Shown here: piece by piece, positions 1 through 57,914 of the stretch
How the letters are laid out: the number at the start of each line of letters is the position of its first letter
Position numbering within the stretch: position 1 is the stretch's first letter
Assembly: GCA_029213165.1 (NCBI GenBank)
Contig: JARGNO010000018.1
Location: 1-57,914, forward strand
DNA: 57,914 bases
Direction of reading: 5' to 3'
DNA from: Minwuia sp.
GTDB taxonomy: Bacteria; Pseudomonadota; Alphaproteobacteria; Minwuiales; Minwuiaceae
Made by a program: the position numbers and the translations under genes
Notes under the pieces: generated by a model
Told to the model about the DNA's origin: nothing
The model's input: only the letters and a program-made list of their open reading frames with translations
The model's database searches: none

Positions 1-258
1 CGCAGCGGCCCCGATGCCGGGCGGATGGTAGACACGGATCGGCACCTCCGGATCCGAACCTGAGGCAGGAACAAAAAGGTCCTCGACACGTGCAAGCTCA
101 GGTGTCGCCTGTGCGAATGTTTCCATCATCGACGCATAACCGGCACGCATTGCCTGCGGTGTCGGTTTCTGAAACGCGGATCCACCGCTCGCGGCAGCAT
201 CCAGAACGATCTGGCACTGCGGATCGACCGGTGGGCGGGAATGATGCTGGTCAGCCAT
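1..258 (-). CDS. alpha/beta hydrolase, N-terminal part (runs off the window)
   Basis: The first 86 codons of a minus-strand gene are present and the frame stays open to the window edge. The N-terminus reads MADQHHSRPPVDPQCQ and continues to a PIRVYHPPG segment, the usual lead-in of hormone-sensitive-lipase-type alpha/beta hydrolases, where it precedes the oxyanion HGGG motif. That motif and the catalytic triad lie outside the window, so the assignment rests on the lead-in only. The start lies 13 bp downstream of the glutathione S-transferase stop, so the two genes probably form one transcript. Substrate cannot be predicted. Confidence 0.7.
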   Translation of the reverse strand, partial: MADQHHSRPPVDPQCQIVLDAAASGGSAFQKPTPQAMRAGYASMMETFAQATPELARVEDLFVPASGSDPEVPIRVYHPPGIGAAA

Positions 259-271
259 TGTCGTTCTCCCC

Positions 272-892
272 TCAACTCAACGGAATCATGACATGCTCCC
301 GAAAAGCGGGACGTTCCGCCAGACGGGCATGATAGTCGGTCACCGCTGGCAGATCAGGACGGTCGATCGGCATGTTCAGCCAGCGGTAGGCCAGCGCACC
401 CGTCGGAATGTCACCCATGCTCAGCGTCTGGCCCGCGACCCAACCGGTCTTCTGAAGCTGCGCATCCAGAATGCCCATCTGCGCATTCAGCCGCCCGACA
501 GCCGCATTGATGACGGCCATGTTGCGGTCCGCCTCCGGGGTTCGGATCAGGCCCAGGAAAACCGTGATCAGGTCCGGCGCGACACTTGCCGCCTGCCAGT
601 CCATCCAGCGGTCCGCCGCACTGCGTTCGCCGGGATCGGTCGACCACAGCGCCCCCGCGGAATGCTTCGCACACAGGTAGCGCACGATGGCATTGCTTTC
701 CCACACGGTCACATCGCCATCGGTGATGACCGGGACACGGCGATTGGGGTTCATGGCACCATATTCATCCGTGTCCAGCCCGCCGAAAGCGCCGCCCACA
801 CTTGTGTGTTCGTGCGCCAGCCCCAGTTCGCCGACGGTCCACATGACCTTCTGCACATTGATGGAATTCGTCCGTCCCCAGATCTTCAGCAT
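272..892 (-). CDS. glutathione S-transferase family protein
   Basis: A 206-residue protein of normal GST length. The thioredoxin-fold N-domain begins MLKIWGRTNSINVQKV. The cis-proline (RVPVI, residue 54) and the glutathione gamma-glutamyl-binding ES pair (residues 65-66 in VWESNAIVRYL) are present; an all-helical C-domain follows. Family role: conjugation of glutathione to electrophiles, or other thiol transfer, in the cytoplasm. The ATG at 892 was chosen because GGAGGGG lies just upstream; an in-frame TTG at 904 overlaps that ribosome-binding site and is unlikely. It probably shares a transcript with the hydrolase downstream. The substrate is unknown. Confidence 0.88.
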   Translation of the reverse strand: MLKIWGRTNSINVQKVMWTVGELGLAHEHTSVGGAFGGLDTDEYGAMNPNRRVPVITDGDVTVWESNAIVRYLCAKHSAGALWSTDPGERSAADRWMDWQAASVAPDLITVFLGLIRTPEADRNMAVINAAVGRLNAQMGILDAQLQKTGWVAGQTLSMGDIPTGALAYRWLNMPIDRPDLPAVTDYHARLAERPAFREHVMIPLS

Positions 893-1228
893 CGTCCCCT
901 CCAAATGCGTTGCCCTGCCAAAGCTAGTGCGTTTGCCTGACGGGTGAAATCCCGGACCGCTGATACCGCCCGATCACGCCTTGTCGTGCATTGAATACCA
1001 AGCGCATCACAACGGTTTGCCGCAAACTTGGACAGATGCGCGCTCAAAAGATGATACACGCGCCCAAAATTTACGCCGCGTGATGTAGCACTTGACTCCT
1101 CCCGATCGAAACCAGACGCTTTTGTCATCATTCCGGGAAGTGCTCGCATCTTGTGCACTTTCCGATCATCCCGGGCTGGCATCTCGACAGGACCTGTGGG
1201 TGAGTGCCGGACGGAGCGGGGGGCGCAA
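893..1228. other. divergent intergenic region, no gene seen
   Basis: This stretch separates the minus-strand GST gene from the plus-strand flotillin gene and should hold promoters for both. It is AT-richer than its surroundings between about 960 and 1120. An inverted repeat CACGCG/CGCGTG (1057-1062 and 1077-1082) flanks a 14-base AT-rich spacer and could be an operator. Open frames here lack recognisable protein features and a ribosome-binding site. Confidence 0.5.
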
Positions 1229-2857
1229 ATGGGCTGGCTAGTTGCAATCATCGTGGCGATCGTCGTTCTGATCGTCGGGATCCTTTTCCTGAACCGGTTC
1301 TATCGGAAGGGCAGCCGCGAGGTTGCGCTGATCCGTACCGGTTTCGGTGGCCAGCGGATCGTGATGGAGCGCGGTTGCATCGCGCTGCCGATCATTCACC
1401 GCATATCCGAAGTCAACATGCGCACGACGCGGCTTGAGATCGAGCGCAAGGGCGGGCGATCCATCATCACCAAGGACAGGCTGCGTGTGGATGCTGCGGC
1501 TGAGTTCTATGTGCGTGTGAACCCGTCCGAAGAAGGTGTCACCACGGCTGCACAGGCACTGGCAGGCAAGTCGTTCCGGTCCAGCGAACTCGCCGAGACC
1601 CTGGAAGGCAAGCTGGTCGATGCCCTGCTGTCGGTCGCCGCACATTACACGATGGATGACCTGCAGGACCGCCGTGGCGAGTACGTGAAGGAAGTCTCCG
1701 CCGCACTGTCACCCACTCTGGCGATGAACGGCCTGTTGCTGGAGAACGTGGCCCTCACCCGCCTCGACCAGACGCCCTTCGCGGCACTGGACGAGAACAA
1801 CGCCTTCAATGCCATCGGCATGCGTCGCCTGTCGGAGATCATCGCGACCTCCAAGAAGGAACGGGCGGCCATCGAGTCGGAGGCGGATGTGGCTGTCCGG
1901 CGCAGCCAGCTGGAGGCCACCAAGCAGAAGTTCATCATCGACCAGGAATCGGAACTGGCCCAGCAGGCCCAGCAGAAGGAAATCGAGAGCCAGCGCGCCG
2001 CGTCACAGGCCGAGATCGCGGAGCAGCAGGCCCTGGCCGAACGCCGTCGCGAGGCCGCGCGGATCGAGCGTGACAAGGTGGTGAAGGCAGCCGAGATCGA
2101 CCGCGACCGGGAAGTCCGCCGCATGGAGGTCGAGAGCGAGATGAATACCCAGACCGCGCGGCACGAACGCGAGGTCGCACTGGCCGCGAAACGGATCGAC
2201 GAGGCGAAGGCCCGCGCCGCCGCCTTGCTGGAAGAGGCCAAGCGGGTGGAAGCCGAGGCCGGCGTCGAGACCTCGAAGGTGATTGCGGAGGCCCGGCGGG
2301 CGAAGGAACTGGCGCTGATCCGGGCGCTGGAAGAGGCCGAGGTCGATGACACGCGGGTGAAGAGCGAGACGGAGACCATCATGGCCATGGCCAAGGCCAA
2401 GGCAGATGCCACCGACATTGCCTCCACGGCCAAGCGGATCGAGATGCTGGCGGAAGCGGAAGGCCGCAAGGCTCTGGTGGAGGCCGAGAATGGCCAGTCC
2501 GAACAACTGATGCGCCTGAAGCTCGACATGGCGAAGATCACCGCGCTGCCGGAAGTGGTCTCCCGCATGACCAAGCCTGCGGAGAAGATCGACAGCATTC
2601 GCATCAACCACATCTCCGGCTTCAACGGCACGGGATCGGGCGGCGGCGAAGGCGATGCCGCAAAGGGCAGCGGCGGCAATGGCGGCGCACCGATCAATCA
2701 GGTCGTGGACAGCGTGCTTTCCATGGCGCTGCAACTGCCTGCCATCAGGAAGCTGGGCGAGGACATCGGCATGAATGTCGGCGACGGGCTGGCGGGCCTG
2801 TCCGGCAGCATCGATGGCGGTGACACGCCGAAGAAATCTGAGAAGAAGGACGGCTGA
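1229..2857 (+). CDS. flotillin-like SPFH-domain membrane protein
   Basis: A 542-residue protein. One N-terminal membrane anchor (about residues 2-22, GWLVAIIVAIVVLIVGILFL) is followed by an SPFH/band 7 domain (about 25-200). A long Ala/Glu/Arg-rich coiled-coil stretch (about 210-430) and a Gly/Ser-rich tail follow. This order matches bacterial flotillins of the YqiK/FloT type, which oligomerise in the inner membrane and organise membrane microdomains. The ATG at 1229 follows a G-rich ribosome-binding region and starts directly with the anchor; an upstream in-frame extension adds a non-membrane leader and was rejected. No NfeD-type partner gene is adjacent. Confidence 0.88.
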   Translation: MGWLVAIIVAIVVLIVGILFLNRFYRKGSREVALIRTGFGGQRIVMERGCIALPIIHRISEVNMRTTRLEIERKGGRSIITKDRLRVDAAAEFYVRVNPSEEGVTTAAQALAGKSFRSSELAETLEGKLVDALLSVAAHYTMDDLQDRRGEYVKEVSAALSPTLAMNGLLLENVALTRLDQTPFAALDENNAFNAIGMRRLSEIIATSKKERAAIESEADVAVRRSQLEATKQKFIIDQESELAQQAQQKEIESQRAASQAEIAEQQALAERRREAARIERDKVVKAAEIDRDREVRRMEVESEMNTQTARHEREVALAAKRIDEAKARAAALLEEAKRVEAEAGVETSKVIAEARRAKELALIRALEEAEVDDTRVKSETETIMAMAKAKADATDIASTAKRIEMLAEAEGRKALVEAENGQSEQLMRLKLDMAKITALPEVVSRMTKPAEKIDSIRINHISGFNGTGSGGGEGDAAKGSGGNGGAPINQVVDSVLSMALQLPAIRKLGEDIGMNVGDGLAGLSGSIDGGDTPKKSEKKDG

Positions 2858-2869
2858 ACGCGCGTTCAG
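2854..2869. repeat. 16-bp perfect palindrome over the flotillin stop codon
   Basis: CTGAACGCGCGTTCAG is fully self-complementary and contains the TGA stop codon of the flotillin gene. No T-run follows, so a standard intrinsic terminator is not supported. It could be a short RNA hairpin or an operator for the downstream transporter operon. Confidence 0.35.
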
Positions 2870-2898
2870 GTGAGGCGATGACCCCTTGGGTCAAGACC

Positions 2899-2914
2899 GG
2901 ACCGTGCATGGTCC
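2899..2914. promoter_or_regulatory. imperfect palindrome upstream of the amide-transporter operon
   Basis: GGACCGTGCATGGTCC is symmetric at 14 of 16 positions and ends 20 bp before the start of the binding-protein gene. Its place suggests an operator or a leader hairpin. No regulator gene lies next to the operon, so the ligand is unknown. Confidence 0.3.
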
Positions 2915-2934
2915 GTACAACAGGGAGCGGGTAA

Positions 2935-4191
2935 ATGAGCACAACACGCAGGACATTTCTGAAGGGCACGGCGGCAACCGCTGCCGTGCTTGCATCCCCG
3001 GGGATCATCGGCAAGGCAGCAGCCGCCGACAAGATCAAGCTGGTCAGCATCCTGGACCAGTCAGGCGGACTGGACATCTACGGCAAGCCCATGGTCGCGG
3101 CGACCGAAATGGCCGTGGACGACATCAACGCGGCGGGCGGCCTGCTGGGCCGTGAGGTCGAACTGAAGATGTACGACCCGCAGTCGTCCATCCAGTACTA
3201 CACCCAGTATGCGACGCAGGCTGCGGCCTCCGACCGTGCGGATGTGGTCCATGCCGGCATCACCTCCGCCTCGCGCGAAGCGATCCGTCCGACGCTGGAC
3301 CGTTTCAAGACGCTCTACTTCTACAACACGCAGTACGAAGGCGGCGTCTGCGACCGCAACGTCTTCTGCACCGGCTCCACCCCGGCCCATACGGTCGAGA
3401 AACTGGTGCCACACGCGATGAAGAAGTGGGGCAAGAAGGTCTATATCCTGGCCGCCGACTACAACTACGGCCAGATCATCGCCGACTGGGTCGAGAAGTT
3501 CGTGCGTGACGAGGGCGGCGAGACCGTCGCCACCGAATTCTTCCCGCTGGACGTGACCAACTTCGGCCCGACCATCCAGAAGATCCAGGCCGCGAAGCCT
3601 GACATGATCTGGTCTGCACTGGTGGGTGGCGCGCACATCTCCTTCTACCGCCAGTATGCGGCGGCGGGCATGCACAAGAGCGTTCCCATTGCATCGACCA
3701 CCTATGGCGTCGGCAACGAACATCAGCTGATGTCAGCCGAAGAAGGTGACGGCATCCTCTGCGCCTACAGCTACTTCGAGGAGATCGACACGCCGGAGAA
3801 CAAGGCCTTCGTCGAGCGCTTCCGTGCCCGAAACGGTGGCGCGGCGGCCCCTGCCCTGAACGAACTGGCGGTACGGTCCTATGAAGGCGTCATGCTCTGG
3901 GCCGAGGCGGTGCGCAATGCCGGATCGGTTGACCGGATGAAGGTGATCGAGGCACTGGAGGCCCCGACCATGATCGACGGTCCCAGCGGCGCCATTGCCA
4001 TCGAACCGACCACGCACCACGCGACCCTGAACACCTATATCGCACAGGTGAAGGGCCAGAAGTTCCAGGTGCAGGAGACCTTCCTGGCGCAGCAACCGAC
4101 GGACACCATGCAGGTCTGCGACCTGAAGGCCAATCCGGACACCGTGAAGTTCTACTTCGAGAACGGGCTGGAAGCTGCCGGCATCAAGTAA
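2935..4191 (+). CDS. amide/urea-type ABC transporter substrate-binding protein
   Basis: A 418-residue periplasmic binding protein of the Peripla_BP_5 (UrtA/FmdD/AmiC-like) group. The N-terminus carries a twin-arginine signal (MSTTRRTFLKGTAATAAVLA) and a likely cleavage site near AAAADK, so export by the Tat pathway is expected. The mature protein opens with IKLVSILDQSGGLDIYGKP, typical of the urea/amide-binding branch. It delivers ligand to the permeases encoded downstream. GGGAGCGGG lies before the ATG. A strong hairpin directly after the gene probably raises its mRNA level over the permease genes. Ligand is inferred as an amide or urea from family and from the linked amidase. Confidence 0.88.
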   Translation: MSTTRRTFLKGTAATAAVLASPGIIGKAAAADKIKLVSILDQSGGLDIYGKPMVAATEMAVDDINAAGGLLGREVELKMYDPQSSIQYYTQYATQAAASDRADVVHAGITSASREAIRPTLDRFKTLYFYNTQYEGGVCDRNVFCTGSTPAHTVEKLVPHAMKKWGKKVYILAADYNYGQIIADWVEKFVRDEGGETVATEFFPLDVTNFGPTIQKIQAAKPDMIWSALVGGAHISFYRQYAAAGMHKSVPIASTTYGVGNEHQLMSAEEGDGILCAYSYFEEIDTPENKAFVERFRARNGGAAAPALNELAVRSYEGVMLWAEAVRNAGSVDRMKVIEALEAPTMIDGPSGAIAIEPTTHHATLNTYIAQVKGQKFQVQETFLAQQPTDTMQVCDLKANPDTVKFYFENGLEAAGIK

Positions 4192-4200
4192 GCCACTGAT

Positions 4201-4237
4201 GACGGACGGGTGAGTATGGCTCACCCGTCCGTCTTCA
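4201..4237 (+). terminator. strong intercistronic hairpin after the binding-protein gene
   Basis: A perfect 14-bp stem pairs 4201-4214 with 4220-4233 around a 5-base loop, followed by a short T-rich stretch. It lies 9 bp after the binding-protein stop and before the first permease. Such hairpins commonly act as partial terminators or 3' stabilisers that give the binding protein more transcript than the membrane parts. Confidence 0.75.
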
Positions 4238-4306
4238 TTCCTGATCGGTGACCGGCCCCGGTGCCGGTTCCATTCTGCCCCCGTCTGTGTTGAGGAATTT
4301 CGGACC

Positions 4307-5176
4307 TTGGACCTCTACATCGCCCTGGCCCTGCAGATTGTTTATGGCATCGCCAATCTGGTGCTGATCTCGCTCGGGCTGGCCATCATCTTCGGCATGA
4401 TGCGGGTCATCAACCTGGCGCATGGCGAGTTCCTGATGCTCGGCGGCTATACCGTCGTCATCTCCACCAATGCCGGTGTGAACATCTGGCTGGCGATGCT
4501 GATCCTCGCCCCGCTGGTCGTCGGCGTCATCGGCGTGATCGTTGAGCGGGTGATGATCCGTTTCCTCTACGGACGCATGGTGGACACACTGCTTGCCACC
4601 TGGGGACTGTCACTGGTGCTGATCGGACTGGTCACCACCATCTTCGGCGCGCAGACCGCCACCACCATCTCGCCGCCCATCGGCGCCATCCAGATCGGCG
4701 ACTTCACGTCTTCCGGCTATGAGTTGTTCCTGATCGGCGTGACCGTCGTGCTGTCGGTCCTGGCCTATTGCGCGCTGAAGTACACCCGCATCGGGCTGAT
4801 CGCGCGAGGCACCATGCAGGGGGCGGAGATTGCCTCCGCCCTGGGTGTATCCACCAGCCGGACCTATGCCATCACCTTCGGCGTCGGCGCAGCCGTGTCC
4901 GGACTTGCCGGTGGCCTGCTGGCCCCCATCACCGGCGTGCTGCCCTCCATCGGCGCGACCTACATCGCCAAGGCCTTCATCACTGTCATTTCGGGCGGCA
5001 CCGCGATCCTGGCGGGCACCCTTTCGGCCTCCACCCTGCTGGGCGGCGTCAACTCGGTACTGAGCTACATCACCGGCCCGACAATCGGTGAAGTCGGGTT
5101 GCTGGTTGTCGCCATCGTGCTGCTGCGGCTGATGCCGCAGGGCATCACCGCACGCCTGTTCCGGAGAAGCCTGTGA
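4307..5176 (+). CDS. branched-chain/urea-type ABC transporter permease (UrtB/LivH-like)
   Basis: A 289-residue polytopic inner-membrane protein of the LivH/UrtB family. The early segment IIFGMMRVINLAHGEFLMLG is the family hallmark, and later hydrophobic helices extend to the C-terminus. It forms half of the transmembrane channel with the next gene product. The start is a TTG preceded by GAGGA ten bases upstream; no ATG gives the expected N-terminus. Its stop codon overlaps the GTG start of the next permease by 4 bp, indicating translational coupling. Confidence 0.9.
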   Translation: MDLYIALALQIVYGIANLVLISLGLAIIFGMMRVINLAHGEFLMLGGYTVVISTNAGVNIWLAMLILAPLVVGVIGVIVERVMIRFLYGRMVDTLLATWGLSLVLIGLVTTIFGAQTATTISPPIGAIQIGDFTSSGYELFLIGVTVVLSVLAYCALKYTRIGLIARGTMQGAEIASALGVSTSRTYAITFGVGAAVSGLAGGLLAPITGVLPSIGATYIAKAFITVISGGTAILAGTLSASTLLGGVNSVLSYITGPTIGEVGLLVVAIVLLRLMPQGITARLFRRSL

Positions 5177-6234
5177 ACCATGCACGGGAGAATTCCTGGC
5201 TGATCCTGATCGGCATTGTCGGCGCCATCTTCCTGATCGGCGCGCCACAGGTGCTGGAACTGTTCACCATCATCAACCTGACCACGGCCATCGCCATGGC
5301 ACTGCTGGCGCTCAGCCTCGGGTTGGTCTGGGGCTTCGGCGGCATCCTCTGCTTCGGTCAGTCGACCTTCTTCGGCATCGGGGCCTATGCCTATGTGGTT
5401 GCCGCGATCAATTTCGGCGGCACAAGCTGGGCCGTCGTCGTGGCGATCCTGGTCGCCGCCGCCTTTGCCGCCGTGCTGGGCTATTTCATGTTCTACGGTC
5501 GGGTTTCGGACGTCTATCTGGGCGTCATCACACTGACCGTCTCCCTGATCTTCTACAATCTGATGCGCCGCACCTCCGGCCCCGAATACAAGATCGGCGA
5601 TGCCCTGCTCGGCGGTTTCAACGGCATCAACGCACCACCGCTGAACGTGCCGGGCGACGCAAGCTGGATCCTGTTTCCCGAAGATGTCTTCTACGTCGCC
5701 ATGGCCGCGCTGATCATCGGCTACTTCGGCTGTGTCTGGCTGGTCCGGTCGCACTTCGGTCGCGTCGCAGTGGCCATTCGGGAGAATGAATTGCGGGCGG
5801 AACTGATCGGCTATGACGTACGCCTGCAGAAGCTGATCCTGTTCGCGGTCGGTGGCGGCATCGCCGGTGCGGCGGGCGTGCTGTTCGCAAACGGCGTGGG
5901 CCGGGTGACGCCGGATGTCTTCAACCTCTACAATGCGGCCCTGATCATCATCTGGGTCATCGTCGGCGGACGCGGCACGCTGATCGGGCCGATTCTCGGC
6001 GCTTTCGGGCTGTTCTATCTGATCAGTTCGCTGGGCCAGCAGACCTCCATCAACAACAATCTGGTGCTGGGGGTCATTCTGGTGGTCTTCGTGCTGCTGG
6101 TGCCGAAGGGCATCGTGCCAAGCGTCATCGACCTGTGGGACCGGAAGCGGGGCCGCCGGGGCCAGTTCAGACGCCATGGCCGACGCCAGCGCCGCCGCGG
6201 CGGACGGACAGCGGAGACCAGCCATGAAGGGTGA
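5173..6234 (+). CDS. branched-chain/urea-type ABC transporter permease (UrtC/LivM-like)
   Basis: A 353-residue permease of the LivM/UrtC family. It has many hydrophobic helices, a GLVWGFGGILCFGQSTFFG segment near the N-terminus and a family-typical VAIRENELRAELIGYDV cytoplasmic loop. The gene begins with GTG inside the stop of the preceding permease. Its C-terminal tail is Arg-rich (RKRGRRGQFRRHGRRQRRRG), and its end overlaps the start of the first ATPase gene by 11 bp. It is the second half of the membrane channel. Confidence 0.9.
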   Translation: MNHARENSWLILIGIVGAIFLIGAPQVLELFTIINLTTAIAMALLALSLGLVWGFGGILCFGQSTFFGIGAYAYVVAAINFGGTSWAVVVAILVAAAFAAVLGYFMFYGRVSDVYLGVITLTVSLIFYNLMRRTSGPEYKIGDALLGGFNGINAPPLNVPGDASWILFPEDVFYVAMAALIIGYFGCVWLVRSHFGRVAVAIRENELRAELIGYDVRLQKLILFAVGGGIAGAAGVLFANGVGRVTPDVFNLYNAALIIIWVIVGGRGTLIGPILGAFGLFYLISSLGQQTSINNNLVLGVILVVFVLLVPKGIVPSVIDLWDRKRGRRGQFRRHGRRQRRRGGRTAETSHEG

Positions 6235-6946
6235 AATCGTTGTCGAAACCCGTGGCCTGTCGATGCATTTCGGTGGTGTCGTCGCTGTTGACCAGGTGGA
6301 TTTCAACCTGCGCGAGAACGAGCTGCGCTGCCTGATTGGCCCCAATGGCGCGGGCAAGAGCACCTTCTTCAAGTGTCTGACCGGACAGTTGAAACCGACC
6401 TTTGGTGATGTCGTCATCCGCGACCTGAACGTCAACCGCGCCCACAGTCACGAGATCGCGGGACTGGGTGTCGGCATCAAGACCCAGGTGCCGAACGTGT
6501 TCGAGGGGCTGTCGGTGCAGGAGAACATCTGGCTCGCCGCCCGCCGGTTCCACCCCGCCGCCCGTGCCCGCAGCCTGGTCGAGGAAACCCTGGACCGCGT
6601 CCGGCTGACCGATATCCGGCGGGAGGTGGTGAACGAACTCAGCCACGGCCAGCGCCAGTGGGTGGAACTCGGCATGGTCATCTCGGCGGAGCCATGGCTG
6701 GTGCTGCTGGACGAACCGGCGGCCGGCATGACCCACGACGAAGTGCTGCTGACGGCGGAACTGATCCGGGAGATCAACAAGACCGCGTCCCTGATCGTGG
6801 TGGAGCATGACATGCAGTTCATCCGCATGATCGCGGACAAGGTCACCGTCTTCCATCGCGGTGCGATCCTGATCGAGGACACGATGGATGTTGTCGCGGC
6901 GGACCCGATGGTTCGCGAAGTCTATCTGGGACATCGGAAGAAATGA
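6224..6946 (+). CDS. ABC transporter ATPase (UrtD/LivG-like)
   Basis: A 240-residue ATPase of the LivG/UrtD type. Walker A is GPNGAGKST (39-47), the signature is [10 protein letters not shown], Walker B is [11 protein letters not shown], and the switch His is in [13 protein letters not shown] in place of LSGGQ is normal in this branch. The ATG at 6224 has GGAGA six bases upstream; an earlier in-frame ATG at 6176 would overlap the permease gene by 59 bp and lacks a clear ribosome-binding site. The next ATPase starts inside its stop (ATGA). Confidence 0.9.
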
Positions 6947-9345
6947 GCGCTGACAGCACGATCCTGAGCGCGAAGGGCCTGCGGGCCGGGTATGGCCGCG
7001 TGCCGGTGCTGCATGGCATCGACATGACCGTCGGCGACGGGGAGATCGTTGGTGTGCTGGGCCACAACGGCATGGGCAAGACCACCCTGCTGAAGACACT
7101 GTGCGGCATCATCCGCCCCACGGGCGGGCGCATCGACTTCGACGGCATGGACGTCACCCGCGAACCCGCCCACGCCCGCAGCCGCATGGGCATCGGCTAC
7201 GTCCCGCAGGGTCGCGGCATCTTTCCGACGCTGACCGTCACCGACAACCTGCGCATGGGGATCGTCAGCCACGCCGCGGACGAGCATGAGGCCGTGGAGC
7301 GGATGGTGGCGGAGTTTCCGCGCCTGGAACCGATGATGGATCGCGCCGGTGGCGCGCTCTCCGGCGGCGAGCAGCAGATCGTTGCCCTGGCGCGGTGCCT
7401 GATCAGCGACCCTGACCTGATCCTGCTGGACGAACCGACGGAAGGCATCCAGCCCTCCATCGTCGATGACATTGCCGAACTGCTGGCCAAGCTGCGCGAT
7501 GAACGCGGCATCTCCATCGTGCTGGTGGAACAGAACCTGGAGTTCATCACCGGTCTCTCCGACCGCATCCTGCTGCTGCAGAAGGGTGTGATCACCGGTG
7601 AAGTCGACAGCTCCAGCAACGACGCCGCCCTGATCGACGAATTCACCGGCTTCGGCGGTGGTGGCAATGGCAGCTACCGGCCACCGGTCGGGAAACCGTC
7701 AGCATCATCACCCGCCACACCAGGCGGGCAGAAAACGGACCAGGGCCCGTCACCGCGACATCCGTCACCGCGACATTCATCACCCCGTCAGGCAACAACA
7801 CGTTCGACGCCGATACAGGAGGCGATCTACATGACCGTTCAGCGACCGACCATGAAACAGATGCGGTCCATCGTCGAGGATTTCGGCATGAACATGTCGG
7901 ACGAGCGGATCCAGGAGTTCATGGATCTGATGGAACCGAACATGCAGGCCTATGACCTGATCGATTCCCTGCCGGACTACCTGCCGCCGGTCGATTATCC
8001 GCGGACTGCCGGATACCGTCCGGGACCGGACGAGAACCCGATGAACGCCTGGTACGTGAAGACGGAGGTCAAGGGTGCGCCGCGCGGGCCGCTGGCGGGC
8101 AAGACGGTGGTGCTGAAGGACAATGTCTGCCTCGCCGGAGTGCCGATGATGAATGGTGCCTCGACACTGAAGGGCTATGTGCCGGACGTGGACGCGACCA
8201 TCGTGACGCGCCTGCTGGACGCCGGGGCGACCATCGTCGGCAAGGCACATTGCGAATATTTCTGCCTCTCCGGCAGCAGCCACACCAACGCGACCGGCCC
8301 GGTGCACAACCCGCACCGGCGCGGACGCAGCGCGGGTGGCTCCTCCTCCGGCTCCGGCGCGCTGGTCGGCGCGGGTGAGGTGGACATGGCCATCGGCGGC
8401 GACCAGGGCGGCTCCATCCGGATGCCGGCCAGCTTCTGCGGCTGCTACGGCATGAAGGCAACGCACGGGTTGGTGCCCTATTCCGGCGTCATGCCGATCG
8501 AGAACACCATCGACCACACCGGCCCCATGACACAGAACGTGCATGACAATGCCCTGATGCTGGAGGCGATAGCCGGTGCCGACGGGCTGGACCCGCGCCA
8601 GTACGCACCGCAGGTGGACAACTACACGGCAGCGGTCAATCGCGGCGTCGGCGGCCTGCGCATCGGTGTGCTGAAGGAAGGCTTCGGGCGGGAGGAGTCG
8701 GAGCGTGACGTGGATGACGCCAACCGCGCCGCCGCCGAGCGGTTCCGCGAGATGGGCGCCACGGTCGATGAGGTCTCGATCCCCATGCACAACATGGGTC
8801 CGGCAATCTGGACCCCCATCGCGCTGGAGGGGCTGACCAACCAGATGATGAAGGGCAATGGCATGGGCACGGGCTGGGAAGGCCTGTATGTCACCAGCCT
8901 GCTCGACTTCCATTCCAACTGGCGTACCCGTGCCGATGAACTGTCAGACAGCCTGAAGATCTCCATGATGGTCGGCGAATACTTCCAGCGCCACTATCGC
9001 GGCCACTTCTATGCCAAGTCGCAGAACCTGGCGCGCAAGCTGCGGCTCGCCTACGACCAGATGCTGGGGGCCTATGACCTGCTGCTGATGCCCACGACAC
9101 CGATGAAGGCGACGCCGATCCCGGCACCTGACGCCTCGCTGGCCGAATACATCCAGCGCGCGTTCGAGGTGCTGAACAATACCGCCCCCTTCGACACCAC
9201 CGGCCATCCGGCCATGGCAATTCCCTGTGGCATGCATGACGGCCTGCCGATCTCCATGATGCTGGTCGGCAAGCATTACGCGGAAAGCACGATCTACCAG
9301 GCCGCCGGTGCGTTCGAACGTTCGGGCGACTGGCGCAAGATGTAA
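6943..9345 (+). CDS. UrtE/LivF-like ABC ATPase in frame with an amidase (possible fusion)
   Basis: One open frame of 800 residues joins two usually separate proteins. Residues 1-237 are a complete LivF/UrtE ATPase (Walker [10 protein letters not shown] 40-48; [20 protein letters not shown]). Residues 238-296 are a Gly/Pro/Ser-rich linker with three degenerate SPRH-type repeats. Residues 297-800 are a full amidase-signature enzyme with Lys392, the Ser cluster of GGSSSGSG, and nucleophile Ser491 in [11 protein letters not shown]. The amidase resembles enantioselective and nitrile-hydratase-linked amidases, which convert an amide to carboxylate and ammonia. It may be made as a fusion or as a separate protein from an internal site at 7831. 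A lost stop codon or sequencing error is the main alternative. Confidence 0.85.
7750..7794 (+). repeat. three degenerate 15-bp tandem repeats in the ATPase-amidase linker
   Basis: Three 15-bp units (7750-7764, 7765-7779, 7780-7794) share TCACCGCGACAT or close variants and encode [10 protein letters not shown] and SPRQA. They lie between the last ATPase residues and the amidase start. They could be a grown linker or former intergenic DNA that became readable. Confidence 0.7.
7817..7831 (+). promoter_or_regulatory. internal Shine-Dalgarno for the amidase
   Basis: AGGAGG (7817-7822) lies eight bases before an ATG at 7831. That ATG begins exactly where amidase homology begins ([15 protein letters not shown]). 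The match is near-perfect and better than most ribosome-binding sites in this window, which argues that the amidase can be translated on its own even though the frame is open from the ATPase. Confidence 0.7.
7831..9345 (+). CDS. amidase (alternative independent product of the fused frame)
   Basis: Read from the internal ATG, the product is a 504-residue amidase, a normal length for the family. Catalytic Lys96 lies in VVLKDNV, the cis-Ser region in GGSSSGSG (169-176), and Ser195 in QGGSIRMP. The N-terminal helical region before NPMNAWYV matches the enantioselective amidase type. The enzyme is cytoplasmic. The product acid would be a natural substrate for the acyl-CoA ligase that starts 2 bp downstream. 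This entry overlaps the fused reading frame and is offered as the alternative gene model. Confidence 0.6.
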
Positions 9346-9347
9346 TC

Positions 9348-11048
9348 ATGACAGCACCCGTCGGCGGCCTGTCCCATGTCCGAGGCGATACCGGACCCCG
9401 CCTGCGCCACGAAACCGTGTCCGGCCTGCTGGCCCGTGCGGTGCGCAAGTGGCCCGACCGCCCCGCTGCCGTCTTTGCCGATGCAGGCGTGCGCTGGACC
9501 TGGCGGGAACTGGATGTGCAGGTGGAGCGGTTGGCCGCCGGTCTGCTCTCCCTCGGCCTCTATCGCGGCGACCGGGTCGGCATCTGGTCACCGAACCGCC
9601 CCGAATGGCTGGTGGCCCAGTTCGCCACCGCACGGCTCGGCCTGATCCTTGTCAACATCAACCCCGCCTACCGCCTGTCGGAGCTGGAATATGCACTGAA
9701 CAAGGTGGGCTGCGCGGCGCTGATCACCGCCGTCCGGTTCAAGTCCTCCGACTACCTCGGCATGTTGCGGGAACTGGCCCCGGAACTCGCCAGCGATGCA
9801 CCCGGCCGCCTGAACGCGCAGCGCCTGCCCGCGCTGCGCTCCATCATCCAGACGGGCGAGCGCGAACAGCCGGGCATGTTCCGCTATCACACCATCATGG
9901 CGCGGGGCCGCCAGGCCTACCGCAGCCGGCTGGAGGGGCTTGAGGCACGGCTGAAACAGACCGATGCGATCAACATCCAGTTCACCTCCGGCACCACTGG
10001 CGCGCCGAAGGGGGCCACCCTCACGCACCGCAACATCGTCAACAACGGCCATTTCACCGGGCGGGGCATGGGCCTGACGGAGCAGGACAGGCTCTGCATC
10101 CCCGTGCCGCTCTATCATTGCTTCGGCATGGTGCTGGGCACTCTGGCCGCGACCGCGCATGGCGCCTGCATGGTGTTTCCCGGCGAAGCCTTTGACGCCC
10201 GCCAGACACTCGCGACCCTGGCGCGCGAACGCTGCACCGCGGTCCATGGCGTCCCCACCATGTTCCACGCCATGGTGCAGCATCCGGATTTCCGCCAGTT
10301 CGACCTGACTTCGCTCAGGACCGGCATCATGTCCGGAGCCCCCTGCCCGGTCAGCCTGATGCAGCGTGTGATGCGGGACATGCACGCCAGCGAGATCACC
10401 ATCGCCTACGGCATGACCGAGACTGCGCCGGTTTCCTTCCAGACATCGATCACAGACCCGGTGTCACGGCGCACCGGCACCGTCGGGCGAATTCAGCCCC
10501 ATGCGGAGGTGAAGATCGTCGATGAGGCCGGGCAGACCGTGCCGGTCGGGTCCGAAGGCGAGCTGTGCACCCGCGGCTACCTGGTCATGCAGGGCTATTG
10601 GGGCGACCCGGAACGCACAGCGGAATCCATCGACGCTGACGGCTGGATGCACACCGGTGACCTGGGCCGCTTCGACGCAGAAGGCCATGCCAACATCATC
10701 GGACGGGTGAAGGACATGGTGATCCGGGGTGGAGAAAATATCTACCCCGCCGAGATCGAGGAATTCCTGCGCCGCCACCCCGACATTGCCGATGTTCAGG
10801 TATTCGGCGTTCCCGACCCGAAGTACGGCGAGGAACTCTGCGCCTGGATCGTGCCGCGCGGTGGCGCGAAGGTCACAGCGGACAGCGTGCGCGACTTCTG
10901 CACCGACCAGATCGCCCACTTCAAGATCCCCCGCCACGTCCGCAATGTCCCCGAATTCCCCATGACCGTCACCGGCAAGGCCCGCAAGGTCGAGATGCGG
11001 GCTGCCATGATGCGGGAACTGGGGCTGAGCGAAGACCGGACGGCTTGA
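9348..11048 (+). CDS. AMP-forming acyl-CoA ligase of the amide operon
   Basis: A 566-residue member of the ANL adenylating family. The AMP-binding P-loop is FTSGTTGAPKGA (about 212-223), followed by YGMTETAP and GRVKDMVIRGGENIYPAEIE. A C-terminal lysine in the VTGKARK segment is in the place of the catalytic Lys. It joins a carboxylic acid to CoA through an acyl-adenylate. It starts 2 bp after the amidase stop, so it is probably translated with it. The context suggests it activates the acid released by the amidase, but chain length or aromaticity of that acid cannot be read from the sequence. Confidence 0.9.
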   Translation: MTAPVGGLSHVRGDTGPRLRHETVSGLLARAVRKWPDRPAAVFADAGVRWTWRELDVQVERLAAGLLSLGLYRGDRVGIWSPNRPEWLVAQFATARLGLILVNINPAYRLSELEYALNKVGCAALITAVRFKSSDYLGMLRELAPELASDAPGRLNAQRLPALRSIIQTGEREQPGMFRYHTIMARGRQAYRSRLEGLEARLKQTDAINIQFTSGTTGAPKGATLTHRNIVNNGHFTGRGMGLTEQDRLCIPVPLYHCFGMVLGTLAATAHGACMVFPGEAFDARQTLATLARERCTAVHGVPTMFHAMVQHPDFRQFDLTSLRTGIMSGAPCPVSLMQRVMRDMHASEITIAYGMTETAPVSFQTSITDPVSRRTGTVGRIQPHAEVKIVDEAGQTVPVGSEGELCTRGYLVMQGYWGDPERTAESIDADGWMHTGDLGRFDAEGHANIIGRVKDMVIRGGENIYPAEIEEFLRRHPDIADVQVFGVPDPKYGEELCAWIVPRGGAKVTADSVRDFCTDQIAHFKIPRHVRNVPEFPMTVTGKARKVEMRAAMMRELGLSEDRTA

Positions 11049-11127
11049 CGGGCGTGTAGCCGGACCCGTGGACACTTTCAATCCTGGGTCCGATCAGCAA
11101 AGCTGAACCACCATCGCCAGACTCATC

Positions 11128-12792
11128 TTGCGACGCATCCGGGAAGCCAGTTTCTTGCCACCTCTCCATTTTGAGCCGGGTCACAGGATCACACCGCTGA
11201 TTGAGGCGGACGAGACCTTTGCGGCAATCGAGCAGGCTATCGAAACAGCCGAGCACGAGGTGCTGATGGCCTACTGGACCCTGGCGCCGCATCTGGCACT
11301 GGTCTCCGGCAAGAGGGGCAACTGGGAAGACCTGCTTGCGCGTGCGGCGCAACGCGGTGTCGCCTTCCGTATCCTGCTTGCCGACTTTGACCCGGTCTTC
11401 ACGGTCCAGCTGCACCGGGACGCATGGGAGACGTATCACCGGCTGCGGGCCATCGATTCACGCGATGAAGTCGTCGCGGGTACACTGCAGGCCGTCTGTT
11501 CGCGAAATCTGGCGACACCGAACCTGCCGGAAAGACTCGCGGGTCAGATCGTAGCCCGGTTCGAACTTCGCGAGATCGCGAGGCTGTTGAACAAGGAAGC
11601 GGAGGGCGACCGGGATACTGCCAGACAGATCGACCAGACCATTCCGGGGCTGTGGCATCATCTGAAATTGAATGGTTCCCGGTTTGACAAGGGACCAACT
11701 AGGTTGATCCGTCCCCTACCCGGCTCGCATCACGAAAAGCTATGCATTGTCGATCGGAAGACAGCCTTCACAGGTGGTCTGGATATCGGTGAGCGCCGCT
11801 ATGACACTGCAGACCATGAAGACGACACGCCTTGGCATGATCTCGCTTGCCGGGTTGAAGGGCCGGTGGTCGACAGCCTGTTGCGCCACTTCATCGAACG
11901 CTGGAATGCCGAGGTCGGCCAGTTTCGCACTTACATCGCGGAACTGCCGCAAAGACCCGGAATCGATGTCGGGCTGTCCGGCCAACTCTCGGAACTGAAG
12001 CCGCTGGAGTCCGTATCCACCGGGTCCGGCGGCATCGGTGAGGTCGCAACAGCATTTTCGCCTGTCCGCAACGGGCAGTCGATGGAGAGTGAGTGCGCCG
12101 ACATTGCCACCGCTGTTGCTTCGACAATCGGGGCGGCAAGAGAATTCATCTACATTGAAAGCCAGTACCTGCGGGAGGCACGCGTTGCTGATTGGCTGAT
12201 CCGTTCGGCAGAGCGTTACCCGGGCATTGAAATCATCGTATTGCTGCCCATCGCACCGGATCGTTTGAGCCCGGACGATGAATGGAGCAGTGCCACACGC
12301 CACGGCCACTGGCTGCAATGGCGCAATATCGAACGTCTGCGCCAGAGACTTGGCGCCCGTTTCGGGGTCTTCACCCTGCTCAGTCGTCAGCCACGAACAG
12401 ATGACGATGCACCGGAAGATACCGCCTTGGGTGCGCGCAGCATCTATGTTCACGCCAAGACAATCATCGTGGATGACGCCTTGGCCATGATCGGATCGGC
12501 AAACCTGAATGGCCGAAGCTTCTCACTCGATACCGAGACAGCACTGGTCTGGCGCGAAGCCGATGCGGTGCGGGACTTTCGCGAAAGGCTCTGGCGACAC
12601 CACCTCGAAGAGGCCATGCCCCCGGCATTCGACCCGAGAGAAGCATCGGGACTGGAACTGTGGAACCGGGTAGCCGCCGAGAACCAGCGCGCGGAGATCC
12701 AGGATCGCAAGGGTTTCATCGTCGAGTTCGCGCGCGAATGGGCGTCACGCAATGCCCGTCGGTCCAGACTGATCCGCAGCAGGTTCGTCTGA
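11128..12792 (+). CDS. phospholipase D-family protein
   Basis: A protein of about 554 residues with two HxKxxxxD motifs: HEKLCIVD (His202) and HAKTIIVD (His442), the second followed by GSANLNGRSF. Paired motifs form one active site in PLD-superfamily enzymes, including phospholipases, cardiolipin synthases and nucleases. No signal peptide or membrane helix is evident, so it is likely cytoplasmic or peripheral. The start is uncertain: an in-frame stop lies at 11104-11106, and the only candidate before the conserved region is TTG at 11128 with no good ribosome-binding site. It converges on the next gene. Confidence 0.82.
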   Translation: MRRIREASFLPPLHFEPGHRITPLIEADETFAAIEQAIETAEHEVLMAYWTLAPHLALVSGKRGNWEDLLARAAQRGVAFRILLADFDPVFTVQLHRDAWETYHRLRAIDSRDEVVAGTLQAVCSRNLATPNLPERLAGQIVARFELREIARLLNKEAEGDRDTARQIDQTIPGLWHHLKLNGSRFDKGPTRLIRPLPGSHHEKLCIVDRKTAFTGGLDIGERRYDTADHEDDTPWHDLACRVEGPVVDSLLRHFIERWNAEVGQFRTYIAELPQRPGIDVGLSGQLSELKPLESVSTGSGGIGEVATAFSPVRNGQSMESECADIATAVASTIGAAREFIYIESQYLREARVADWLIRSAERYPGIEIIVLLPIAPDRLSPDDEWSSATRHGHWLQWRNIERLRQRLGARFGVFTLLSRQPRTDDDAPEDTALGARSIYVHAKTIIVDDALAMIGSANLNGRSFSLDTETALVWREADAVRDFRERLWRHHLEEAMPPAFDPREASGLELWNRVAAENQRAEIQDRKGFIVEFAREWASRNARRSRLIRSRFV

Positions 12793-12817
12793 TCAATGCC
12801 AGGGTCACGAGGCGCGG

Positions 12818-14065
12818 TTACAACGACACGCTCATTCCCTCTGCGGGTGCTGAACACCGAACCTTTGCCCCCTTCTCCGCTATCATCTCCGTCGCCATCC
12901 GCAGTTTCTCGTCGATGGCTGCGTCGTCCTGGGAGGGGTCATGGTGGTAGAGGCAGAGTTCGCGGACTTCCGCCTTGCAGGCCAGTTCGACGACCTGGCT
13001 GAGGCAGCTGTGGCCCCAGCCGACCTTCGACGCATATTCGTCGTCGGTGTAGGTGCTGTCGGTCACCAGCAGGTCCGAGCCACGCACGAAGTCGGCAAGC
13101 TGGTCCATGTACTCCGGCGAATGGTACTCGGAATCCGGCAGGAAAAGTTCGTTGTCGGTGATGTAGCAGAAGCTGCGTCCGCCATAGTCAACGCGGTAGC
13201 CCAGGCAGTATCCCGGATGCGACAGCAGCATGGTGCGGACCTTCAGCCCGGCCACGTCGTAGACCCCCTCCCGCAAGTCGCGGAAAGTGACCCGGGCGCC
13301 GAATTCGCGCACCGTGATCGGGAAGTAGGCCCCGTCCATCTGCGCCGAGACCAGGTCCCCGATGCCCATGGAGCCATGTGACGGCCCCAGAATCTCGTAG
13401 TCATTGCCGGTGACATACAGCGGCGCGAAGAACGGCAGGGCATTGATGTGGTCCCAATGCGGGTGGGAGATGAAGATCTTCCCCTCCGTCCGGGTCTTTC
13501 CGGCCTTCATCAGGCTGTCACCAACCTCCCGGATGCCGCTGCCGGCATCGAAGATGAAGAACTGGCCGCGCGGGAAGTTGAGCGTGATGCAGTTGGTCTG
13601 GCCACCGTATTTCAGACTGTCAGGCCCAGGCTTTGGCAGGGTGCCGCGCACGCCCCAGAATTTCACTTCAACGACATCGTTCAGGACGCGCTCCACCGTC
13701 TCGAGAAACACGTCGCTCTTGATCGGTTTCTGGATGAAGGCATCGGCACCGACCTCAAGCGCGCGACGGCGGTCATAGTCGAAGGCCTTGCCGGAAAAGA
13801 CGAAGATGCGGGTGTCGGCATGTGCTGGGTCTTCCCGCAGACGCTGGGTGAGTTCCAGCCCGTCCATGTCCGGCATCATGATGTCGGTGACTACGCCATC
13901 CGGCTTCTCGCGCCGGATCGCCTCCAGCCCTTCCAGGCTGGATTGAAAGACATCGACCGTATGACCGGCACGCTTCAGCAACGCTGCCGCATGACCTGCA
14001 GCAACCCGATCATCATCCACGATGATGAAACGGCGCTGTTCGCCTGCGCCCAGATCATCTGGCAC
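12818..14065 (-). CDS. response regulator fused to a metallo-beta-lactamase-fold domain
   Basis: A 415-residue two-domain protein. Residues 12-130 form a receiver domain with acidic residues VDDD, phosphoacceptor Asp61 (VTDIMMPDMDG) and Lys113 (IQKPIKS). Residues about 133-415 form an MBL-fold hydrolase beginning EVKFWGVRGTLP, with metal motif HPHWDH (201-206). Further His/Asp residues lie in LLSHPGYCLG, ITDNE and LYHHDP. The domain resembles RNase Z/class II phosphodiesterase-like MBL proteins. The architecture suggests a hydrolase controlled by phosphorylation. The GTG start has AGGAGGGG upstream. No histidine kinase is adjacent; the substrate is unknown. Confidence 0.88.
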   Translation of the reverse strand: MPDDLGAGEQRRFIIVDDDRVAAGHAAALLKRAGHTVDVFQSSLEGLEAIRREKPDGVVTDIMMPDMDGLELTQRLREDPAHADTRIFVFSGKAFDYDRRRALEVGADAFIQKPIKSDVFLETVERVLNDVVEVKFWGVRGTLPKPGPDSLKYGGQTNCITLNFPRGQFFIFDAGSGIREVGDSLMKAGKTRTEGKIFISHPHWDHINALPFFAPLYVTGNDYEILGPSHGSMGIGDLVSAQMDGAYFPITVREFGARVTFRDLREGVYDVAGLKVRTMLLSHPGYCLGYRVDYGGRSFCYITDNELFLPDSEYHSPEYMDQLADFVRGSDLLVTDSTYTDDEYASKVGWGHSCLSQVVELACKAEVRELCLYHHDPSQDDAAIDEKLRMATEMIAEKGAKVRCSAPAEGMSVSL

Positions 14066-14157
14066 GTCGACCCCTCCTGATTCCCTGTCCCCGAAGGACA
14101 GTATGAAACGAAACCGTCACGGATACAGCCCTTCGCGGGCCGGATCGTCGAACATGG

Positions 14158-14904
14158 TCAGTTGGCGAAGACCTTCTGCAGCAGCTCAGTGGTCCGCTTG
14201 GCAGGATTGGCGCGGATCGCCGCTTCCTCGACAGCCAGATAATGGAAGATACCGTCGAGGCCGAGGTCGAGCACATGGCTTGTCAGATCAGCCCGCAGAT
14301 CGGGGACCAGAGGCATGTTGCCGAATTCGCCAACGGCATTCTCGTAGGTCTGGATGGCACCGACTTCGGAGAGGCTGCGGTCGACGACAGGCTTCATCTC
14401 CGCCAGCAGCCCCGGCGTCATGCGCTGACGAAAGTACTGCGTTGCCGCATCCTTCGGACCGTTGAGGATATTCATGGCGTCGTCGATGGTCATGGTATCG
14501 ACCGCATCGACAAACAGGTCGCGTGCCTTGACCGACGCGGTCTCGGCGGCACGGTTCAGGCGCGTTTCCAGGTCATCAAGCTGGTTCGACATGCCCATGC
14601 GGTTCAGAACCTTCTGCGCGCGGGCCAGATTGTCGGGCAGCGGAATGTGGATCAGGCTGTCACTCTCGAAACCGCCCAGAGCGCTGACCTGGTCGATCAC
14701 GCGGGAACTGCCGATGCGAAGCGCTTCCTTCAAGCCTCGGCCGACCTCGTCGGCGCCGAGCGCGGAACCGGCGGACGAACCGCCGAGAGACGGAATGCCC
14801 TGCTTTGCCCCGCCCAGCAGATCCTTGGCCTTGCCGAAAAGGCCGTCTGCGGCGACCGGCGCCGAGAACAGGGTCATCGCGAGCAGCAGGGCAATCTTGC
14901 GCAT
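14158..14904 (-). CDS. DUF4197 domain-containing exported protein
   Basis: A 248-residue protein with an N-terminal signal peptide (MRKIALLLAMTLFSAPVAADG). The remainder matches the DUF4197 pattern: a GLKEALRIG segment, IHIPLPDNLARAQKVLNRMG, then AMNILNGPKDAATQYFR. The family is common in Proteobacteria and its role is unknown; a periplasmic location is expected. The ATG at 14904 follows GGAG at good spacing; an upstream in-frame ATG would add a short charged leader before the signal peptide and is less likely. Confidence 0.88.
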   Translation of the reverse strand: MRKIALLLAMTLFSAPVAADGLFGKAKDLLGGAKQGIPSLGGSSAGSALGADEVGRGLKEALRIGSSRVIDQVSALGGFESDSLIHIPLPDNLARAQKVLNRMGMSNQLDDLETRLNRAAETASVKARDLFVDAVDTMTIDDAMNILNGPKDAATQYFRQRMTPGLLAEMKPVVDRSLSEVGAIQTYENAVGEFGNMPLVPDLRADLTSHVLDLGLDGIFHYLAVEEAAIRANPAKRTTELLQKVFAN

Positions 14905-15454
14905 TTTCAATCTCCACATCACTGAGCCGGGGCCTCGATGATCATTTCAGTCACTGACGAATAAGGGAAGCGGCGGTCGTCTCTGCCTGCAGAGATACCG
15001 CGGCGACCCGGACAGCATGGATTGGGGGGTCGGGGATCCTGATTGCTGCCCGGGCCGTCGGGAGCCCGAAGGCTGGTGAAACATCAGCAAGCAACAGGCC
15101 AGATTCCGTTCGAGACACAACCTTTCCTGCAATTAACCAGCCGGAGAATGCCCGTGAAACGAAGATTCAGACGCCGGATCGCATACTTGGCAGAAATGCC
15201 GACGGCCCGGGATTCTTCAAAGGTCGTCTGAAGTGTGACGTCTGTTAACTTTGCGGGGGATCGATTGACGCTACGCAAACCGCGAACCGTGATTGCAAAT
15301 AGCCGTGATCAATGGTCCGAAACGCAACTGACGGTGCATATTGGGACAGGTGCGGTGAAACAGATCATGTAGTCAGGGTGATCATGACAATCGGCAGCCG
15401 CATCCGTTTCATTCCCGGGGAATGGACCGGATTCCCGCAGCAACCGGATGCTTC
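14905..15454. other. 550-bp intergenic region, no gene seen
   Basis: This stretch lies between the DUF4197 start and the sspB stop, both on the minus strand. Small open frames lack ribosome-binding sites and family features. A 7-bp-arm palindrome CATTCCC/GGGAATG (15410-15424) lies about 30 bp downstream of the sspB stop and may mark transcript end, though no T-run follows. The DUF4197 promoter must also lie here. Confidence 0.4.
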
Positions 15455-15973
15455 CTAGCTCTTCTTGCGGAAAGCATCCAGCGACACGACCTCACCGGCC
15501 TTCTCCGCAGCAGGTGCCTCGTCATCGCTGGCGTCGGTCTCCGGCCCGTCCGCCTTCACGGAATCTTCGGGGACCTTCATCGGTGAGAAGGCCTTGCCAG
15601 CGGGAACCACTGAATCGCCCTCGATATGATCCATCTGCGGTTCGAACTGCAGACCGAACTGCACACTCGGGTCCGCGAAGGATGTGACCGCCGCATAGGG
15701 CACATGGATGCGCGTCGGCAGCTTGTTGAAACTCAGCGAGACCTCGAAGAACGTCTCCTCCACCTTCAGGTCCCAGTACTGGTGCTGCAGCACGATGGTC
15801 ATGTCATGCTCATAGCGTTCTAGCAGGTGGTCCGGCAGCTCAACGCCGGGGAACCGGGTCAGGAAGGTGACATAGAAATGGTGATTGCCATGCAGCCCCT
15901 CGGTATTCGCGGCATTCAGCGCACGACGGACAACCCCACGCAGGGCGTCCTCGACCATCTGAGCGTATTTCAT
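15455..15973 (-). CDS. sspB: SspB-type ClpXP adaptor (alphaproteobacterial)
   Basis: A 172-residue protein matching the alpha-type SspB family. It has a folded N-domain with HHFYVTFLTRFPGVELPDHL and VPYAAVTSFADPSVQFGLQF, an acidic linker, and a short C-terminal tail ending VVSLDAFRKKS. In SspB the folded domain binds the ssrA degradation tag and the tail docks on ClpX, so tagged proteins from stalled ribosomes are degraded faster. The gene lies directly downstream of the tmRNA gene on the same strand, which places tag and tag-binding adaptor side by side. Confidence 0.92.
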   Translation of the reverse strand: MKYAQMVEDALRGVVRRALNAANTEGLHGNHHFYVTFLTRFPGVELPDHLLERYEHDMTIVLQHQYWDLKVEETFFEVSLSFNKLPTRIHVPYAAVTSFADPSVQFGLQFEPQMDHIEGDSVVPAGKAFSPMKVPEDSVKADGPETDASDDEAPAAEKAGEVVSLDAFRKKS

Positions 15974-16034
15974 CGTTCCCTCCGAAGTCGCCGGTCCGCA
16001 CCGCGCTACAGTACCACCAGGGGTCAGAACAGTC

Positions 16035-16345
16035 CCGGACGCAAATGAGTGGGGGGCTTCTGTTGCCCGGCGCCCCCCGGGCCGCGCTTGCTTAGCTATT
16101 AAGCAGCGAGCACCATTTCATTATCATTGGCACTTATCAAAGTTGGTCCGATACGGTGGTACCATGCCGGGCGAAAACCACACCTTTACTACGCACGTCG
16201 ATCCTGTTTCGCCCCCATCGGGTCCCGTCGTCCCCGGCAGACAGCCGGTTGGAGGGGTTGGTGGAGGCGCCGGGCACTGCCCCCGGGTCCGTTACGCCTA
16301 TTTCGTATAGCGTTTATCGCCATAGTCGGTTGCCCGACAGCCCCT
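16035..16345 (-). ncRNA. ssrA: tmRNA, circularly permuted two-piece form
   Basis: The minus strand encodes a permuted tmRNA. The acceptor piece ends at CCA (16261-16259); its T arm (16286-16270) is a 5-bp stem around the 7-base loop GGCAGTG. The 3' acceptor strand CGCCTCC (16269-16263) pairs with GGGGGCG (16216-16210) at the start of the coding piece. The third pair is G-U, the alanine identity element. An intervening segment of about 42 bases separates the pieces. The tag frame (16131-16099) encodes ANDNEMVLAA then TAA, giving a tag of Ala plus ten residues. A G-rich/C-rich possible pseudoknot follows. Outer ends are approximate. Confidence 0.93.
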
Positions 16346-16454
16346 ATATGGGCCATTTCGACGGCATTTCCTAGAGGGCGCGAGCGGAATTCGGGATCGT
16401 CGAATCGCCAATTGCCCCTATCATCACCCGCCCACGCCACCGGAGAACGCCCAG

Positions 16455-17390
16455 ATGCCGCTGACACAGGACCAGATTGACGATATCGAGCGGATGCGGG
16501 CGGAGACGCAACCCACCCGCCGTGTCGTTTCCGCCGCCCTGGAGGATCAGCTCTATCGCGCCGTGCCGCTGCTGGACCATGGCTTCGTGCGGGTCATCGA
16601 CTACATGGGCGACGACAACGCCGTGGTACAGGCCGCGCGTGTTTCATATGGCCGGGGCACGCGCAAGGTCAGCCAGGATGCCGGTCTGATCCGGTATCTG
16701 ATGCGGCATCGCCACACGACCCCGTTCGAGATGTGCGAGATCAAGTTTCACGTCAAGCTGCCGATCTTCGTGGCACGCCAGTGGATCCGGCACCGCACCG
16801 CAAACGTGAACGAATATTCCGCCCGCTACTCGATCCTGGACCGGGAATTCTACATCCCCGAGCCAGCGCAGCTCGCGTCCCAGTCGACCGCGAACCACCA
16901 GGGGCGTGGTGCGGTGCTGGAGGGTGAGGAAGCTGCCCAGGTGCTGGACATCCTGCGCAGCGATTCCGCGCAGGTATATGAGCACTATTCTGAGATGCTG
17001 AACGAGGGAACGGACGGCCAGCCGCTGGACCCGGACCGCAGCGGGCTGGCGCGGGAGCTGGCACGGATGAACCTGTCGCTCAATTTCTACACACAGTGGT
17101 ACTGGAAGACGAACCTGCACAATCTGATGCATTTCCTGTCCCTGCGTGCAGATCCACATGCACAATACGAAATTCGCGTCTATGCCGATGCCATGATCGA
17201 GATGATGCGCGCCTGGGTTCCGCTGACCACCGACGCGTTCGAGGAATACCGGCTGGGGGGTGTGCATCTGTCCCGGACCGCACTTTCCATCCTGCGCCGG
17301 ATGCTGGCCGGGGAGCAGGTAACGCAGGCAGACAGCGGACTTTCCGCACGCGAATGGCGGGAAATGATGGGCGCGCTGGAGCAGGATTGA
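16455..17390 (+). CDS. thyX: FAD-dependent thymidylate synthase
   Basis: A 311-residue ThyX. The signature region is [16 protein letters not shown] (residues 111-126), matching RHRxxxxNExSxRY. The segment [20 protein letters not shown] precedes it, and [22 protein letters not shown] near residue 220 is also typical. It makes dTMP from dUMP using FAD, NADPH and methylenetetrahydrofolate, replacing ThyA. At 311 residues it is a long form with an N-terminal extension. It is transcribed divergently from ssrA. Confidence 0.96.
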
Positions 17391-17566
17391 GCACCGAAGC
17401 GTCTGACTTCATGGCTGCCAGACCGTTCTGGCGCGATCAGATCGCCCTTGCGGTACGGTTCTTGCTGATCCTAGTGTCACCAATCATCGAATACCGGTTG
17501 CCTTACCAAGATGCGGACCGGTGCCAGCAACAGGGAAAGCCGGACAGTGACTGAAGAGACCCTGAC

Positions 17567-18001
17567 ATGAGCGAGACCAGCGGCGATTTCGAGATCGGGG
17601 GGCGTGCGCCATCCCTGCAACAGGTCTTCGACAAGTGGCTGCAGGCCTTCGGCGGTGCCTGGCAGTCCGAAAGCGCCGAGGACATCACGGGATTGTTCGA
17701 CGCCGACGGGGCCTGGTTCGAAAGCCCTTTCGGGCCGCCGGTCGAGGGTACCGAGGCCATTCGCGCGCACTGGCAGAAAGCCTTGCAGGGTCAGGCGGAC
17801 ATCGTCTTCATGTATCGCATTCTGGCCACCAACGGGGACATGGGCGTTGCCCGTTGGGCCGCCCAGTACGATCTGGTCGAATCAGGCATTCGTGTCGAAT
17901 GTGACGGCATCATCGAATGCCGTCTGCTGGCCAATGGCACGGCGCGGGTTGCCCGCATCTGGTGGCACAACCGGGAAGCCCCGGCGCGAAAGGGCAACTG
18001 A
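17567..18001 (+). CDS. NTF2-like (SnoaL-type) domain protein
   Basis: A 144-residue single-domain protein. The helix LQQVFDKWLQAFGGAWQS, then LFDADGAWFESPFGPPVEG, then the strand-rich C-half ending VARIWWHNREAP fit the NTF2-like cone fold (SnoaL_2 group). Members are small enzymes or ligand-binding proteins; no catalytic role can be assigned. It stands alone, 101 bp before an acyl-CoA ligase on the same strand. Confidence 0.75.
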   Translation: MSETSGDFEIGGRAPSLQQVFDKWLQAFGGAWQSESAEDITGLFDADGAWFESPFGPPVEGTEAIRAHWQKALQGQADIVFMYRILATNGDMGVARWAAQYDLVESGIRVECDGIIECRLLANGTARVARIWWHNREAPARKGN

Positions 18002-18102
18002 GCACTCCGATCACCTGCCGCCTTGACGCTCCCCTGCGCCAATAGTGGCTTGCAACTCGTCCTGCCCAGCGCCATGACTCGGCCATCAGGGGAGGATTCT
18101 TC

Positions 18103-19632
18103 ATGACGATCAAGGTCTACGACTGGCTGGAACACCACGCGATGTTCCGCGGCGAACATACGGCGCTGATTGATCTGGCGAGTGACCGCCGGTTTTCCTA
18201 CATCGAAACCAATGAACGCACGGGCCGTCTGGCAAGCTGGCTGTCCCGTGATCTCGGCGTGCAGAAGGGTGATCGCGTCGCCGTGCTGGCCCCCAACACC
18301 ACGGATGTCGTGGAGGTCCAGTTCGCCTGCGCCAAGCTGGGTGCGGTCATGGTGCCGCTCAACTGGCGGCTGACCGTCTCGGAACTCAGTTTCATCACTT
18401 CCGATTCCACCCCGAAGGTCCTGGTGCACGGCAACGAGTTCGCGGATACGGCGCGCGCGGTGGCCGAGAAAGTCGGCATTCCGCACGTCGTCGAGACCAC
18501 ATGCGACGGCGGCGACAGCCCCTTTGAACGCGGCATTGCCAGTCACCCCGACCCGACACCCATGGTGGAACTGACCCACGACGACCTCTGGACCATCATG
18601 TACACCTCCGGCACCACGGGCCTGCCCAAGGGTGCGATGATCACCCACGGAATGACGTTCTGGAATACGGTGAACCTGGGCTCGCCCCACCGCATCACAC
18701 CTGACGCGGTGCAATTGACGGTCCTGCCGCTGTTCCATACCGGCGGCCTGAACTGCTACACCAATCCGGTCATCCATGCAGGCGGCACGGTCCTGATCAT
18801 GCGCACCTTCGATCCGATGACCGGCCTGAAGCTGCTTGGTGATCCGGAATACGGGATCACCCACTTCTTCGGTGTGCCCGCCAACTATCAGTTCATGGCG
18901 CAACTGGATGAATTCCCCGACACCGATCTCTCGACAGTTCAGGTCGCGGGCGTCGGCGGCGCTCCGGTTCCGGTCTCGCTTCTGGAGACATGGGCGGCCC
19001 GTGGCCTGGGTCTCGCCCAGGGCTTTGGCATGACGGAGACCAGCCCCACCGTTCTGGTACTCGACGCCGGGGACGCCATGACACGCCCGGGTTCCGCCGG
19101 CAAACCGGCGCTGCACAATCAGGTCCGCATCGTTGACCCGGACGGCAACGACCTGCCGGTGGGAGAGATCGGTGAACTCTGGTGCAAGGGTCCCAATATC
19201 ACCCCCGGCTACTGGAACCGGCCGGAAGCGACAGAGGCCGCGATCCGGGATGGCTGGCTGAATACCGGCGACGCATCGCGCTGCGACGCGGATGGCTTCT
19301 ACTTCATCGTCGACCGCACCAAGGACATGTACATCTCCGGCGGCGAGAACGTCTATCCGGCGGAGGTGGAGAACGTGATCTATCGCCTCGACGGTATCGC
19401 CGAAGCCGCCGTCATCGGCCTGCCCGACGACAAATGGGGGGAGATCGGCTGCGCGGTGATCGTGCTGAAGAAGGGCGCGGAGCTTTCTCCGGATACGCTG
19501 ACGGCCTATTGCCGCGAGCATCTGGCGACCTTCAAGGTGCCGCGCCGTGTCGAGTTCGTCCAGGCCCTGCCCCGCAATGCCACCGGCAAGGTGCTGAAAC
19601 GCACGTTGAGGGACGATTTCGCGGCAGCCTGA
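18103..19632 (+). CDS. AMP-forming acyl-CoA ligase (second copy type)
   Basis: A 509-residue ANL-family ligase. The P-loop is MYTSGTTGLPKGAMITH (from residue 166), followed by FGMTETSPT, DGWLNTGDASR and RTKDMYISGGENVYPAEVE. The C-terminal NATGKVLKRTLR carries the catalytic Lys. It is clearly diverged from the ligase of the amide operon, so the two probably act on different acids. GGGGAGG precedes the ATG at good spacing. A medium- or long-chain fatty acid is the usual substrate in this group; specificity cannot be read here. Confidence 0.9.
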   Translation: MTIKVYDWLEHHAMFRGEHTALIDLASDRRFSYIETNERTGRLASWLSRDLGVQKGDRVAVLAPNTTDVVEVQFACAKLGAVMVPLNWRLTVSELSFITSDSTPKVLVHGNEFADTARAVAEKVGIPHVVETTCDGGDSPFERGIASHPDPTPMVELTHDDLWTIMYTSGTTGLPKGAMITHGMTFWNTVNLGSPHRITPDAVQLTVLPLFHTGGLNCYTNPVIHAGGTVLIMRTFDPMTGLKLLGDPEYGITHFFGVPANYQFMAQLDEFPDTDLSTVQVAGVGGAPVPVSLLETWAARGLGLAQGFGMTETSPTVLVLDAGDAMTRPGSAGKPALHNQVRIVDPDGNDLPVGEIGELWCKGPNITPGYWNRPEATEAAIRDGWLNTGDASRCDADGFYFIVDRTKDMYISGGENVYPAEVENVIYRLDGIAEAAVIGLPDDKWGEIGCAVIVLKKGAELSPDTLTAYCREHLATFKVPRRVEFVQALPRNATGKVLKRTLRDDFAAA

Positions 19633-19680
19633 TTTTTCGCAGGAACAGTTTGACGTCTATCGAATAATGAATAAACTTCG

Positions 19681-19698
19681 CCACACGTCGAAGTGTGG
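19681..19698. promoter_or_regulatory. inverted repeat at the znuA translation start
   Basis: CCACAC (19681-19686) and GTGTGG (19693-19698) are perfect inverted repeats with a 6-bp spacer, ending ten bases before the znuA ATG. The right arm runs into the ribosome-binding site GGAGAAG. It could be a regulator site or an RNA hairpin that partly hides the ribosome-binding site. It does not look like a standard Zur box. Confidence 0.35.
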
Positions 19699-19707
19699 AG
19701 AAGACTG

Positions 19708-20739
19708 ATGTTGCGTGCCTTTCTGCCTGCCGTTCTGGCCCTGACACTCACTGCCGGATCGGCATTGGCGGAGGCGCGTATCCGCGTCAGCGCCTCGATC
19801 CTGCCGATTCACAGCCTGGTCGCTGCGGTCATGGAGGGTGTGGCGGAGCCGGACCTGATCCTGCCCCCCGGGGCCTCGCCGCATGGTTATGCCCTTCGCC
19901 CTTCCGGGGCAGTGGCGCTCTCCCGCGCAGACGTGATCTTCCGTGTCGGACCGGAGCTGGAGACGTTCCTCAACCGCCCGCTGGCCAATCTTTCCGGCAA
20001 GGCGACCGTGGTCGATCTGATCAAGGCACCGGGCCTTCTGCTTCTGCCGGTACGGGACAATGACGCGTTCGAACCCCATGAGCATGAAGATGAGCATGAG
20101 CATGAGCATGGGCATGAGAAACACGGGCACGATGATCTTGAAGAACATGCCGATCACGAAGAACACGCCGATCACGACCGACACGAGGGGCATGAAGGGC
20201 ACGACGCCCACGAAGGCGGGACCGATCCGCATGTCTGGCTCGACCCCCGGAACGCGATCGCAATTGTCCGCCATGTCGCCCACGTGTTGATTGACAACGA
20301 CCCGACAGGCGCGGACCTGTACAGGACCAATGCCGACCGAACAGTCGAACGCCTTAAGGCGCTGGAAGTCGATATGGCCGGAAGGCTGGTGGCTGTCGCA
20401 GATCACCCGTTCGTCGTGTTTCATGACGCCTATCAGTATTTCGAGAACCGGTTCGGCCTGACCGCCGCTGGTTCCATTGCGATCAATCCGGAAATCGCCC
20501 CCGGCGCACGCCAGATCAGCCTGATCCGGTCCCGTATCGCGCAGCAGCACATCCACTGTGTCCTGGCCGAACCCCAGTTCAACAGCGCCATCATCGAGGC
20601 ACTGGCGAGTGATGATCACGTGCGGGTCGGGGTGATCGACCCCGTGGGAACAACCACCAGATCCGCATCGGATGGCTTCTTCGGGATGATGGACCGGATG
20701 GCGACCGGGATGGTCGCGTGTCTCGGCAATCCGGGCTGA
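19708..20739 (+). CDS. znuA: zinc ABC transporter substrate-binding protein
   Basis: A 343-residue cluster A-I metal-binding protein. A Sec signal peptide (MLRAFLPAVLALTLTAGSALA) is followed by the metal-ligand motif GASPHGYALRPS (His59). A long His/Asp/Glu-rich loop (about 123-169) comes next, then DPHVWLDPRN (His175). The charged His-rich loop is a mark of zinc rather than manganese binding proteins. It works in the periplasm and should hand zinc to ZnuBC, but no znuB, znuC or zur lies in this window. The ATG at 19708 has GGAGAAG at good spacing; an upstream in-frame GTG overlaps that site. Confidence 0.92.
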   Translation: MLRAFLPAVLALTLTAGSALAEARIRVSASILPIHSLVAAVMEGVAEPDLILPPGASPHGYALRPSGAVALSRADVIFRVGPELETFLNRPLANLSGKATVVDLIKAPGLLLLPVRDNDAFEPHEHEDEHEHEHGHEKHGHDDLEEHADHEEHADHDRHEGHEGHDAHEGGTDPHVWLDPRNAIAIVRHVAHVLIDNDPTGADLYRTNADRTVERLKALEVDMAGRLVAVADHPFVVFHDAYQYFENRFGLTAAGSIAINPEIAPGARQISLIRSRIAQQHIHCVLAEPQFNSAIIEALASDDHVRVGVIDPVGTTTRSASDGFFGMMDRMATGMVACLGNPG

Positions 20740-20744
20740 CGGCC

Positions 20745-21353
20745 TCATACTGTCGGGGATGGCCCCTGAAGACTGTCGAGAACAATATTCCGCGTCGCCA
20801 GTTCCGCCGCCTCCGCCGCATCATGCGTGACCAGCAATGTGGTGGTGGGGTGCGCCGCCAGGAGGCGCTGCAACAGGGCGCGCATCTCGACAGCAGTCTC
20901 GACATCCAGGGAGGCAAATGGCTCGTCCAGCAACAGGACCGCTGGCCGCAGTGCCAGGGCACGGGCGACAGCGACGCGCCGCTGCATGCCCAGTGACAGT
21001 TGCCCGGGCAGCTTCTGCCCCTCACCGGCGAGCCCGATGTCTCTCAGCCACCGCTCCGCCTCGGCAGGGCCGATCCGGCTGGCCAGACACAGGTTCTCCG
21101 TCACCGTGCGCCAGGGCAGCAGGCGCGGTTCCTGAAACACGTAGCCGACGCGCCGGTCGGCTGGCCCAGGTGAGACAGTTCCCTCGAATGCCGTGTCCAG
21201 CCCGGCAATGATGTTCAGCAGGGTGGTCTTGCCGACGCCCGAACGCCCGGTGATCGCCACCACTTCGCCGTCAGCGACCTTCAGTTCCAGATCCTGCAGG
21301 ACTGTGTCTTCGCCGAACCGCTTGGCACGGACATGGATGTCGAGGGCGGTCAT
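20745..21353 (-). CDS. ABC transporter ATPase, NitT/TauT type
   Basis: A 202-residue ATPase of the nitrate/sulfonate/taurine importer group. Walker A is GRSGVGKT (36-43), the Q-loop is VGYVFQEPRLLPWRTV, the signature is LSLGMQRR, Walker B is AVLLLDEPFASLD, and the switch region is LLVTHDAAEA. It is shorter than most relatives (about 240-260), lacking the usual C-terminal extension. The ATG at 21353 overlaps the permease stop by 4 bp. Confidence 0.88.
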   Translation of the reverse strand: MTALDIHVRAKRFGEDTVLQDLELKVADGEVVAITGRSGVGKTTLLNIIAGLDTAFEGTVSPGPADRRVGYVFQEPRLLPWRTVTENLCLASRIGPAEAERWLRDIGLAGEGQKLPGQLSLGMQRRVAVARALALRPAVLLLDEPFASLDVETAVEMRALLQRLLAAHPTTTLLVTHDAAEAAELATRNIVLDSLQGPSPTV

Positions 21354-22108
21354 GCGTGCCGCCAGCGGTTGGCGCGCTGTTCCAACGGTCGCAGGATGCC
21401 CCACTCGACGATCTGCATCACCGCGATGAAGGCCAGCGCATAGGCCAGGATGGCGTCGATCTCGAACAGCTGGAAATGCAGGTGCAGCTTGAAACCGACG
21501 CCGGAGCCGCGTCCCAGCAGTTCCACCACCAGCACGATCTTCCAGATCAGCGCGATCCCTGAGCGCGCGGCCGCCGCCAGAAACGGCGCCATCTGTGGCA
21601 GGATGACATGGCACAGCGTCTGCCAGCGGGTGAAACGGAACACGCGGGCCATCTCTGCCAGCTTCGGATCCAGCGCCCGTGCCCCTTCCCGCACCGTGAC
21701 AACGACATTCGGCACCTTGTTCACGGTAACCGCGAGAATTGCCGCAACCTCTGTCAGGCCGAGCCAGACGTAGGCCAGGATCATGACCACAAGTGCCGGC
21801 AGGTTCAGGAAGAAGACCAGCCAGAGGTCCAGGAACCGGTCCGCCGACCGGTTCAGGCCCATCCACAGCCCGATCATGATGCCCAGCGACATGGCGAGGA
21901 CGAAGGCCAGCGCGACGCGATAGAGCGTGACGGCCAGGTGATGGAACAGCTCACCATCCGCCGCCTCCCGCCCCATCACACCAAGTACCTGCACCGGCCC
22001 CGGCAGGGTCAGTGGGTCCGTCAGTGCCGCCGCAGCGACCCAGAGCAGCAGCAGACTGCCGAGAGAGAGTATCCAGACAAGGCGCCCTGTTGTTGGCGGA
22101 CGTGACAT
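21350..22108 (-). CDS. ABC transporter permease, NitT/TauT type
   Basis: A 252-residue inner-membrane permease of the SsuC/TauC family with about six hydrophobic helices. The cytoplasmic coupling loop contains ALDPKLAEMARVFRFTRWQT, which matches the EAA-loop region. It sits between the binding-protein and ATPase genes, separated from the first by 14 bp and overlapping the second. Confidence 0.88.
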   Translation of the reverse strand: MSRPPTTGRLVWILSLGSLLLLWVAAAALTDPLTLPGPVQVLGVMGREAADGELFHHLAVTLYRVALAFVLAMSLGIMIGLWMGLNRSADRFLDLWLVFFLNLPALVVMILAYVWLGLTEVAAILAVTVNKVPNVVVTVREGARALDPKLAEMARVFRFTRWQTLCHVILPQMAPFLAAAARSGIALIWKIVLVVELLGRGSGVGFKLHLHFQLFEIDAILAYALAFIAVMQIVEWGILRPLEQRANRWRHA

Positions 22109-22122
22109 GCGCGACCGCGAAC

Positions 22123-23103
22123 TCAGAAACGTGCTGCCGGATGGAAGGCCGCGGCGTCCAGCGCCGTCGCCTGCCCGACAAGCGGTTCGCCCCCTGCCCT
22201 GGCGAGCAGGTCGTAGAGCCTTCGCGCCGCGGTGATCTCCGCGTCACCGAACCTCACCGGAATGCCGGCTCTGAACCGTGCCTTGAGGGTCGCGAAACCG
22301 GCATCATCACCGGCGCGCATCAATGGCCGCAGCGACTGCCAGGCGCCATCATCATCACGCAGCAATTGCTTCGCCGCGCGGGAGGCGCGCAGGAAGGCGG
22401 CTTCTGCCTCCGTCTTTGACCCGTCCGGATCCTCGCGGAAGACGTAACCGACCAGCGACGTGCCCGCCGCACCCCCCAGTCCGACGACCATGTCATCCAT
22501 GTCGGCCAGCCTGCGATGGCCCGCAGCCTCCAGCCGCGCAGCGAAGTGCCAGAACGTGATCAAGGCATCCAGTTGCCCCTTGATGAACTGCTGTTGCAGC
22601 AGCGGCGGCGCGCCATAGACCGGGCTGGCCGCATCGGCAGGGTCGAAACCGTGGCGCTGCTTCACCAGCGACCGCAGCAGCAGCCAGGACTTGTCCAGCG
22701 GACCGCCCGCGACGCCGATCTTCACATCCTTCAGATCCGCAATTCCCTGCAGCGATGATCCGGCAGGGACCATCAGCGCACCAACGGTGTTGGAGAATGG
22801 CGCGAAACGCAGGGCGCGGCCGGCGGCGCGCTGTCGGGCCACCCAGACGATGTCAGTGACGATCGCGTCGACCTCGCCACCCTGGAACGCGATGGCCGCC
22901 GCCTGCTTGCCAGCGAACTCCCGCACCTGAAGGTCCAGCCCCTCCGCCTCTGCAAGGCCATGGCTGCGGATGGTCTCGAGCTCCCATGCAACCGTGCCGA
23001 AGCCCAGAACGCCCAGGCGCAGGGTCCGCTCCGCTGCCTGCACCGAACCAGCCGACACCAGCAGCACCAGCATCGCCCAAATGAGAACCGGATGTCGGTT
23101 CAT
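22123..23103 (-). CDS. ABC transporter substrate-binding protein, NitT/TauT type
   Basis: A 326-residue periplasmic binding protein of the NMT1/TauA-like fold. It has a Sec signal peptide (MNRHPVLIWAMLVLLVSAGSVQAA) and then TLRLGVLGFGTVAWELETIR. The GEVDAIVTDIVWVARQRAAG segment is typical of the aliphatic sulfonate/nitrate/thiamine-precursor group. It is first in a three-gene operon. The ligand cannot be read from sequence; a LysR-type gene lies 102 bp upstream on the same strand and may control it. Confidence 0.85.
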   Translation of the reverse strand: MNRHPVLIWAMLVLLVSAGSVQAAERTLRLGVLGFGTVAWELETIRSHGLAEAEGLDLQVREFAGKQAAAIAFQGGEVDAIVTDIVWVARQRAAGRALRFAPFSNTVGALMVPAGSSLQGIADLKDVKIGVAGGPLDKSWLLLRSLVKQRHGFDPADAASPVYGAPPLLQQQFIKGQLDALITFWHFAARLEAAGHRRLADMDDMVVGLGGAAGTSLVGYVFREDPDGSKTEAEAAFLRASRAAKQLLRDDDGAWQSLRPLMRAGDDAGFATLKARFRAGIPVRFGDAEITAARRLYDLLARAGGEPLVGQATALDAAAFHPAARF

Positions 23104-23205
23104 GACAGCTACCTCCCCGTCCCCGGTCTGTCGCCGGGTGACATTGATCCCGCTGACTATAGGGAAGCCTTGTCCCCGCTGTCAGCCAGCATCCTCAGGT
23201 CCCCG

Positions 23206-24114
23206 TCAGCCGCGGTCCTGTTCGGCACGGTAGTTGTAGGCTTCCTCGAACAGCCACTCGCGAAAGGCGCGGATCATGGGCCGGTCGGCGGTTCTGGGCA
23301 GATGCACCAGGTAATAGGCCATGTCGGAGGTCAGCGTGATCGGGAACGGTGCCACCAGGCGCCCTGCCACGATATCGGCATAGGCCAGGACGTGCCGCGC
23401 CAGCGCCACCCCCAACCCTTCGGCGGCGGCCTGCAGCAGCATCGCGGAATTGTCGAACATCGGACCGCGCCGCGGGTCCGCACCCTCCACCCCTGCTGCG
23501 GTCAGCCATTCCTGCCAGCCGACGGGATAGTCATCATGCAGCAGGGTATGGTTCTTCAGGTCGTCGGGACTGTTCAGCGGCGGTTGTCCATGCAGCAGCG
23601 CCGGGCTGCAGACCGGGAACACCGCGTCATCGAACAGCCGGTGAACGGTCAGGCCGGGATAGTTGCCCCGCCCGGAACGGATACCGAGATCGAACGGCTC
23701 CACCTCCAGATCGACGATCCCCTCCGACGTTGACAGCAGGACATCGATTTCCGGATGCCGGGCACGGAAGGATCCCAGTCGCGGCACCAGCCACTTCGAT
23801 GCGAAAGACGGCATGCAGGTGACCCGCAGTTCCGTGTCATCCCCCTGTACGGTGATGCGTTGCACGGCGGTCTCCAACTGATCCATGCCGTCGCGCACGC
23901 CGGGCAGCAGCAACTGCCCCGCCTCCGTCATCAGGATCTCCCGGTTGCGGCGCTGGAACAGCTTGGCCCCGAACCAGTCCTCCAGCCCCTTCACCTGATG
24001 GCTGATCGCCGCCGGGGTCACGTTCAGCTCCGACGCCGCCCTTGTGAAACTTAAATGACGGGCTGCAGCCTCGAAGGCGCGAAGAGCGTTAAGAGGCGGT
24101 AAACGGCGGGCCAT
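23206..24114 (-). CDS. LysR-family regulator, GcvA-like
   Basis: A 302-residue LysR-type transcription factor. The winged helix-turn-helix spans about residues 5-64 (LNALRAFEAAARHLSFTRAA, then TPAAISHQVKGLEDWFG). The effector-binding domain contains CMPSFASKWLVPRLGSFRAR and LGIRSGRGNYPGL, both typical of the GcvA subgroup. It is divergent from the DUF1127 gene and upstream of the NitT/TauT transporter operon, so either is a plausible target. GcvA-like family members control many unrelated functions, so the glycine-cleavage role should not be assumed. Confidence 0.9.
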   Translation of the reverse strand: MARRLPPLNALRAFEAAARHLSFTRAASELNVTPAAISHQVKGLEDWFGAKLFQRRNREILMTEAGQLLLPGVRDGMDQLETAVQRITVQGDDTELRVTCMPSFASKWLVPRLGSFRARHPEIDVLLSTSEGIVDLEVEPFDLGIRSGRGNYPGLTVHRLFDDAVFPVCSPALLHGQPPLNSPDDLKNHTLLHDDYPVGWQEWLTAAGVEGADPRRGPMFDNSAMLLQAAAEGLGVALARHVLAYADIVAGRLVAPFPITLTSDMAYYLVHLPRTADRPMIRAFREWLFEEAYNYRAEQDRG

Positions 24115-24246
24115 GGCAATTCTCGCTGATGAGATTTTCTAACAGACTAGCTGAGAAAGCATCGTTTGTAAGTACCCGACCCGGGTTCTAGATGATCAGG
24201 TGTCGCGGCAAGACGCCGGGCACACTCGCATCCAAGGAGAGAAACC

Positions 24247-24477
24247 ATGAGCCGGACCTACACAACTGTCCGGTATGGACAGCCGACCCTGTCCTACCGC
24301 CCTCTGAACGCCATTCTGGGCCCGGTGCTGCGCATCGCATCCCTGCTGAATGTGTGGGAGAAGCGCATGGTGGAGCGTCAGAACCTGGCCGAGATGGATG
24401 ACCGCATCCTGCGCGACATGGGCATTGACCGCATGTCCGCAACCCAGGAAGCTGAAAAGCCCTTCTGGAGGAACTGA
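24247..24477 (+). CDS. DUF1127 small protein
   Basis: A 76-residue protein. Its C-half VERQNLAEMDDRILRDMGIDR is the DUF1127 (YjiS-like) motif. Such small basic proteins occur in many copies in alphaproteobacteria; some bind RNA or affect phosphate and carbon metabolism. GGAGAG lies before the ATG. The OsmC gene follows 6 bp later, so the two are probably cotranscribed. Confidence 0.88.
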   Translation: MSRTYTTVRYGQPTLSYRPLNAILGPVLRIASLLNVWEKRMVERQNLAEMDDRILRDMGIDRMSATQEAEKPFWRN

Positions 24478-24483
24478 TCCGGC

Positions 24484-24957
24484 ATGTCCGACACTGGACA
24501 TCATACCTATCAGACCGACCTGACATGGACCGGCGCAGCAGCCGGGTTCGCGGACTACCAGTCCTATGACCGGACCCACCAGCTCGCTGCGCCGGGCAAG
24601 CCGACTTTGACCACCAGCTCCGACCCGGCCTTCCTGGGCCTGCCGGAACTGTGGAACCCCGAAGACATGCTGCTCGGCGCCCTGTCGAGCTGTCACATGC
24701 TCAGCTATCTCGCCTGCTGCGCCCGCGCCCGCATCACGGTGCTGGACTATACCGACCGGGCCACCGCCACAATGGTGGAGAACGGCAAGGGTGGCGGTGC
24801 CTTCACGGAGGCCACGCTGCGCCCCGTCGTCACCATCGCCCAGGCGGACAAGGTGGAACATGCCCGCCGCCTGCATGGCACGGCGAACAAGGTGTGTTTC
24901 ATCGCCAGTTCAGTGAATTTTCCCGTGCACCACGAAGCCGAGATCCGGGTCGCGTAA
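24484..24957 (+). CDS. OsmC-family protein
   Basis: A 157-residue OsmC/Ohr-fold protein. The helix LLGALSSCHMLSYLACCAR and the strand segment ANKVCFIASSVNFPV carry the two cysteines expected of thiol-dependent peroxidases (redox pair). NPEDMLLGALSSCHM is the family hallmark. It probably reduces organic hydroperoxides in the cytoplasm. The gene end marks the left edge of the AT-rich islet: transposase-like sequence begins within about 30 bp of its stop. Confidence 0.9.
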   Translation: MSDTGHHTYQTDLTWTGAAAGFADYQSYDRTHQLAAPGKPTLTTSSDPAFLGLPELWNPEDMLLGALSSCHMLSYLACCARARITVLDYTDRATATMVENGKGGGAFTEATLRPVVTIAQADKVEHARRLHGTANKVCFIASSVNFPVHHEAEIRVA

Positions 24958-24984
24958 GCTCAAATCAAGCTGGCCGTCATGGAT

Positions 24985-25175
24985 GCGCAATCGCGATATT
25001 CCGTACGGTCGGCATCTCCCGACCAATAAGACCGACCGACAATGGGTTCCTCCGAGCGCTCAATAGGCAAGCTCAGGGCCGAATGTCTGAGCCCCTACTG
25101 GTTCATAAGCCTTGCTGATGACTGCAAATATGCCGGAAGACTAACATTGACGTTACAATCAGGATCGGCATGAAG
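24985..25175 (+). pseudogene. IS3-family transposase remnant (OrfB C-terminal part), frameshifted
   Basis: Reading 25017-25064 gives SRPIRPTDNGFLRALN. One extra base at about 25065 shifts the frame, after which 25066-25125 gives GKLRAECLSPYWFISLADDC. Together these align with the IS3-family OrfB core pattern RPGKPTDNAFIESFNGKLRAECLN..WF.SLADA, near the catalytic Glu of the DDE domain. The expected Glu in FIES is Arg here and the downstream YNE.RPH motif is lost. This is a short inactive scrap; no terminal repeats were found. Confidence 0.72.
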
Positions 25176-25598
25176 ACACGATTAGATGGAATGCCCAATC
25201 CGCCATGCCTTACCCCAACGCCCAGTCAACCAGCCATCGGGATCAATGCCGGAAAACTCCAGGATCCAGCGACCCACGATCAGATAATGTCGATGCGCAC
25301 GCTACCGAATTTTTGACAAGGTCCGGCGTCTCAAGTCAGCACGAGAAAAAGAAAAGGCGGCGCAGCTCTCGCCACACCGCCGATCCTAAATTCTGTTCAT
25401 GCATATCAGCTACATAGCTGATCCGCCGTCACCGCAAATTGCTAGCTTGGACATAACCATAATGACCTCTTTCTCCAGCTGCGTTGAAGCTTACTCGGAA
25501 CCTAAGTTCGAAGCATATGCAACTTCGCCCCTCCAGTTCAAGACCTACCCCTGTAGCCACTACGTGACAGGCAACACGCCTTCGTTACGCTAATCTCC

Positions 25599-25615
25599 AC
25601 CGATTGACAATCGGT
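25599..25615 (-). terminator. hairpin after the islet membrane-protein gene
   Basis: ACCGATTG and CAATCGGT form a perfect 8-bp stem around a single central base, 20 bp past the stop of the minus-strand islet gene. No long T-run follows on that strand, so it is a weak intrinsic terminator or an mRNA 3' stabiliser. Confidence 0.45.
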
Positions 25616-25635
25616 TAAGAGAGCGAGGCTGCTTT

Positions 25636-26640
25636 TCATTGCAAACGCTCCGTATCAATTGAGTCTGCTGTCCGACGCTTCCACCACAGCTTGGCCCCCT
25701 GTGAAGGAAGCAGCCAACCCTGATGCTTCCAAACAAACCTTCCGTCACTCGGATTCGATTGCGTTTCACGCATTTGCGACATGCTAACAGCCGACGCAAA
25801 GACCCACCGACTCCCCTGCCCCTTGTCGAATACGGTTATTTCCAAACCATCAGATGGGGTAAGAGAGGAAACAATTTCCGTATCCTCAACTTCTTTTGCC
25901 ATAACATATTGAATTGAGATTTCAACAAATGCTGATGCAGGAATATCGATTGTTCCACAAGTATATTTTGGCATTGTATTTTTTTCATCATTCATCTGAA
26001 GACGGAATTCTCTTTCTGATTCAACCGTGCATTTTTCCTCCTCATCTACCAAGAATGAATCGACCCGCGTCACATTTTTTAACGCTGAAACAAGTGGATT
26101 CGGAAGACCCAATGACAAATCATAACTTGCTGGAATAGTTGAAAGATTTTCAATTCGAAATTGCCCTGTCGCTTTCAATTTTACATAATTTACCGGATCC
26201 CCCTTTTCATCGCTCACACAATCATCTTCAATAGTGTATATTATATGCCAGTTTCTTCGTATAAGACTTCCACGGCGAAAAATTTCTCTTACAACCTTCT
26301 TTACTCCATCATCTTGAAAATATCCAAATGTTGAGAAAAATACATCTCTTTGAACTACACTAATTTTCTTGTCCAAATCTTCAATCATTCTAGATCTTGC
26401 TGATTCTTCAAAGAAAACTGCAATAATCACTGCAATGATCATTGCAAATGCAACCTCAATAAGAAGGTGAGACACAACCTCCCAAGTCGCACTCACTGAT
26501 TCGGTTTTAAGCTCCTCGAGAGAAAAATGATTTATCTTTGATATCAAAATTCCTGACAATAATAAGATAATTCCCACGAGTATTGTCACGTAGGCCCTTG
26601 GCCTAAGCATCTCTTTCATGAATCCATTCGGACTGGCCAT
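25636..26640 (-). CDS. uncharacterised two-helix membrane protein in AT-rich islet
   Basis: A 334-residue protein I do not recognise. Two membrane helices lie at about 16-34 (YVTILVGIILLLSGILI) and 58-77 (HLLIEVAFAMIIAVIIAVFF). They are followed by a short amphipathic, probably coiled region (EESARSRMIEDLDKKISVVQ) and a soluble strand-rich C-domain of about 220 residues. ATG at 26640 was chosen because GGAGG lies eight bases upstream. Codon use is strongly A/T-biased compared with every neighbour, which indicates transfer from another source. It sits between two dead transposase scraps. A sensor or effector role is possible, but no function can be given. Confidence 0.82.
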   Translation of the reverse strand: MASPNGFMKEMLRPRAYVTILVGIILLLSGILISKINHFSLEELKTESVSATWEVVSHLLIEVAFAMIIAVIIAVFFEESARSRMIEDLDKKISVVQRDVFFSTFGYFQDDGVKKVVREIFRRGSLIRRNWHIIYTIEDDCVSDEKGDPVNYVKLKATGQFRIENLSTIPASYDLSLGLPNPLVSALKNVTRVDSFLVDEEEKCTVESEREFRLQMNDEKNTMPKYTCGTIDIPASAFVEISIQYVMAKEVEDTEIVSSLTPSDGLEITVFDKGQGSRWVFASAVSMSQMRETQSNPSDGRFVWKHQGWLLPSQGAKLWWKRRTADSIDTERLQ

Positions 26641-27191
26641 CTTTTTCGCCTCCAACGCTTGCGATATTGATCCGTCGGTAGATAAATTCACCTCGATTGA
26701 ACGCAACCTATCCAAGAATATACACAGTGACGCTAGTATTTGCACTCATTTGAACCAGAACCTGATTGCGAAGATGCCGATCATTGAGGAGAAGTTGCAC
26801 GCGAGCGTTTCGGAGCACGTCGCCATCCTTTGCACGTGTCTCATATTGCAAATGAAGCATTCGATGATGTGCTTGAACTAGGGTTAAGACCCCAATCAGC
26901 CTGTTCAATTTGTTGAGATGGCCTGATTCTCTGAGTGCCTGGTTTGCATTTGAGAATTTGTAGGGCTCGATTGTTCTGGGTTGATGGCACGCGACCGGTG
27001 GCGATAGAGCCACGTTCTCAGAAGAGCCAGTCCGCCGCGGGCCGGGCAGAAGATTGGAGTGTGATCTCGGGTGTCATCCATCGGCTCAAGAGCGGATTTC
27101 GATGGTCCGATTCCCCCGTCATACACAGATCATCAACAACGACCTAAAATCGCTGCAATCACTGATCCCGACGTTGATTGAGCCCCCCCCG
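26641..27191. other. intergenic part of islet, right side
   Basis: This holds the start region of the islet gene, then about 300 bp with no supported gene, then the IS5-family scrap. A minus-strand frame at 26708-27013 has some coiled-coil-like character but no ribosome-binding site and overlaps the scrap. The fliP stop at 27192 marks the right edge. Confidence 0.5.
26960..27160 (+). pseudogene. IS5-family transposase remnant (N-terminal part)
   Basis: The plus strand reads RLFWVDGTRPVAIEP, then EDWSVISGVIHRLKSGFRWS, then DSPVIHRSSTTT, stop, NR. This aligns residue by residue with the IS5-family N-terminus pattern FW..D.QWARIEP...DDRRVISGIIHVLKSGCRWRDCP..YGP.TTVYNR. A Tyr codon has become TAA in the YNR position, and several conserved residues are changed. 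The catalytic DDE part is absent. It is an old inactive fragment next to the flagellar genes. Confidence 0.78.
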
Positions 27192-27935
27192 CTAACCCCC
27201 TCCGCCGCCGACGAAGCTTCTGACCAGGCTCTCCGCCACAAGATTCCAGCCGTCGACGATGACGAAGAAGATCAGCTTGAACGGCAGCGAGATGATGATC
27301 GGGGGCAGCATCATCATACCCATCGACATCAGCACGCTGGCCACCACCATGTCGATGACCAGGAACGGGATGAACAGCAGGAACCCGATCTCGAAGGCGC
27401 GTTTCAGCTCGGAGATCATGAAGGCGGGCACCAGCGCCTGGATCGGCGTGTTCTCCGGCGTCAGGTCGGTCGTGTCGATGCGGCCAATGTCGATGAACAG
27501 CGCCAGGTCCTTTTCGCGCACATGTGCCAGCATGAACTGGCGGACCGGCGCGATGGCGCGGGTCAGTCCCTCGCGCTCATCCACTTCCTCGTTCAACAAG
27601 GGCTGGATACCATCATTCCATGCGGCCTCGAACGTCGGCGCCATGATGAAGGCGGTCAGGAACAGGGCGAGGCTGATGATCACCACATTCGGCGGCGTTG
27701 TCTGCACACCCATGGCGGAACGCAGCAGCGACAGCACGATGACGATGCGGGTGAAGGATGTGACGACGACCAGGATCGCGGGCGCCAGGCTGAGCACGGT
27801 CAGCATCAGGACAAGCTGCAGCACCCGCCCCGTGAAGCTGCCGCCCTCCCCCAGGTCGATGGAAACGTCCTGCGCGATCGTCGGGGTCGCCATGACCAGC
27901 AACGAAACGACGATCAGAAGGAACAGTTGTCTCAC
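27192..27935 (-). CDS. fliP: flagellar export protein FliP
   Basis: A 247-residue integral membrane protein of the flagellar type III export gate. A signal-like N-terminus (RQLFLLIVVSLLVMATPTIA) is followed by LMLTVLSLAPAILVVVTSFTRIVIVLSLLR and PPNVVIISLALFLTAFIM. The C-terminal part has IPFLVIDMVVASVLMSMGMMMLPP, all FliP hallmarks. It starts with GTG overlapping the fliO stop by 4 bp. FliP forms the core of the export pore with FliQ and FliR, encoded divergently nearby. Its 3' end abuts the islet. Confidence 0.97.
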   Translation of the reverse strand: MRQLFLLIVVSLLVMATPTIAQDVSIDLGEGGSFTGRVLQLVLMLTVLSLAPAILVVVTSFTRIVIVLSLLRSAMGVQTTPPNVVIISLALFLTAFIMAPTFEAAWNDGIQPLLNEEVDEREGLTRAIAPVRQFMLAHVREKDLALFIDIGRIDTTDLTPENTPIQALVPAFMISELKRAFEIGFLLFIPFLVIDMVVASVLMSMGMMMLPPIIISLPFKLIFFVIVDGWNLVAESLVRSFVGGGGG

Positions 27936-28213
27936 GCCTGTTCCCCCATGGCATCTGGTGGCGTGATGCCGGTCTCGATGACTGATTCTCCGGTCGGGCC
28001 GACGACCAGCAGGTGTTCACGGTCGTCGCGGCGCACCAGGACGAGCTTGCGGCGGGTATCCAGGCTCTGCACGGCGACAATGCCGATGCGGCCGTTGCCG
28101 CCCGTGACCTTAGGCGCAAGTCCGTATCGCCGGGCCAGCCAGGCCGCCCCGGCGATCATGCCGATGATCAGCACCAGCGCGCCGAGAAATCTCATGTAAT
28201 CCAGAATGTCCAA
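27932..28213 (-). CDS. fliO: flagellar biosynthesis protein FliO
   Basis: A 93-residue small membrane protein. One helix (DYMRFLGALVLIIGMIAGAAWL) is followed by a soluble part with GIVAVQSLDTRRKLVLVRRD and REHLLVVGPTGESVIET, the FliO/YscC-like pattern. FliO assists assembly of the FliP ring. The start TTG at 28213 gives MDILDYMRFLGAL, matching the family N-terminus; ATG at 28195 is the alternative. It overlaps fliP, with which it forms an operon. Confidence 0.85.
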   Translation of the reverse strand: MDILDYMRFLGALVLIIGMIAGAAWLARRYGLAPKVTGGNGRIGIVAVQSLDTRRKLVLVRRDDREHLLVVGPTGESVIETGITPPDAMGEQA

Positions 28214-28325
28214 ACCTGCGGGGCCTTCTGCCTTTGTCGTCCGGCGGTGCAAGTGGCAACACCGGATCGAACGGGATGGGGACGGGAGTTTCTCTCCCGC
28301 AGGTGTGATTTTTGAAGGTCTTTGG

Positions 28326-28341
28326 TTAACGATCCGATAAC
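28326..28341. promoter_or_regulatory. candidate CtrA-binding box upstream of flgB
   Basis: TTAA-N7-ATAAC lies in the divergent region between fliO and flgB, 128 bp before the flgB start. The alphaproteobacterial CtrA consensus is TTAA-N7-TTAA, so there is one mismatch. Control by CtrA fits the CckA gene at the end of the same operon and known CtrA control of early flagellar genes in relatives. It remains a pattern match only. Confidence 0.4.
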
Positions 28342-28468
28342 GCCACGATCTCATCGTGCGGCGTCTGAGGGTGTCCGGCCCGATCGTTACCTTTCATTAA
28401 TCTTCTCCGTTCATTGTTGGACGGATCAAAGGACCTGCTGCCCCCGAACCGTTCGTGGAACCCGCCCG

Positions 28469-28876
28469 ATGCTGATGAAGGACATACCGGTATTCGCCGC
28501 CCTGACGCGCCAGATGGACTGGCTCGGCGCGCGGCAGAAGGTACTGGCCCAGAACATCGCCAATGCGGATACGCCGGGCTACAGCGCCAAGGACCTGAAG
28601 CCCCTGACATTCCAGGAACTGGTGCACAAGCCGCAGGCGACCATGCGGACGACCAAGACGGATGCCGGCCATATCGCCCCGTCGGGCGAGGCAGATGACA
28701 ATTATGCCCGCGCGAAGGGCGAGAACTATGAATCGACACCATCGGCGAACTCGGTGGTGCTGGAGGAAGAAATCCTGAAAGTCAGCGACACGCGCATGTC
28801 TTACGACCTGGCCGTATCGCTGTACCGCAAGCACATGCAGATGATGAAGACCGCCATTGGCGGTCGCGGCGGCTGA
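28469..28876 (+). CDS. flgB: flagellar basal-body proximal rod protein FlgB
   Basis: A 135-residue rod protein. The family signature ARQKVLAQNIANADTPGYSA lies near the N-terminus, and the C-terminal helix contains MSYDLAVSLYRKHMQMMKTA. It is exported through the flagellar export gate and forms the proximal rod with FlgC, FlgF and FliE. Start ATG at 28469 (another ATG lies at 28475); GGAA lies eight bases upstream. It is the first gene of a six-gene flagellar operon. Confidence 0.95.
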   Translation: MLMKDIPVFAALTRQMDWLGARQKVLAQNIANADTPGYSAKDLKPLTFQELVHKPQATMRTTKTDAGHIAPSGEADDNYARAKGENYESTPSANSVVLEEEILKVSDTRMSYDLAVSLYRKHMQMMKTAIGGRGG

Positions 28877-28906
28877 TTGCCCAGCGGCTGAAACCGGGAG
28901 AGTCTC

Positions 28907-29311
28907 ATGGACCTCGAAAAGACAATGATCACCTCCGCCTCCGGCATGCGCTCCCAGAGCGCGCGGATGCGGATCATTGCTGAGAACATTGCCAATGCGC
29001 ACTCGACGTCCATGACACCGGGCGCTGATCCCTACCGGCGCAAGATCATGACGTTCCAGCAGACCATGCACGCGTCCGGCGCACCGACGGTGGAGATCGA
29101 CAAGATCAGCACCGACCAGAAGCCGTTCGAGAAGAACTACGATCCGGGCAACCCCGGCGCGGACGGCAGCGGTTACGTCAAGCTGCCCAACGTCAATCCG
29201 CTGATCGAGATGGTGGACATGAAGGAGGCCCAACGTTCCTACGAGGCCAATGTCACCGTCATCGAGAACGCCAAGGCCATGATGTCGCGCACGGTCGACC
29301 TGCTGCGCTGA
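28907..29311 (+). CDS. flgC: flagellar basal-body rod protein FlgC
   Basis: A 134-residue rod protein. MRSQSARMRIIAENIANAHS near the N-terminus is the rod-protein signature, and YVKLPNVNPLIEMVDMKEAQ followed by RSYEANVTVIENAKAM is the conserved C-terminal pattern. GGGAGAG lies before the ATG. It follows flgB by 30 bp and precedes fliE. Confidence 0.97.
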   Translation: MDLEKTMITSASGMRSQSARMRIIAENIANAHSTSMTPGADPYRRKIMTFQQTMHASGAPTVEIDKISTDQKPFEKNYDPGNPGADGSGYVKLPNVNPLIEMVDMKEAQRSYEANVTVIENAKAMMSRTVDLLR

Positions 29312-29364
29312 CGCTGAGCTTCCCCTAAGCCCACCTTTCGCACCCCCTTCAAGGAGCTTCCAGT

Positions 29365-29691
29365 ATGGATGTCACGCTGCAGAATGCGGCCATGGCCTAT
29401 GGCAAGGCCCTGGGCCGAGGCGGAGATGCGGACCCGAGCGGTTCGGACACCGGTATGGTCAGCGGCGCCCAGGGCGGCAGCTTTGCCGACATGGTGCGCG
29501 AAGCGGCAGAAGGCGCCGTCGGATCGCTGGAGAAGTCCGAACAGGTTGCCCTGTCGTCGAACGTCGACAAGGCCGGTCTGACTGACGTCGTTGTCGCGGT
29601 GAACAATGCGGAGATCGCATTGCAGACCGTGGTGGCCGTCCGCGACCGGGTCGTCGACGCCTACCAGCAGATCATCCGCATGCCGATCTGA
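29365..29691 (+). CDS. fliE: flagellar hook-basal body complex protein FliE
   Basis: A 108-residue protein. The C-half DVVVAVNNAEIALQTVVAVR and VVDAYQQIIRMPI is the FliE signature. FliE joins the MS ring to the rod. AAGGAG precedes the ATG. It lies in the conserved flgB-flgC-fliE order. Confidence 0.96.
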   Translation: MDVTLQNAAMAYGKALGRGGDADPSGSDTGMVSGAQGGSFADMVREAAEGAVGSLEKSEQVALSSNVDKAGLTDVVVAVNNAEIALQTVVAVRDRVVDAYQQIIRMPI

Positions 29692-29703
29692 CGGGGGCCT
29701 GAA

Positions 29704-29982
29704 ATGAGCCCCGTCGAAGTCGTCGACATCGGACGCAGCGCCATCTGGGTGCTGCTGAAGACCGCTGCTCCCGTCATGCTGATCGCACTCAGCGTCGGAC
29801 TGGTCGTATCGCTGTTCCAGGCCCTGACCCAGATGCAGGAAATGACCCTTGCCTTCGTTCCGAAGATCCTGGCGATCTTCATCGCTCTGGTGGCACTGGC
29901 CCCCTACATGATCGGGGAACTGACCGGTTTCATGGACCAGATCGCGCAACGTATCGCCGCGTCCGGTCAGATTGCCGGATAG
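29704..29982 (+). CDS. fliQ: flagellar export protein FliQ
   Basis: A 92-residue protein with two membrane helices (AIWVLLKTAAPVMLIALSVG and FVPKILAIFIALVALAPYMI). The connecting FQALTQMQEMTLAFVPK segment is a FliQ hallmark. It is part of the export gate with FliP and FliR. It starts 12 bp after fliE. Confidence 0.96.
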   Translation: MSPVEVVDIGRSAIWVLLKTAAPVMLIALSVGLVVSLFQALTQMQEMTLAFVPKILAIFIALVALAPYMIGELTGFMDQIAQRIAASGQIAG

Positions 29983-29987
29983 CGACC

Positions 29988-30749
29988 GTGCTGGAGGAGG
30001 TTCTGCCAGCCACGATCTTCTCCACCATGCTCATCTTCGCCCGGGTCGGTGCGATGATCATGGTGCTGCCGGGATTCGGTGAACCCTATGTGTCGCCGCG
30101 CGTCCGGCTGGGCATCGCGCTTGCCCTTTCCATCGTGCTGCAGCCGGTTCTGGTGGCGACCCTGCCACCGATCCCGGAACAGCCGGTCAGCCTGCTGCCG
30201 CTGGTGGCCGGAGAAGCCCTGATCGGCATCTTCATTGGCGGGGCGGCAAGGCTGCTGGTCACGGCGCTGCACGTCGCCGGCATCGTCATTTCCTTTCAGG
30301 CCAGCCTCGGCTTCGCGCAATTCTTCGATCCGGCGCAGGGTGCCCAGGGCGCGTTGCTGGGCAGTTTCCTCAGCATCATGGGCCTGGTGATGATCTTCAT
30401 GGCCGACCTGCATCACATGATGATGTACGCGATCAGCGATTCCTACGTGCTGTTCCCGGCGGCGACCGTGCCCCCGATGGAGGATTTCGCCAAGACCGCC
30501 GCAGGCTGGGTCGCCAACAGCTTCCTGATCGGGGTGCAGATCTCCGCCCCCTTCATTGCCTATGCCCTGGTGCTCTATATCGGCATGGGACTGGTCAACC
30601 GCCTGATGCCGCAGATGCAGGTCTTCTTCATCGTCATGCCGCTGCAGATCATGCTCGCCTTCGTCATCATGATGATGGTCATGGGTGCCAGCATGATGTG
30701 GTTCCTGGCCCACTTCGAGAACGGCCTTGCCATGTTCCTGGTGCAATAG
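29988..30749 (+). CDS. fliR: flagellar export protein FliR
   Basis: A 253-residue export-gate membrane protein with about six helices. FARVGAMIMVLPGFGEPYVS near the N-terminus, GEALIGIFIGGAARLLVTAL, and NRLMPQMQVFFIVMPLQIML are family hallmarks. The start is GTG, 5 bp after the fliQ stop. Confidence 0.96.
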   Translation: MLEEVLPATIFSTMLIFARVGAMIMVLPGFGEPYVSPRVRLGIALALSIVLQPVLVATLPPIPEQPVSLLPLVAGEALIGIFIGGAARLLVTALHVAGIVISFQASLGFAQFFDPAQGAQGALLGSFLSIMGLVMIFMADLHHMMMYAISDSYVLFPAATVPPMEDFAKTAAGWVANSFLIGVQISAPFIAYALVLYIGMGLVNRLMPQMQVFFIVMPLQIMLAFVIMMMVMGASMMWFLAHFENGLAMFLVQ

Positions 30750-30758
30750 GGGAAGCGC

Positions 30759-31865
30759 ATGGCCGGTGATGGGCAGGACAAGTCGGAAAAAACCGAAGAA
30801 CCGACAGACCAGAAACTTCAGGAGGCCCTGAAGAAGGGTCAGGTTGCGAAGAGTCAGGAAGTCGGACACTGGTTCATGCTGGTTGGCACCGCCGCACTGC
30901 TGATGTTCATGATCGGCAATGCCGGGGCGATCCTGTTCGGCAGCCTGCGCGCCTTCGTTGCGTCGCCTGACCGGATCATCGTTGATGCCGGTGCGATGCA
31001 GGGCCTGTTCAACGACGTGGTGGGCAGCGTCGCCTACGCGGTACTGCCGATCATGGGCGTTCTCGCGGTGCTGGCGGTGATCAGCACAGCCGTGCAGCAT
31101 CCGATCCAGTTGACACCGGAGAAGATCAAGCCACAGCTGTCGAAGATCTCCCCCATCGCGGGCCTGAAACGGCTCTTTTCCATCAATTCACTGCTGGAGT
31201 TCGGCAAGGGAATACTGAAGCTGACACTCGTCGCCTTTGTCGCCTTCTCCCTGGTCTGGCCCGACTTCGACATCCTGCCACAGCTGATATCCGTTCCACC
31301 CCTGGGCATTCTGGAGTTCGTGCGTGGTGAGGCGCTGACCATGGTTGGCGGTGTGCTGGCGGTCATGACCGTGATCGCGGCAGGCGACTTCGCCTATCAG
31401 AAATGGAAGACCCGCCAGGACCTGCGCATGTCGCGGCGCGACATCAAGGATGAACAGAAACAATCCGACGGCGACCCGATGGTGAAGCAGAAGATCCGTG
31501 CGATCCGCATGGAACGCTCCCGCAGGCGCATGATGGCGGCGGTGCCGGAAGCCAGTGTCGTGATCGCCAACCCGACCCATTTTGCCGTGGCGTTGAAATA
31601 CGACATGTCGGCCATGTCCGCGCCGGTATGCGTGGCGAAGGGCGTTGATCAGGTCGCTCTGAACATCAGGCAGGTCGCCGAAGACAATGCCGTTCCGGTC
31701 ATCGAGAACCGTCCCCTGGCGCGCGCACTGCACGCTGTCGTGGAACTGGATGAGGAAATACCGCCGGAGCACTACAAGGCCGTCGCGGAAGTGATAAGCT
31801 ACGTCATGAACCTGAGCCAGAGTTACAGCGGCGGGCGGGCGCCCGCGCGGAGCACGCAGCATTGA
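30759..31865 (+). CDS. flhB: flagellar export switch protein FlhB
   Basis: A 368-residue protein with an N-terminal DKSEKTEEPTDQKLQEALKK motif, four membrane helices and a cytoplasmic C-domain. The autocleavage motif NPTH is at residues 271-274 (VVIANPTHFAVAL). Cleavage between N and P switches export from rod/hook to filament substrates. Its last codons overlap the cckA TTG start by 4 bp, so flagellar and cell-cycle genes are translationally coupled here. Confidence 0.97.
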   Translation: MAGDGQDKSEKTEEPTDQKLQEALKKGQVAKSQEVGHWFMLVGTAALLMFMIGNAGAILFGSLRAFVASPDRIIVDAGAMQGLFNDVVGSVAYAVLPIMGVLAVLAVISTAVQHPIQLTPEKIKPQLSKISPIAGLKRLFSINSLLEFGKGILKLTLVAFVAFSLVWPDFDILPQLISVPPLGILEFVRGEALTMVGGVLAVMTVIAAGDFAYQKWKTRQDLRMSRRDIKDEQKQSDGDPMVKQKIRAIRMERSRRRMMAAVPEASVVIANPTHFAVALKYDMSAMSAPVCVAKGVDQVALNIRQVAEDNAVPVIENRPLARALHAVVELDEEIPPEHYKAVAEVISYVMNLSQSYSGGRAPARSTQH

Positions 31866-33766
31866 CCGATCAGACAAGCACGCCGCCAGACATGACCCAT
31901 GGCCAGGACCGCCCCCCGTCGCGACCGCCGATGATGGCGCTCGCCATGGCCTTGCTCGGCATCCTGCTCGGTCTGCTGCTCGCTGCCGGTCAGCTTGACC
32001 TGAGCCCGGAGATCCTTGGCGTTCTGTTCACGGCCCTGTTCGTCGGCATGTTGCCGGTGATCTTCCGTCGCCGCGGTACGGCATCCATGGGAAGGTCCGC
32101 GCATACGCTCCCCCCGATCCCGGAGGCGACAGCAGCCGACATCGAACCGGTGGAGGAAAGGATCGAGCCGGAACCGGAACCCGCCATACCTGTGGCCGTG
32201 CAACCTGAAGCGCCCGCAGCCGATCCGGACCTGGTCGCGGAGCTCCGTCAGGAGATCGCGCACATCCGGCACAACTTCGAGCGTTTCGGCAATGGCGCGC
32301 CGATCGGGATCATCATCGTCACGGAGGATGGCAGCATCATCCGGGCGAATGGTGCGGTTGGCCGCATGTTCGGTTCCAGGGGCAACGAAATCGGTCGCAA
32401 CTGGATCGAATTCGTCGATGACAAGGACCGGGAATCAGCCCTGCTGCGTCAGACGCAGATGATGGAGGGCAATGCCGCGCTCGAACCGGTGGAAGTGAAG
32501 CTTGCCGGCAGTGCGGCGCGCGTGGCCCGCATCCATGGCACCTGGCTGGATCGCATCGACGACGAACGTGTTGTCGTGCTCTATTTCATCGACGCCACTG
32601 AGCAACGCAGTCTGGAAGCCCAGTTCGCGCAGAGCCAGAAGATGCAGGCAGTCGGCCAGCTGGCCGGTGGCGTCGCGCATGATTTCAACAATCTGCTGAC
32701 GGCCATGATCGGCTTTTCCGACCTGCTGCTGATGCGCCACCCGCCGGGCGATCCGTCCTATGCCGACATCGTCCATATCAAGCAGAATGCCAACCGGGCT
32801 GCCGCGCTGGTGCGGCAGTTGCTTGCCTTCTCCCGGCGCCAGACCCTGCGCCCCAAGGTGCTGAACCTGACCGACGTGCTGGCGGACCTGTCGGACCTGC
32901 TGCGTCGCCTGATCGGCGAACATCTGAATCTGCGCATCGTGCATGATCGCGATCTGGGACTGGTGAAGGTCGATCAGGGGCAGATCGAACAGGTGGTGAC
33001 GAACCTGGTCGTCAACGCCCGGGACGCGATGGAGTCAGGCGGGACGGTATCGCTTGAAACCCGGAATGTGCGCATCGATGTACCGGAACCGGTGGGCGAC
33101 GAGATCATGCCGGTCGGGGACTATGTCGAGATCGCGGTGATTGATTCCGGACACGGCATCTCTGCGGAGAACATTGCCAAGATCTTCGAACCCTTCTTCA
33201 CCACCAAGGAGGTCGGACAAGGCACCGGCCTGGGACTCGCAACCGTCTACGGTATCGTGCGCCAGACGGGTGGTTACGTTCTGGTCGAGAGCAAGGTCGA
33301 TGCGGGCACGACATTCCGCATCCTGCTGCCGCGGGTCGATGAAGACCCGGAAGCCACACGTGCGACCAGCCGTCGTGCCAGTGTCGACCTCACCGGCCAG
33401 GGCACCATCCTGCTGGTGGAGGATGAGGACGCGGTGCGCATGTTCGCGGTGCGCGCCTTGCGCAACAAGGGCTACACGGTGCTGGAGGCCGACAGCGGTG
33501 ACACTGCGCTGGAGATCATCAGCAACGGGGAACACGAAATCGACCTGATGGTCAGCGATGTGGTGATGCCGAACATGGATGGTCCCACCCTGATCCGCCG
33601 TGCGCGGGAGGTACGGCCCGACATCCGCGCCGTCTTCATCTCCGGCTACGCAGAAGAAGCATTCCGACGCAGCCTGGGCGACGACCTGACCGATGTCGAA
33701 TTCCTGGCCAAGCCTTTCAGCCTGAAGGACCTGGCGGCGAAGGTGAAGGAACAGCTCGGCGGCTGA
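31862..33766 (+). CDS. cckA: cell-cycle hybrid histidine kinase CckA
   Basis: A 634-residue hybrid kinase. Two membrane helices (about 24-43 and 51-68) are followed by an acidic Pro/Glu linker and a PAS domain (about 143-245). The HisKA box holds His273 ([15 protein letters not shown]), and the ATPase domain has [20 protein letters not shown]-terminal receiver has Asp566 ([12 protein letters not shown]). The stretch [20 protein letters not shown] and then [16 protein letters not shown] strongly matches CckA. CckA feeds phosphate through ChpT to CtrA. Its start overlaps flhB, which places it in the flagellar operon. Confidence 0.93.
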
Positions 33767-33822
33767 TTCGGTCGCAACGCAGTGTCTGGACCCGCCAATC
33801 ATGCTGCTGACGATTCAGCCGT

Positions 33823-33837
33823 GAACATTCATCGTAC
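33823..33837 (+). promoter_or_regulatory. GAAC-N7-GTAC element, distal, upstream of recA
   Basis: GAAC, seven bases, then GTAC. The alphaproteobacterial LexA operator is a direct repeat GTTC-N7-GTTC (GAAC-N7-GAAC on the other strand), so this has one mismatch. The same variant recurs 69 bp downstream, which makes chance less likely. Confidence 0.3.
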
Positions 33838-33891
33838 AAATGACATTTTTTGTATCCAATTCAATGTCTTGATTAAACCGCTTTGCAACAG

Positions 33892-33906
33892 GAACAAAAT
33901 GCGTAC
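33892..33906 (+). promoter_or_regulatory. GAAC-N7-GTAC element, proximal, in the likely recA promoter
   Basis: Second copy of GAAC-N7-GTAC, 53 bp before the recA ATG and overlapping AT-rich promoter-like sequence (TTTGCA, then TACATT). A further GAAC follows at 33910. The position fits an SOS operator that blocks RNA polymerase, but the sequence departs from consensus by one base. Confidence 0.38.
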
Positions 33907-33958
33907 ATTGAACGCAATTGCACCTGAAGAGCAGCCTGTGAAATAAGGGAGCGGGAAC

Positions 33959-35065
<1,107 letters not shown>

Positions 35066-35091
35066 GAACAGGTCTGCACCCAGCCTCCTGC

Positions 35092-35111
35092 CCGGTCCTG
35101 TCACGGACCGG
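35092..35111 (+). terminator. hairpin between recA and cobQ
   Basis: CCGGTCC and GGACCGG form a perfect 7-bp GC-rich stem with a 6-base loop, 27 bp after recA. There is no T-run, and the cobQ start lies 9 bp further on. It may attenuate read-through or stabilise the recA mRNA end. Confidence 0.35.
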
Positions 35112-35119
35112 ACGGGAGA

Positions 35120-36586
35120 GTGGTTCTGACCGCCACCATCATGCTGCAGGGCACCGGGTCCAGCGTGGGCAAGTCCATGCTGGTCGCCGGGCTTTGCCGT
35201 CTGTTTGCCGACCGCGGCCTGCGCGTCCGCCCCTTCAAGCCCCAGAACATGTCCAACAATGCCGCCGCGACCGATGATGGCGGGGAAATCGGACGTGCCC
35301 AGGCCATGCAGGCGCTTGCCGCGCGCGTCCCCACCAGCGTTCACATGAACCCGGTACTGCTGAAACCGGAGAGCGAGACCGGTTCACAGGTAGTGGTGCA
35401 GGGGAAACGCTTTGCCACGGTCCGGGCGCGCGAATATTCGGCCCTGAAGCCTGAACTGCTGACCCGCGTCATGCAGAGCTACCATCATCTCTGCGCCGAA
35501 GCGGATCTGGTCATCGTCGAGGGCGCGGGCAGCACGGCAGAGGTCAACCTGCGGGCCGGTGACATCGCCAACATGGGTTTCGCGGAAGCCGCCGACATCC
35601 CTGTCATTCTGGTTGGCGACATCGACCGGGGCGGCGTGATCGCGCAGATCGTCGGCACCCATGCCCTGATCCCGCCCGCCGAACAGGCCCGTATCCATGG
35701 GTTTCTGGTCAACCGTTTCCGGGGCGACCCGACCCTGTTCGACGATGGCCGGGACCTGATCGCGTCACGGACAGGCTGGGCGGCGCTGGGTGTCATTCCC
35801 TGGTTTCACGCGGCGCACAGGCTGCCTGCGGAAGACGCGATGGAACTGGCCGGTCGCGCCCGACGGCGACAGGGGGCGTTCAGGATCGGCGTACCCGCCC
35901 TGTCACGCATTGCCAATTTCGATGATCTGGATCCCCTGGCGGCCGAGCCCGGTGTCGAGCTGCAGATCATCCAGCCTGGCATGCCCCTGCCCGCAGACCT
36001 CGATCTGGTGATCCTGCCCGGCTGCAAGTCCACGACCGGCGAACTGCGCTTCCTTCGCGCGCAGGGCTGGGACATCGACATTCTGGCGCACGCCCGACGC
36101 GGCGGACATGTGCTCGGCCTTTGCGGCGGCTATCAGATGCTTGGCCAGGCAGTCCACGATCCGTACGGAATAGAGGGCACAGACGGCACGGAGAAAGGTC
36201 TGGGCCTGTTGCAGGTCGAGACCATGATGCATCCCGCCAAACAGACCAGACCGGTTGAAGGGCTGCATCCGGCGTCGGGTACGACCGTGCGCGGTTACGA
36301 GATACATATCGGCAGCACCGACGGCCAGGACCGCCTACGGCCGTTCCTGCATATCGGCGACAGGCCGGAGGGCGCGATGGACCGGTCCGGCCGGATTGTC
36401 GGATCCTACGTCCACGGCCTGTTCCGTGATGATGCCTTTCGCAGACAGTTTCTCACGAAGCTCGGCGCGGCAACCGACGGCACGCTGGATTTCGACGGCA
36501 GCGTCGATCAGACCCTCGATGCGCTGTCCCTACACCTCGCCGCGCACGTTGATGTTGGCCGGATCGGTGCAATCGCCGGCCTGTAG
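35120..36586 (+). CDS. cobQ: cobyric acid synthase
   Basis: A 488-residue CobQ. The N-terminal dethiobiotin-synthetase-like ATPase domain has [20 protein letters not shown] and [12 protein letters not shown]. The C-terminal glutamine amidotransferase domain has nucleophile Cys335 (LCGGYQMLG) and His432 (SYVHGLF). It amidates four side chains of adenosylcobyrinic acid a,c-diamide during cobalamin synthesis. No other cob gene lies in the window. The start is probably GTG at 35120, though its ribosome-binding site is unusually close; ATG at 35141 would trim seven residues. Confidence 0.95.
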
Positions 36587-36620
36587 GCCGATGCAACGCC
36601 TGATGGCCCGACCGGCCTTC

Positions 36621-37802
36621 TCACAGATCCTTGTCCTGCTGGCCTGACTCCGTCTCGGCAACCTGTGCCCGAAGCGCGCCTTCGAGTTCGGGGTGGCGCC
36701 TGACAAGGTCCCGGGCATCCTGGGCGGCGAGCATCATCAACTGGACCGGAGTCTCGGCAACGGCAGACGTGACAACCTTTTCCAGACGCAGGACGGTTTC
36801 GATACCGAAGACCCCGCCGTCGGCAACCACACGAACCCCTGCCGTCGACTCGACCGTGACGATACCATTTGCAACAAACAGCAATTCTTCCGTCGGCTCG
36901 CTGCCACGCTGAATGATCGTCTCGTCAGCCGCGTAGCGCCGTGCCCGCATCATGCGTGAAATGCGCACGATCTCCCGCGCGTCCAGATCCTCGAACAGCG
37001 GCACCTTGCCGACCATCACCGGGGTGACCACGAACTGCCGCTGGTTGACCTCCTGCGAAAAGCCCATCGCGATGATGCCCAGCGGCAGGGCGAACATGCC
37101 CAGACCGAACAGCATGACCACGCCGCCGATCATCTTGCCGTAGAGCGTGACAGGCACGATGTCGCCATAACCGACGGTGGTCAGGGTTGCCAGCGACCAC
37201 CACATCGCGGCCGGAATGGACCCGAAATCTTCCGGCTGGGCATGGCGCTCCGCATGATAGATCGCCGTGGACGAAATGATCAGCAGTCCGAACATGATCA
37301 GCAGCGATGCGATCAGGGCCCTGCGTTCGTCATAGAAGACCCGCTGCAGGGTCATCAGGGCCGAGGAGTAGCGCATCAGTTTCAGGAAGCGGAGCAGACG
37401 CAGCACACGCAGCACCCGCAGGTCCGCGCCAAGGAAGATCGCCAGATAGAACGGCAGGAATGCAACCAGATCAATGAGGGCACCAATGGACAGAGCATAG
37501 CGCACCCGCCCGACCACCGGGCCATGCCGCTTCAGCGACGGATGCTCCGGCGCCACCCAGATCCTGATCACATACTCCACCGTGAAGATGACGACCGACA
37601 CCACTTCAAAGGCAAGGAACCCGGTTGCAAAGCGGTCATGCAGGGATGGCACTGTCTCCAGCACCACTGCGGCGATGTTCAGGGAAATGAGGACAATCAG
37701 GAACTGGTCGAACAGTCGGCTCGGCCGATCCCCCGGGGCCGCTTCCTCGACGACCTCGAAGGTCCGGTGACGCAGGCTGACCCTTTTGCGCTGCGCCACC
37801 AT
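36621..37802 (-). CDS. voltage-gated K+ channel-like protein with a degenerate cyclic-nucleotide-binding domain
   Basis: A 393-residue channel protein with six membrane helices. S4 is Arg-rich (about 128-144: LRVLRVLRLLRFLKLMR), and the pore carries the potassium selectivity filter TTVGYGD (208-214). A cyclic-nucleotide-binding-like domain follows (about 265-375). The order matches MloK1-type prokaryotic channels. In the binding domain the phosphate cassette reads GVFGIETVLRLEKVVTSAV, lacking the usual GE...RTA residues, so ligand binding may be lost or altered. It lies just downstream of alaS on the same strand. Confidence 0.88.
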   Translation of the reverse strand: MVAQRKRVSLRHRTFEVVEEAAPGDRPSRLFDQFLIVLISLNIAAVVLETVPSLHDRFATGFLAFEVVSVVIFTVEYVIRIWVAPEHPSLKRHGPVVGRVRYALSIGALIDLVAFLPFYLAIFLGADLRVLRVLRLLRFLKLMRYSSALMTLQRVFYDERRALIASLLIMFGLLIISSTAIYHAERHAQPEDFGSIPAAMWWSLATLTTVGYGDIVPVTLYGKMIGGVVMLFGLGMFALPLGIIAMGFSQEVNQRQFVVTPVMVGKVPLFEDLDAREIVRISRMMRARRYAADETIIQRGSEPTEELLFVANGIVTVESTAGVRVVADGGVFGIETVLRLEKVVTSAVAETPVQLMMLAAQDARDLVRRHPELEGALRAQVAETESGQQDKDL

Positions 37803-37807
37803 GTTTC

Positions 37808-40465
37808 TCAGGCTCCCGGGCCGGCCTCGGCGAGTGCGGCTTCCACCGCGCTGATCGCCGCCGCGGCGGAGGCCCCGTCAGGTCCCCCACCCTGCGCCAT
37901 GTCCGGACGCCCACCACCACCAGTGCCACCGATGGCCCCGACACCGGCCCGAACCAGATCGACCGCACTCAGCCGCCCCTTCAGATCATCTGTCACGCCG
38001 ACGACCAGCGCGGCCTTGCCGTCCGTCACGCCAACCATGGCATAGACACCGGATCCGCCCGACTTCATTTCGTCGACCATCCCCTTCATGTCGCGCGCCG
38101 AAACGCCTTCCGCCACCTGCCCGATGAAGCGGATTCCGCCCACGTCCTTCGCCGAGGGGCCATCACTGGCCGCACCACCGCCCATGGCGGCCTTCTTGCG
38201 GGCATCGGCAAGTTCACGTTCCAGCTTCCGCCGTTCCTCCAGCAATTGCTTCACCCGTGCCGGTGCCTCACCCGGTGTCGCCTTCAGCGTTCCGGCGATC
38301 TCCCGCAGTGCCTGTTCCTGCTCACTCAGATATTCGAATGCGGCGGCCCCTGTCAGCGCCTCGATACGGCGCACGCCGGATCCGACCGCGCCCTCCGAGA
38401 CAATGCGGAACAGGCCAATGTCACCGGTACGGCGCACATGCGTACCACCGCAGAGTTCCGTTGACAGCGCAGGGTCGTCGGACGGCCCCATGGAGACGAC
38501 GCGAACCTCATCGCCATATTTCTCACCGAACAGGGCCAGCGCGCCGGCCTCGACCGCCGCGTCAGGCGTCATCAGGCGGGTGGAGACGTCGCCATTGCCG
38601 CGGATCATGGCGTTCACGTCCGCCTCGACCTGCGCGATTTCCGCCGCCGTCATGCCCTTCGGATGGCTGATGTCGAACCGCAACCGCTCCGGCGCGACCA
38701 GCGAACCCTTCTGCGAGACATGATCACCCAGCCGGTCACGCAGGGCCTTGTGCAACAGATGCGTGGCCGAGTGGTTTGCACGCAGACGATCACGCCGGTC
38801 CCGGTCCACGACCGCGCGGACCACATCGCCGACCGCCAGATCACCGCCACTGACCTGCCCGACATGGACATGCAGATCGCCGACCTTCTTCGCCGTGTCA
38901 GTCACGGTCACCATGACGCCGCCTTCGGTCGCCAGCGTCCCGATATCCCCCATCTGGCCACCGGACTCACCATAGAAGGGTGTCTGGTTCAGGATGATCA
39001 TCGCATCCGTGCCGTCCGGCGCCGTTCCGGTCTCGGCCCCGTCAACGATGATGGCCTCCACCTTGGCTTCCGCCGCCGTCGCGTCATAGCCCAGAAATTC
39101 TGTCGCGGCGATCCGGTCGCGGACCGCGAACCAGACCTTTTCCGTCGCTTCCCCACCGGAACCGGCCCAGTTCTGGCGCGCGGCTTCCCGCTGCCTTTCC
39201 ATGCTGGCGTCGAAACCGGCGGTGTCGACTGCGCGTCCCTGACCACGCAGGATGTCCTGCGTCAGGTCGAGCGGGAAGCCGTAGGTGTCATAGAGACGGA
39301 ACGCCACGTCACCCGGCAGCGCCTGCCCTTCCCCAAGATCGCCGACCGCATCGCCGAGCAACTTGAGACCGCGTTCCAGCGTCTGCTTGAAACGGTTCTC
39401 CTCCAGCTTCAGCGTCTCTGTGATCAGAGCCTCCGCACGCTGCAATTCCCCGAACGTTCCGCCCATCATCCGTACCAGTTCCGGCACCAGCCGATACATC
39501 AGCGGGTCGCGACAGCCGATCATGTGTGCATGGCGCATGGCACGGCGCATGATCCGGCGCAGCACGTAACCACGGCCATCATTGGTCGGCAGCACACCGT
39601 CGGCGATCAGGAAGGCGCTTGCCCGCAGGTGATCGGCGATGACCCTGTGATGTACCGCATCGGGGCCGTCCGGATCGCTGTTGGAGAAATGCGCCGACTG
39701 CTCGATCAGGTTGCGCAGCAGGTCGGTGGCATAGTTGTCATGCGTCCCGTTCAGGGTCGCCGTCATGCGCTCCAGACCCATGCCGGTATCGATCGAAGGT
39801 CGTGGCAGGTCATTGCGGGTGGCCGCGTCCACCTGCTCGTACTGCATGAACACCAGATTCCATATCTCGATGAAGCGGTCCCCGTCCTCATCGGGACTGC
39901 CCGGCGGACCACCCGGGATATGGTCGCCATGATCGAAGAATATCTCGGAGCAGGGTCCGCAGGGTCCGGTATCGCCCATCGACCAGAAATTGTCGGAGGT
40001 CGCTATGCGGATGATGCGGTCATCCGACAGGCCCGCGATCTTCTTCCACAGTGCCGCGGCCTCGTCATCGTCCGAATAGACCGTGACCAGCAGGCGGTCC
40101 TGCGCCAGGCCATACTCCCGCGTGATCAGGTTCCAGGCCAGTTCGATGGCCTGGTCCTTGAAGTAGTCGCCAAAGGAGAAGTTCCCCAGCATCTCGAAGA
40201 ACGTATGATGCCGCGCGGTATAACCGACATTGTCCAGATCGTTGTGCTTGCCGCCCGCCCGCACGCACTTCTGGGACGTGACGGCGCGGCTGTAATCCCG
40301 CTTTTCCTGCCCCGTGAAGACGTTCTTGAACTGGACCATTCCGGCATTGGTGAACATCAGGGTCGGATCATTGTGCGGCACAAGCGGTGACGACGACACA
40401 TGGGTGTGTCCGTTGCGCGCAAAGTAGTCGACAAACGTCGAGCGAATTTCGTTACCGCCAGCCAA
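37808..40465 (-). CDS. alaS: alanyl-tRNA synthetase
   Basis: An 885-residue AlaRS of normal length. The N-terminal catalytic part has [19 protein letters not shown], then [15 protein letters not shown] and [16 protein letters not shown]. The editing domain has the metal motif [12 protein letters not shown] and [15 protein letters not shown]-terminal oligomerisation/C-Ala region ends [13 protein letters not shown]. It charges tRNA-Ala and, given the G-U pair seen here, also tmRNA. Start TTG at 40465 has AGAGG at good spacing and gives MAGGNEIRS; an upstream frame extension was rejected. Confidence 0.97.
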
Positions 40466-40543
40466 GGGAACCTCTGTCTCGTTGCAGGGGGCATCGCGGC
40501 CCCGGTCTCGCATCTGTGGAAAGACCGCGCCGAAACGTGGCCC

Positions 40544-40561
40544 GGAGCGTGGAAACGCTCC
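40544..40561 (-). repeat. hairpin in the alaS leader
   Basis: GGAGCGT and ACGCTCC form a 7-bp stem with a 4-base loop, 79 bp before the alaS start codon. It would fold in the 5' leader of the alaS mRNA if transcription starts beyond it. No T-box features are seen. Confidence 0.3.
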
Positions 40562-40579
40562 AAATTCATTTTCTAACCT

Positions 40580-40611
40580 GTTGTTTTTCGGGAATTTTTT
40601 CTTCCCACAAC
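40580..40611. repeat. nested inverted repeat in the alaS/methyltransferase divergent region
   Basis: An outer GTTGT/ACAAC pair encloses an inner GGGAA/TTCCC pair, with T-rich loops, within an AT-rich stretch. It probably lies at or near the alaS promoter. Function unknown. Confidence 0.35.
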
Positions 40612-40678
40612 CGAGTTAATCTGGCGAGCGGGCGTTCGCCTGTCAAGCCAGCCGCAGGAAGGAGGAATCCCATCGGAC

Positions 40679-40693
40679 TTAACGCAATCTTAG
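40679..40693 (+). promoter_or_regulatory. CtrA-like element upstream of the methyltransferase gene
   Basis: TTAA-N7-TTAG is one mismatch from TTAA-N7-TTAA and lies 60 bp before the methyltransferase gene. A single near-match can arise by chance; listed because CckA is encoded in the same window. Confidence 0.22.
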
Positions 40694-40752
40694 TGCGGCC
40701 ATACTACCACTCGACCGGGATGACATACGACCCGCAAGGGATGTGACACGTG

Positions 40753-41667
40753 ATGGCCAAGGCGGCCCTGAAGAACAGAATTAAGGCCTGGTGGGATGGC
40801 TATCCGACTGAAGCGCAGTCAGGCGCGGCGGATCGCGCCGGGCGTCGCGGCGCGGATGTCATTCGCCGCCACTGTCCGTACGGCCCCCTTGCCGATACAC
40901 AGGGGTTGCTCTTCGGTCAGGGCTATCACCAGCCGGGTGGCGCCGATTTCCTGTTTCGCATGATCGGCACCTATGTGCCGCTGCAGGAGCAGAAGGCCAT
41001 GGTGCTCGGATGCGGTTCCGGCGGCATGTGCCGTGACATTGCCGAACGTTTCAACCAGCGTGTGGAGGGGCTGGACCCGAACCGGGAACTGCTGCGTTGC
41101 GGCACCGAGATGATTCGCGACACCATGCGGGGCAAGGCCGTACGGCTGGGACCCATCGACCTGAAACACATGGATTTCGGCACCGCCAAGTACCAGTTGA
41201 TCGTCTCGCGGGAGTTGCTGCACACGCAGGAAGACCGCCACGAAATCTATGAACGGGTGGAGAGTGTCCTGCGGCGGACCGGACGACTGGTCTTCACACA
41301 ACTGGTGGCGGACGATGATGCCGATACTGACGCCCTGTCCCTTGACCTGCGCACATCCCTTGAACCACAGAGTCACACCTACCTGACCCGTGACGAGGAA
41401 CGGCGTTGCCTCGTCGAGGCGGGGCTGGAGGTGGCCGTCGAGGAAGATGTCACCGATGAAATGCTGAAACACACGATCAGTGTCTTCGCCGACTGGCAAC
41501 GCGCAGTCGAATCCATGGCCTCTTTCATCGAGCAGCCGAAGATGCTGCAGGAACTGGTGAAGATCGTGGATCACTGGCAACGCCGCTCGGACGCGATGAA
41601 GAATGGCAACCTGCGGGTGGTCCTGTTTCACGCCGCCAAGCGCACCAACGACCTGGAGGTCGAGTGA
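40753..41667 (+). CDS. class I SAM-dependent methyltransferase
   Basis: A protein of about 304 residues. Motif I is MVLGCGSGGMCRDIAERFNQ, followed by VEGLDPNRELL (acidic end of strand 2) and YQLIVSRELLHTQEDRHEIY (motif near strand 4). This is a Rossmann-type methyltransferase fold. The N-terminal part has KAWWDGYPTEAQ. The substrate is unknown. It is divergent from alaS. GTG at 40750 is an alternative start. Confidence 0.82.
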   Translation: MAKAALKNRIKAWWDGYPTEAQSGAADRAGRRGADVIRRHCPYGPLADTQGLLFGQGYHQPGGADFLFRMIGTYVPLQEQKAMVLGCGSGGMCRDIAERFNQRVEGLDPNRELLRCGTEMIRDTMRGKAVRLGPIDLKHMDFGTAKYQLIVSRELLHTQEDRHEIYERVESVLRRTGRLVFTQLVADDDADTDALSLDLRTSLEPQSHTYLTRDEERRCLVEAGLEVAVEEDVTDEMLKHTISVFADWQRAVESMASFIEQPKMLQELVKIVDHWQRRSDAMKNGNLRVVLFHAAKRTNDLEVE

Positions 41668-41674
41668 TCGGGCT

Positions 41675-41896
41675 TCAGCCGGAGGTGCTCTTTCCACAAC
41701 TGCTGCACGACTTGCCCTCGGGGGTATAGGCACCGCAACTGCCACAGTGGATCAGGTTGACGGCATCATCCCTCGCCGGCGTCTGACGCGGCGTTTCCCT
41801 GTCCTGCGGGCGACGGCTCCTGTTGCCGCCCAGCGCACGGAAACCGTAGATCACGACGGCCACCACCGCGGCCAGGATCAAGATCTTCAGCCACAT
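41675..41896 (-). CDS. small membrane protein with a zinc-ribbon tail
   Basis: A 73-residue protein. One N-terminal membrane helix (MWLKILILAAVVAVVIYGF) is followed by an Arg-rich linker and a four-cysteine zinc-ribbon knuckle pair (HCGSCGAYTPEGKSCSSCG). Topology suggests a cytoplasmic zinc ribbon tethered to the inner membrane. GGGAGCAGC precedes the ATG. It starts 13 bp after the pyrC-like stop, so it belongs to the pyrB operon by position. Function unknown. Confidence 0.75.
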   Translation of the reverse strand: MWLKILILAAVVAVVIYGFRALGGNRSRRPQDRETPRQTPARDDAVNLIHCGSCGAYTPEGKSCSSCGKSTSG

Positions 41897-41909
41897 GACG
41901 CTGCTCCCA

Positions 41910-43214
41910 TCACCGCTCCACCCGCCGCACGAATACCGTCCGTCCCTCAACAACCGTCCGCACGGCGTGACCCTGCATCGGGCGCTCGTCAAAGGGCGAG
42001 TTCTTGGATTTCGAGCGGAACTTCTTGCTGTCCACCACCCAGGGTGCGCCCGGGTCGAAGATTACCAGATCCGCCGGATGGCCGGCCATAAGGACACCGC
42101 AATCCAGTCCCAGCAGGCGTGCCGGATTGCAGGTCATGCAGGCCAGGACGGAAAGCAGGGGCACATCCTCGCTCATGTGCAGTTGCAGGCCCAGCGCCAG
42201 CATGGTCTCCAGTCCCGCGGCGCCGAACGCGGCCTGCTCGAATGGCTGGCGCTTGGCCTCGGGATCTTCCGGTGCGTGACCGGAGGAGATGACATCGATG
42301 GTGCCGTCGCGAATGGCCTCGACCACTGCGCGACGGTCATCCTCTGACCGCAGCGGCGGCGAGACCTTGGCAAAGGTCCGGTAGCCGTTGACCTCATTCT
42401 CGTTCAGCGCGAAGTAATGCGGCGCTGTTCCGCAGGAGACCGGCAGGCCGTCAGCCTTTGCCCGCCGCATGACGTCCAGCGCCTTCGCGGTTGTCAGATG
42501 CGCGGCGTGATATCGGGCACCAGTGACTTCGACCAGGCGTATGTCACGTTCCAGCATGATCGTCTCGGCGGCGGTGGGGATGCCCTTCAGCCCCAGCCGC
42601 GTGGCCAGCTCGCCCTCGTTCATCGCACCATTGTGCGCCAACGAGGGTTCCTCCACATGCTGCACGATCAATACATCGAAGGCGGTTGAATAGCTCAATG
42701 CCCGGCGCATCACGGTGGCGTCGGCAATGGCCCGGTCACCGTCCGTCAGGGCAACGGCACCCGCTGCCTGCAGCAGGCCGAACTCCGTCAACTGCTTGCC
42801 GTTCAGCCCCTGGGTCGCTGCCGCAAAGGGACGGATGTGGACATCGGAGCCTTCGTTGGCGCGGCGATGCACGTACTCAACCAGCGCCACATTGTCGATC
42901 ACCGGTTCCGTGTTGGGCAGGGTGCAGAGCGTGGTCACACCACCGGCACGCGCTGCAGCCGCCGCGCTCTCGAAGGTTTCCTTGTGCTCCGCCCCCGGCT
43001 CCCCGATCCGCGCATGCATGTCCACCAGTCCGGGCGCGAGACACAGGCCGTCCAGGTCGATCACCTCCGTCCTGTCGGGCACGCGATTGGGGAAGATGTC
43101 GGGGCCGACAGCGGCAATCAGCCCATCCTCGATCAGGATATGGCCAATCTCGTCACGGCCACTGGCCGGATCGAGCAATCGTGCGTTCAGATATGCGAAA
43201 CGCTGATCAGGCAT
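41910..43214 (-). CDS. pyrC: dihydroorotase-like protein lacking catalytic metal ligands (pseudo-DHOase)
   Basis: A 434-residue amidohydrolase-fold protein of the class I dihydroorotase type. Active enzymes carry HxH followed by LREPG; here the sequence is [10 protein letters not shown], so the second His (position 69) is Arg and the substrate-binding Arg is Gly. The catalytic Asp in the DHAPH motif is replaced: SSGHAPED, Gly312. Catalysis is therefore unlikely. Such inactive homologues act as structural partners of aspartate transcarbamoylase. The ATG overlaps the pyrB stop by 8 bp, which supports a complex with PyrB. A true dihydroorotase should be encoded elsewhere. Confidence 0.88.
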
Positions 43215-44181
43215 CGCCACCATTCCCGTTTCCGCGCCCGGCGACCAGAAGGCGCAAGACAGCCATCCGAACCGCGACACCCATCTCGACCTGCTCCCGA
43301 ATGACACTGCGATGGATATCGTCAGCCACCTCGGTATCGATCTCCACACCCCGGTTCATCGGCCCCGGATGCATGATCAGCGCATCGGGCTTGGCGTGCG
43401 ACAGCTTCTCGTGATCCAGACCATAGAAATGGTAGTACTCGCGGACGGACGGAAGGAAGGATCCCTGCATCCGCTCCCGCTGCAGGCGCAGCATCATGAC
43501 CACGTCCACATCGCGCAGTCCGCGCCGCATGTCGGTGAAGGCCTCGACCCCCAGACGCTCGATCCCGCTCGGCAGCAGGGTCGGTGGTGCGATGACCCGC
43601 ACCCGTGCGCCCATCGTGTTCAGCAGATAGATGTTCGACCGTGCCACGCGGCTGTGCATGACATCACCGGCTATGGCGACCGTCAGCCCCTCCAGCCGGT
43701 TGAGCCTGCGCCGGATGGTCAGGGCATCCAGCAGGGCCTGGGTCGGGTGCTCATGCTGGCCATCGCCACCATTGACCACCGCGCAATCCACCTTCTGCGA
43801 CAGCAGCGCGACCGCACCGGAATCCGGATGGCGGACCACCAGCACATCCGGATGCATCGCGTTCAGGGTCATGGCCGTGTCGATCAGGGTCTCGCCCTTC
43901 TTGGTCGACGAGGCCTCGACGGACATGTTGATGGTGTCCGCGCCCAACCGCTTGCCCGCTAATTCGAAGGATGTCCGGGTCCGGGTGGAATTCTCGAAGA
44001 ACAGGTTGATCTGGGTCCGACCCTGAAGGTCGCGCAGCTTCTTGTTGTCCTGCCGGTTCAGTTCGATGAACTGCTCCGACAGGTCAAGAATGCGCTGAAT
44101 ATCGGAACGGGAAAGCTCCTGCATCCCCAAAAGGTGCCGATGGGGGAAAGGGAGATCGGGTAAGGCGTCCGGTGCGTTCAT
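43207..44181 (-). CDS. pyrB: aspartate carbamoyltransferase catalytic subunit
   Basis: A 324-residue ATCase. The carbamoyl-phosphate motif STRTRTSFE lies at 65-73, with [20 protein letters not shown] and [16 protein letters not shown] further on. It makes N-carbamoyl-aspartate in pyrimidine synthesis. Start ATG at 44181 keeps the family segment FPHRHLLGM; the ribosome-binding site is weak. It is translationally coupled to the dihydroorotase-like gene; no pyrI is present. Confidence 0.96.
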
Positions 44182-44327
44182 CGGCGGCGAACAATAGGCA
44201 CGATGCGGGATCGTGCAAGCCCTATCCTCCATGCGCCCGGAATCCCGAATGGTTTCCCGCTGTCGGGTCAGACGACGGACCGCTAAAATGAAGTTCGAAT
44301 CGTCAGGAGTGGGGTGACGGTCAGATC

Positions 44328-45134
44328 ATGTTGATACTGGTTTCAGACGTTCTTCAGACACTCTGGCAGCGGACCGGTCGGCTGCTGGTGGCTGCCACGG
44401 CAACAGTCGCGGTTCTGGCCGCGTTCCCGGCGCAGATACAGGCCCAGGATCAGGAAGAAGTTCCGGCGCTGTCCCGTGTGCAGGTGCTCGATGCCTTCGA
44501 TGCGGCAGCCTTTGGCCCGGCTGACCGCCCCGATCCGCATCTCTATCGCTGGCCGACCGACAGGCCTGTCACGGTGCGGGTGACCGGTGACGCCCCTGCC
44601 CGATACCGGCAGTGGACGGCGGTACAGATCGAACGGCTCTCAGTCATCACCGGACTTCAGATCAGCATCACGCAAGCGATCGGCGCCGATGTGCTGGTCG
44701 CGTTTGTTCCGCACTTCGATGATGTGCTGAACGGACAATACAATGACCTGCTGGATCGCTTCGTTGCCTCCGGGAGCCGGCGCGACAGCCTGCTCGCGGG
44801 CTATCGTGCTGCCGGAGCGGTGTGCGCCGGACAGGTCAATGCGCGCGGCACCCATCTGGCGGAGGCAATTGTCTTCGTTCCGAATGATCACATGGCACCG
44901 GTGGCCCATGCCTGCATTGCCACGCAACTGTCCCGGATCATGGGTCTGCCATTCGCACTGCCTGGAGACCAGACCTCGGCACTGGCCATCGACAGCCCGC
45001 ATTCCCATCTGACGGAACTGGATCGTGCCATGCTGCGCTTGCTCTATCATCCGCGCATGCGTGCAGGCCTGACGCGCAGCGACGCCCGGATCGTGGCCGT
45101 GTCCGTACTGCCTGAAATCCACCCGAACGATTGA
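44328..45134 (+). CDS. DUF2927 domain-containing exported protein
   Basis: A 268-residue protein. A hydrophobic leader (LLVAATATVAVLAAFPAQIQAQ) suggests export. The domain contains RYRQWTAVQIERLSVITGLQ, the GAVCAGQVN segment and the C-terminal ACIATQLSRIMGLPFALPGD, followed by LTELDRAMLRLLYHPRMRAG. These are shared by DUF2927 proteins, which have a metallopeptidase-like layout though no classical HExxH is seen. Role unknown. Confidence 0.8.
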   Translation: MLILVSDVLQTLWQRTGRLLVAATATVAVLAAFPAQIQAQDQEEVPALSRVQVLDAFDAAAFGPADRPDPHLYRWPTDRPVTVRVTGDAPARYRQWTAVQIERLSVITGLQISITQAIGADVLVAFVPHFDDVLNGQYNDLLDRFVASGSRRDSLLAGYRAAGAVCAGQVNARGTHLAEAIVFVPNDHMAPVAHACIATQLSRIMGLPFALPGDQTSALAIDSPHSHLTELDRAMLRLLYHPRMRAGLTRSDARIVAVSVLPEIHPND

Positions 45135-45162
45135 GCCGCCGCCGGTTCGCGGGGCGGTCAGA

Positions 45163-45822
45163 TCAGATCCTCGGCTGTTCCGGCTGTCCGGCTCCGCCCA
45201 CCCCACTGCCGCCCTTCCTCTTGAAACGGCCGCCGCGGCGCTCCCGCGTCAATTTCTGGCGTTGTGCGCGACGGGCACGGAATCTCTCGATGAAGCGTTT
45301 CGACCAGACGTAGCCGGCCCATGAGAAGATGATGGCCCAGGGCACCGACCCGAGAAAGAGCGGTATGCCCCAGATTTCGAACAGCGTCAGCGTGCCGACC
45401 CAGAGTGCCTCGATGAAGCCGGTGTCCGCAGATGCAATGGCCGTCAATTGCGCGGTGAACTGATCCAGCCCGATACCGCCCAGTTCATCGAACCGGCCCA
45501 GCAGCAATTGCCCTGTCAGCAGGAAGCCGTAGTAGATCGGGCCAATGGTGAAGATATTGGTGACCCAGACCCACGCGAAGGCGGAAATGGCGTGGAAGCG
45601 AAAACGCGGCCCGGCAGCCTTCGCCAGCATCCAGATCAGCAGCACCATGACCAGTTGCACGCCCACCGTTGGCGTGAACGCCACCGCCAGCCCGACAGCC
45701 ACACCCCGGGCAACATGTTCAGCAGGTGCCTGTCCGCGCTGAAGCGGCACGATAAGCCGCATCCGGGTCAACCGACCCAGGTTTGTTACCAGTCCACGTC
45801 GTACGCGTGAGGGTTCTTTCAC
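45163..45822 (-). CDS. DUF2062 membrane protein
   Basis: A 219-residue protein of the DUF2062 family. The segment HVARGVAVGLAVAFTPTVGV is the family core, followed by hydrophobic helices through FEIWGIPLFLGSVPWAIIFS. A basic Arg/Lys-rich C-terminal tail follows. It has three to four membrane helices. Start GTG at 45822 has AGGGGA nine bases upstream. Function unknown. Confidence 0.82.
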   Translation of the reverse strand: MKEPSRVRRGLVTNLGRLTRMRLIVPLQRGQAPAEHVARGVAVGLAVAFTPTVGVQLVMVLLIWMLAKAAGPRFRFHAISAFAWVWVTNIFTIGPIYYGFLLTGQLLLGRFDELGGIGLDQFTAQLTAIASADTGFIEALWVGTLTLFEIWGIPLFLGSVPWAIIFSWAGYVWSKRFIERFRARRAQRQKLTRERRGGRFKRKGGSGVGGAGQPEQPRI

Positions 45823-45861
45823 CGCCACATTCCCCTGGGGCCAACAAGAAGGCCCGCACAT

Positions 45862-46716
45862 CTAGACACTATCCCACGGGCTTGCACCCGCAATCATGGA
45901 CCGCAGATGCCCGACAAGGGAGCCTGCATCCGTCCCATCCGTAAAAATGTCGCGCAAGCTTCGAACGCCTTCCGACTTCGACAGCTTGCGGCCCATCCCG
46001 TCCTGTATCAGCCGATGATGAAGATATCGTGGCCGCGGCAGGTCAAGCAGCATCTGCAACAGAACATGGACAGGCGTCTGATGGAACAGGTCCTTGCCCC
46101 TGATGACATGGGAAATGTTCTGGGCGGCGTCATCGACGGTCACGGCAAGATGATAACTGGTGCCGATATCACGACGCGCGATCACCACGTCGCCCAGCCC
46201 CTCACCCTGCCATCGCTGCACACCGGCCTCCTGATCCTGCCAGATGACATCGCCGGTCAGCGACAGCGCATGATGCAGGCGAAGCCGCCAGGCCGGCACC
46301 GCCCCCTCGGCCAGTCTCGCGTCCACTTGCGACGGACCAAGCCTTGCGCAGGTCCCGCCATAGATCAGCCCGTCGAACCCGTTGCCCGGCGAGGCCTCGG
46401 CCACCTGTCGCCGGGTGCAGAAACAGGGATAGACGAGCTCTCTCGCCTTCAGATCATCCAGCACCGAGCGGTAAGTCTGCATCCGTTCCGCCTGACGCCA
46501 GATCGGGCCATCCCAGGAAAGGCCAAGCGCCGCCAGATCGGTCACAATGGCCCCGACAAACTCCGGGCGGCATCGGGTGTGGTCAATATCCTCGACGCGC
46601 AGCAGGAAGCGCCCGTCCACTGCGCGCGCCTGGTCGTGCGCCAGAACAGCCGAGAATGCGTGCCCGATGTGCAGGTATCCGGTCGGGCTGGGTGCGAAAC
46701 GGGTCACGAAGGTCAT
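45862..46716 (-). CDS. gluQ: glutamyl-Q tRNA(Asp) synthetase
   Basis: A 284-residue shortened GluRS-like enzyme. HIGH lies at residues 16-19 (TRFAPSPTGYLHIGH) and the KMSKS-like motif is GRKLSKSEG. The zinc-binding Cys set lies in VYPCFCTRRQV and YGGTC. It lacks the anticodon-binding domain of true GluRS, which defines the GluQ (YadB) group. It attaches glutamate to queuosine in the anticodon of tRNA-Asp. Start ATG at 46716; ATG at 46725 is the alternative. Confidence 0.93.
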   Translation of the reverse strand: MTFVTRFAPSPTGYLHIGHAFSAVLAHDQARAVDGRFLLRVEDIDHTRCRPEFVGAIVTDLAALGLSWDGPIWRQAERMQTYRSVLDDLKARELVYPCFCTRRQVAEASPGNGFDGLIYGGTCARLGPSQVDARLAEGAVPAWRLRLHHALSLTGDVIWQDQEAGVQRWQGEGLGDVVIARRDIGTSYHLAVTVDDAAQNISHVIRGKDLFHQTPVHVLLQMLLDLPRPRYLHHRLIQDGMGRKLSKSEGVRSLRDIFTDGTDAGSLVGHLRSMIAGASPWDSV

Positions 46717-46825
46717 GGCCACCATTCCGGCAGCAGTTGCAGACGGTTGCAATTGGTAACGATGCCCCAGTGATGACCATGATAATCTCACGGGCATCTG
46801 AAGAGCCATTGCCGGAGAGCAGCAG

Positions 46826-48163
46826 ATGAACCGACAGATGGATGCGGCCATCGCGACAGTGCGGTTTGGCATGGGTGCCCGACCGGGCGAGATCCGGGAC
46901 GCGGCATCCGATCCGCGCGGCTGGCTGGCAGCGCAGATGGCGAACCCGGCACCGGCCACATTGGACATGAAGTCGCTGGAACCATCCCACGAACTGGTGA
47001 GCCAGCTGCAAGTGGCTGTCCGCACCGATGCCATCCCGGGTGTCGTCAAACTGCTGCGCCAGGTCTATCGCCCCCAGTACGTGCGCGAGGCGGTCGTCCG
47101 CACCGGGCAGGCAATCACCACGACATCATCATTCCACGAACGCTGGGTGCATTTCTGGTCCGATCACTTCACGGTCACCGGCAAGAAGCCTGTCATAGTG
47201 GGTCTGGCGGGAGGTTTCGAGCGGGAGGCCATTCGGCCCAACGTCGGTGGTCGTTTCGTCGATCTGCTGCTTGCCGCTGTCAGGCATCCCGTCATGATCC
47301 TGTATCTGGACAATGCCCGGTCATTCGGTCCGAACACACCTGCCGCCCGATACAGGAACGGCGGCCTGAACGAGAACCTGGCGCGGGAAGTACTGGAACT
47401 GCATACGCTGGGCGTTGACGGCGGATATGATCAGGCGGATGTACGGTCGCTAGCCCTGATGCTGACCGGGTGGAGTCTCAGCCCTGCAGACGGCAATGGC
47501 TCCGGGGGCAGGTTTCATTTTCACGCGACAGCACATGAACCAGGCGAACGCCATCTGATGGGCATCCGCTATGCCGACGACGGTGTCGGTCAGGCGGAGC
47601 AGGCGTTGCGTGATCTCGCCGCGCACCCGGCAACCGCCCGCAACATCGCGCGGGAACTCGCGCGGCATTTCGTGTCCGACACCCCTTCGCCGGATGTTGT
47701 CACCAGTCTCAGCCGGACGTTCACCGAAACGGCAGGTGACCTGCAGCAACTGGCCCTCGCCCTGCTGGACATTCAAGAGGCCTGGGCACCCCTGACCAAG
47801 CTGAAGACACCGGACGAGCTTGTTGTTTCCACCATGCGCGGCGTCGGAGCCAATGGTTCGAACGAAGCAACGCTGAATGCGCTGGTGGAGCTTGGACAGC
47901 GCCCCTGGATGGCACCCTCGCCAAAGGGCTGGCCGGACACTGCAGAAGCATGGATCACGCCGGACCGGGCACTCAGACGCGTCGATTTCGGGGCTGCGGT
48001 GGCGGAGCGGGTGGCCACCATGCCGACAGACCCCGTCTCCCGGGCCAGGGAGATGATGGGCGAACTGTATGGCCGTGACACGATCACGGAGATCAGCCGG
48101 GCAGAGAGCCCGCGTCAGGCCCTGGCACTGGCGCTCTCCGCCCCTGAGTTCCAACGGAGGTAG
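46826..48163 (+). CDS. DUF1800 domain-containing protein
   Basis: A 445-residue protein of the DUF1800 family. Marks are RFGMGARPGEI at the start, HERWVHFWSDHFTVTGKKP, and NENLAREVLELHTLGVDGGY then DVRSLALMLTGWSL. DUF1800 genes are regularly paired with DUF1501 genes, as here (5 bp apart). The pair is thought to act on the outside or in the periplasm, but biochemical function is not established. The N-terminus has no clear signal peptide. Confidence 0.9.
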   Translation: MNRQMDAAIATVRFGMGARPGEIRDAASDPRGWLAAQMANPAPATLDMKSLEPSHELVSQLQVAVRTDAIPGVVKLLRQVYRPQYVREAVVRTGQAITTTSSFHERWVHFWSDHFTVTGKKPVIVGLAGGFEREAIRPNVGGRFVDLLLAAVRHPVMILYLDNARSFGPNTPAARYRNGGLNENLAREVLELHTLGVDGGYDQADVRSLALMLTGWSLSPADGNGSGGRFHFHATAHEPGERHLMGIRYADDGVGQAEQALRDLAAHPATARNIARELARHFVSDTPSPDVVTSLSRTFTETAGDLQQLALALLDIQEAWAPLTKLKTPDELVVSTMRGVGANGSNEATLNALVELGQRPWMAPSPKGWPDTAEAWITPDRALRRVDFGAAVAERVATMPTDPVSRAREMMGELYGRDTITEISRAESPRQALALALSAPEFQRR

Positions 48164-48168
48164 CCGCC

Positions 48169-49338
48169 ATGAAACATCGCAGCTTCGAAATATCGCGCCG
48201 CAGATTGTTGCAGTTCAGTGGTGCGACGGCCCTGGCCTCCGTATCCGGTCAGTCGCTTGCCGCCCCGGCTTCGGACCCACGTTTCCTGATGATCATACTT
48301 CGCGGCGGAGTGGACGGGCTGACCATGCTGCCGCCGACGGGCGATCCGGATCTGGCCGGAATTCGCGGGCAGATGAATGAATTCCCGACCATCCCGCTGG
48401 ACGGCTTCTTCTCCCTGCACGGTGCCATGCCGACCATGGGCGAACTCTGGGAGCAGCAGCAGCTCATCGGCTTTCATGCCATATCGACGCCTTATCAGGA
48501 CCGCAGTCACTTCGACGCGCAGAACGTGCTGGAGAATGGACTGGCCCACCCCGATGGATCGGCCGACGGATGGCTCAACCGTGCCCTGGCACTGCGCCCG
48601 GACAGCGCCCGCCGCGGATTGTCGGTTGGCGCGGGAACGCCCCTGATCATGCGTGGCGCGGCACCTGTCGGATCCTGGGCACCGTCGCAACTGCCGGTCG
48701 CGGAACCGACGCTGGTCGACCGGCTGATCCCGCTCTGGGCCAAAGACCCGTTACTTGCCCGGATGCTGCCACAGGGCCGGGAACTGCAGGCAATGACCGG
48801 CGGGATGGGTGGTGACACAAGCTCCGGGCGCATGGCGGGATTGCTGGATCAGGTGGGCCAGTTGATGGCACGTGTGGATGGCCCGCGTATCGTTGCAATG
48901 GACAGCGATGGCTGGGACATGCACGGCACCCTGCTGTTCCACATGAACCGCCTGTCCGCCGACCTGGACCAGGGTATCGCGCGCCTGCGTTCCGCGCTTG
49001 GTGAGAGCTGGTCGCAGACCGCCGTGCTGATCGTCAGCGAGTTCGGGCGCACGGTGGAACCCAACGGGACTGGCGGGGCGGATCACGGCATAGGTGGATC
49101 GGCCCTGTTGCTGGGTGGTGCGGTCAGGGGCGGGCGCGTGATCGCTGATTGGCCAGGCTTGCGCCCCGGTGACCGCATCGCGGCGCGTGACCTGCGACCA
49201 ACCGCCGATCTGCGCGGCGTCATCGCAGCGGCACTTGCCGACCATCTGTCCTACAGCCCGACGGAAATCGGTGAGACGATACTGCCCGGTTTCACCACCG
49301 CGAACCGATTGCCCGAACTGTTCCATCGCATGCTTTGA
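48169..49338 (+). CDS. DUF1501 domain-containing protein, Tat-exported
   Basis: A 389-residue protein. The twin-arginine leader is EISRRRLLQFSGATALASVS. FLMIILRGGVDGLTMLPPTG, then FHAISTPYQDRSHFDAQNVL, then DSDGWDMHG and LIVSEFGRTVEPNGTGGADH follow. These match DUF1501, which has an alkaline-phosphatase/sulfatase-like core. It follows the DUF1800 gene by 5 bp. Export of a folded, possibly metal-loaded protein by Tat is expected. Confidence 0.92.
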   Translation: MKHRSFEISRRRLLQFSGATALASVSGQSLAAPASDPRFLMIILRGGVDGLTMLPPTGDPDLAGIRGQMNEFPTIPLDGFFSLHGAMPTMGELWEQQQLIGFHAISTPYQDRSHFDAQNVLENGLAHPDGSADGWLNRALALRPDSARRGLSVGAGTPLIMRGAAPVGSWAPSQLPVAEPTLVDRLIPLWAKDPLLARMLPQGRELQAMTGGMGGDTSSGRMAGLLDQVGQLMARVDGPRIVAMDSDGWDMHGTLLFHMNRLSADLDQGIARLRSALGESWSQTAVLIVSEFGRTVEPNGTGGADHGIGGSALLLGGAVRGGRVIADWPGLRPGDRIAARDLRPTADLRGVIAAALADHLSYSPTEIGETILPGFTTANRLPELFHRML

Positions 49339-49402
49339 CAAGTGGCATCGAAATCCCGGCCGGGCTAGGCTTGCGTCAATCGGAGTGGCGCGGATCGGGA
49401 CC

Positions 49403-50368
49403 ATGAAAACACCGGAAACCAGACGGCAGAACGAATGGATGGTTCTGTTCGTCGCGAACAGCGACGAGACCCAGATCGACCGCACGCTGATGGCCGCCTG
49501 GTCGGTGCGCCAGCATTTCCAGGACCTTCCCATCGCGGTCGTGACCAGTCGTCCGACCCACAGGCTCTGGCGCACCGCAATCTTCAACGTCGTCATTTCA
49601 GTAGCCGATGATCCGGATGCCAGCGTCGCCACCTGTTGCAGGCGCGCAATGGATCGCGACATCTTCGAACGTGCCTTCTACGTCAATTCCCACTGTCGCC
49701 TGCGCTCAGGGTCAGTCGGAACCCTGATGAAACCGATGGCGCAGCCCGACATTGACGTGACCTTGCTGCCATCAGCAGGCACGGAAGTCATGCCGGATGG
49801 CATCCTCGGTCTGCACAACAGCGACGGTGGTCGCGCATTCCTGGATGATTGGGCGGCGAACCTTGGTGAAGGCGGCGACCTGCCCTCGCCGGACAGCGAC
49901 CGGGCGGGTTTCACCGCTGCTGTTTTCGATTCTTCCTGGACACCCGCGATCGCGGCCGATCCGAAATCGCTTCCTGCCGTGGAGATCCGGCAGGGAAACG
50001 CGCGGCGATTGCAGGGCGAAATGCTGTTGTTCGCGCTGCATCGGCTGGTTTCGGGTGATCTGAAGCGGGCGGCGACGGTCTATGCGCGGGTCGCGCTTCG
50101 GGCCGAACCCGACCTTGTCCAGCTCGGCTCCGAGAGGCTTGTGCCACACCTGCGGCGGCGTTTCCCGGAGAAGGTGAGCGGCTTCAGTGCCGAGGGTCTG
50201 AAGAAGCTGGAGCAGATGCTGAACCACGCGGCGGAAGGCGACCCGGCAGGCAACCTGCTCGCCATCGCGGCCCTTCATCTGGAAATGGACCAGCCGAAGA
50301 CTGCCATCACCGTGCTGCGCCTCATCGAGCGTATGCGCTTCCGGAAACCCGTGCCGGTCCCGGACTGA
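49403..50368 (+). CDS. uncharacterised protein, possibly nucleotide-sugar-transferase-like
   Basis: A 321-residue protein I cannot place. The N-half (WMVLFVANSDETQIDRTLMA, then VRQHFQDLPIAVVTSRPTHR and FERAFYVNSHCRLRSGSVGT) loosely resembles the GT-A layout of small glycosyltransferases, where AFYVNSHCRL would take the place of the DxD strand. No DxD is present, so activity is doubtful. The C-half is helical. It follows the DUF1501 gene by 64 bp. The ATG at 49403 is preceded by a weak GGGA; GTG at 49385 is possible. Confidence 0.7.
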   Translation: MKTPETRRQNEWMVLFVANSDETQIDRTLMAAWSVRQHFQDLPIAVVTSRPTHRLWRTAIFNVVISVADDPDASVATCCRRAMDRDIFERAFYVNSHCRLRSGSVGTLMKPMAQPDIDVTLLPSAGTEVMPDGILGLHNSDGGRAFLDDWAANLGEGGDLPSPDSDRAGFTAAVFDSSWTPAIAADPKSLPAVEIRQGNARRLQGEMLLFALHRLVSGDLKRAATVYARVALRAEPDLVQLGSERLVPHLRRRFPEKVSGFSAEGLKKLEQMLNHAAEGDPAGNLLAIAALHLEMDQPKTAITVLRLIERMRFRKPVPVPD

Positions 50369-50381
50369 GCGGTCCGGGTGT

Positions 50382-51386
50382 TCAGCCCGGCTTGCGCCCC
50401 GTCACCCGTGTCAGCGTTCCGGGAATGAATTCGGTCGCGCTGATCCCTTCGAAACCGGCACTTTCCAGATATCCAACGCATTCGGCGATCGTATGGGCAT
50501 GCCCGATCGAATGCGGTATCGCCTCGTATAGCCCCCACATCGCTGGCGCCACTGGACCCATGCGATCATCGTCCAGCATCTCGCCGATCAGGTGGTACTC
50601 ACCACCCGGTTCCAGCGTGTCGAAGACCTGCGCCACCACCCGGGTCCAGGTTTCCCTATCATAGATCGGCAGGTTCGAGGCCTGGATCGCGACATCGCAA
50701 CCGGACGGAAACGGCCCCTTTGTGAAATCGCAAGGTTCCGCCGTGACCCTGTCCGACACCCCATTCTCCGCGATGAACTCCCGCGCGACGGTCACGACAG
50801 GCGGCAGGTCAAGCACGACGGCACTGATTCCGGGCCATGTCCGGGCGGCGATGATGCAATAGGCACCCGAACCGCCACCGAGATCCATGATGCGCTTGCG
50901 TCCTGTCAGATCAACCTCGCGATGGAACTTGCGGGCCGCGCCCATGCCGATGGAATAGGTTGCCTTGTGGTAGTCGCGCGCGCTTTCCACCGTCAGGTCA
51001 TCGTACATGCCCAGCGGCTCGGTCTCCTGTTCCTTCAGGATCTCCGAGAGCCTGCCCCAGTCGCCCCAGCTCTGCCGCATGAAGGTCATCCAGGGTCCGG
51101 CGTAGCTCCTCTCCCCCTCCACAAGGAAACGCGCTACGTCGGGGGCGTTGGTGTAGGTGCCGTCGGCATCACGTGTCACCAGTTCCATTCCGGCAAGCGC
51201 ATCCAGCAGGCGTTCGCCGTTCAGCGTCCCGATCCCCACGGCCTCGCCCAGCTTTGCAACGGTATTCGCGCCAGCCGCGATCTGCGTGAAGACGCCAAGG
51301 TCGATGGCCGCATACATCGCGCCCGTCTCCCAATAGGCCTTCGAGATGCGTTGCAGGCGTACGGTATCCACCCGTTTTTCAGCCAT
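50382..51386 (-). CDS. O-methyltransferase, acetylserotonin-methyltransferase type
   Basis: A 334-residue methyltransferase. The N-terminal dimerisation/winged-helix part (YWETGAMYAAIDLGVFTQIA) and the SAM domain with IMDLGGGSGAYCIIAARTWP match the family containing hydroxyindole and carotenoid O-methyltransferases. The usual catalytic His region reads QASNLPIYDRETWTRVVAQV with no His at the expected place, so the base may differ. No linked biosynthetic genes identify the substrate. It lies 15 bp downstream of the EamA transporter on the same strand. Confidence 0.85.
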   Translation of the reverse strand: MAEKRVDTVRLQRISKAYWETGAMYAAIDLGVFTQIAAGANTVAKLGEAVGIGTLNGERLLDALAGMELVTRDADGTYTNAPDVARFLVEGERSYAGPWMTFMRQSWGDWGRLSEILKEQETEPLGMYDDLTVESARDYHKATYSIGMGAARKFHREVDLTGRKRIMDLGGGSGAYCIIAARTWPGISAVVLDLPPVVTVAREFIAENGVSDRVTAEPCDFTKGPFPSGCDVAIQASNLPIYDRETWTRVVAQVFDTLEPGGEYHLIGEMLDDDRMGPVAPAMWGLYEAIPHSIGHAHTIAECVGYLESAGFEGISATEFIPGTLTRVTGRKPG

Positions 51387-51401
51387 GTTGGTATTCCTCC
51401 C

Positions 51402-52316
51402 CTATTTTCTCCCGGGTGCATCCTTCGGGAAAACCGTTGCGATGGCCCCCAGGATCAGGCCGGTCGCCAACAGTTCCGGCAACCCGAGCGGCTCACCCAG
51501 CAGGATCGCCGATGAACCGAGCCCCACCAGAGGAACCAGCATGACAGACAGCGAGGCTGTCTTCACCGGCAACCGCTTCACAAGCCACAGATAGGCCGCG
51601 ACACCAAAGACCTGGGCAATGAGTCCGGCATACAGCGTCGCCGCCGTCGCCTGCCATGAGACCGGCTGCATCACCAGCAGGTCAGGTATGGCCAGCAGGG
51701 TGATCGGGGCCGCGCCCACGACCATCTGCCAGCTCATCACCGTCAGGTGCGGCACACGCCAGGTATTGTACTTCTGCCAGACGGTTCCGAAGGCAAAGCA
51801 GAGCGATGCCGCAACCATGACCATGGCACCGAAGGGTGCCTCCCCCAGGCGCTTGACCTCATCCCCCATCAGAACGGCCAGTCCCGCCATCGCCAGGACC
51901 AGGCCGAGAACACGCCAGCGCGTGATCTTCTCCCCCAGCAGCGGGATGCCCATCAGGAAGGCCCAGACCGGCATGGTATAGGCGATCAGGGATGCTCGCC
52001 CGGCCTCGATCATGGTGACGCCGACAGCCGACAGGTAAAGCCAGGCCCCGACGTTGAAAAGCCCCGCAATGATCAGGGGCATCCAGTGGTCACGGGGAAC
52101 GCGCAGGCTGTGCCCGGCGATCCGCGTCACGATCAGCATGGTGATCGCGGCCAGCACCGAACTGATGGCGCGGAAGCTCAGAACCGACATCTCTGCCACG
52201 GCAATCTTCATGAAGGGCCACAGCAGGCCCCAGACGAGGATCAGCAGCACAAAGATAATGAGACTGAAGGAACGCGAAGCCGCGTGCTCTTCGACGGGAG
52301 GTGTAGCAGTTGTCAT
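51402..52316 (-). CDS. EamA-type DMT-superfamily transporter
   Basis: A 304-residue inner-membrane protein with about ten helices in two EamA repeats. The first repeat holds ILVWGLLWPFMKIAVAEMSV, and the join holds IPLLGEKITRWRVLGLVLAM and LLGEPLGLPELLATGLILGA. Such proteins export or import small metabolites. ATG at 52316 was chosen; it precedes a short hydrophilic segment and the first helix. It is probably cotranscribed with the O-methyltransferase. Confidence 0.88.
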   Translation of the reverse strand: MTTATPPVEEHAASRSFSLIIFVLLILVWGLLWPFMKIAVAEMSVLSFRAISSVLAAITMLIVTRIAGHSLRVPRDHWMPLIIAGLFNVGAWLYLSAVGVTMIEAGRASLIAYTMPVWAFLMGIPLLGEKITRWRVLGLVLAMAGLAVLMGDEVKRLGEAPFGAMVMVAASLCFAFGTVWQKYNTWRVPHLTVMSWQMVVGAAPITLLAIPDLLVMQPVSWQATAATLYAGLIAQVFGVAAYLWLVKRLPVKTASLSVMLVPLVGLGSSAILLGEPLGLPELLATGLILGAIATVFPKDAPGRK

Positions 52317-52418
52317 GGGCGGGAGCTTACGCAGTCCAACCCTTGCGGCAATCCAAAACAGACGCATGGGCGTCCGCGCGGACAGCGGGCCAGCGGCAAG
52401 CTCGCGAATTACTGCACT

Positions 52419-52440
52419 GCAAATGATTATCAATAATGTT
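52419..52440. promoter_or_regulatory. Fur-box-like operator upstream of the iron transporter
   Basis: CAAATGATTATCAATAATGT contains the symmetric core TGATTATCA (52424-52432) and resembles the Fur consensus GATAATGATAATCATTATC. It lies about 70 bp before the iron binding-protein gene, next to a plausible promoter (TTGCGG, 17 bp, TATTGA). Iron-repressed expression is expected. Confidence 0.6.
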
Positions 52441-52505
52441 GCGGACCCGATTTTCCGCTGTTATTGATCTTGCAACTCATTCTGAAAAAAAGGGACTCGC
52501 CTGCC

Positions 52506-53534
52506 ATGTCAGTCTTTGGATCCATCACGCGCCTCGCAACCGGTGCCGCCATGCTTTGCGGTCTCACCGCAGGTGCCGCGCAGGCGGCGGAGGAGGTCAA
52601 TCTCTACTCCTACCGTCAGCCACACCTGATGCAGCCGCTGATCGACGCCTTCACCGCCGACACCGGCATTGCCGTGAACATGGTCTACGCGAACAAGGGC
52701 CTGCTGGAGCGTCTGGTTGCCGAAGGCCGCAACACGCCTGCCGATGTGGTGATCACTGCCAACGCCGGTCGTCTCGCCGACCTCGTCGATGCGGACGTAC
52801 TGCGCTCCGTGACCTCGCCGAAGCTGGAGGCTGCCGTTCCGGCGAATTTCCAGGACCCCGAGAACCGCTGGTTCGCGATCACCAAGCGTGGCCGCGTCCT
52901 CTATGCCAGCCGTGAGCGCATCGCTGCTGATCGCGGCCTGACCTACGAAGGCCTGGCCGATGCGGAATGGAAGGGCAAGATCTGCGCCCGGCAGTTCACG
53001 CACCCCTACATGATCGACCTGATCTCCTCCATGATCGCGTCCCACGGCGAAGCCTGGACGGAGACCTGGCTGGAAGGTGTGAAGGCGAACCTGGCGCGCA
53101 AGCCGCAGGGCAATGACCGTGCACAGATCAAGGCCGTTGCGCAGGGCGAATGCGATATCGCCATCGGCAATACCTACTACTACGGCATCATGCTCTCCGA
53201 TCCGGAGCAGCGCCCGGCAGCTGAGGCCGTGCGTCCCGTGTTCCCCAACCAGGGTGACCGCGGTGCGCACATGAACATCACCGGCGCTGGCGTGACCAAA
53301 CATGCCAAGCACCCGGAGAATGGCGTCAAGCTGATCGAGTATCTGACCAGCCCGCGGGCGCAGGAGATCTATGCCGCACAGAACTTCGAATTCCCGGTTG
53401 TGGCCGGTGTGTCGACCGCTCCGGTCATCGCCGTCTTCGGTGAGTTCAAGGAAGATCCGGTCAGCCTGGCCGACGTCGCGGCCCAGCGCCGCGCCGCTGC
53501 CCAGATGGTGGACCGCGCCGGTCTTTCCAGCTGA
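52506..53534 (+). CDS. ferric-iron ABC transporter substrate-binding protein
   Basis: A 342-residue FbpA/FutA-type protein. A Sec signal peptide (LATGAAMLCGLTAGAAQAA) precedes EVNLYSYRQPHLMQPLIDAF. The iron-binding tyrosines lie in the GNTYYYGIM motif near residue 225. It captures Fe3+ in the periplasm for the permease encoded next. ATG at 52506 follows AGGGA; an upstream in-frame start would put a charged leader before the signal peptide. It lies behind a Fur-like box. Confidence 0.93.
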   Translation: MSVFGSITRLATGAAMLCGLTAGAAQAAEEVNLYSYRQPHLMQPLIDAFTADTGIAVNMVYANKGLLERLVAEGRNTPADVVITANAGRLADLVDADVLRSVTSPKLEAAVPANFQDPENRWFAITKRGRVLYASRERIAADRGLTYEGLADAEWKGKICARQFTHPYMIDLISSMIASHGEAWTETWLEGVKANLARKPQGNDRAQIKAVAQGECDIAIGNTYYYGIMLSDPEQRPAAEAVRPVFPNQGDRGAHMNITGAGVTKHAKHPENGVKLIEYLTSPRAQEIYAAQNFEFPVVAGVSTAPVIAVFGEFKEDPVSLADVAAQRRAAAQMVDRAGLSS

Positions 53535-53558
53535 TGCGGTATCTGACATCGTGACCGC

Positions 53559-55241
53559 ATGACACTTGCGGTTGCGCCGCCGACGCCCGTTCGTCGCGGT
53601 CATGACAGAAGCTATCTCGTAATAGGCCTCGTTGCGATACTCGCGACGGGGCTTGTTGCGTTACCGGTCGGCGCGCTTGTCTGGTTCGCGCTGTCCGTGG
53701 AGCCAGGCGTCTGGCCGCATCTGACCCGAACGGTGCTGGGCAATTACACCCTAACCACCAGCCTGCTGGCCCTGGGCGTCGGAACCGGTGTGACCCTGAT
53801 CGGCGTCGGCGCGGCCTGGCTGGTCGCGGCGCATGACTTCCCGCTGCGCCGGACGCTGGAGTGGGCATTGATGATGCCCCTGGCGGCCCCATCCTACATC
53901 GTCGCCTTCGTCTACACGGACCTGCTGGACTACGCCGGACCGGTCCAGACGACGCTGCGCGGCCTGTTTGGCTGGCGCAATGCCGCCGACTACAGCTTTC
54001 CGGAAATCAGAAGCCTGCCCGGTGCAATCATCATCATCACGCTGGTGCTGTACCCCTACGTCTATCTGCTGACCCGGACTGCTTTCCTGGCCCAGTCACG
54101 CGCCGCGGTGGAGGCCGCGCGGATGCAGGGGCTTTCGGCCAGCGCAGCCTTCTGGCGCGTTGCCCTGCCCATGGCGCGGCCAGCAATTGTCGTCGGTGTC
54201 GCGCTGGCACTGATGGAAACGCTGAATGAATACGGCACCGTCGATTTCTTCGCCGTACCCGTCTTCTCGACCGGTATCTTCCACGTCTGGATCAATATGG
54301 GCAGCCTTGAAGGGGCGTCCGGCCTGGCGTTGATGCTGGTGGCCGCAGTGGCGATCCTGCTGCTGGCGGAACGCCGCGCGCGCGCTGATCGCCGCTTCAC
54401 CGATGCCCGGTCCACCCGCCCGGCACAGGCGCGCCAGCAGTTGCACGGCACCGCTGCATGGTGCGCCATGCTGCTCTGTGCACTGCCCGTCGTGCTGGGC
54501 TTTCTGCTGCCCTTCGGTCTGCTGGTCGGATCTTCCTGGCACCGCATCGATGCGTTGTTCACAGGCGACCTGGCTGCCGCGCTGCTGAACTCGCTGGAGT
54601 TGGCCTCCCTCGCCGCGCTGGTCGTCACCGTGCTTTCCCTCTGGCTCGCCTATGCAGGGCGGATGAGCGGTGCACCGCTGCTGCGGCTGGGGACGCGTCT
54701 GGCCAGCATGGGATACGCGATCCCCGGCTCCGTGCTCGCTATCGGAATCCTTGCGCCCTTCGCGGCCTTCGACAACGCGTTGGATGCCTGGCTGCTGGCG
54801 AACTTCGGCCTGTCCAGCGGCCTGATTCTCTCCGGCACCCTGATCGCGCTGCTGTTCGGTTGCACGGTGCGGTTCCTGGCACTGGGGTTCGGCGCGACCG
54901 AGGCGGGGTTCGAGCGGGTGCCCCGCTCCCTGGATGACGCCGCACGCCTGCTCGGCTCCGGCCCGCTGGATCTGGTGCGGCGGATTCACTGGCCGCTGCT
55001 GCGCGCCAGCAGCCTGACTGCCGCGCTGCTGGTGTTCGTGGATACCCTGAAGGAACTGCCGATGACGCTGGCGCTGCGCCCCTTCAACTTCGAGACCCTG
55101 GCCACGGTGACCCATCAGTATGCCGTCGATGAGCGTTTCGCGGAGGCCACGCCCGGAGCACTCGCCATCGTGCTGGCCGGAGTCCTGCCGGTGATCCTGC
55201 TGAGTCACACGATCCGCAAGGCTTCCCGTCCAAGAGCCTGA
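53559..55241 (+). CDS. ferric-iron ABC transporter permease, two fused permease domains
   Basis: A 560-residue membrane protein made of two permease domains in tandem, as in FbpB/SfuB. Each has a coupling loop: VEAARMQGLSASAAFWRVAL in the first half and LDDAARLLGSGPLDLVRRIH in the second. It has about twelve helices. It starts 24 bp after the binding-protein gene and forms an operon with it. No fbpC ATPase follows; a two-component kinase lies downstream instead. Confidence 0.92.
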   Translation: MTLAVAPPTPVRRGHDRSYLVIGLVAILATGLVALPVGALVWFALSVEPGVWPHLTRTVLGNYTLTTSLLALGVGTGVTLIGVGAAWLVAAHDFPLRRTLEWALMMPLAAPSYIVAFVYTDLLDYAGPVQTTLRGLFGWRNAADYSFPEIRSLPGAIIIITLVLYPYVYLLTRTAFLAQSRAAVEAARMQGLSASAAFWRVALPMARPAIVVGVALALMETLNEYGTVDFFAVPVFSTGIFHVWINMGSLEGASGLALMLVAAVAILLLAERRARADRRFTDARSTRPAQARQQLHGTAAWCAMLLCALPVVLGFLLPFGLLVGSSWHRIDALFTGDLAAALLNSLELASLAALVVTVLSLWLAYAGRMSGAPLLRLGTRLASMGYAIPGSVLAIGILAPFAAFDNALDAWLLANFGLSSGLILSGTLIALLFGCTVRFLALGFGATEAGFERVPRSLDDAARLLGSGPLDLVRRIHWPLLRASSLTAALLVFVDTLKELPMTLALRPFNFETLATVTHQYAVDERFAEATPGALAIVLAGVLPVILLSHTIRKASRPRA

Positions 55242-55313
55242 CCGCGCTGGCAAGGCTTCCTTAATCCTGTTCGGACAGACTGATCCGGTTGCAATGGACC
55301 GGAACGAACCATC

Positions 55314-56570
55314 GTGAATGACATGTCGGAACGCAGCCCCAGCCTTGCCCGTCCAGACCTGCTGGCAGCCGTAAGCCATGAGATGCGCAACAGCCTGAAC
55401 GGGCTGCTGGGCGTGACGGAACTGCTGCTGACCAGCCAGCTGGACCGGGAGCAGCGCAGGCATGTGGACACCATCCGCGCCTGCGCCGATGGCCTGCGCA
55501 ACCTCTCTGTCGACATGCTGGACCTGTCACGAATGGAGGCCGGTCAGTTCCGAATGGTGGAAGCGCCGTTCTCTCCCGTCGAACTGCTCGAGCATGTGGG
55601 GCGGGTCATGGGGCCACAGGCCGCCGACAAGTGTCTGCGCTTCGAAGCCCGTTTCGGGGACCGGTCGAACCGCACCTTGCGCGGCGACCGGGCGCGCATC
55701 TGCCAGATCCTGCTCAATCTGATCGGCAATGCGATCAAGTTCACCTCCGGCGGTCAGGTCAGTGTCAGGATGTCGGCGCAGGACCGCGAGGGTCTTGTCG
55801 TTCTGCGGTTCGTCGTGTCCGATACGGGATGCGGCATGGAGCCCGCGATGATCGAAGCCCTGTTCCAGCCATGGAAGCGCCGCCGTCTGCACGCGGAATC
55901 CGGGGCGGGATTGGGGCTGGCAATCTCGCGGCGGCTGGCGCGACAGATGAACGGGGACATAACCGTCACCAGCCAACCCGGTATCGGCTCCACCTTCAGC
56001 CTGCAGATCGCGCTTCCCGAATGTGACGCGGAGACGGTCAAGGCTCCCAGATGCCTGACACATGAGGGAGAAACGGTCGCCAGCATGCGCGTGCTCGTCG
56101 CCGATGATCATCTGATCAATCGCGCCTTGCTGGAGGCCGTGATGCGCAAGTTCGGGCATGACGTGGTCACCGTCGACAATGGACGGTCCGCAGTCGAACG
56201 GGCGCTGTCAGGCACGGTCGATCTGGTGCTGATGGATATCCAGATGCCTGAACTGGATGGTGTCGCCGCAACGCGGGAAATCCGCGCTGCGGAACCGGCC
56301 GGCACACGGCTTCCGATCCTGGGCGTCACCGGCCATGACACGCCGGAACATCTGGAGGCATTCCGTGCTGCGGGCATGGATGGCGTGGTCATGAAACCCT
56401 ATGATGTCACCCTGCTCGTGTCGGAAATCAACCGCGTCGTGACCGCTGCCGAGCCAGCGCCAGCCAATACTGAATCGGTGTCGGGTGAATGGGACCCAGA
56501 CAGCCCGCTTGCCGATACGCTCAGGATGATCCGCGCGTTGGAAAAGTCAGCGATGACTGCTGGTCACTGA
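55314..56570 (+). CDS. soluble hybrid histidine kinase with receiver domain
   Basis: A 418-residue hybrid kinase with no membrane helix and no sensor domain. The HisKA box is near the N-terminus with His22 (LLAAVSHEMRNSLNGLLGV). The ATPase domain has LLNLIGNAIKFTSGGQV and GAGLGLAISRRLARQMNGDI. A C-terminal receiver has Asp308 (LVLMDIQMPELDG). Input must come from partner proteins or from the receiver. GTG at 55314; ATG at 55323 is possible. No cognate phosphotransfer protein or regulator is adjacent. Confidence 0.92.
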   Translation: MNDMSERSPSLARPDLLAAVSHEMRNSLNGLLGVTELLLTSQLDREQRRHVDTIRACADGLRNLSVDMLDLSRMEAGQFRMVEAPFSPVELLEHVGRVMGPQAADKCLRFEARFGDRSNRTLRGDRARICQILLNLIGNAIKFTSGGQVSVRMSAQDREGLVVLRFVVSDTGCGMEPAMIEALFQPWKRRRLHAESGAGLGLAISRRLARQMNGDITVTSQPGIGSTFSLQIALPECDAETVKAPRCLTHEGETVASMRVLVADDHLINRALLEAVMRKFGHDVVTVDNGRSAVERALSGTVDLVLMDIQMPELDGVAATREIRAAEPAGTRLPILGVTGHDTPEHLEAFRAAGMDGVVMKPYDVTLLVSEINRVVTAAEPAPANTESVSGEWDPDSPLADTLRMIRALEKSAMTAGH

Positions 56571-56633
56571 CGCGAGCGCCGCGCTATAACCGATCCACAT
56601 TCAATTGTCTGAAGCCGGGGAGGGCTTGGAGCC

Positions 56634-57773
56634 ATGGGTTTGCAGCGTCAGATCTTCAGCGAGGATCACGAGATCTTCCGTCGCACCGTCCGCAAGTTTC
56701 TTGAAGACGAGATGGCACCGCACCACGAGAAGTGGGAAAATCAGGGTTATGTCGACAGGGAGGCGTGGACCCGCGCCGGCGAACTCGGCTTTCTCTGCAT
56801 GTCGATGCCGGAGGAGTTCGGTGGTTCGGAGGCCGACAGGCTCTACAGCGCGATCCTGATGGAGGAGACGCAGCGGCTGAACCTTACCGGTCTCGGCTTT
56901 GGCCTGCACAACGAGATCGTGGCCCCCTACATCAACCGCTATGGCTCGGATGAGCAGAAGCGGAAGTACCTGCCGAAGATGGCCCGTGGCGAAATGGTCG
57001 GGGCCATCGCCATGTCGGAACCGGGCACCGGCTCCGACCTGCAGGGTATCAAGACGACGGCGCTGAAGGACGGCAACGAGATCGTCGTCAATGGCCAGAA
57101 GACATTCATCACCAATGGCTGGAATGCCGACGTGGTCATCGTCGTGGCCAAGACGGACCCGGAGAAGGGCGCCAAGGGCACGTCCCTGGTCATGGTCGAG
57201 CGTGGCGACGAAGGCTTCGAGAAGGGCCGCCGTCTCAAGAAACTGGGCATGAAGGCACAGGACACGTCGGAGCTGTTCTTCGACAATGTGCGCATTCCCG
57301 CCGACCGCATCCTGGGTGAGGAAGGCAAGGGCTTCGTCTACCTGATGCAGGAACTGGCATGGGAACGCATCCAGGTCGCCATCAGCGCAGCCGCCGCCAT
57401 GGAAGCCGCCGTCGAGATGACCGTGGAATACTGCAAGGAGCGCAAGGCTTTCGGACAACCGCTGCTGGAGTTCCAGAACACCCGTTTCAAGCTGGCGGAG
57501 ATGAAGACCATCGCGCAGGTCGCGCGCACCTTCGTCGATGAGTGCCTGTCGAAGGTGCTGGTCAACGAACTGGACGCCGAGACGGCCTCCATGGCCAAGC
57601 TCTGGACCTCCGACATGCAGAACAAGGTGATCGACGAGTGCCTGCAACTGCACGGCGGCTATGGCTACATGTGGGAATACCCCATCGCCCGGATGTACGC
57701 CGACGCCCGCGTCCAGCGCATCTATGCCGGCACCAACGAGATCATGAAGGAAATCATCGCCCGCGGACTTTGA
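56634..57773 (+). CDS. acyl-CoA dehydrogenase
   Basis: A 379-residue flavoprotein dehydrogenase. The family motifs AIAMSEPGTGSDLQGIKTTA (FAD/substrate) and CLQLHGGYGYMWEYPIARMY, then RVQRIYAGTNEIMKEIIAR, are present. The catalytic Glu of the YEGT type is replaced by Ala, and Glu244 in ELAWERIQVA is in the isovaleryl/long-chain-type position. That suggests a branched or long acyl-CoA substrate. GGAG precedes the ATG. It oxidises acyl-CoA to enoyl-CoA with ETF as electron acceptor. Confidence 0.93.
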   Translation: MGLQRQIFSEDHEIFRRTVRKFLEDEMAPHHEKWENQGYVDREAWTRAGELGFLCMSMPEEFGGSEADRLYSAILMEETQRLNLTGLGFGLHNEIVAPYINRYGSDEQKRKYLPKMARGEMVGAIAMSEPGTGSDLQGIKTTALKDGNEIVVNGQKTFITNGWNADVVIVVAKTDPEKGAKGTSLVMVERGDEGFEKGRRLKKLGMKAQDTSELFFDNVRIPADRILGEEGKGFVYLMQELAWERIQVAISAAAAMEAAVEMTVEYCKERKAFGQPLLEFQNTRFKLAEMKTIAQVARTFVDECLSKVLVNELDAETASMAKLWTSDMQNKVIDECLQLHGGYGYMWEYPIARMYADARVQRIYAGTNEIMKEIIARGL

Positions 57774-57812
57774 TGCCGGAACCGACGGCATGGCATCAGA
57801 GAGACGAGCCTC

Positions 57813-57914
57813 TCAGAACCTGAGTTGCCCGAGCTTCACCCCCTTGATGGGGACCCGAAAGGCTGCCGGAGGCTGGACAAGTTTCGTCGGTTGCTCGATT
57901 TGCGGATAGATCGA
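57813..57914 (-). CDS. 3' end of an unidentified minus-strand gene
   Basis: An open minus-strand frame enters at the window edge and ends with TGA at 57815-57813, giving 33 residues that end PIKGVKLGQLRF. It has codon usage like the neighbours and converges on the acyl-CoA dehydrogenase gene. The fragment is too short to identify. Confidence 0.5.
   Translation of the reverse strand, partial: SIYPQIEQPTKLVQPPAAFRVPIKGVKLGQLRF

Follow-up and report, generated by a model that had tools for sequence, protein, structure and literature searches.

An ATPase and an amidase in one reading frame

The ATPases of importers and the enzymes of catabolism are, as a rule, made as separate proteins, tied to each other by the operon only. 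The window analysed here, i.e. the whole stretch of 57,914 nucleotides of Minwuia sp. contig JARGNO010000018.1, contains an importer operon in which the second ATPase gene runs on in frame into an amidase. The genes and features of this operon are as follows:

1229–2857, + strand: flotillin with Band_7 and Flot domains (PF15975, PF01145)
2935–4191, + strand: substrate-binding protein of the amide/urea-binding type with TAT-type signal (PF13458, PF13433, PF10518)
4307–5176, + strand: permease B, UrtB/LivH type (PF02653)
5173–6234, + strand: permease C, UrtC/LivM type (PF02653)
6176–6946, + strand (start of the mechanical ORF): first ATPase, UrtD/LivG type (TIGR03411, 254.3 bits, under cut-off)
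6943–9345, + strand: ATPase-amidase fusion gene, from ATG at 6943 to a stop ending at 9345, 800 aa, no internal stop
6943–7650, + strand: ATPase domain, UrtE/LivF type, residues 1–236, with Walker A, Q-loop, LSGGE, Walker B and a Gln at the switch position
7651–7830, + strand: linker, residues 237–296 (60 aa), rich in Pro, Ser, Ala, Thr and Arg, modelled as disordered
7747–7761 and 7762–7776, + strand: two exact copies of a 15-bp tandem repeat in the linker
7817–7822, + strand: AGGAGG, Shine-Dalgarno-like, 8 nt before the internal ATG
7831–9345, + strand: amidase domain and, putatively, free amidase with a start of its own, 504 aa, with Lys96, Ser171 and Ser195 of the domain
9348–11048, + strand: acyl-CoA ligase (PF00501, PF13193; PRK12583, 829.8 bits, just under the cut-off of 832)

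The ATG of the fusion gene overlaps the stop codon of the upstream ATPase gene (ATGA), which ends at 6946. The initial annotation had described an ATPase, a 60-residue linker and a complete amidase in a single stop-free frame, and the 800 codons of 6943–9345 bear this out. The strong ribosome-binding site and ATG that it placed exactly at the amidase start were also recovered, whereas of its three 15-bp repeats only two are exact, the third agreeing at just 10 of 15 positions when compared by eye. In profile searches of the 800-aa protein, ABC_tran covered residues 23–166 and Amidase (PF01425) residues 373–784, and the UrtE profile TIGR03410 matched residues 9–233 with 261.8 bits, under its cut-off of 285.8. 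With Walker A, Walker B and LSGGE all present, the N-terminal half is an ABC ATPase of the LivF/UrtE type; the C-terminal half belongs to the amidase family PRK07235 (NF005565), with 819.7 bits against a cut-off of 545, and position 1 of this profile falls on residue 297, the methionine encoded at 7831. A structural model of the protein features two well-folded domains, of which the amidase matches 3a1k (TMt 0.92) and the ATPase 1ji0 (TMt 0.89), with residues 236–297 at pLDDT values under 50.

The binding protein, two permeases and two ATPases found together in one operon make up an importer of the HAAT type. Urea and short-chain amide importers of this family (UrtABCDE, FmdDEF) have the same parts, namely a Peripla_BP_6 protein, two BPD_transp_2 permeases and two ATPases, but here an amidase is attached to the second ATPase. 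Identification as the urea transporter UrtABCDE itself was rejected, as all five components score under their NCBIfam cut-offs (351.1/494.8, 242.2/374.25, 266.4/575.55, 254.3/304.1 and 261.8/285.8). The nearest solved chains of the binding protein are 8tg1, the urea-binding 7s6e and AmiC (1pea). On the enzyme side, the amidase of Rhodococcus sp. N-771 (3A1I/3A1K) is 46% identical over about 500 aligned columns and has the same Lys, Ser and Ser residues, which we take to be the catalytic triad; the Rhodococcus enzyme, presumably oligomeric and linked with nitrile hydratase, differs from the present one in that the latter is fused to an ATPase and shares its operon with an acyl-CoA ligase. The ligase gave no match to solved structures at 1e-90. 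On plasmid pTM2 of Tistrella mobilis, this importer is encoded with ATPase and amidase as two genes (locus L122, 4152–10515), and nitrile hydratase genes lie about 7 kb beyond them (17450–19175).

Distribution and origin of the fused gene

A scan with the fused query gave 258 confirmed relatives, the best 80 of which were used together with samples; fused loci are over-represented in this set. Both domains were found in order at 85 loci (duplicates included, two minus-strand loci uncounted), with a continuous frame in 82 and a split one in 3. Scan relatives together with further genome and plasmid loci, minus six duplicates, gave 86 non-redundant fused loci, two of which (L069 and L091) are cut by contig ends. 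By record title, these are distributed over Alpha- (47), Beta- (18) and Gammaproteobacteria (8), the window's own genus or class (11), one record that bears the label SAR324 (listed in the name table under Deltaproteobacteria) and one Sulfitobacter plasmid; many are metagenome bins, the taxonomic labels of which may be wrong. A search of related genomes for a stop codon between the two domains, as the initial annotation had advised, revealed an open fusion in six of seven genomes of the genus, own genome included, and no stop in any of the 86 linkers. The remaining genome of the genus (G002, locus L173) lacks the fusion; its importer operon is ordered differently and its separate amidase is 62% identical.

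Abundance was gauged in genome samples. Among 385 evenly sampled genomes of the class, 46 had an amidase match at an E value of 1e-150 or better, and 11 of these, three in the own genus, contained full fusions; among 398 genomes of the phylum, 21 had such a match, with an open fusion in the own genome only. With proportions of 11/46 and 1/21, only a minority of these amidases occur in fused form. Public annotation conceals the fusion: two complete Sulfitobacter plasmids list the entire fused gene as one CDS under the bare name amidase. No description of an ATPase-amidase fusion of this form was found in titles and opening abstracts of the open-licence PMC literature, among the matches listed.

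Both halves appear intact throughout. LSGGE and the Asp-Glu of Walker B are kept in all 86 fused loci, the Walker A Lys in 85 of 86 (the remaining row is cut by a contig end), and the catalytic Lys/Ser/Ser in 85 of 85 fused amidases. The switch His is replaced by Gln in 86 of 86 fused ATPases, which we presume to be usual for LivF.

In a tree of 136 amidases, obtained by a quick method with SH-aLRT support only, the 86 fused rows form a single clade (SH-aLRT 97) together with L103, a locus whose contig ends shortly before the amidase. Outside this clade lie the unfused amidases: 21 follow closely on an ATPase gene, 26 do not within the available stretch, and 2 are cut by an edge. No reversal to separate genes was seen among the 86 loci of the fused clade. 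Multiple independent fusions were considered and set aside, since a single clade of 86 fused rows and one contig-cut row is more simply explained by one origin. The tree thus suggests that the two genes were likely neighbours in an operon before they fused once, and that the fusion has been kept since. At three unfused loci (L158, L163 and L174), two amidase genes of the PRK07235 family were noted within a few kb.

Linker evolution and the putative internal amidase start

Linkers range from 28 to 124 residues in length (median 60, n = 86) and are rich in Ala, Pro, Ser, Thr and Arg across the fused loci. The coding frame is free of stops in all 86, whereas the other two frames are interrupted in 43 and 33 of 86, respectively, and the mean fraction of shuffled linkers that remain open is 0.346. 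A comparison of 17 near pairs, some of them not independent, gave pN/pS values of 0.51 in the linker, 0.06 in the ATPase and 0.05 in the amidase, with a linker dN of up to 0.60. To judge from these sequence comparisons, the linkers change fast yet evolve as protein. A linker that is free to drift but never stops, across classes of Proteobacteria, suggests selection for a tethering of transport to catalysis.

Next to this hypervariable sequence, all 86 fused loci have an in-frame ATG no more than two codons away from the amidase start in the alignment. The mean energy of the duplex with the anti-Shine-Dalgarno (SD) sequence is −6.46 at this junction ATG, whereas the 2700 other in-frame ATGs in these genes average −2.30; values at or below −5 occur at 68/86 and 424/2700 of these sites, respectively. 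The junction SD ranks first within its frame at 25 of the 86 loci and in the top tenth at 49; in the window, at −10.3, it exceeds those of all 40 other in-frame internal ATGs of the gene. Separate amidase genes start with a stronger SD still (−8.62, with 21 of 21 at or below −5). Moreover, codon usage for arginine is skewed at the junction: AGG or AGA accounts for 39 of 50 Arg codons within the last six codons before the start and 263 of 4010 elsewhere, and with one row per 85% cluster the count is 13 of 22 Arg codons in 39 clusters. The fused gene thus has the make-up of a gene with an internal in-frame start, with a conserved start codon and an SD inside the frame, the SD being weak or missing in 18 of 86 loci in which the ATG is still present.

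Synonymous recoding gave a more divided result. Tested one by one against recoding of seven codons, no more than 10 of the 86 loci have an SD that stands out at p<0.05, and the window is not among them (p = 0.587), because its Gln-Glu-Ala codons yield GGAGG anyway. Pooled over loci, the shift in SD is clear (Wilcoxon 6e-14, rows not independent). The divergent sub-clade formed by L100, L101, L102 and L121, in which the junction ATG is kept and the SD is weak, provides a natural contrast regarding the need for a free amidase.

The initial annotation had proposed that the cell could make a fusion, a free amidase, or both. The frame open in 86/86 loci, the ATG in 86/86, the SD in 68/86 and the AGG/AGA skew lend support to this proposal, and most likely a free amidase is made from the same gene besides the transporter-tethered one. 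It may be absent in the 18 loci with weak or no SD. A comparable arrangement is known for cas8b, an internal start of which yields the short product Cas11b (PMC11899642). In both cases an internal methionine is preceded by an SD-like site and the short product corresponds to the C-terminal part, but Cas11b was detected by mass spectrometry, whereas the short amidase is deduced from sequence. Among the matches listed in the open-licence PMC literature, no transporter or enzyme with an internal start of this form was found.

Operon partners and proposed working of the fusion

The open fused frame, its single clade, the protein-like linker, the intact motifs in both halves, the conserved internal ATG and the SD codon signature are computed observations. 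We read them as a true fusion, kept since a single origin, which would provide an importer-tethered amidase and, in most lineages, a free amidase from the internal start, and we assign this reading a probability of about 0.7. The ATPase half would pair with the separate UrtD-type ATPase and drive an ABC importer, presumably for substrates of the amide or urea type. The amidase half, held on its flexible linker, would then hydrolyse the imported amide at the membrane, and the acyl-CoA ligase of the operon would activate the resulting acid to its CoA ester. Ribosomes would also initiate at the internal SD and ATG in most lineages, the window's included, and the free amidase produced in this way would put enzyme in excess over transporter; free subunits may join tethered ones and so complete mixed oligomers. 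Such a fusion offers a genetically simple system for the study of substrate channelling at a transporter.

Other readings of the gene were weighed against these data. As the window stems from a draft genome of 120 contigs, one might suspect an error of sequencing or assembly, or an intergenic gap that happens to be open. This is ruled out for practical purposes by independent assemblies from several classes, in which the frame is open as well, and by its annotation as one CDS in the two complete Sulfitobacter plasmids. A post-translational cut in the linker, with separate ATPase and amidase as the working parts, appears improbable as well. A disordered, fast-evolving linker such as the one modelled here would be accessible to proteases, but no conserved site is visible in linkers so variable in length and sequence, and a stop codon would have served equally, yet none arose among 86 loci. 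It is less improbable, but still unlikely, that the full-length protein is the sole product and that the junction ATG and SD-like codons are a relic or serve the N-terminus of the amidase. The weak SD in 18 of 86 open frames, including the clade of L100–L102 and L121, and the mostly non-significant synonymous tests at single loci would fit such a situation. Against it stand the invariant methionine and the rare Arg codons AGG and AGA at SD distance (39/50 vs 263/4010) in a linker otherwise strongly diverged, in which a relic should have decayed. The combination of tethered and free amidase is therefore preferred.

The genes around the fusion are strongly conserved. Counting fused loci with room for the gene or with a match, permease B is present in 68 of 68, permease C in 80 of 80, the first ATPase in 83 of 83, the binding protein in 63 of 64 and the ligase in 79 of 85, with flotillin adjacent in 60 of 61; the second ATPase of the operon is the fused one in each fused locus seen. 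At one exceptional locus (L090), flotillin, binding protein and ligase are all missing in the available stretch. No flotillin was found at 21 unfused loci, four of which extend only about 1.5–1.9 kb beyond the binding protein. As for the ligase, a weak match (31%) adjoins unfused locus L159, and one is found at a great distance from L167.

In the window, the mechanical ORF of the flotillin starts at a TTG at 1151; the ATG at 1229, followed by a hydrophobic N-terminal stretch, was chosen as start. The protein has the Band_7 and Flot domains common to bacterial flotillins of the YqiK/FloT type and is the only Flot-domain match in its own genome. A branch with support of 100 separates the operon flotillins from 10 others. 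The operon form heads an importer operon, whereas the flotillins of two plasmid records adjoin a YqiJ or OB-fold protein (in the search of plasmids only some 40% of the query was covered, probably because low-complexity sequence was masked). An NfeD/YuaF-type partner gene beside flotillin is given as a family trait in PMC2636767; in the window, flotillin has as neighbours the binding protein, an ORF that matches no Pfam family and, on the opposite strand, an ORF of the GST type.

It is thus conceivable that these proteins form a membrane-bound assembly line in which a dedicated flotillin gathers the importer with its flexibly tethered amidase, free amidase fills up the enzyme oligomers, and the ligase converts the product to a CoA thioester and so traps it, and if so the amide would be captured, hydrolysed and activated at the point of cell entry. 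This extended scheme is put forward tentatively, as it may well prove wrong. Flotillin and ligase could instead be mere neighbours and the fusion unrelated to membrane microdomains, a view that we hold to be a serious contender, not far short of even odds. Genes that lie together need not encode proteins that interact, it is disputed what part flotillins play in the formation of functional clusters (PMC8656257), and flotillin is the fastest-diverging operon protein checked (42–63%), with long tree branches. On the other hand, mere neighbourhood would have to account for the presence of flotillin in 60/61 fused and 0/21 unfused loci, and for an operon flotillin that is a lineage of its own. Such strict pairing with a separate flotillin lineage points to a flotillin with a predicted single client, of relevance to the disputed function of bacterial flotillins.

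Beyond the ligase, conservation is limited. Genes for SDR, a second amidase, and isochorismatase-type, ABM and FmdA-type proteins recur as a minority 3′ of the ligase, each in 9 to 13 fused loci; these counts are rough, since quick ORF calling took in antisense ORFs, and these downstream minority genes of the fused loci gave no firm answer on the substrate. In the window, a PLD-type protein is encoded 3′ of the ligase (11128–12792, + strand), and was placed outside the module because no counterpart turned up in the 68 fused loci that had space for it. The following gene (12818–14065, − strand) encodes a Response_reg domain joined to a Lactamase_B_2 (metallo-beta-lactamase-type) domain. At the other end of the operon, three Roseobacteraceae plasmids (L121, 1689–3332; L177, 1–1323; L178, 415–2065) carry genes for a MarR-type regulator and a protein with a substrate-binding domain just 5′ of flotillin, which perhaps represent an amide-sensing pair.
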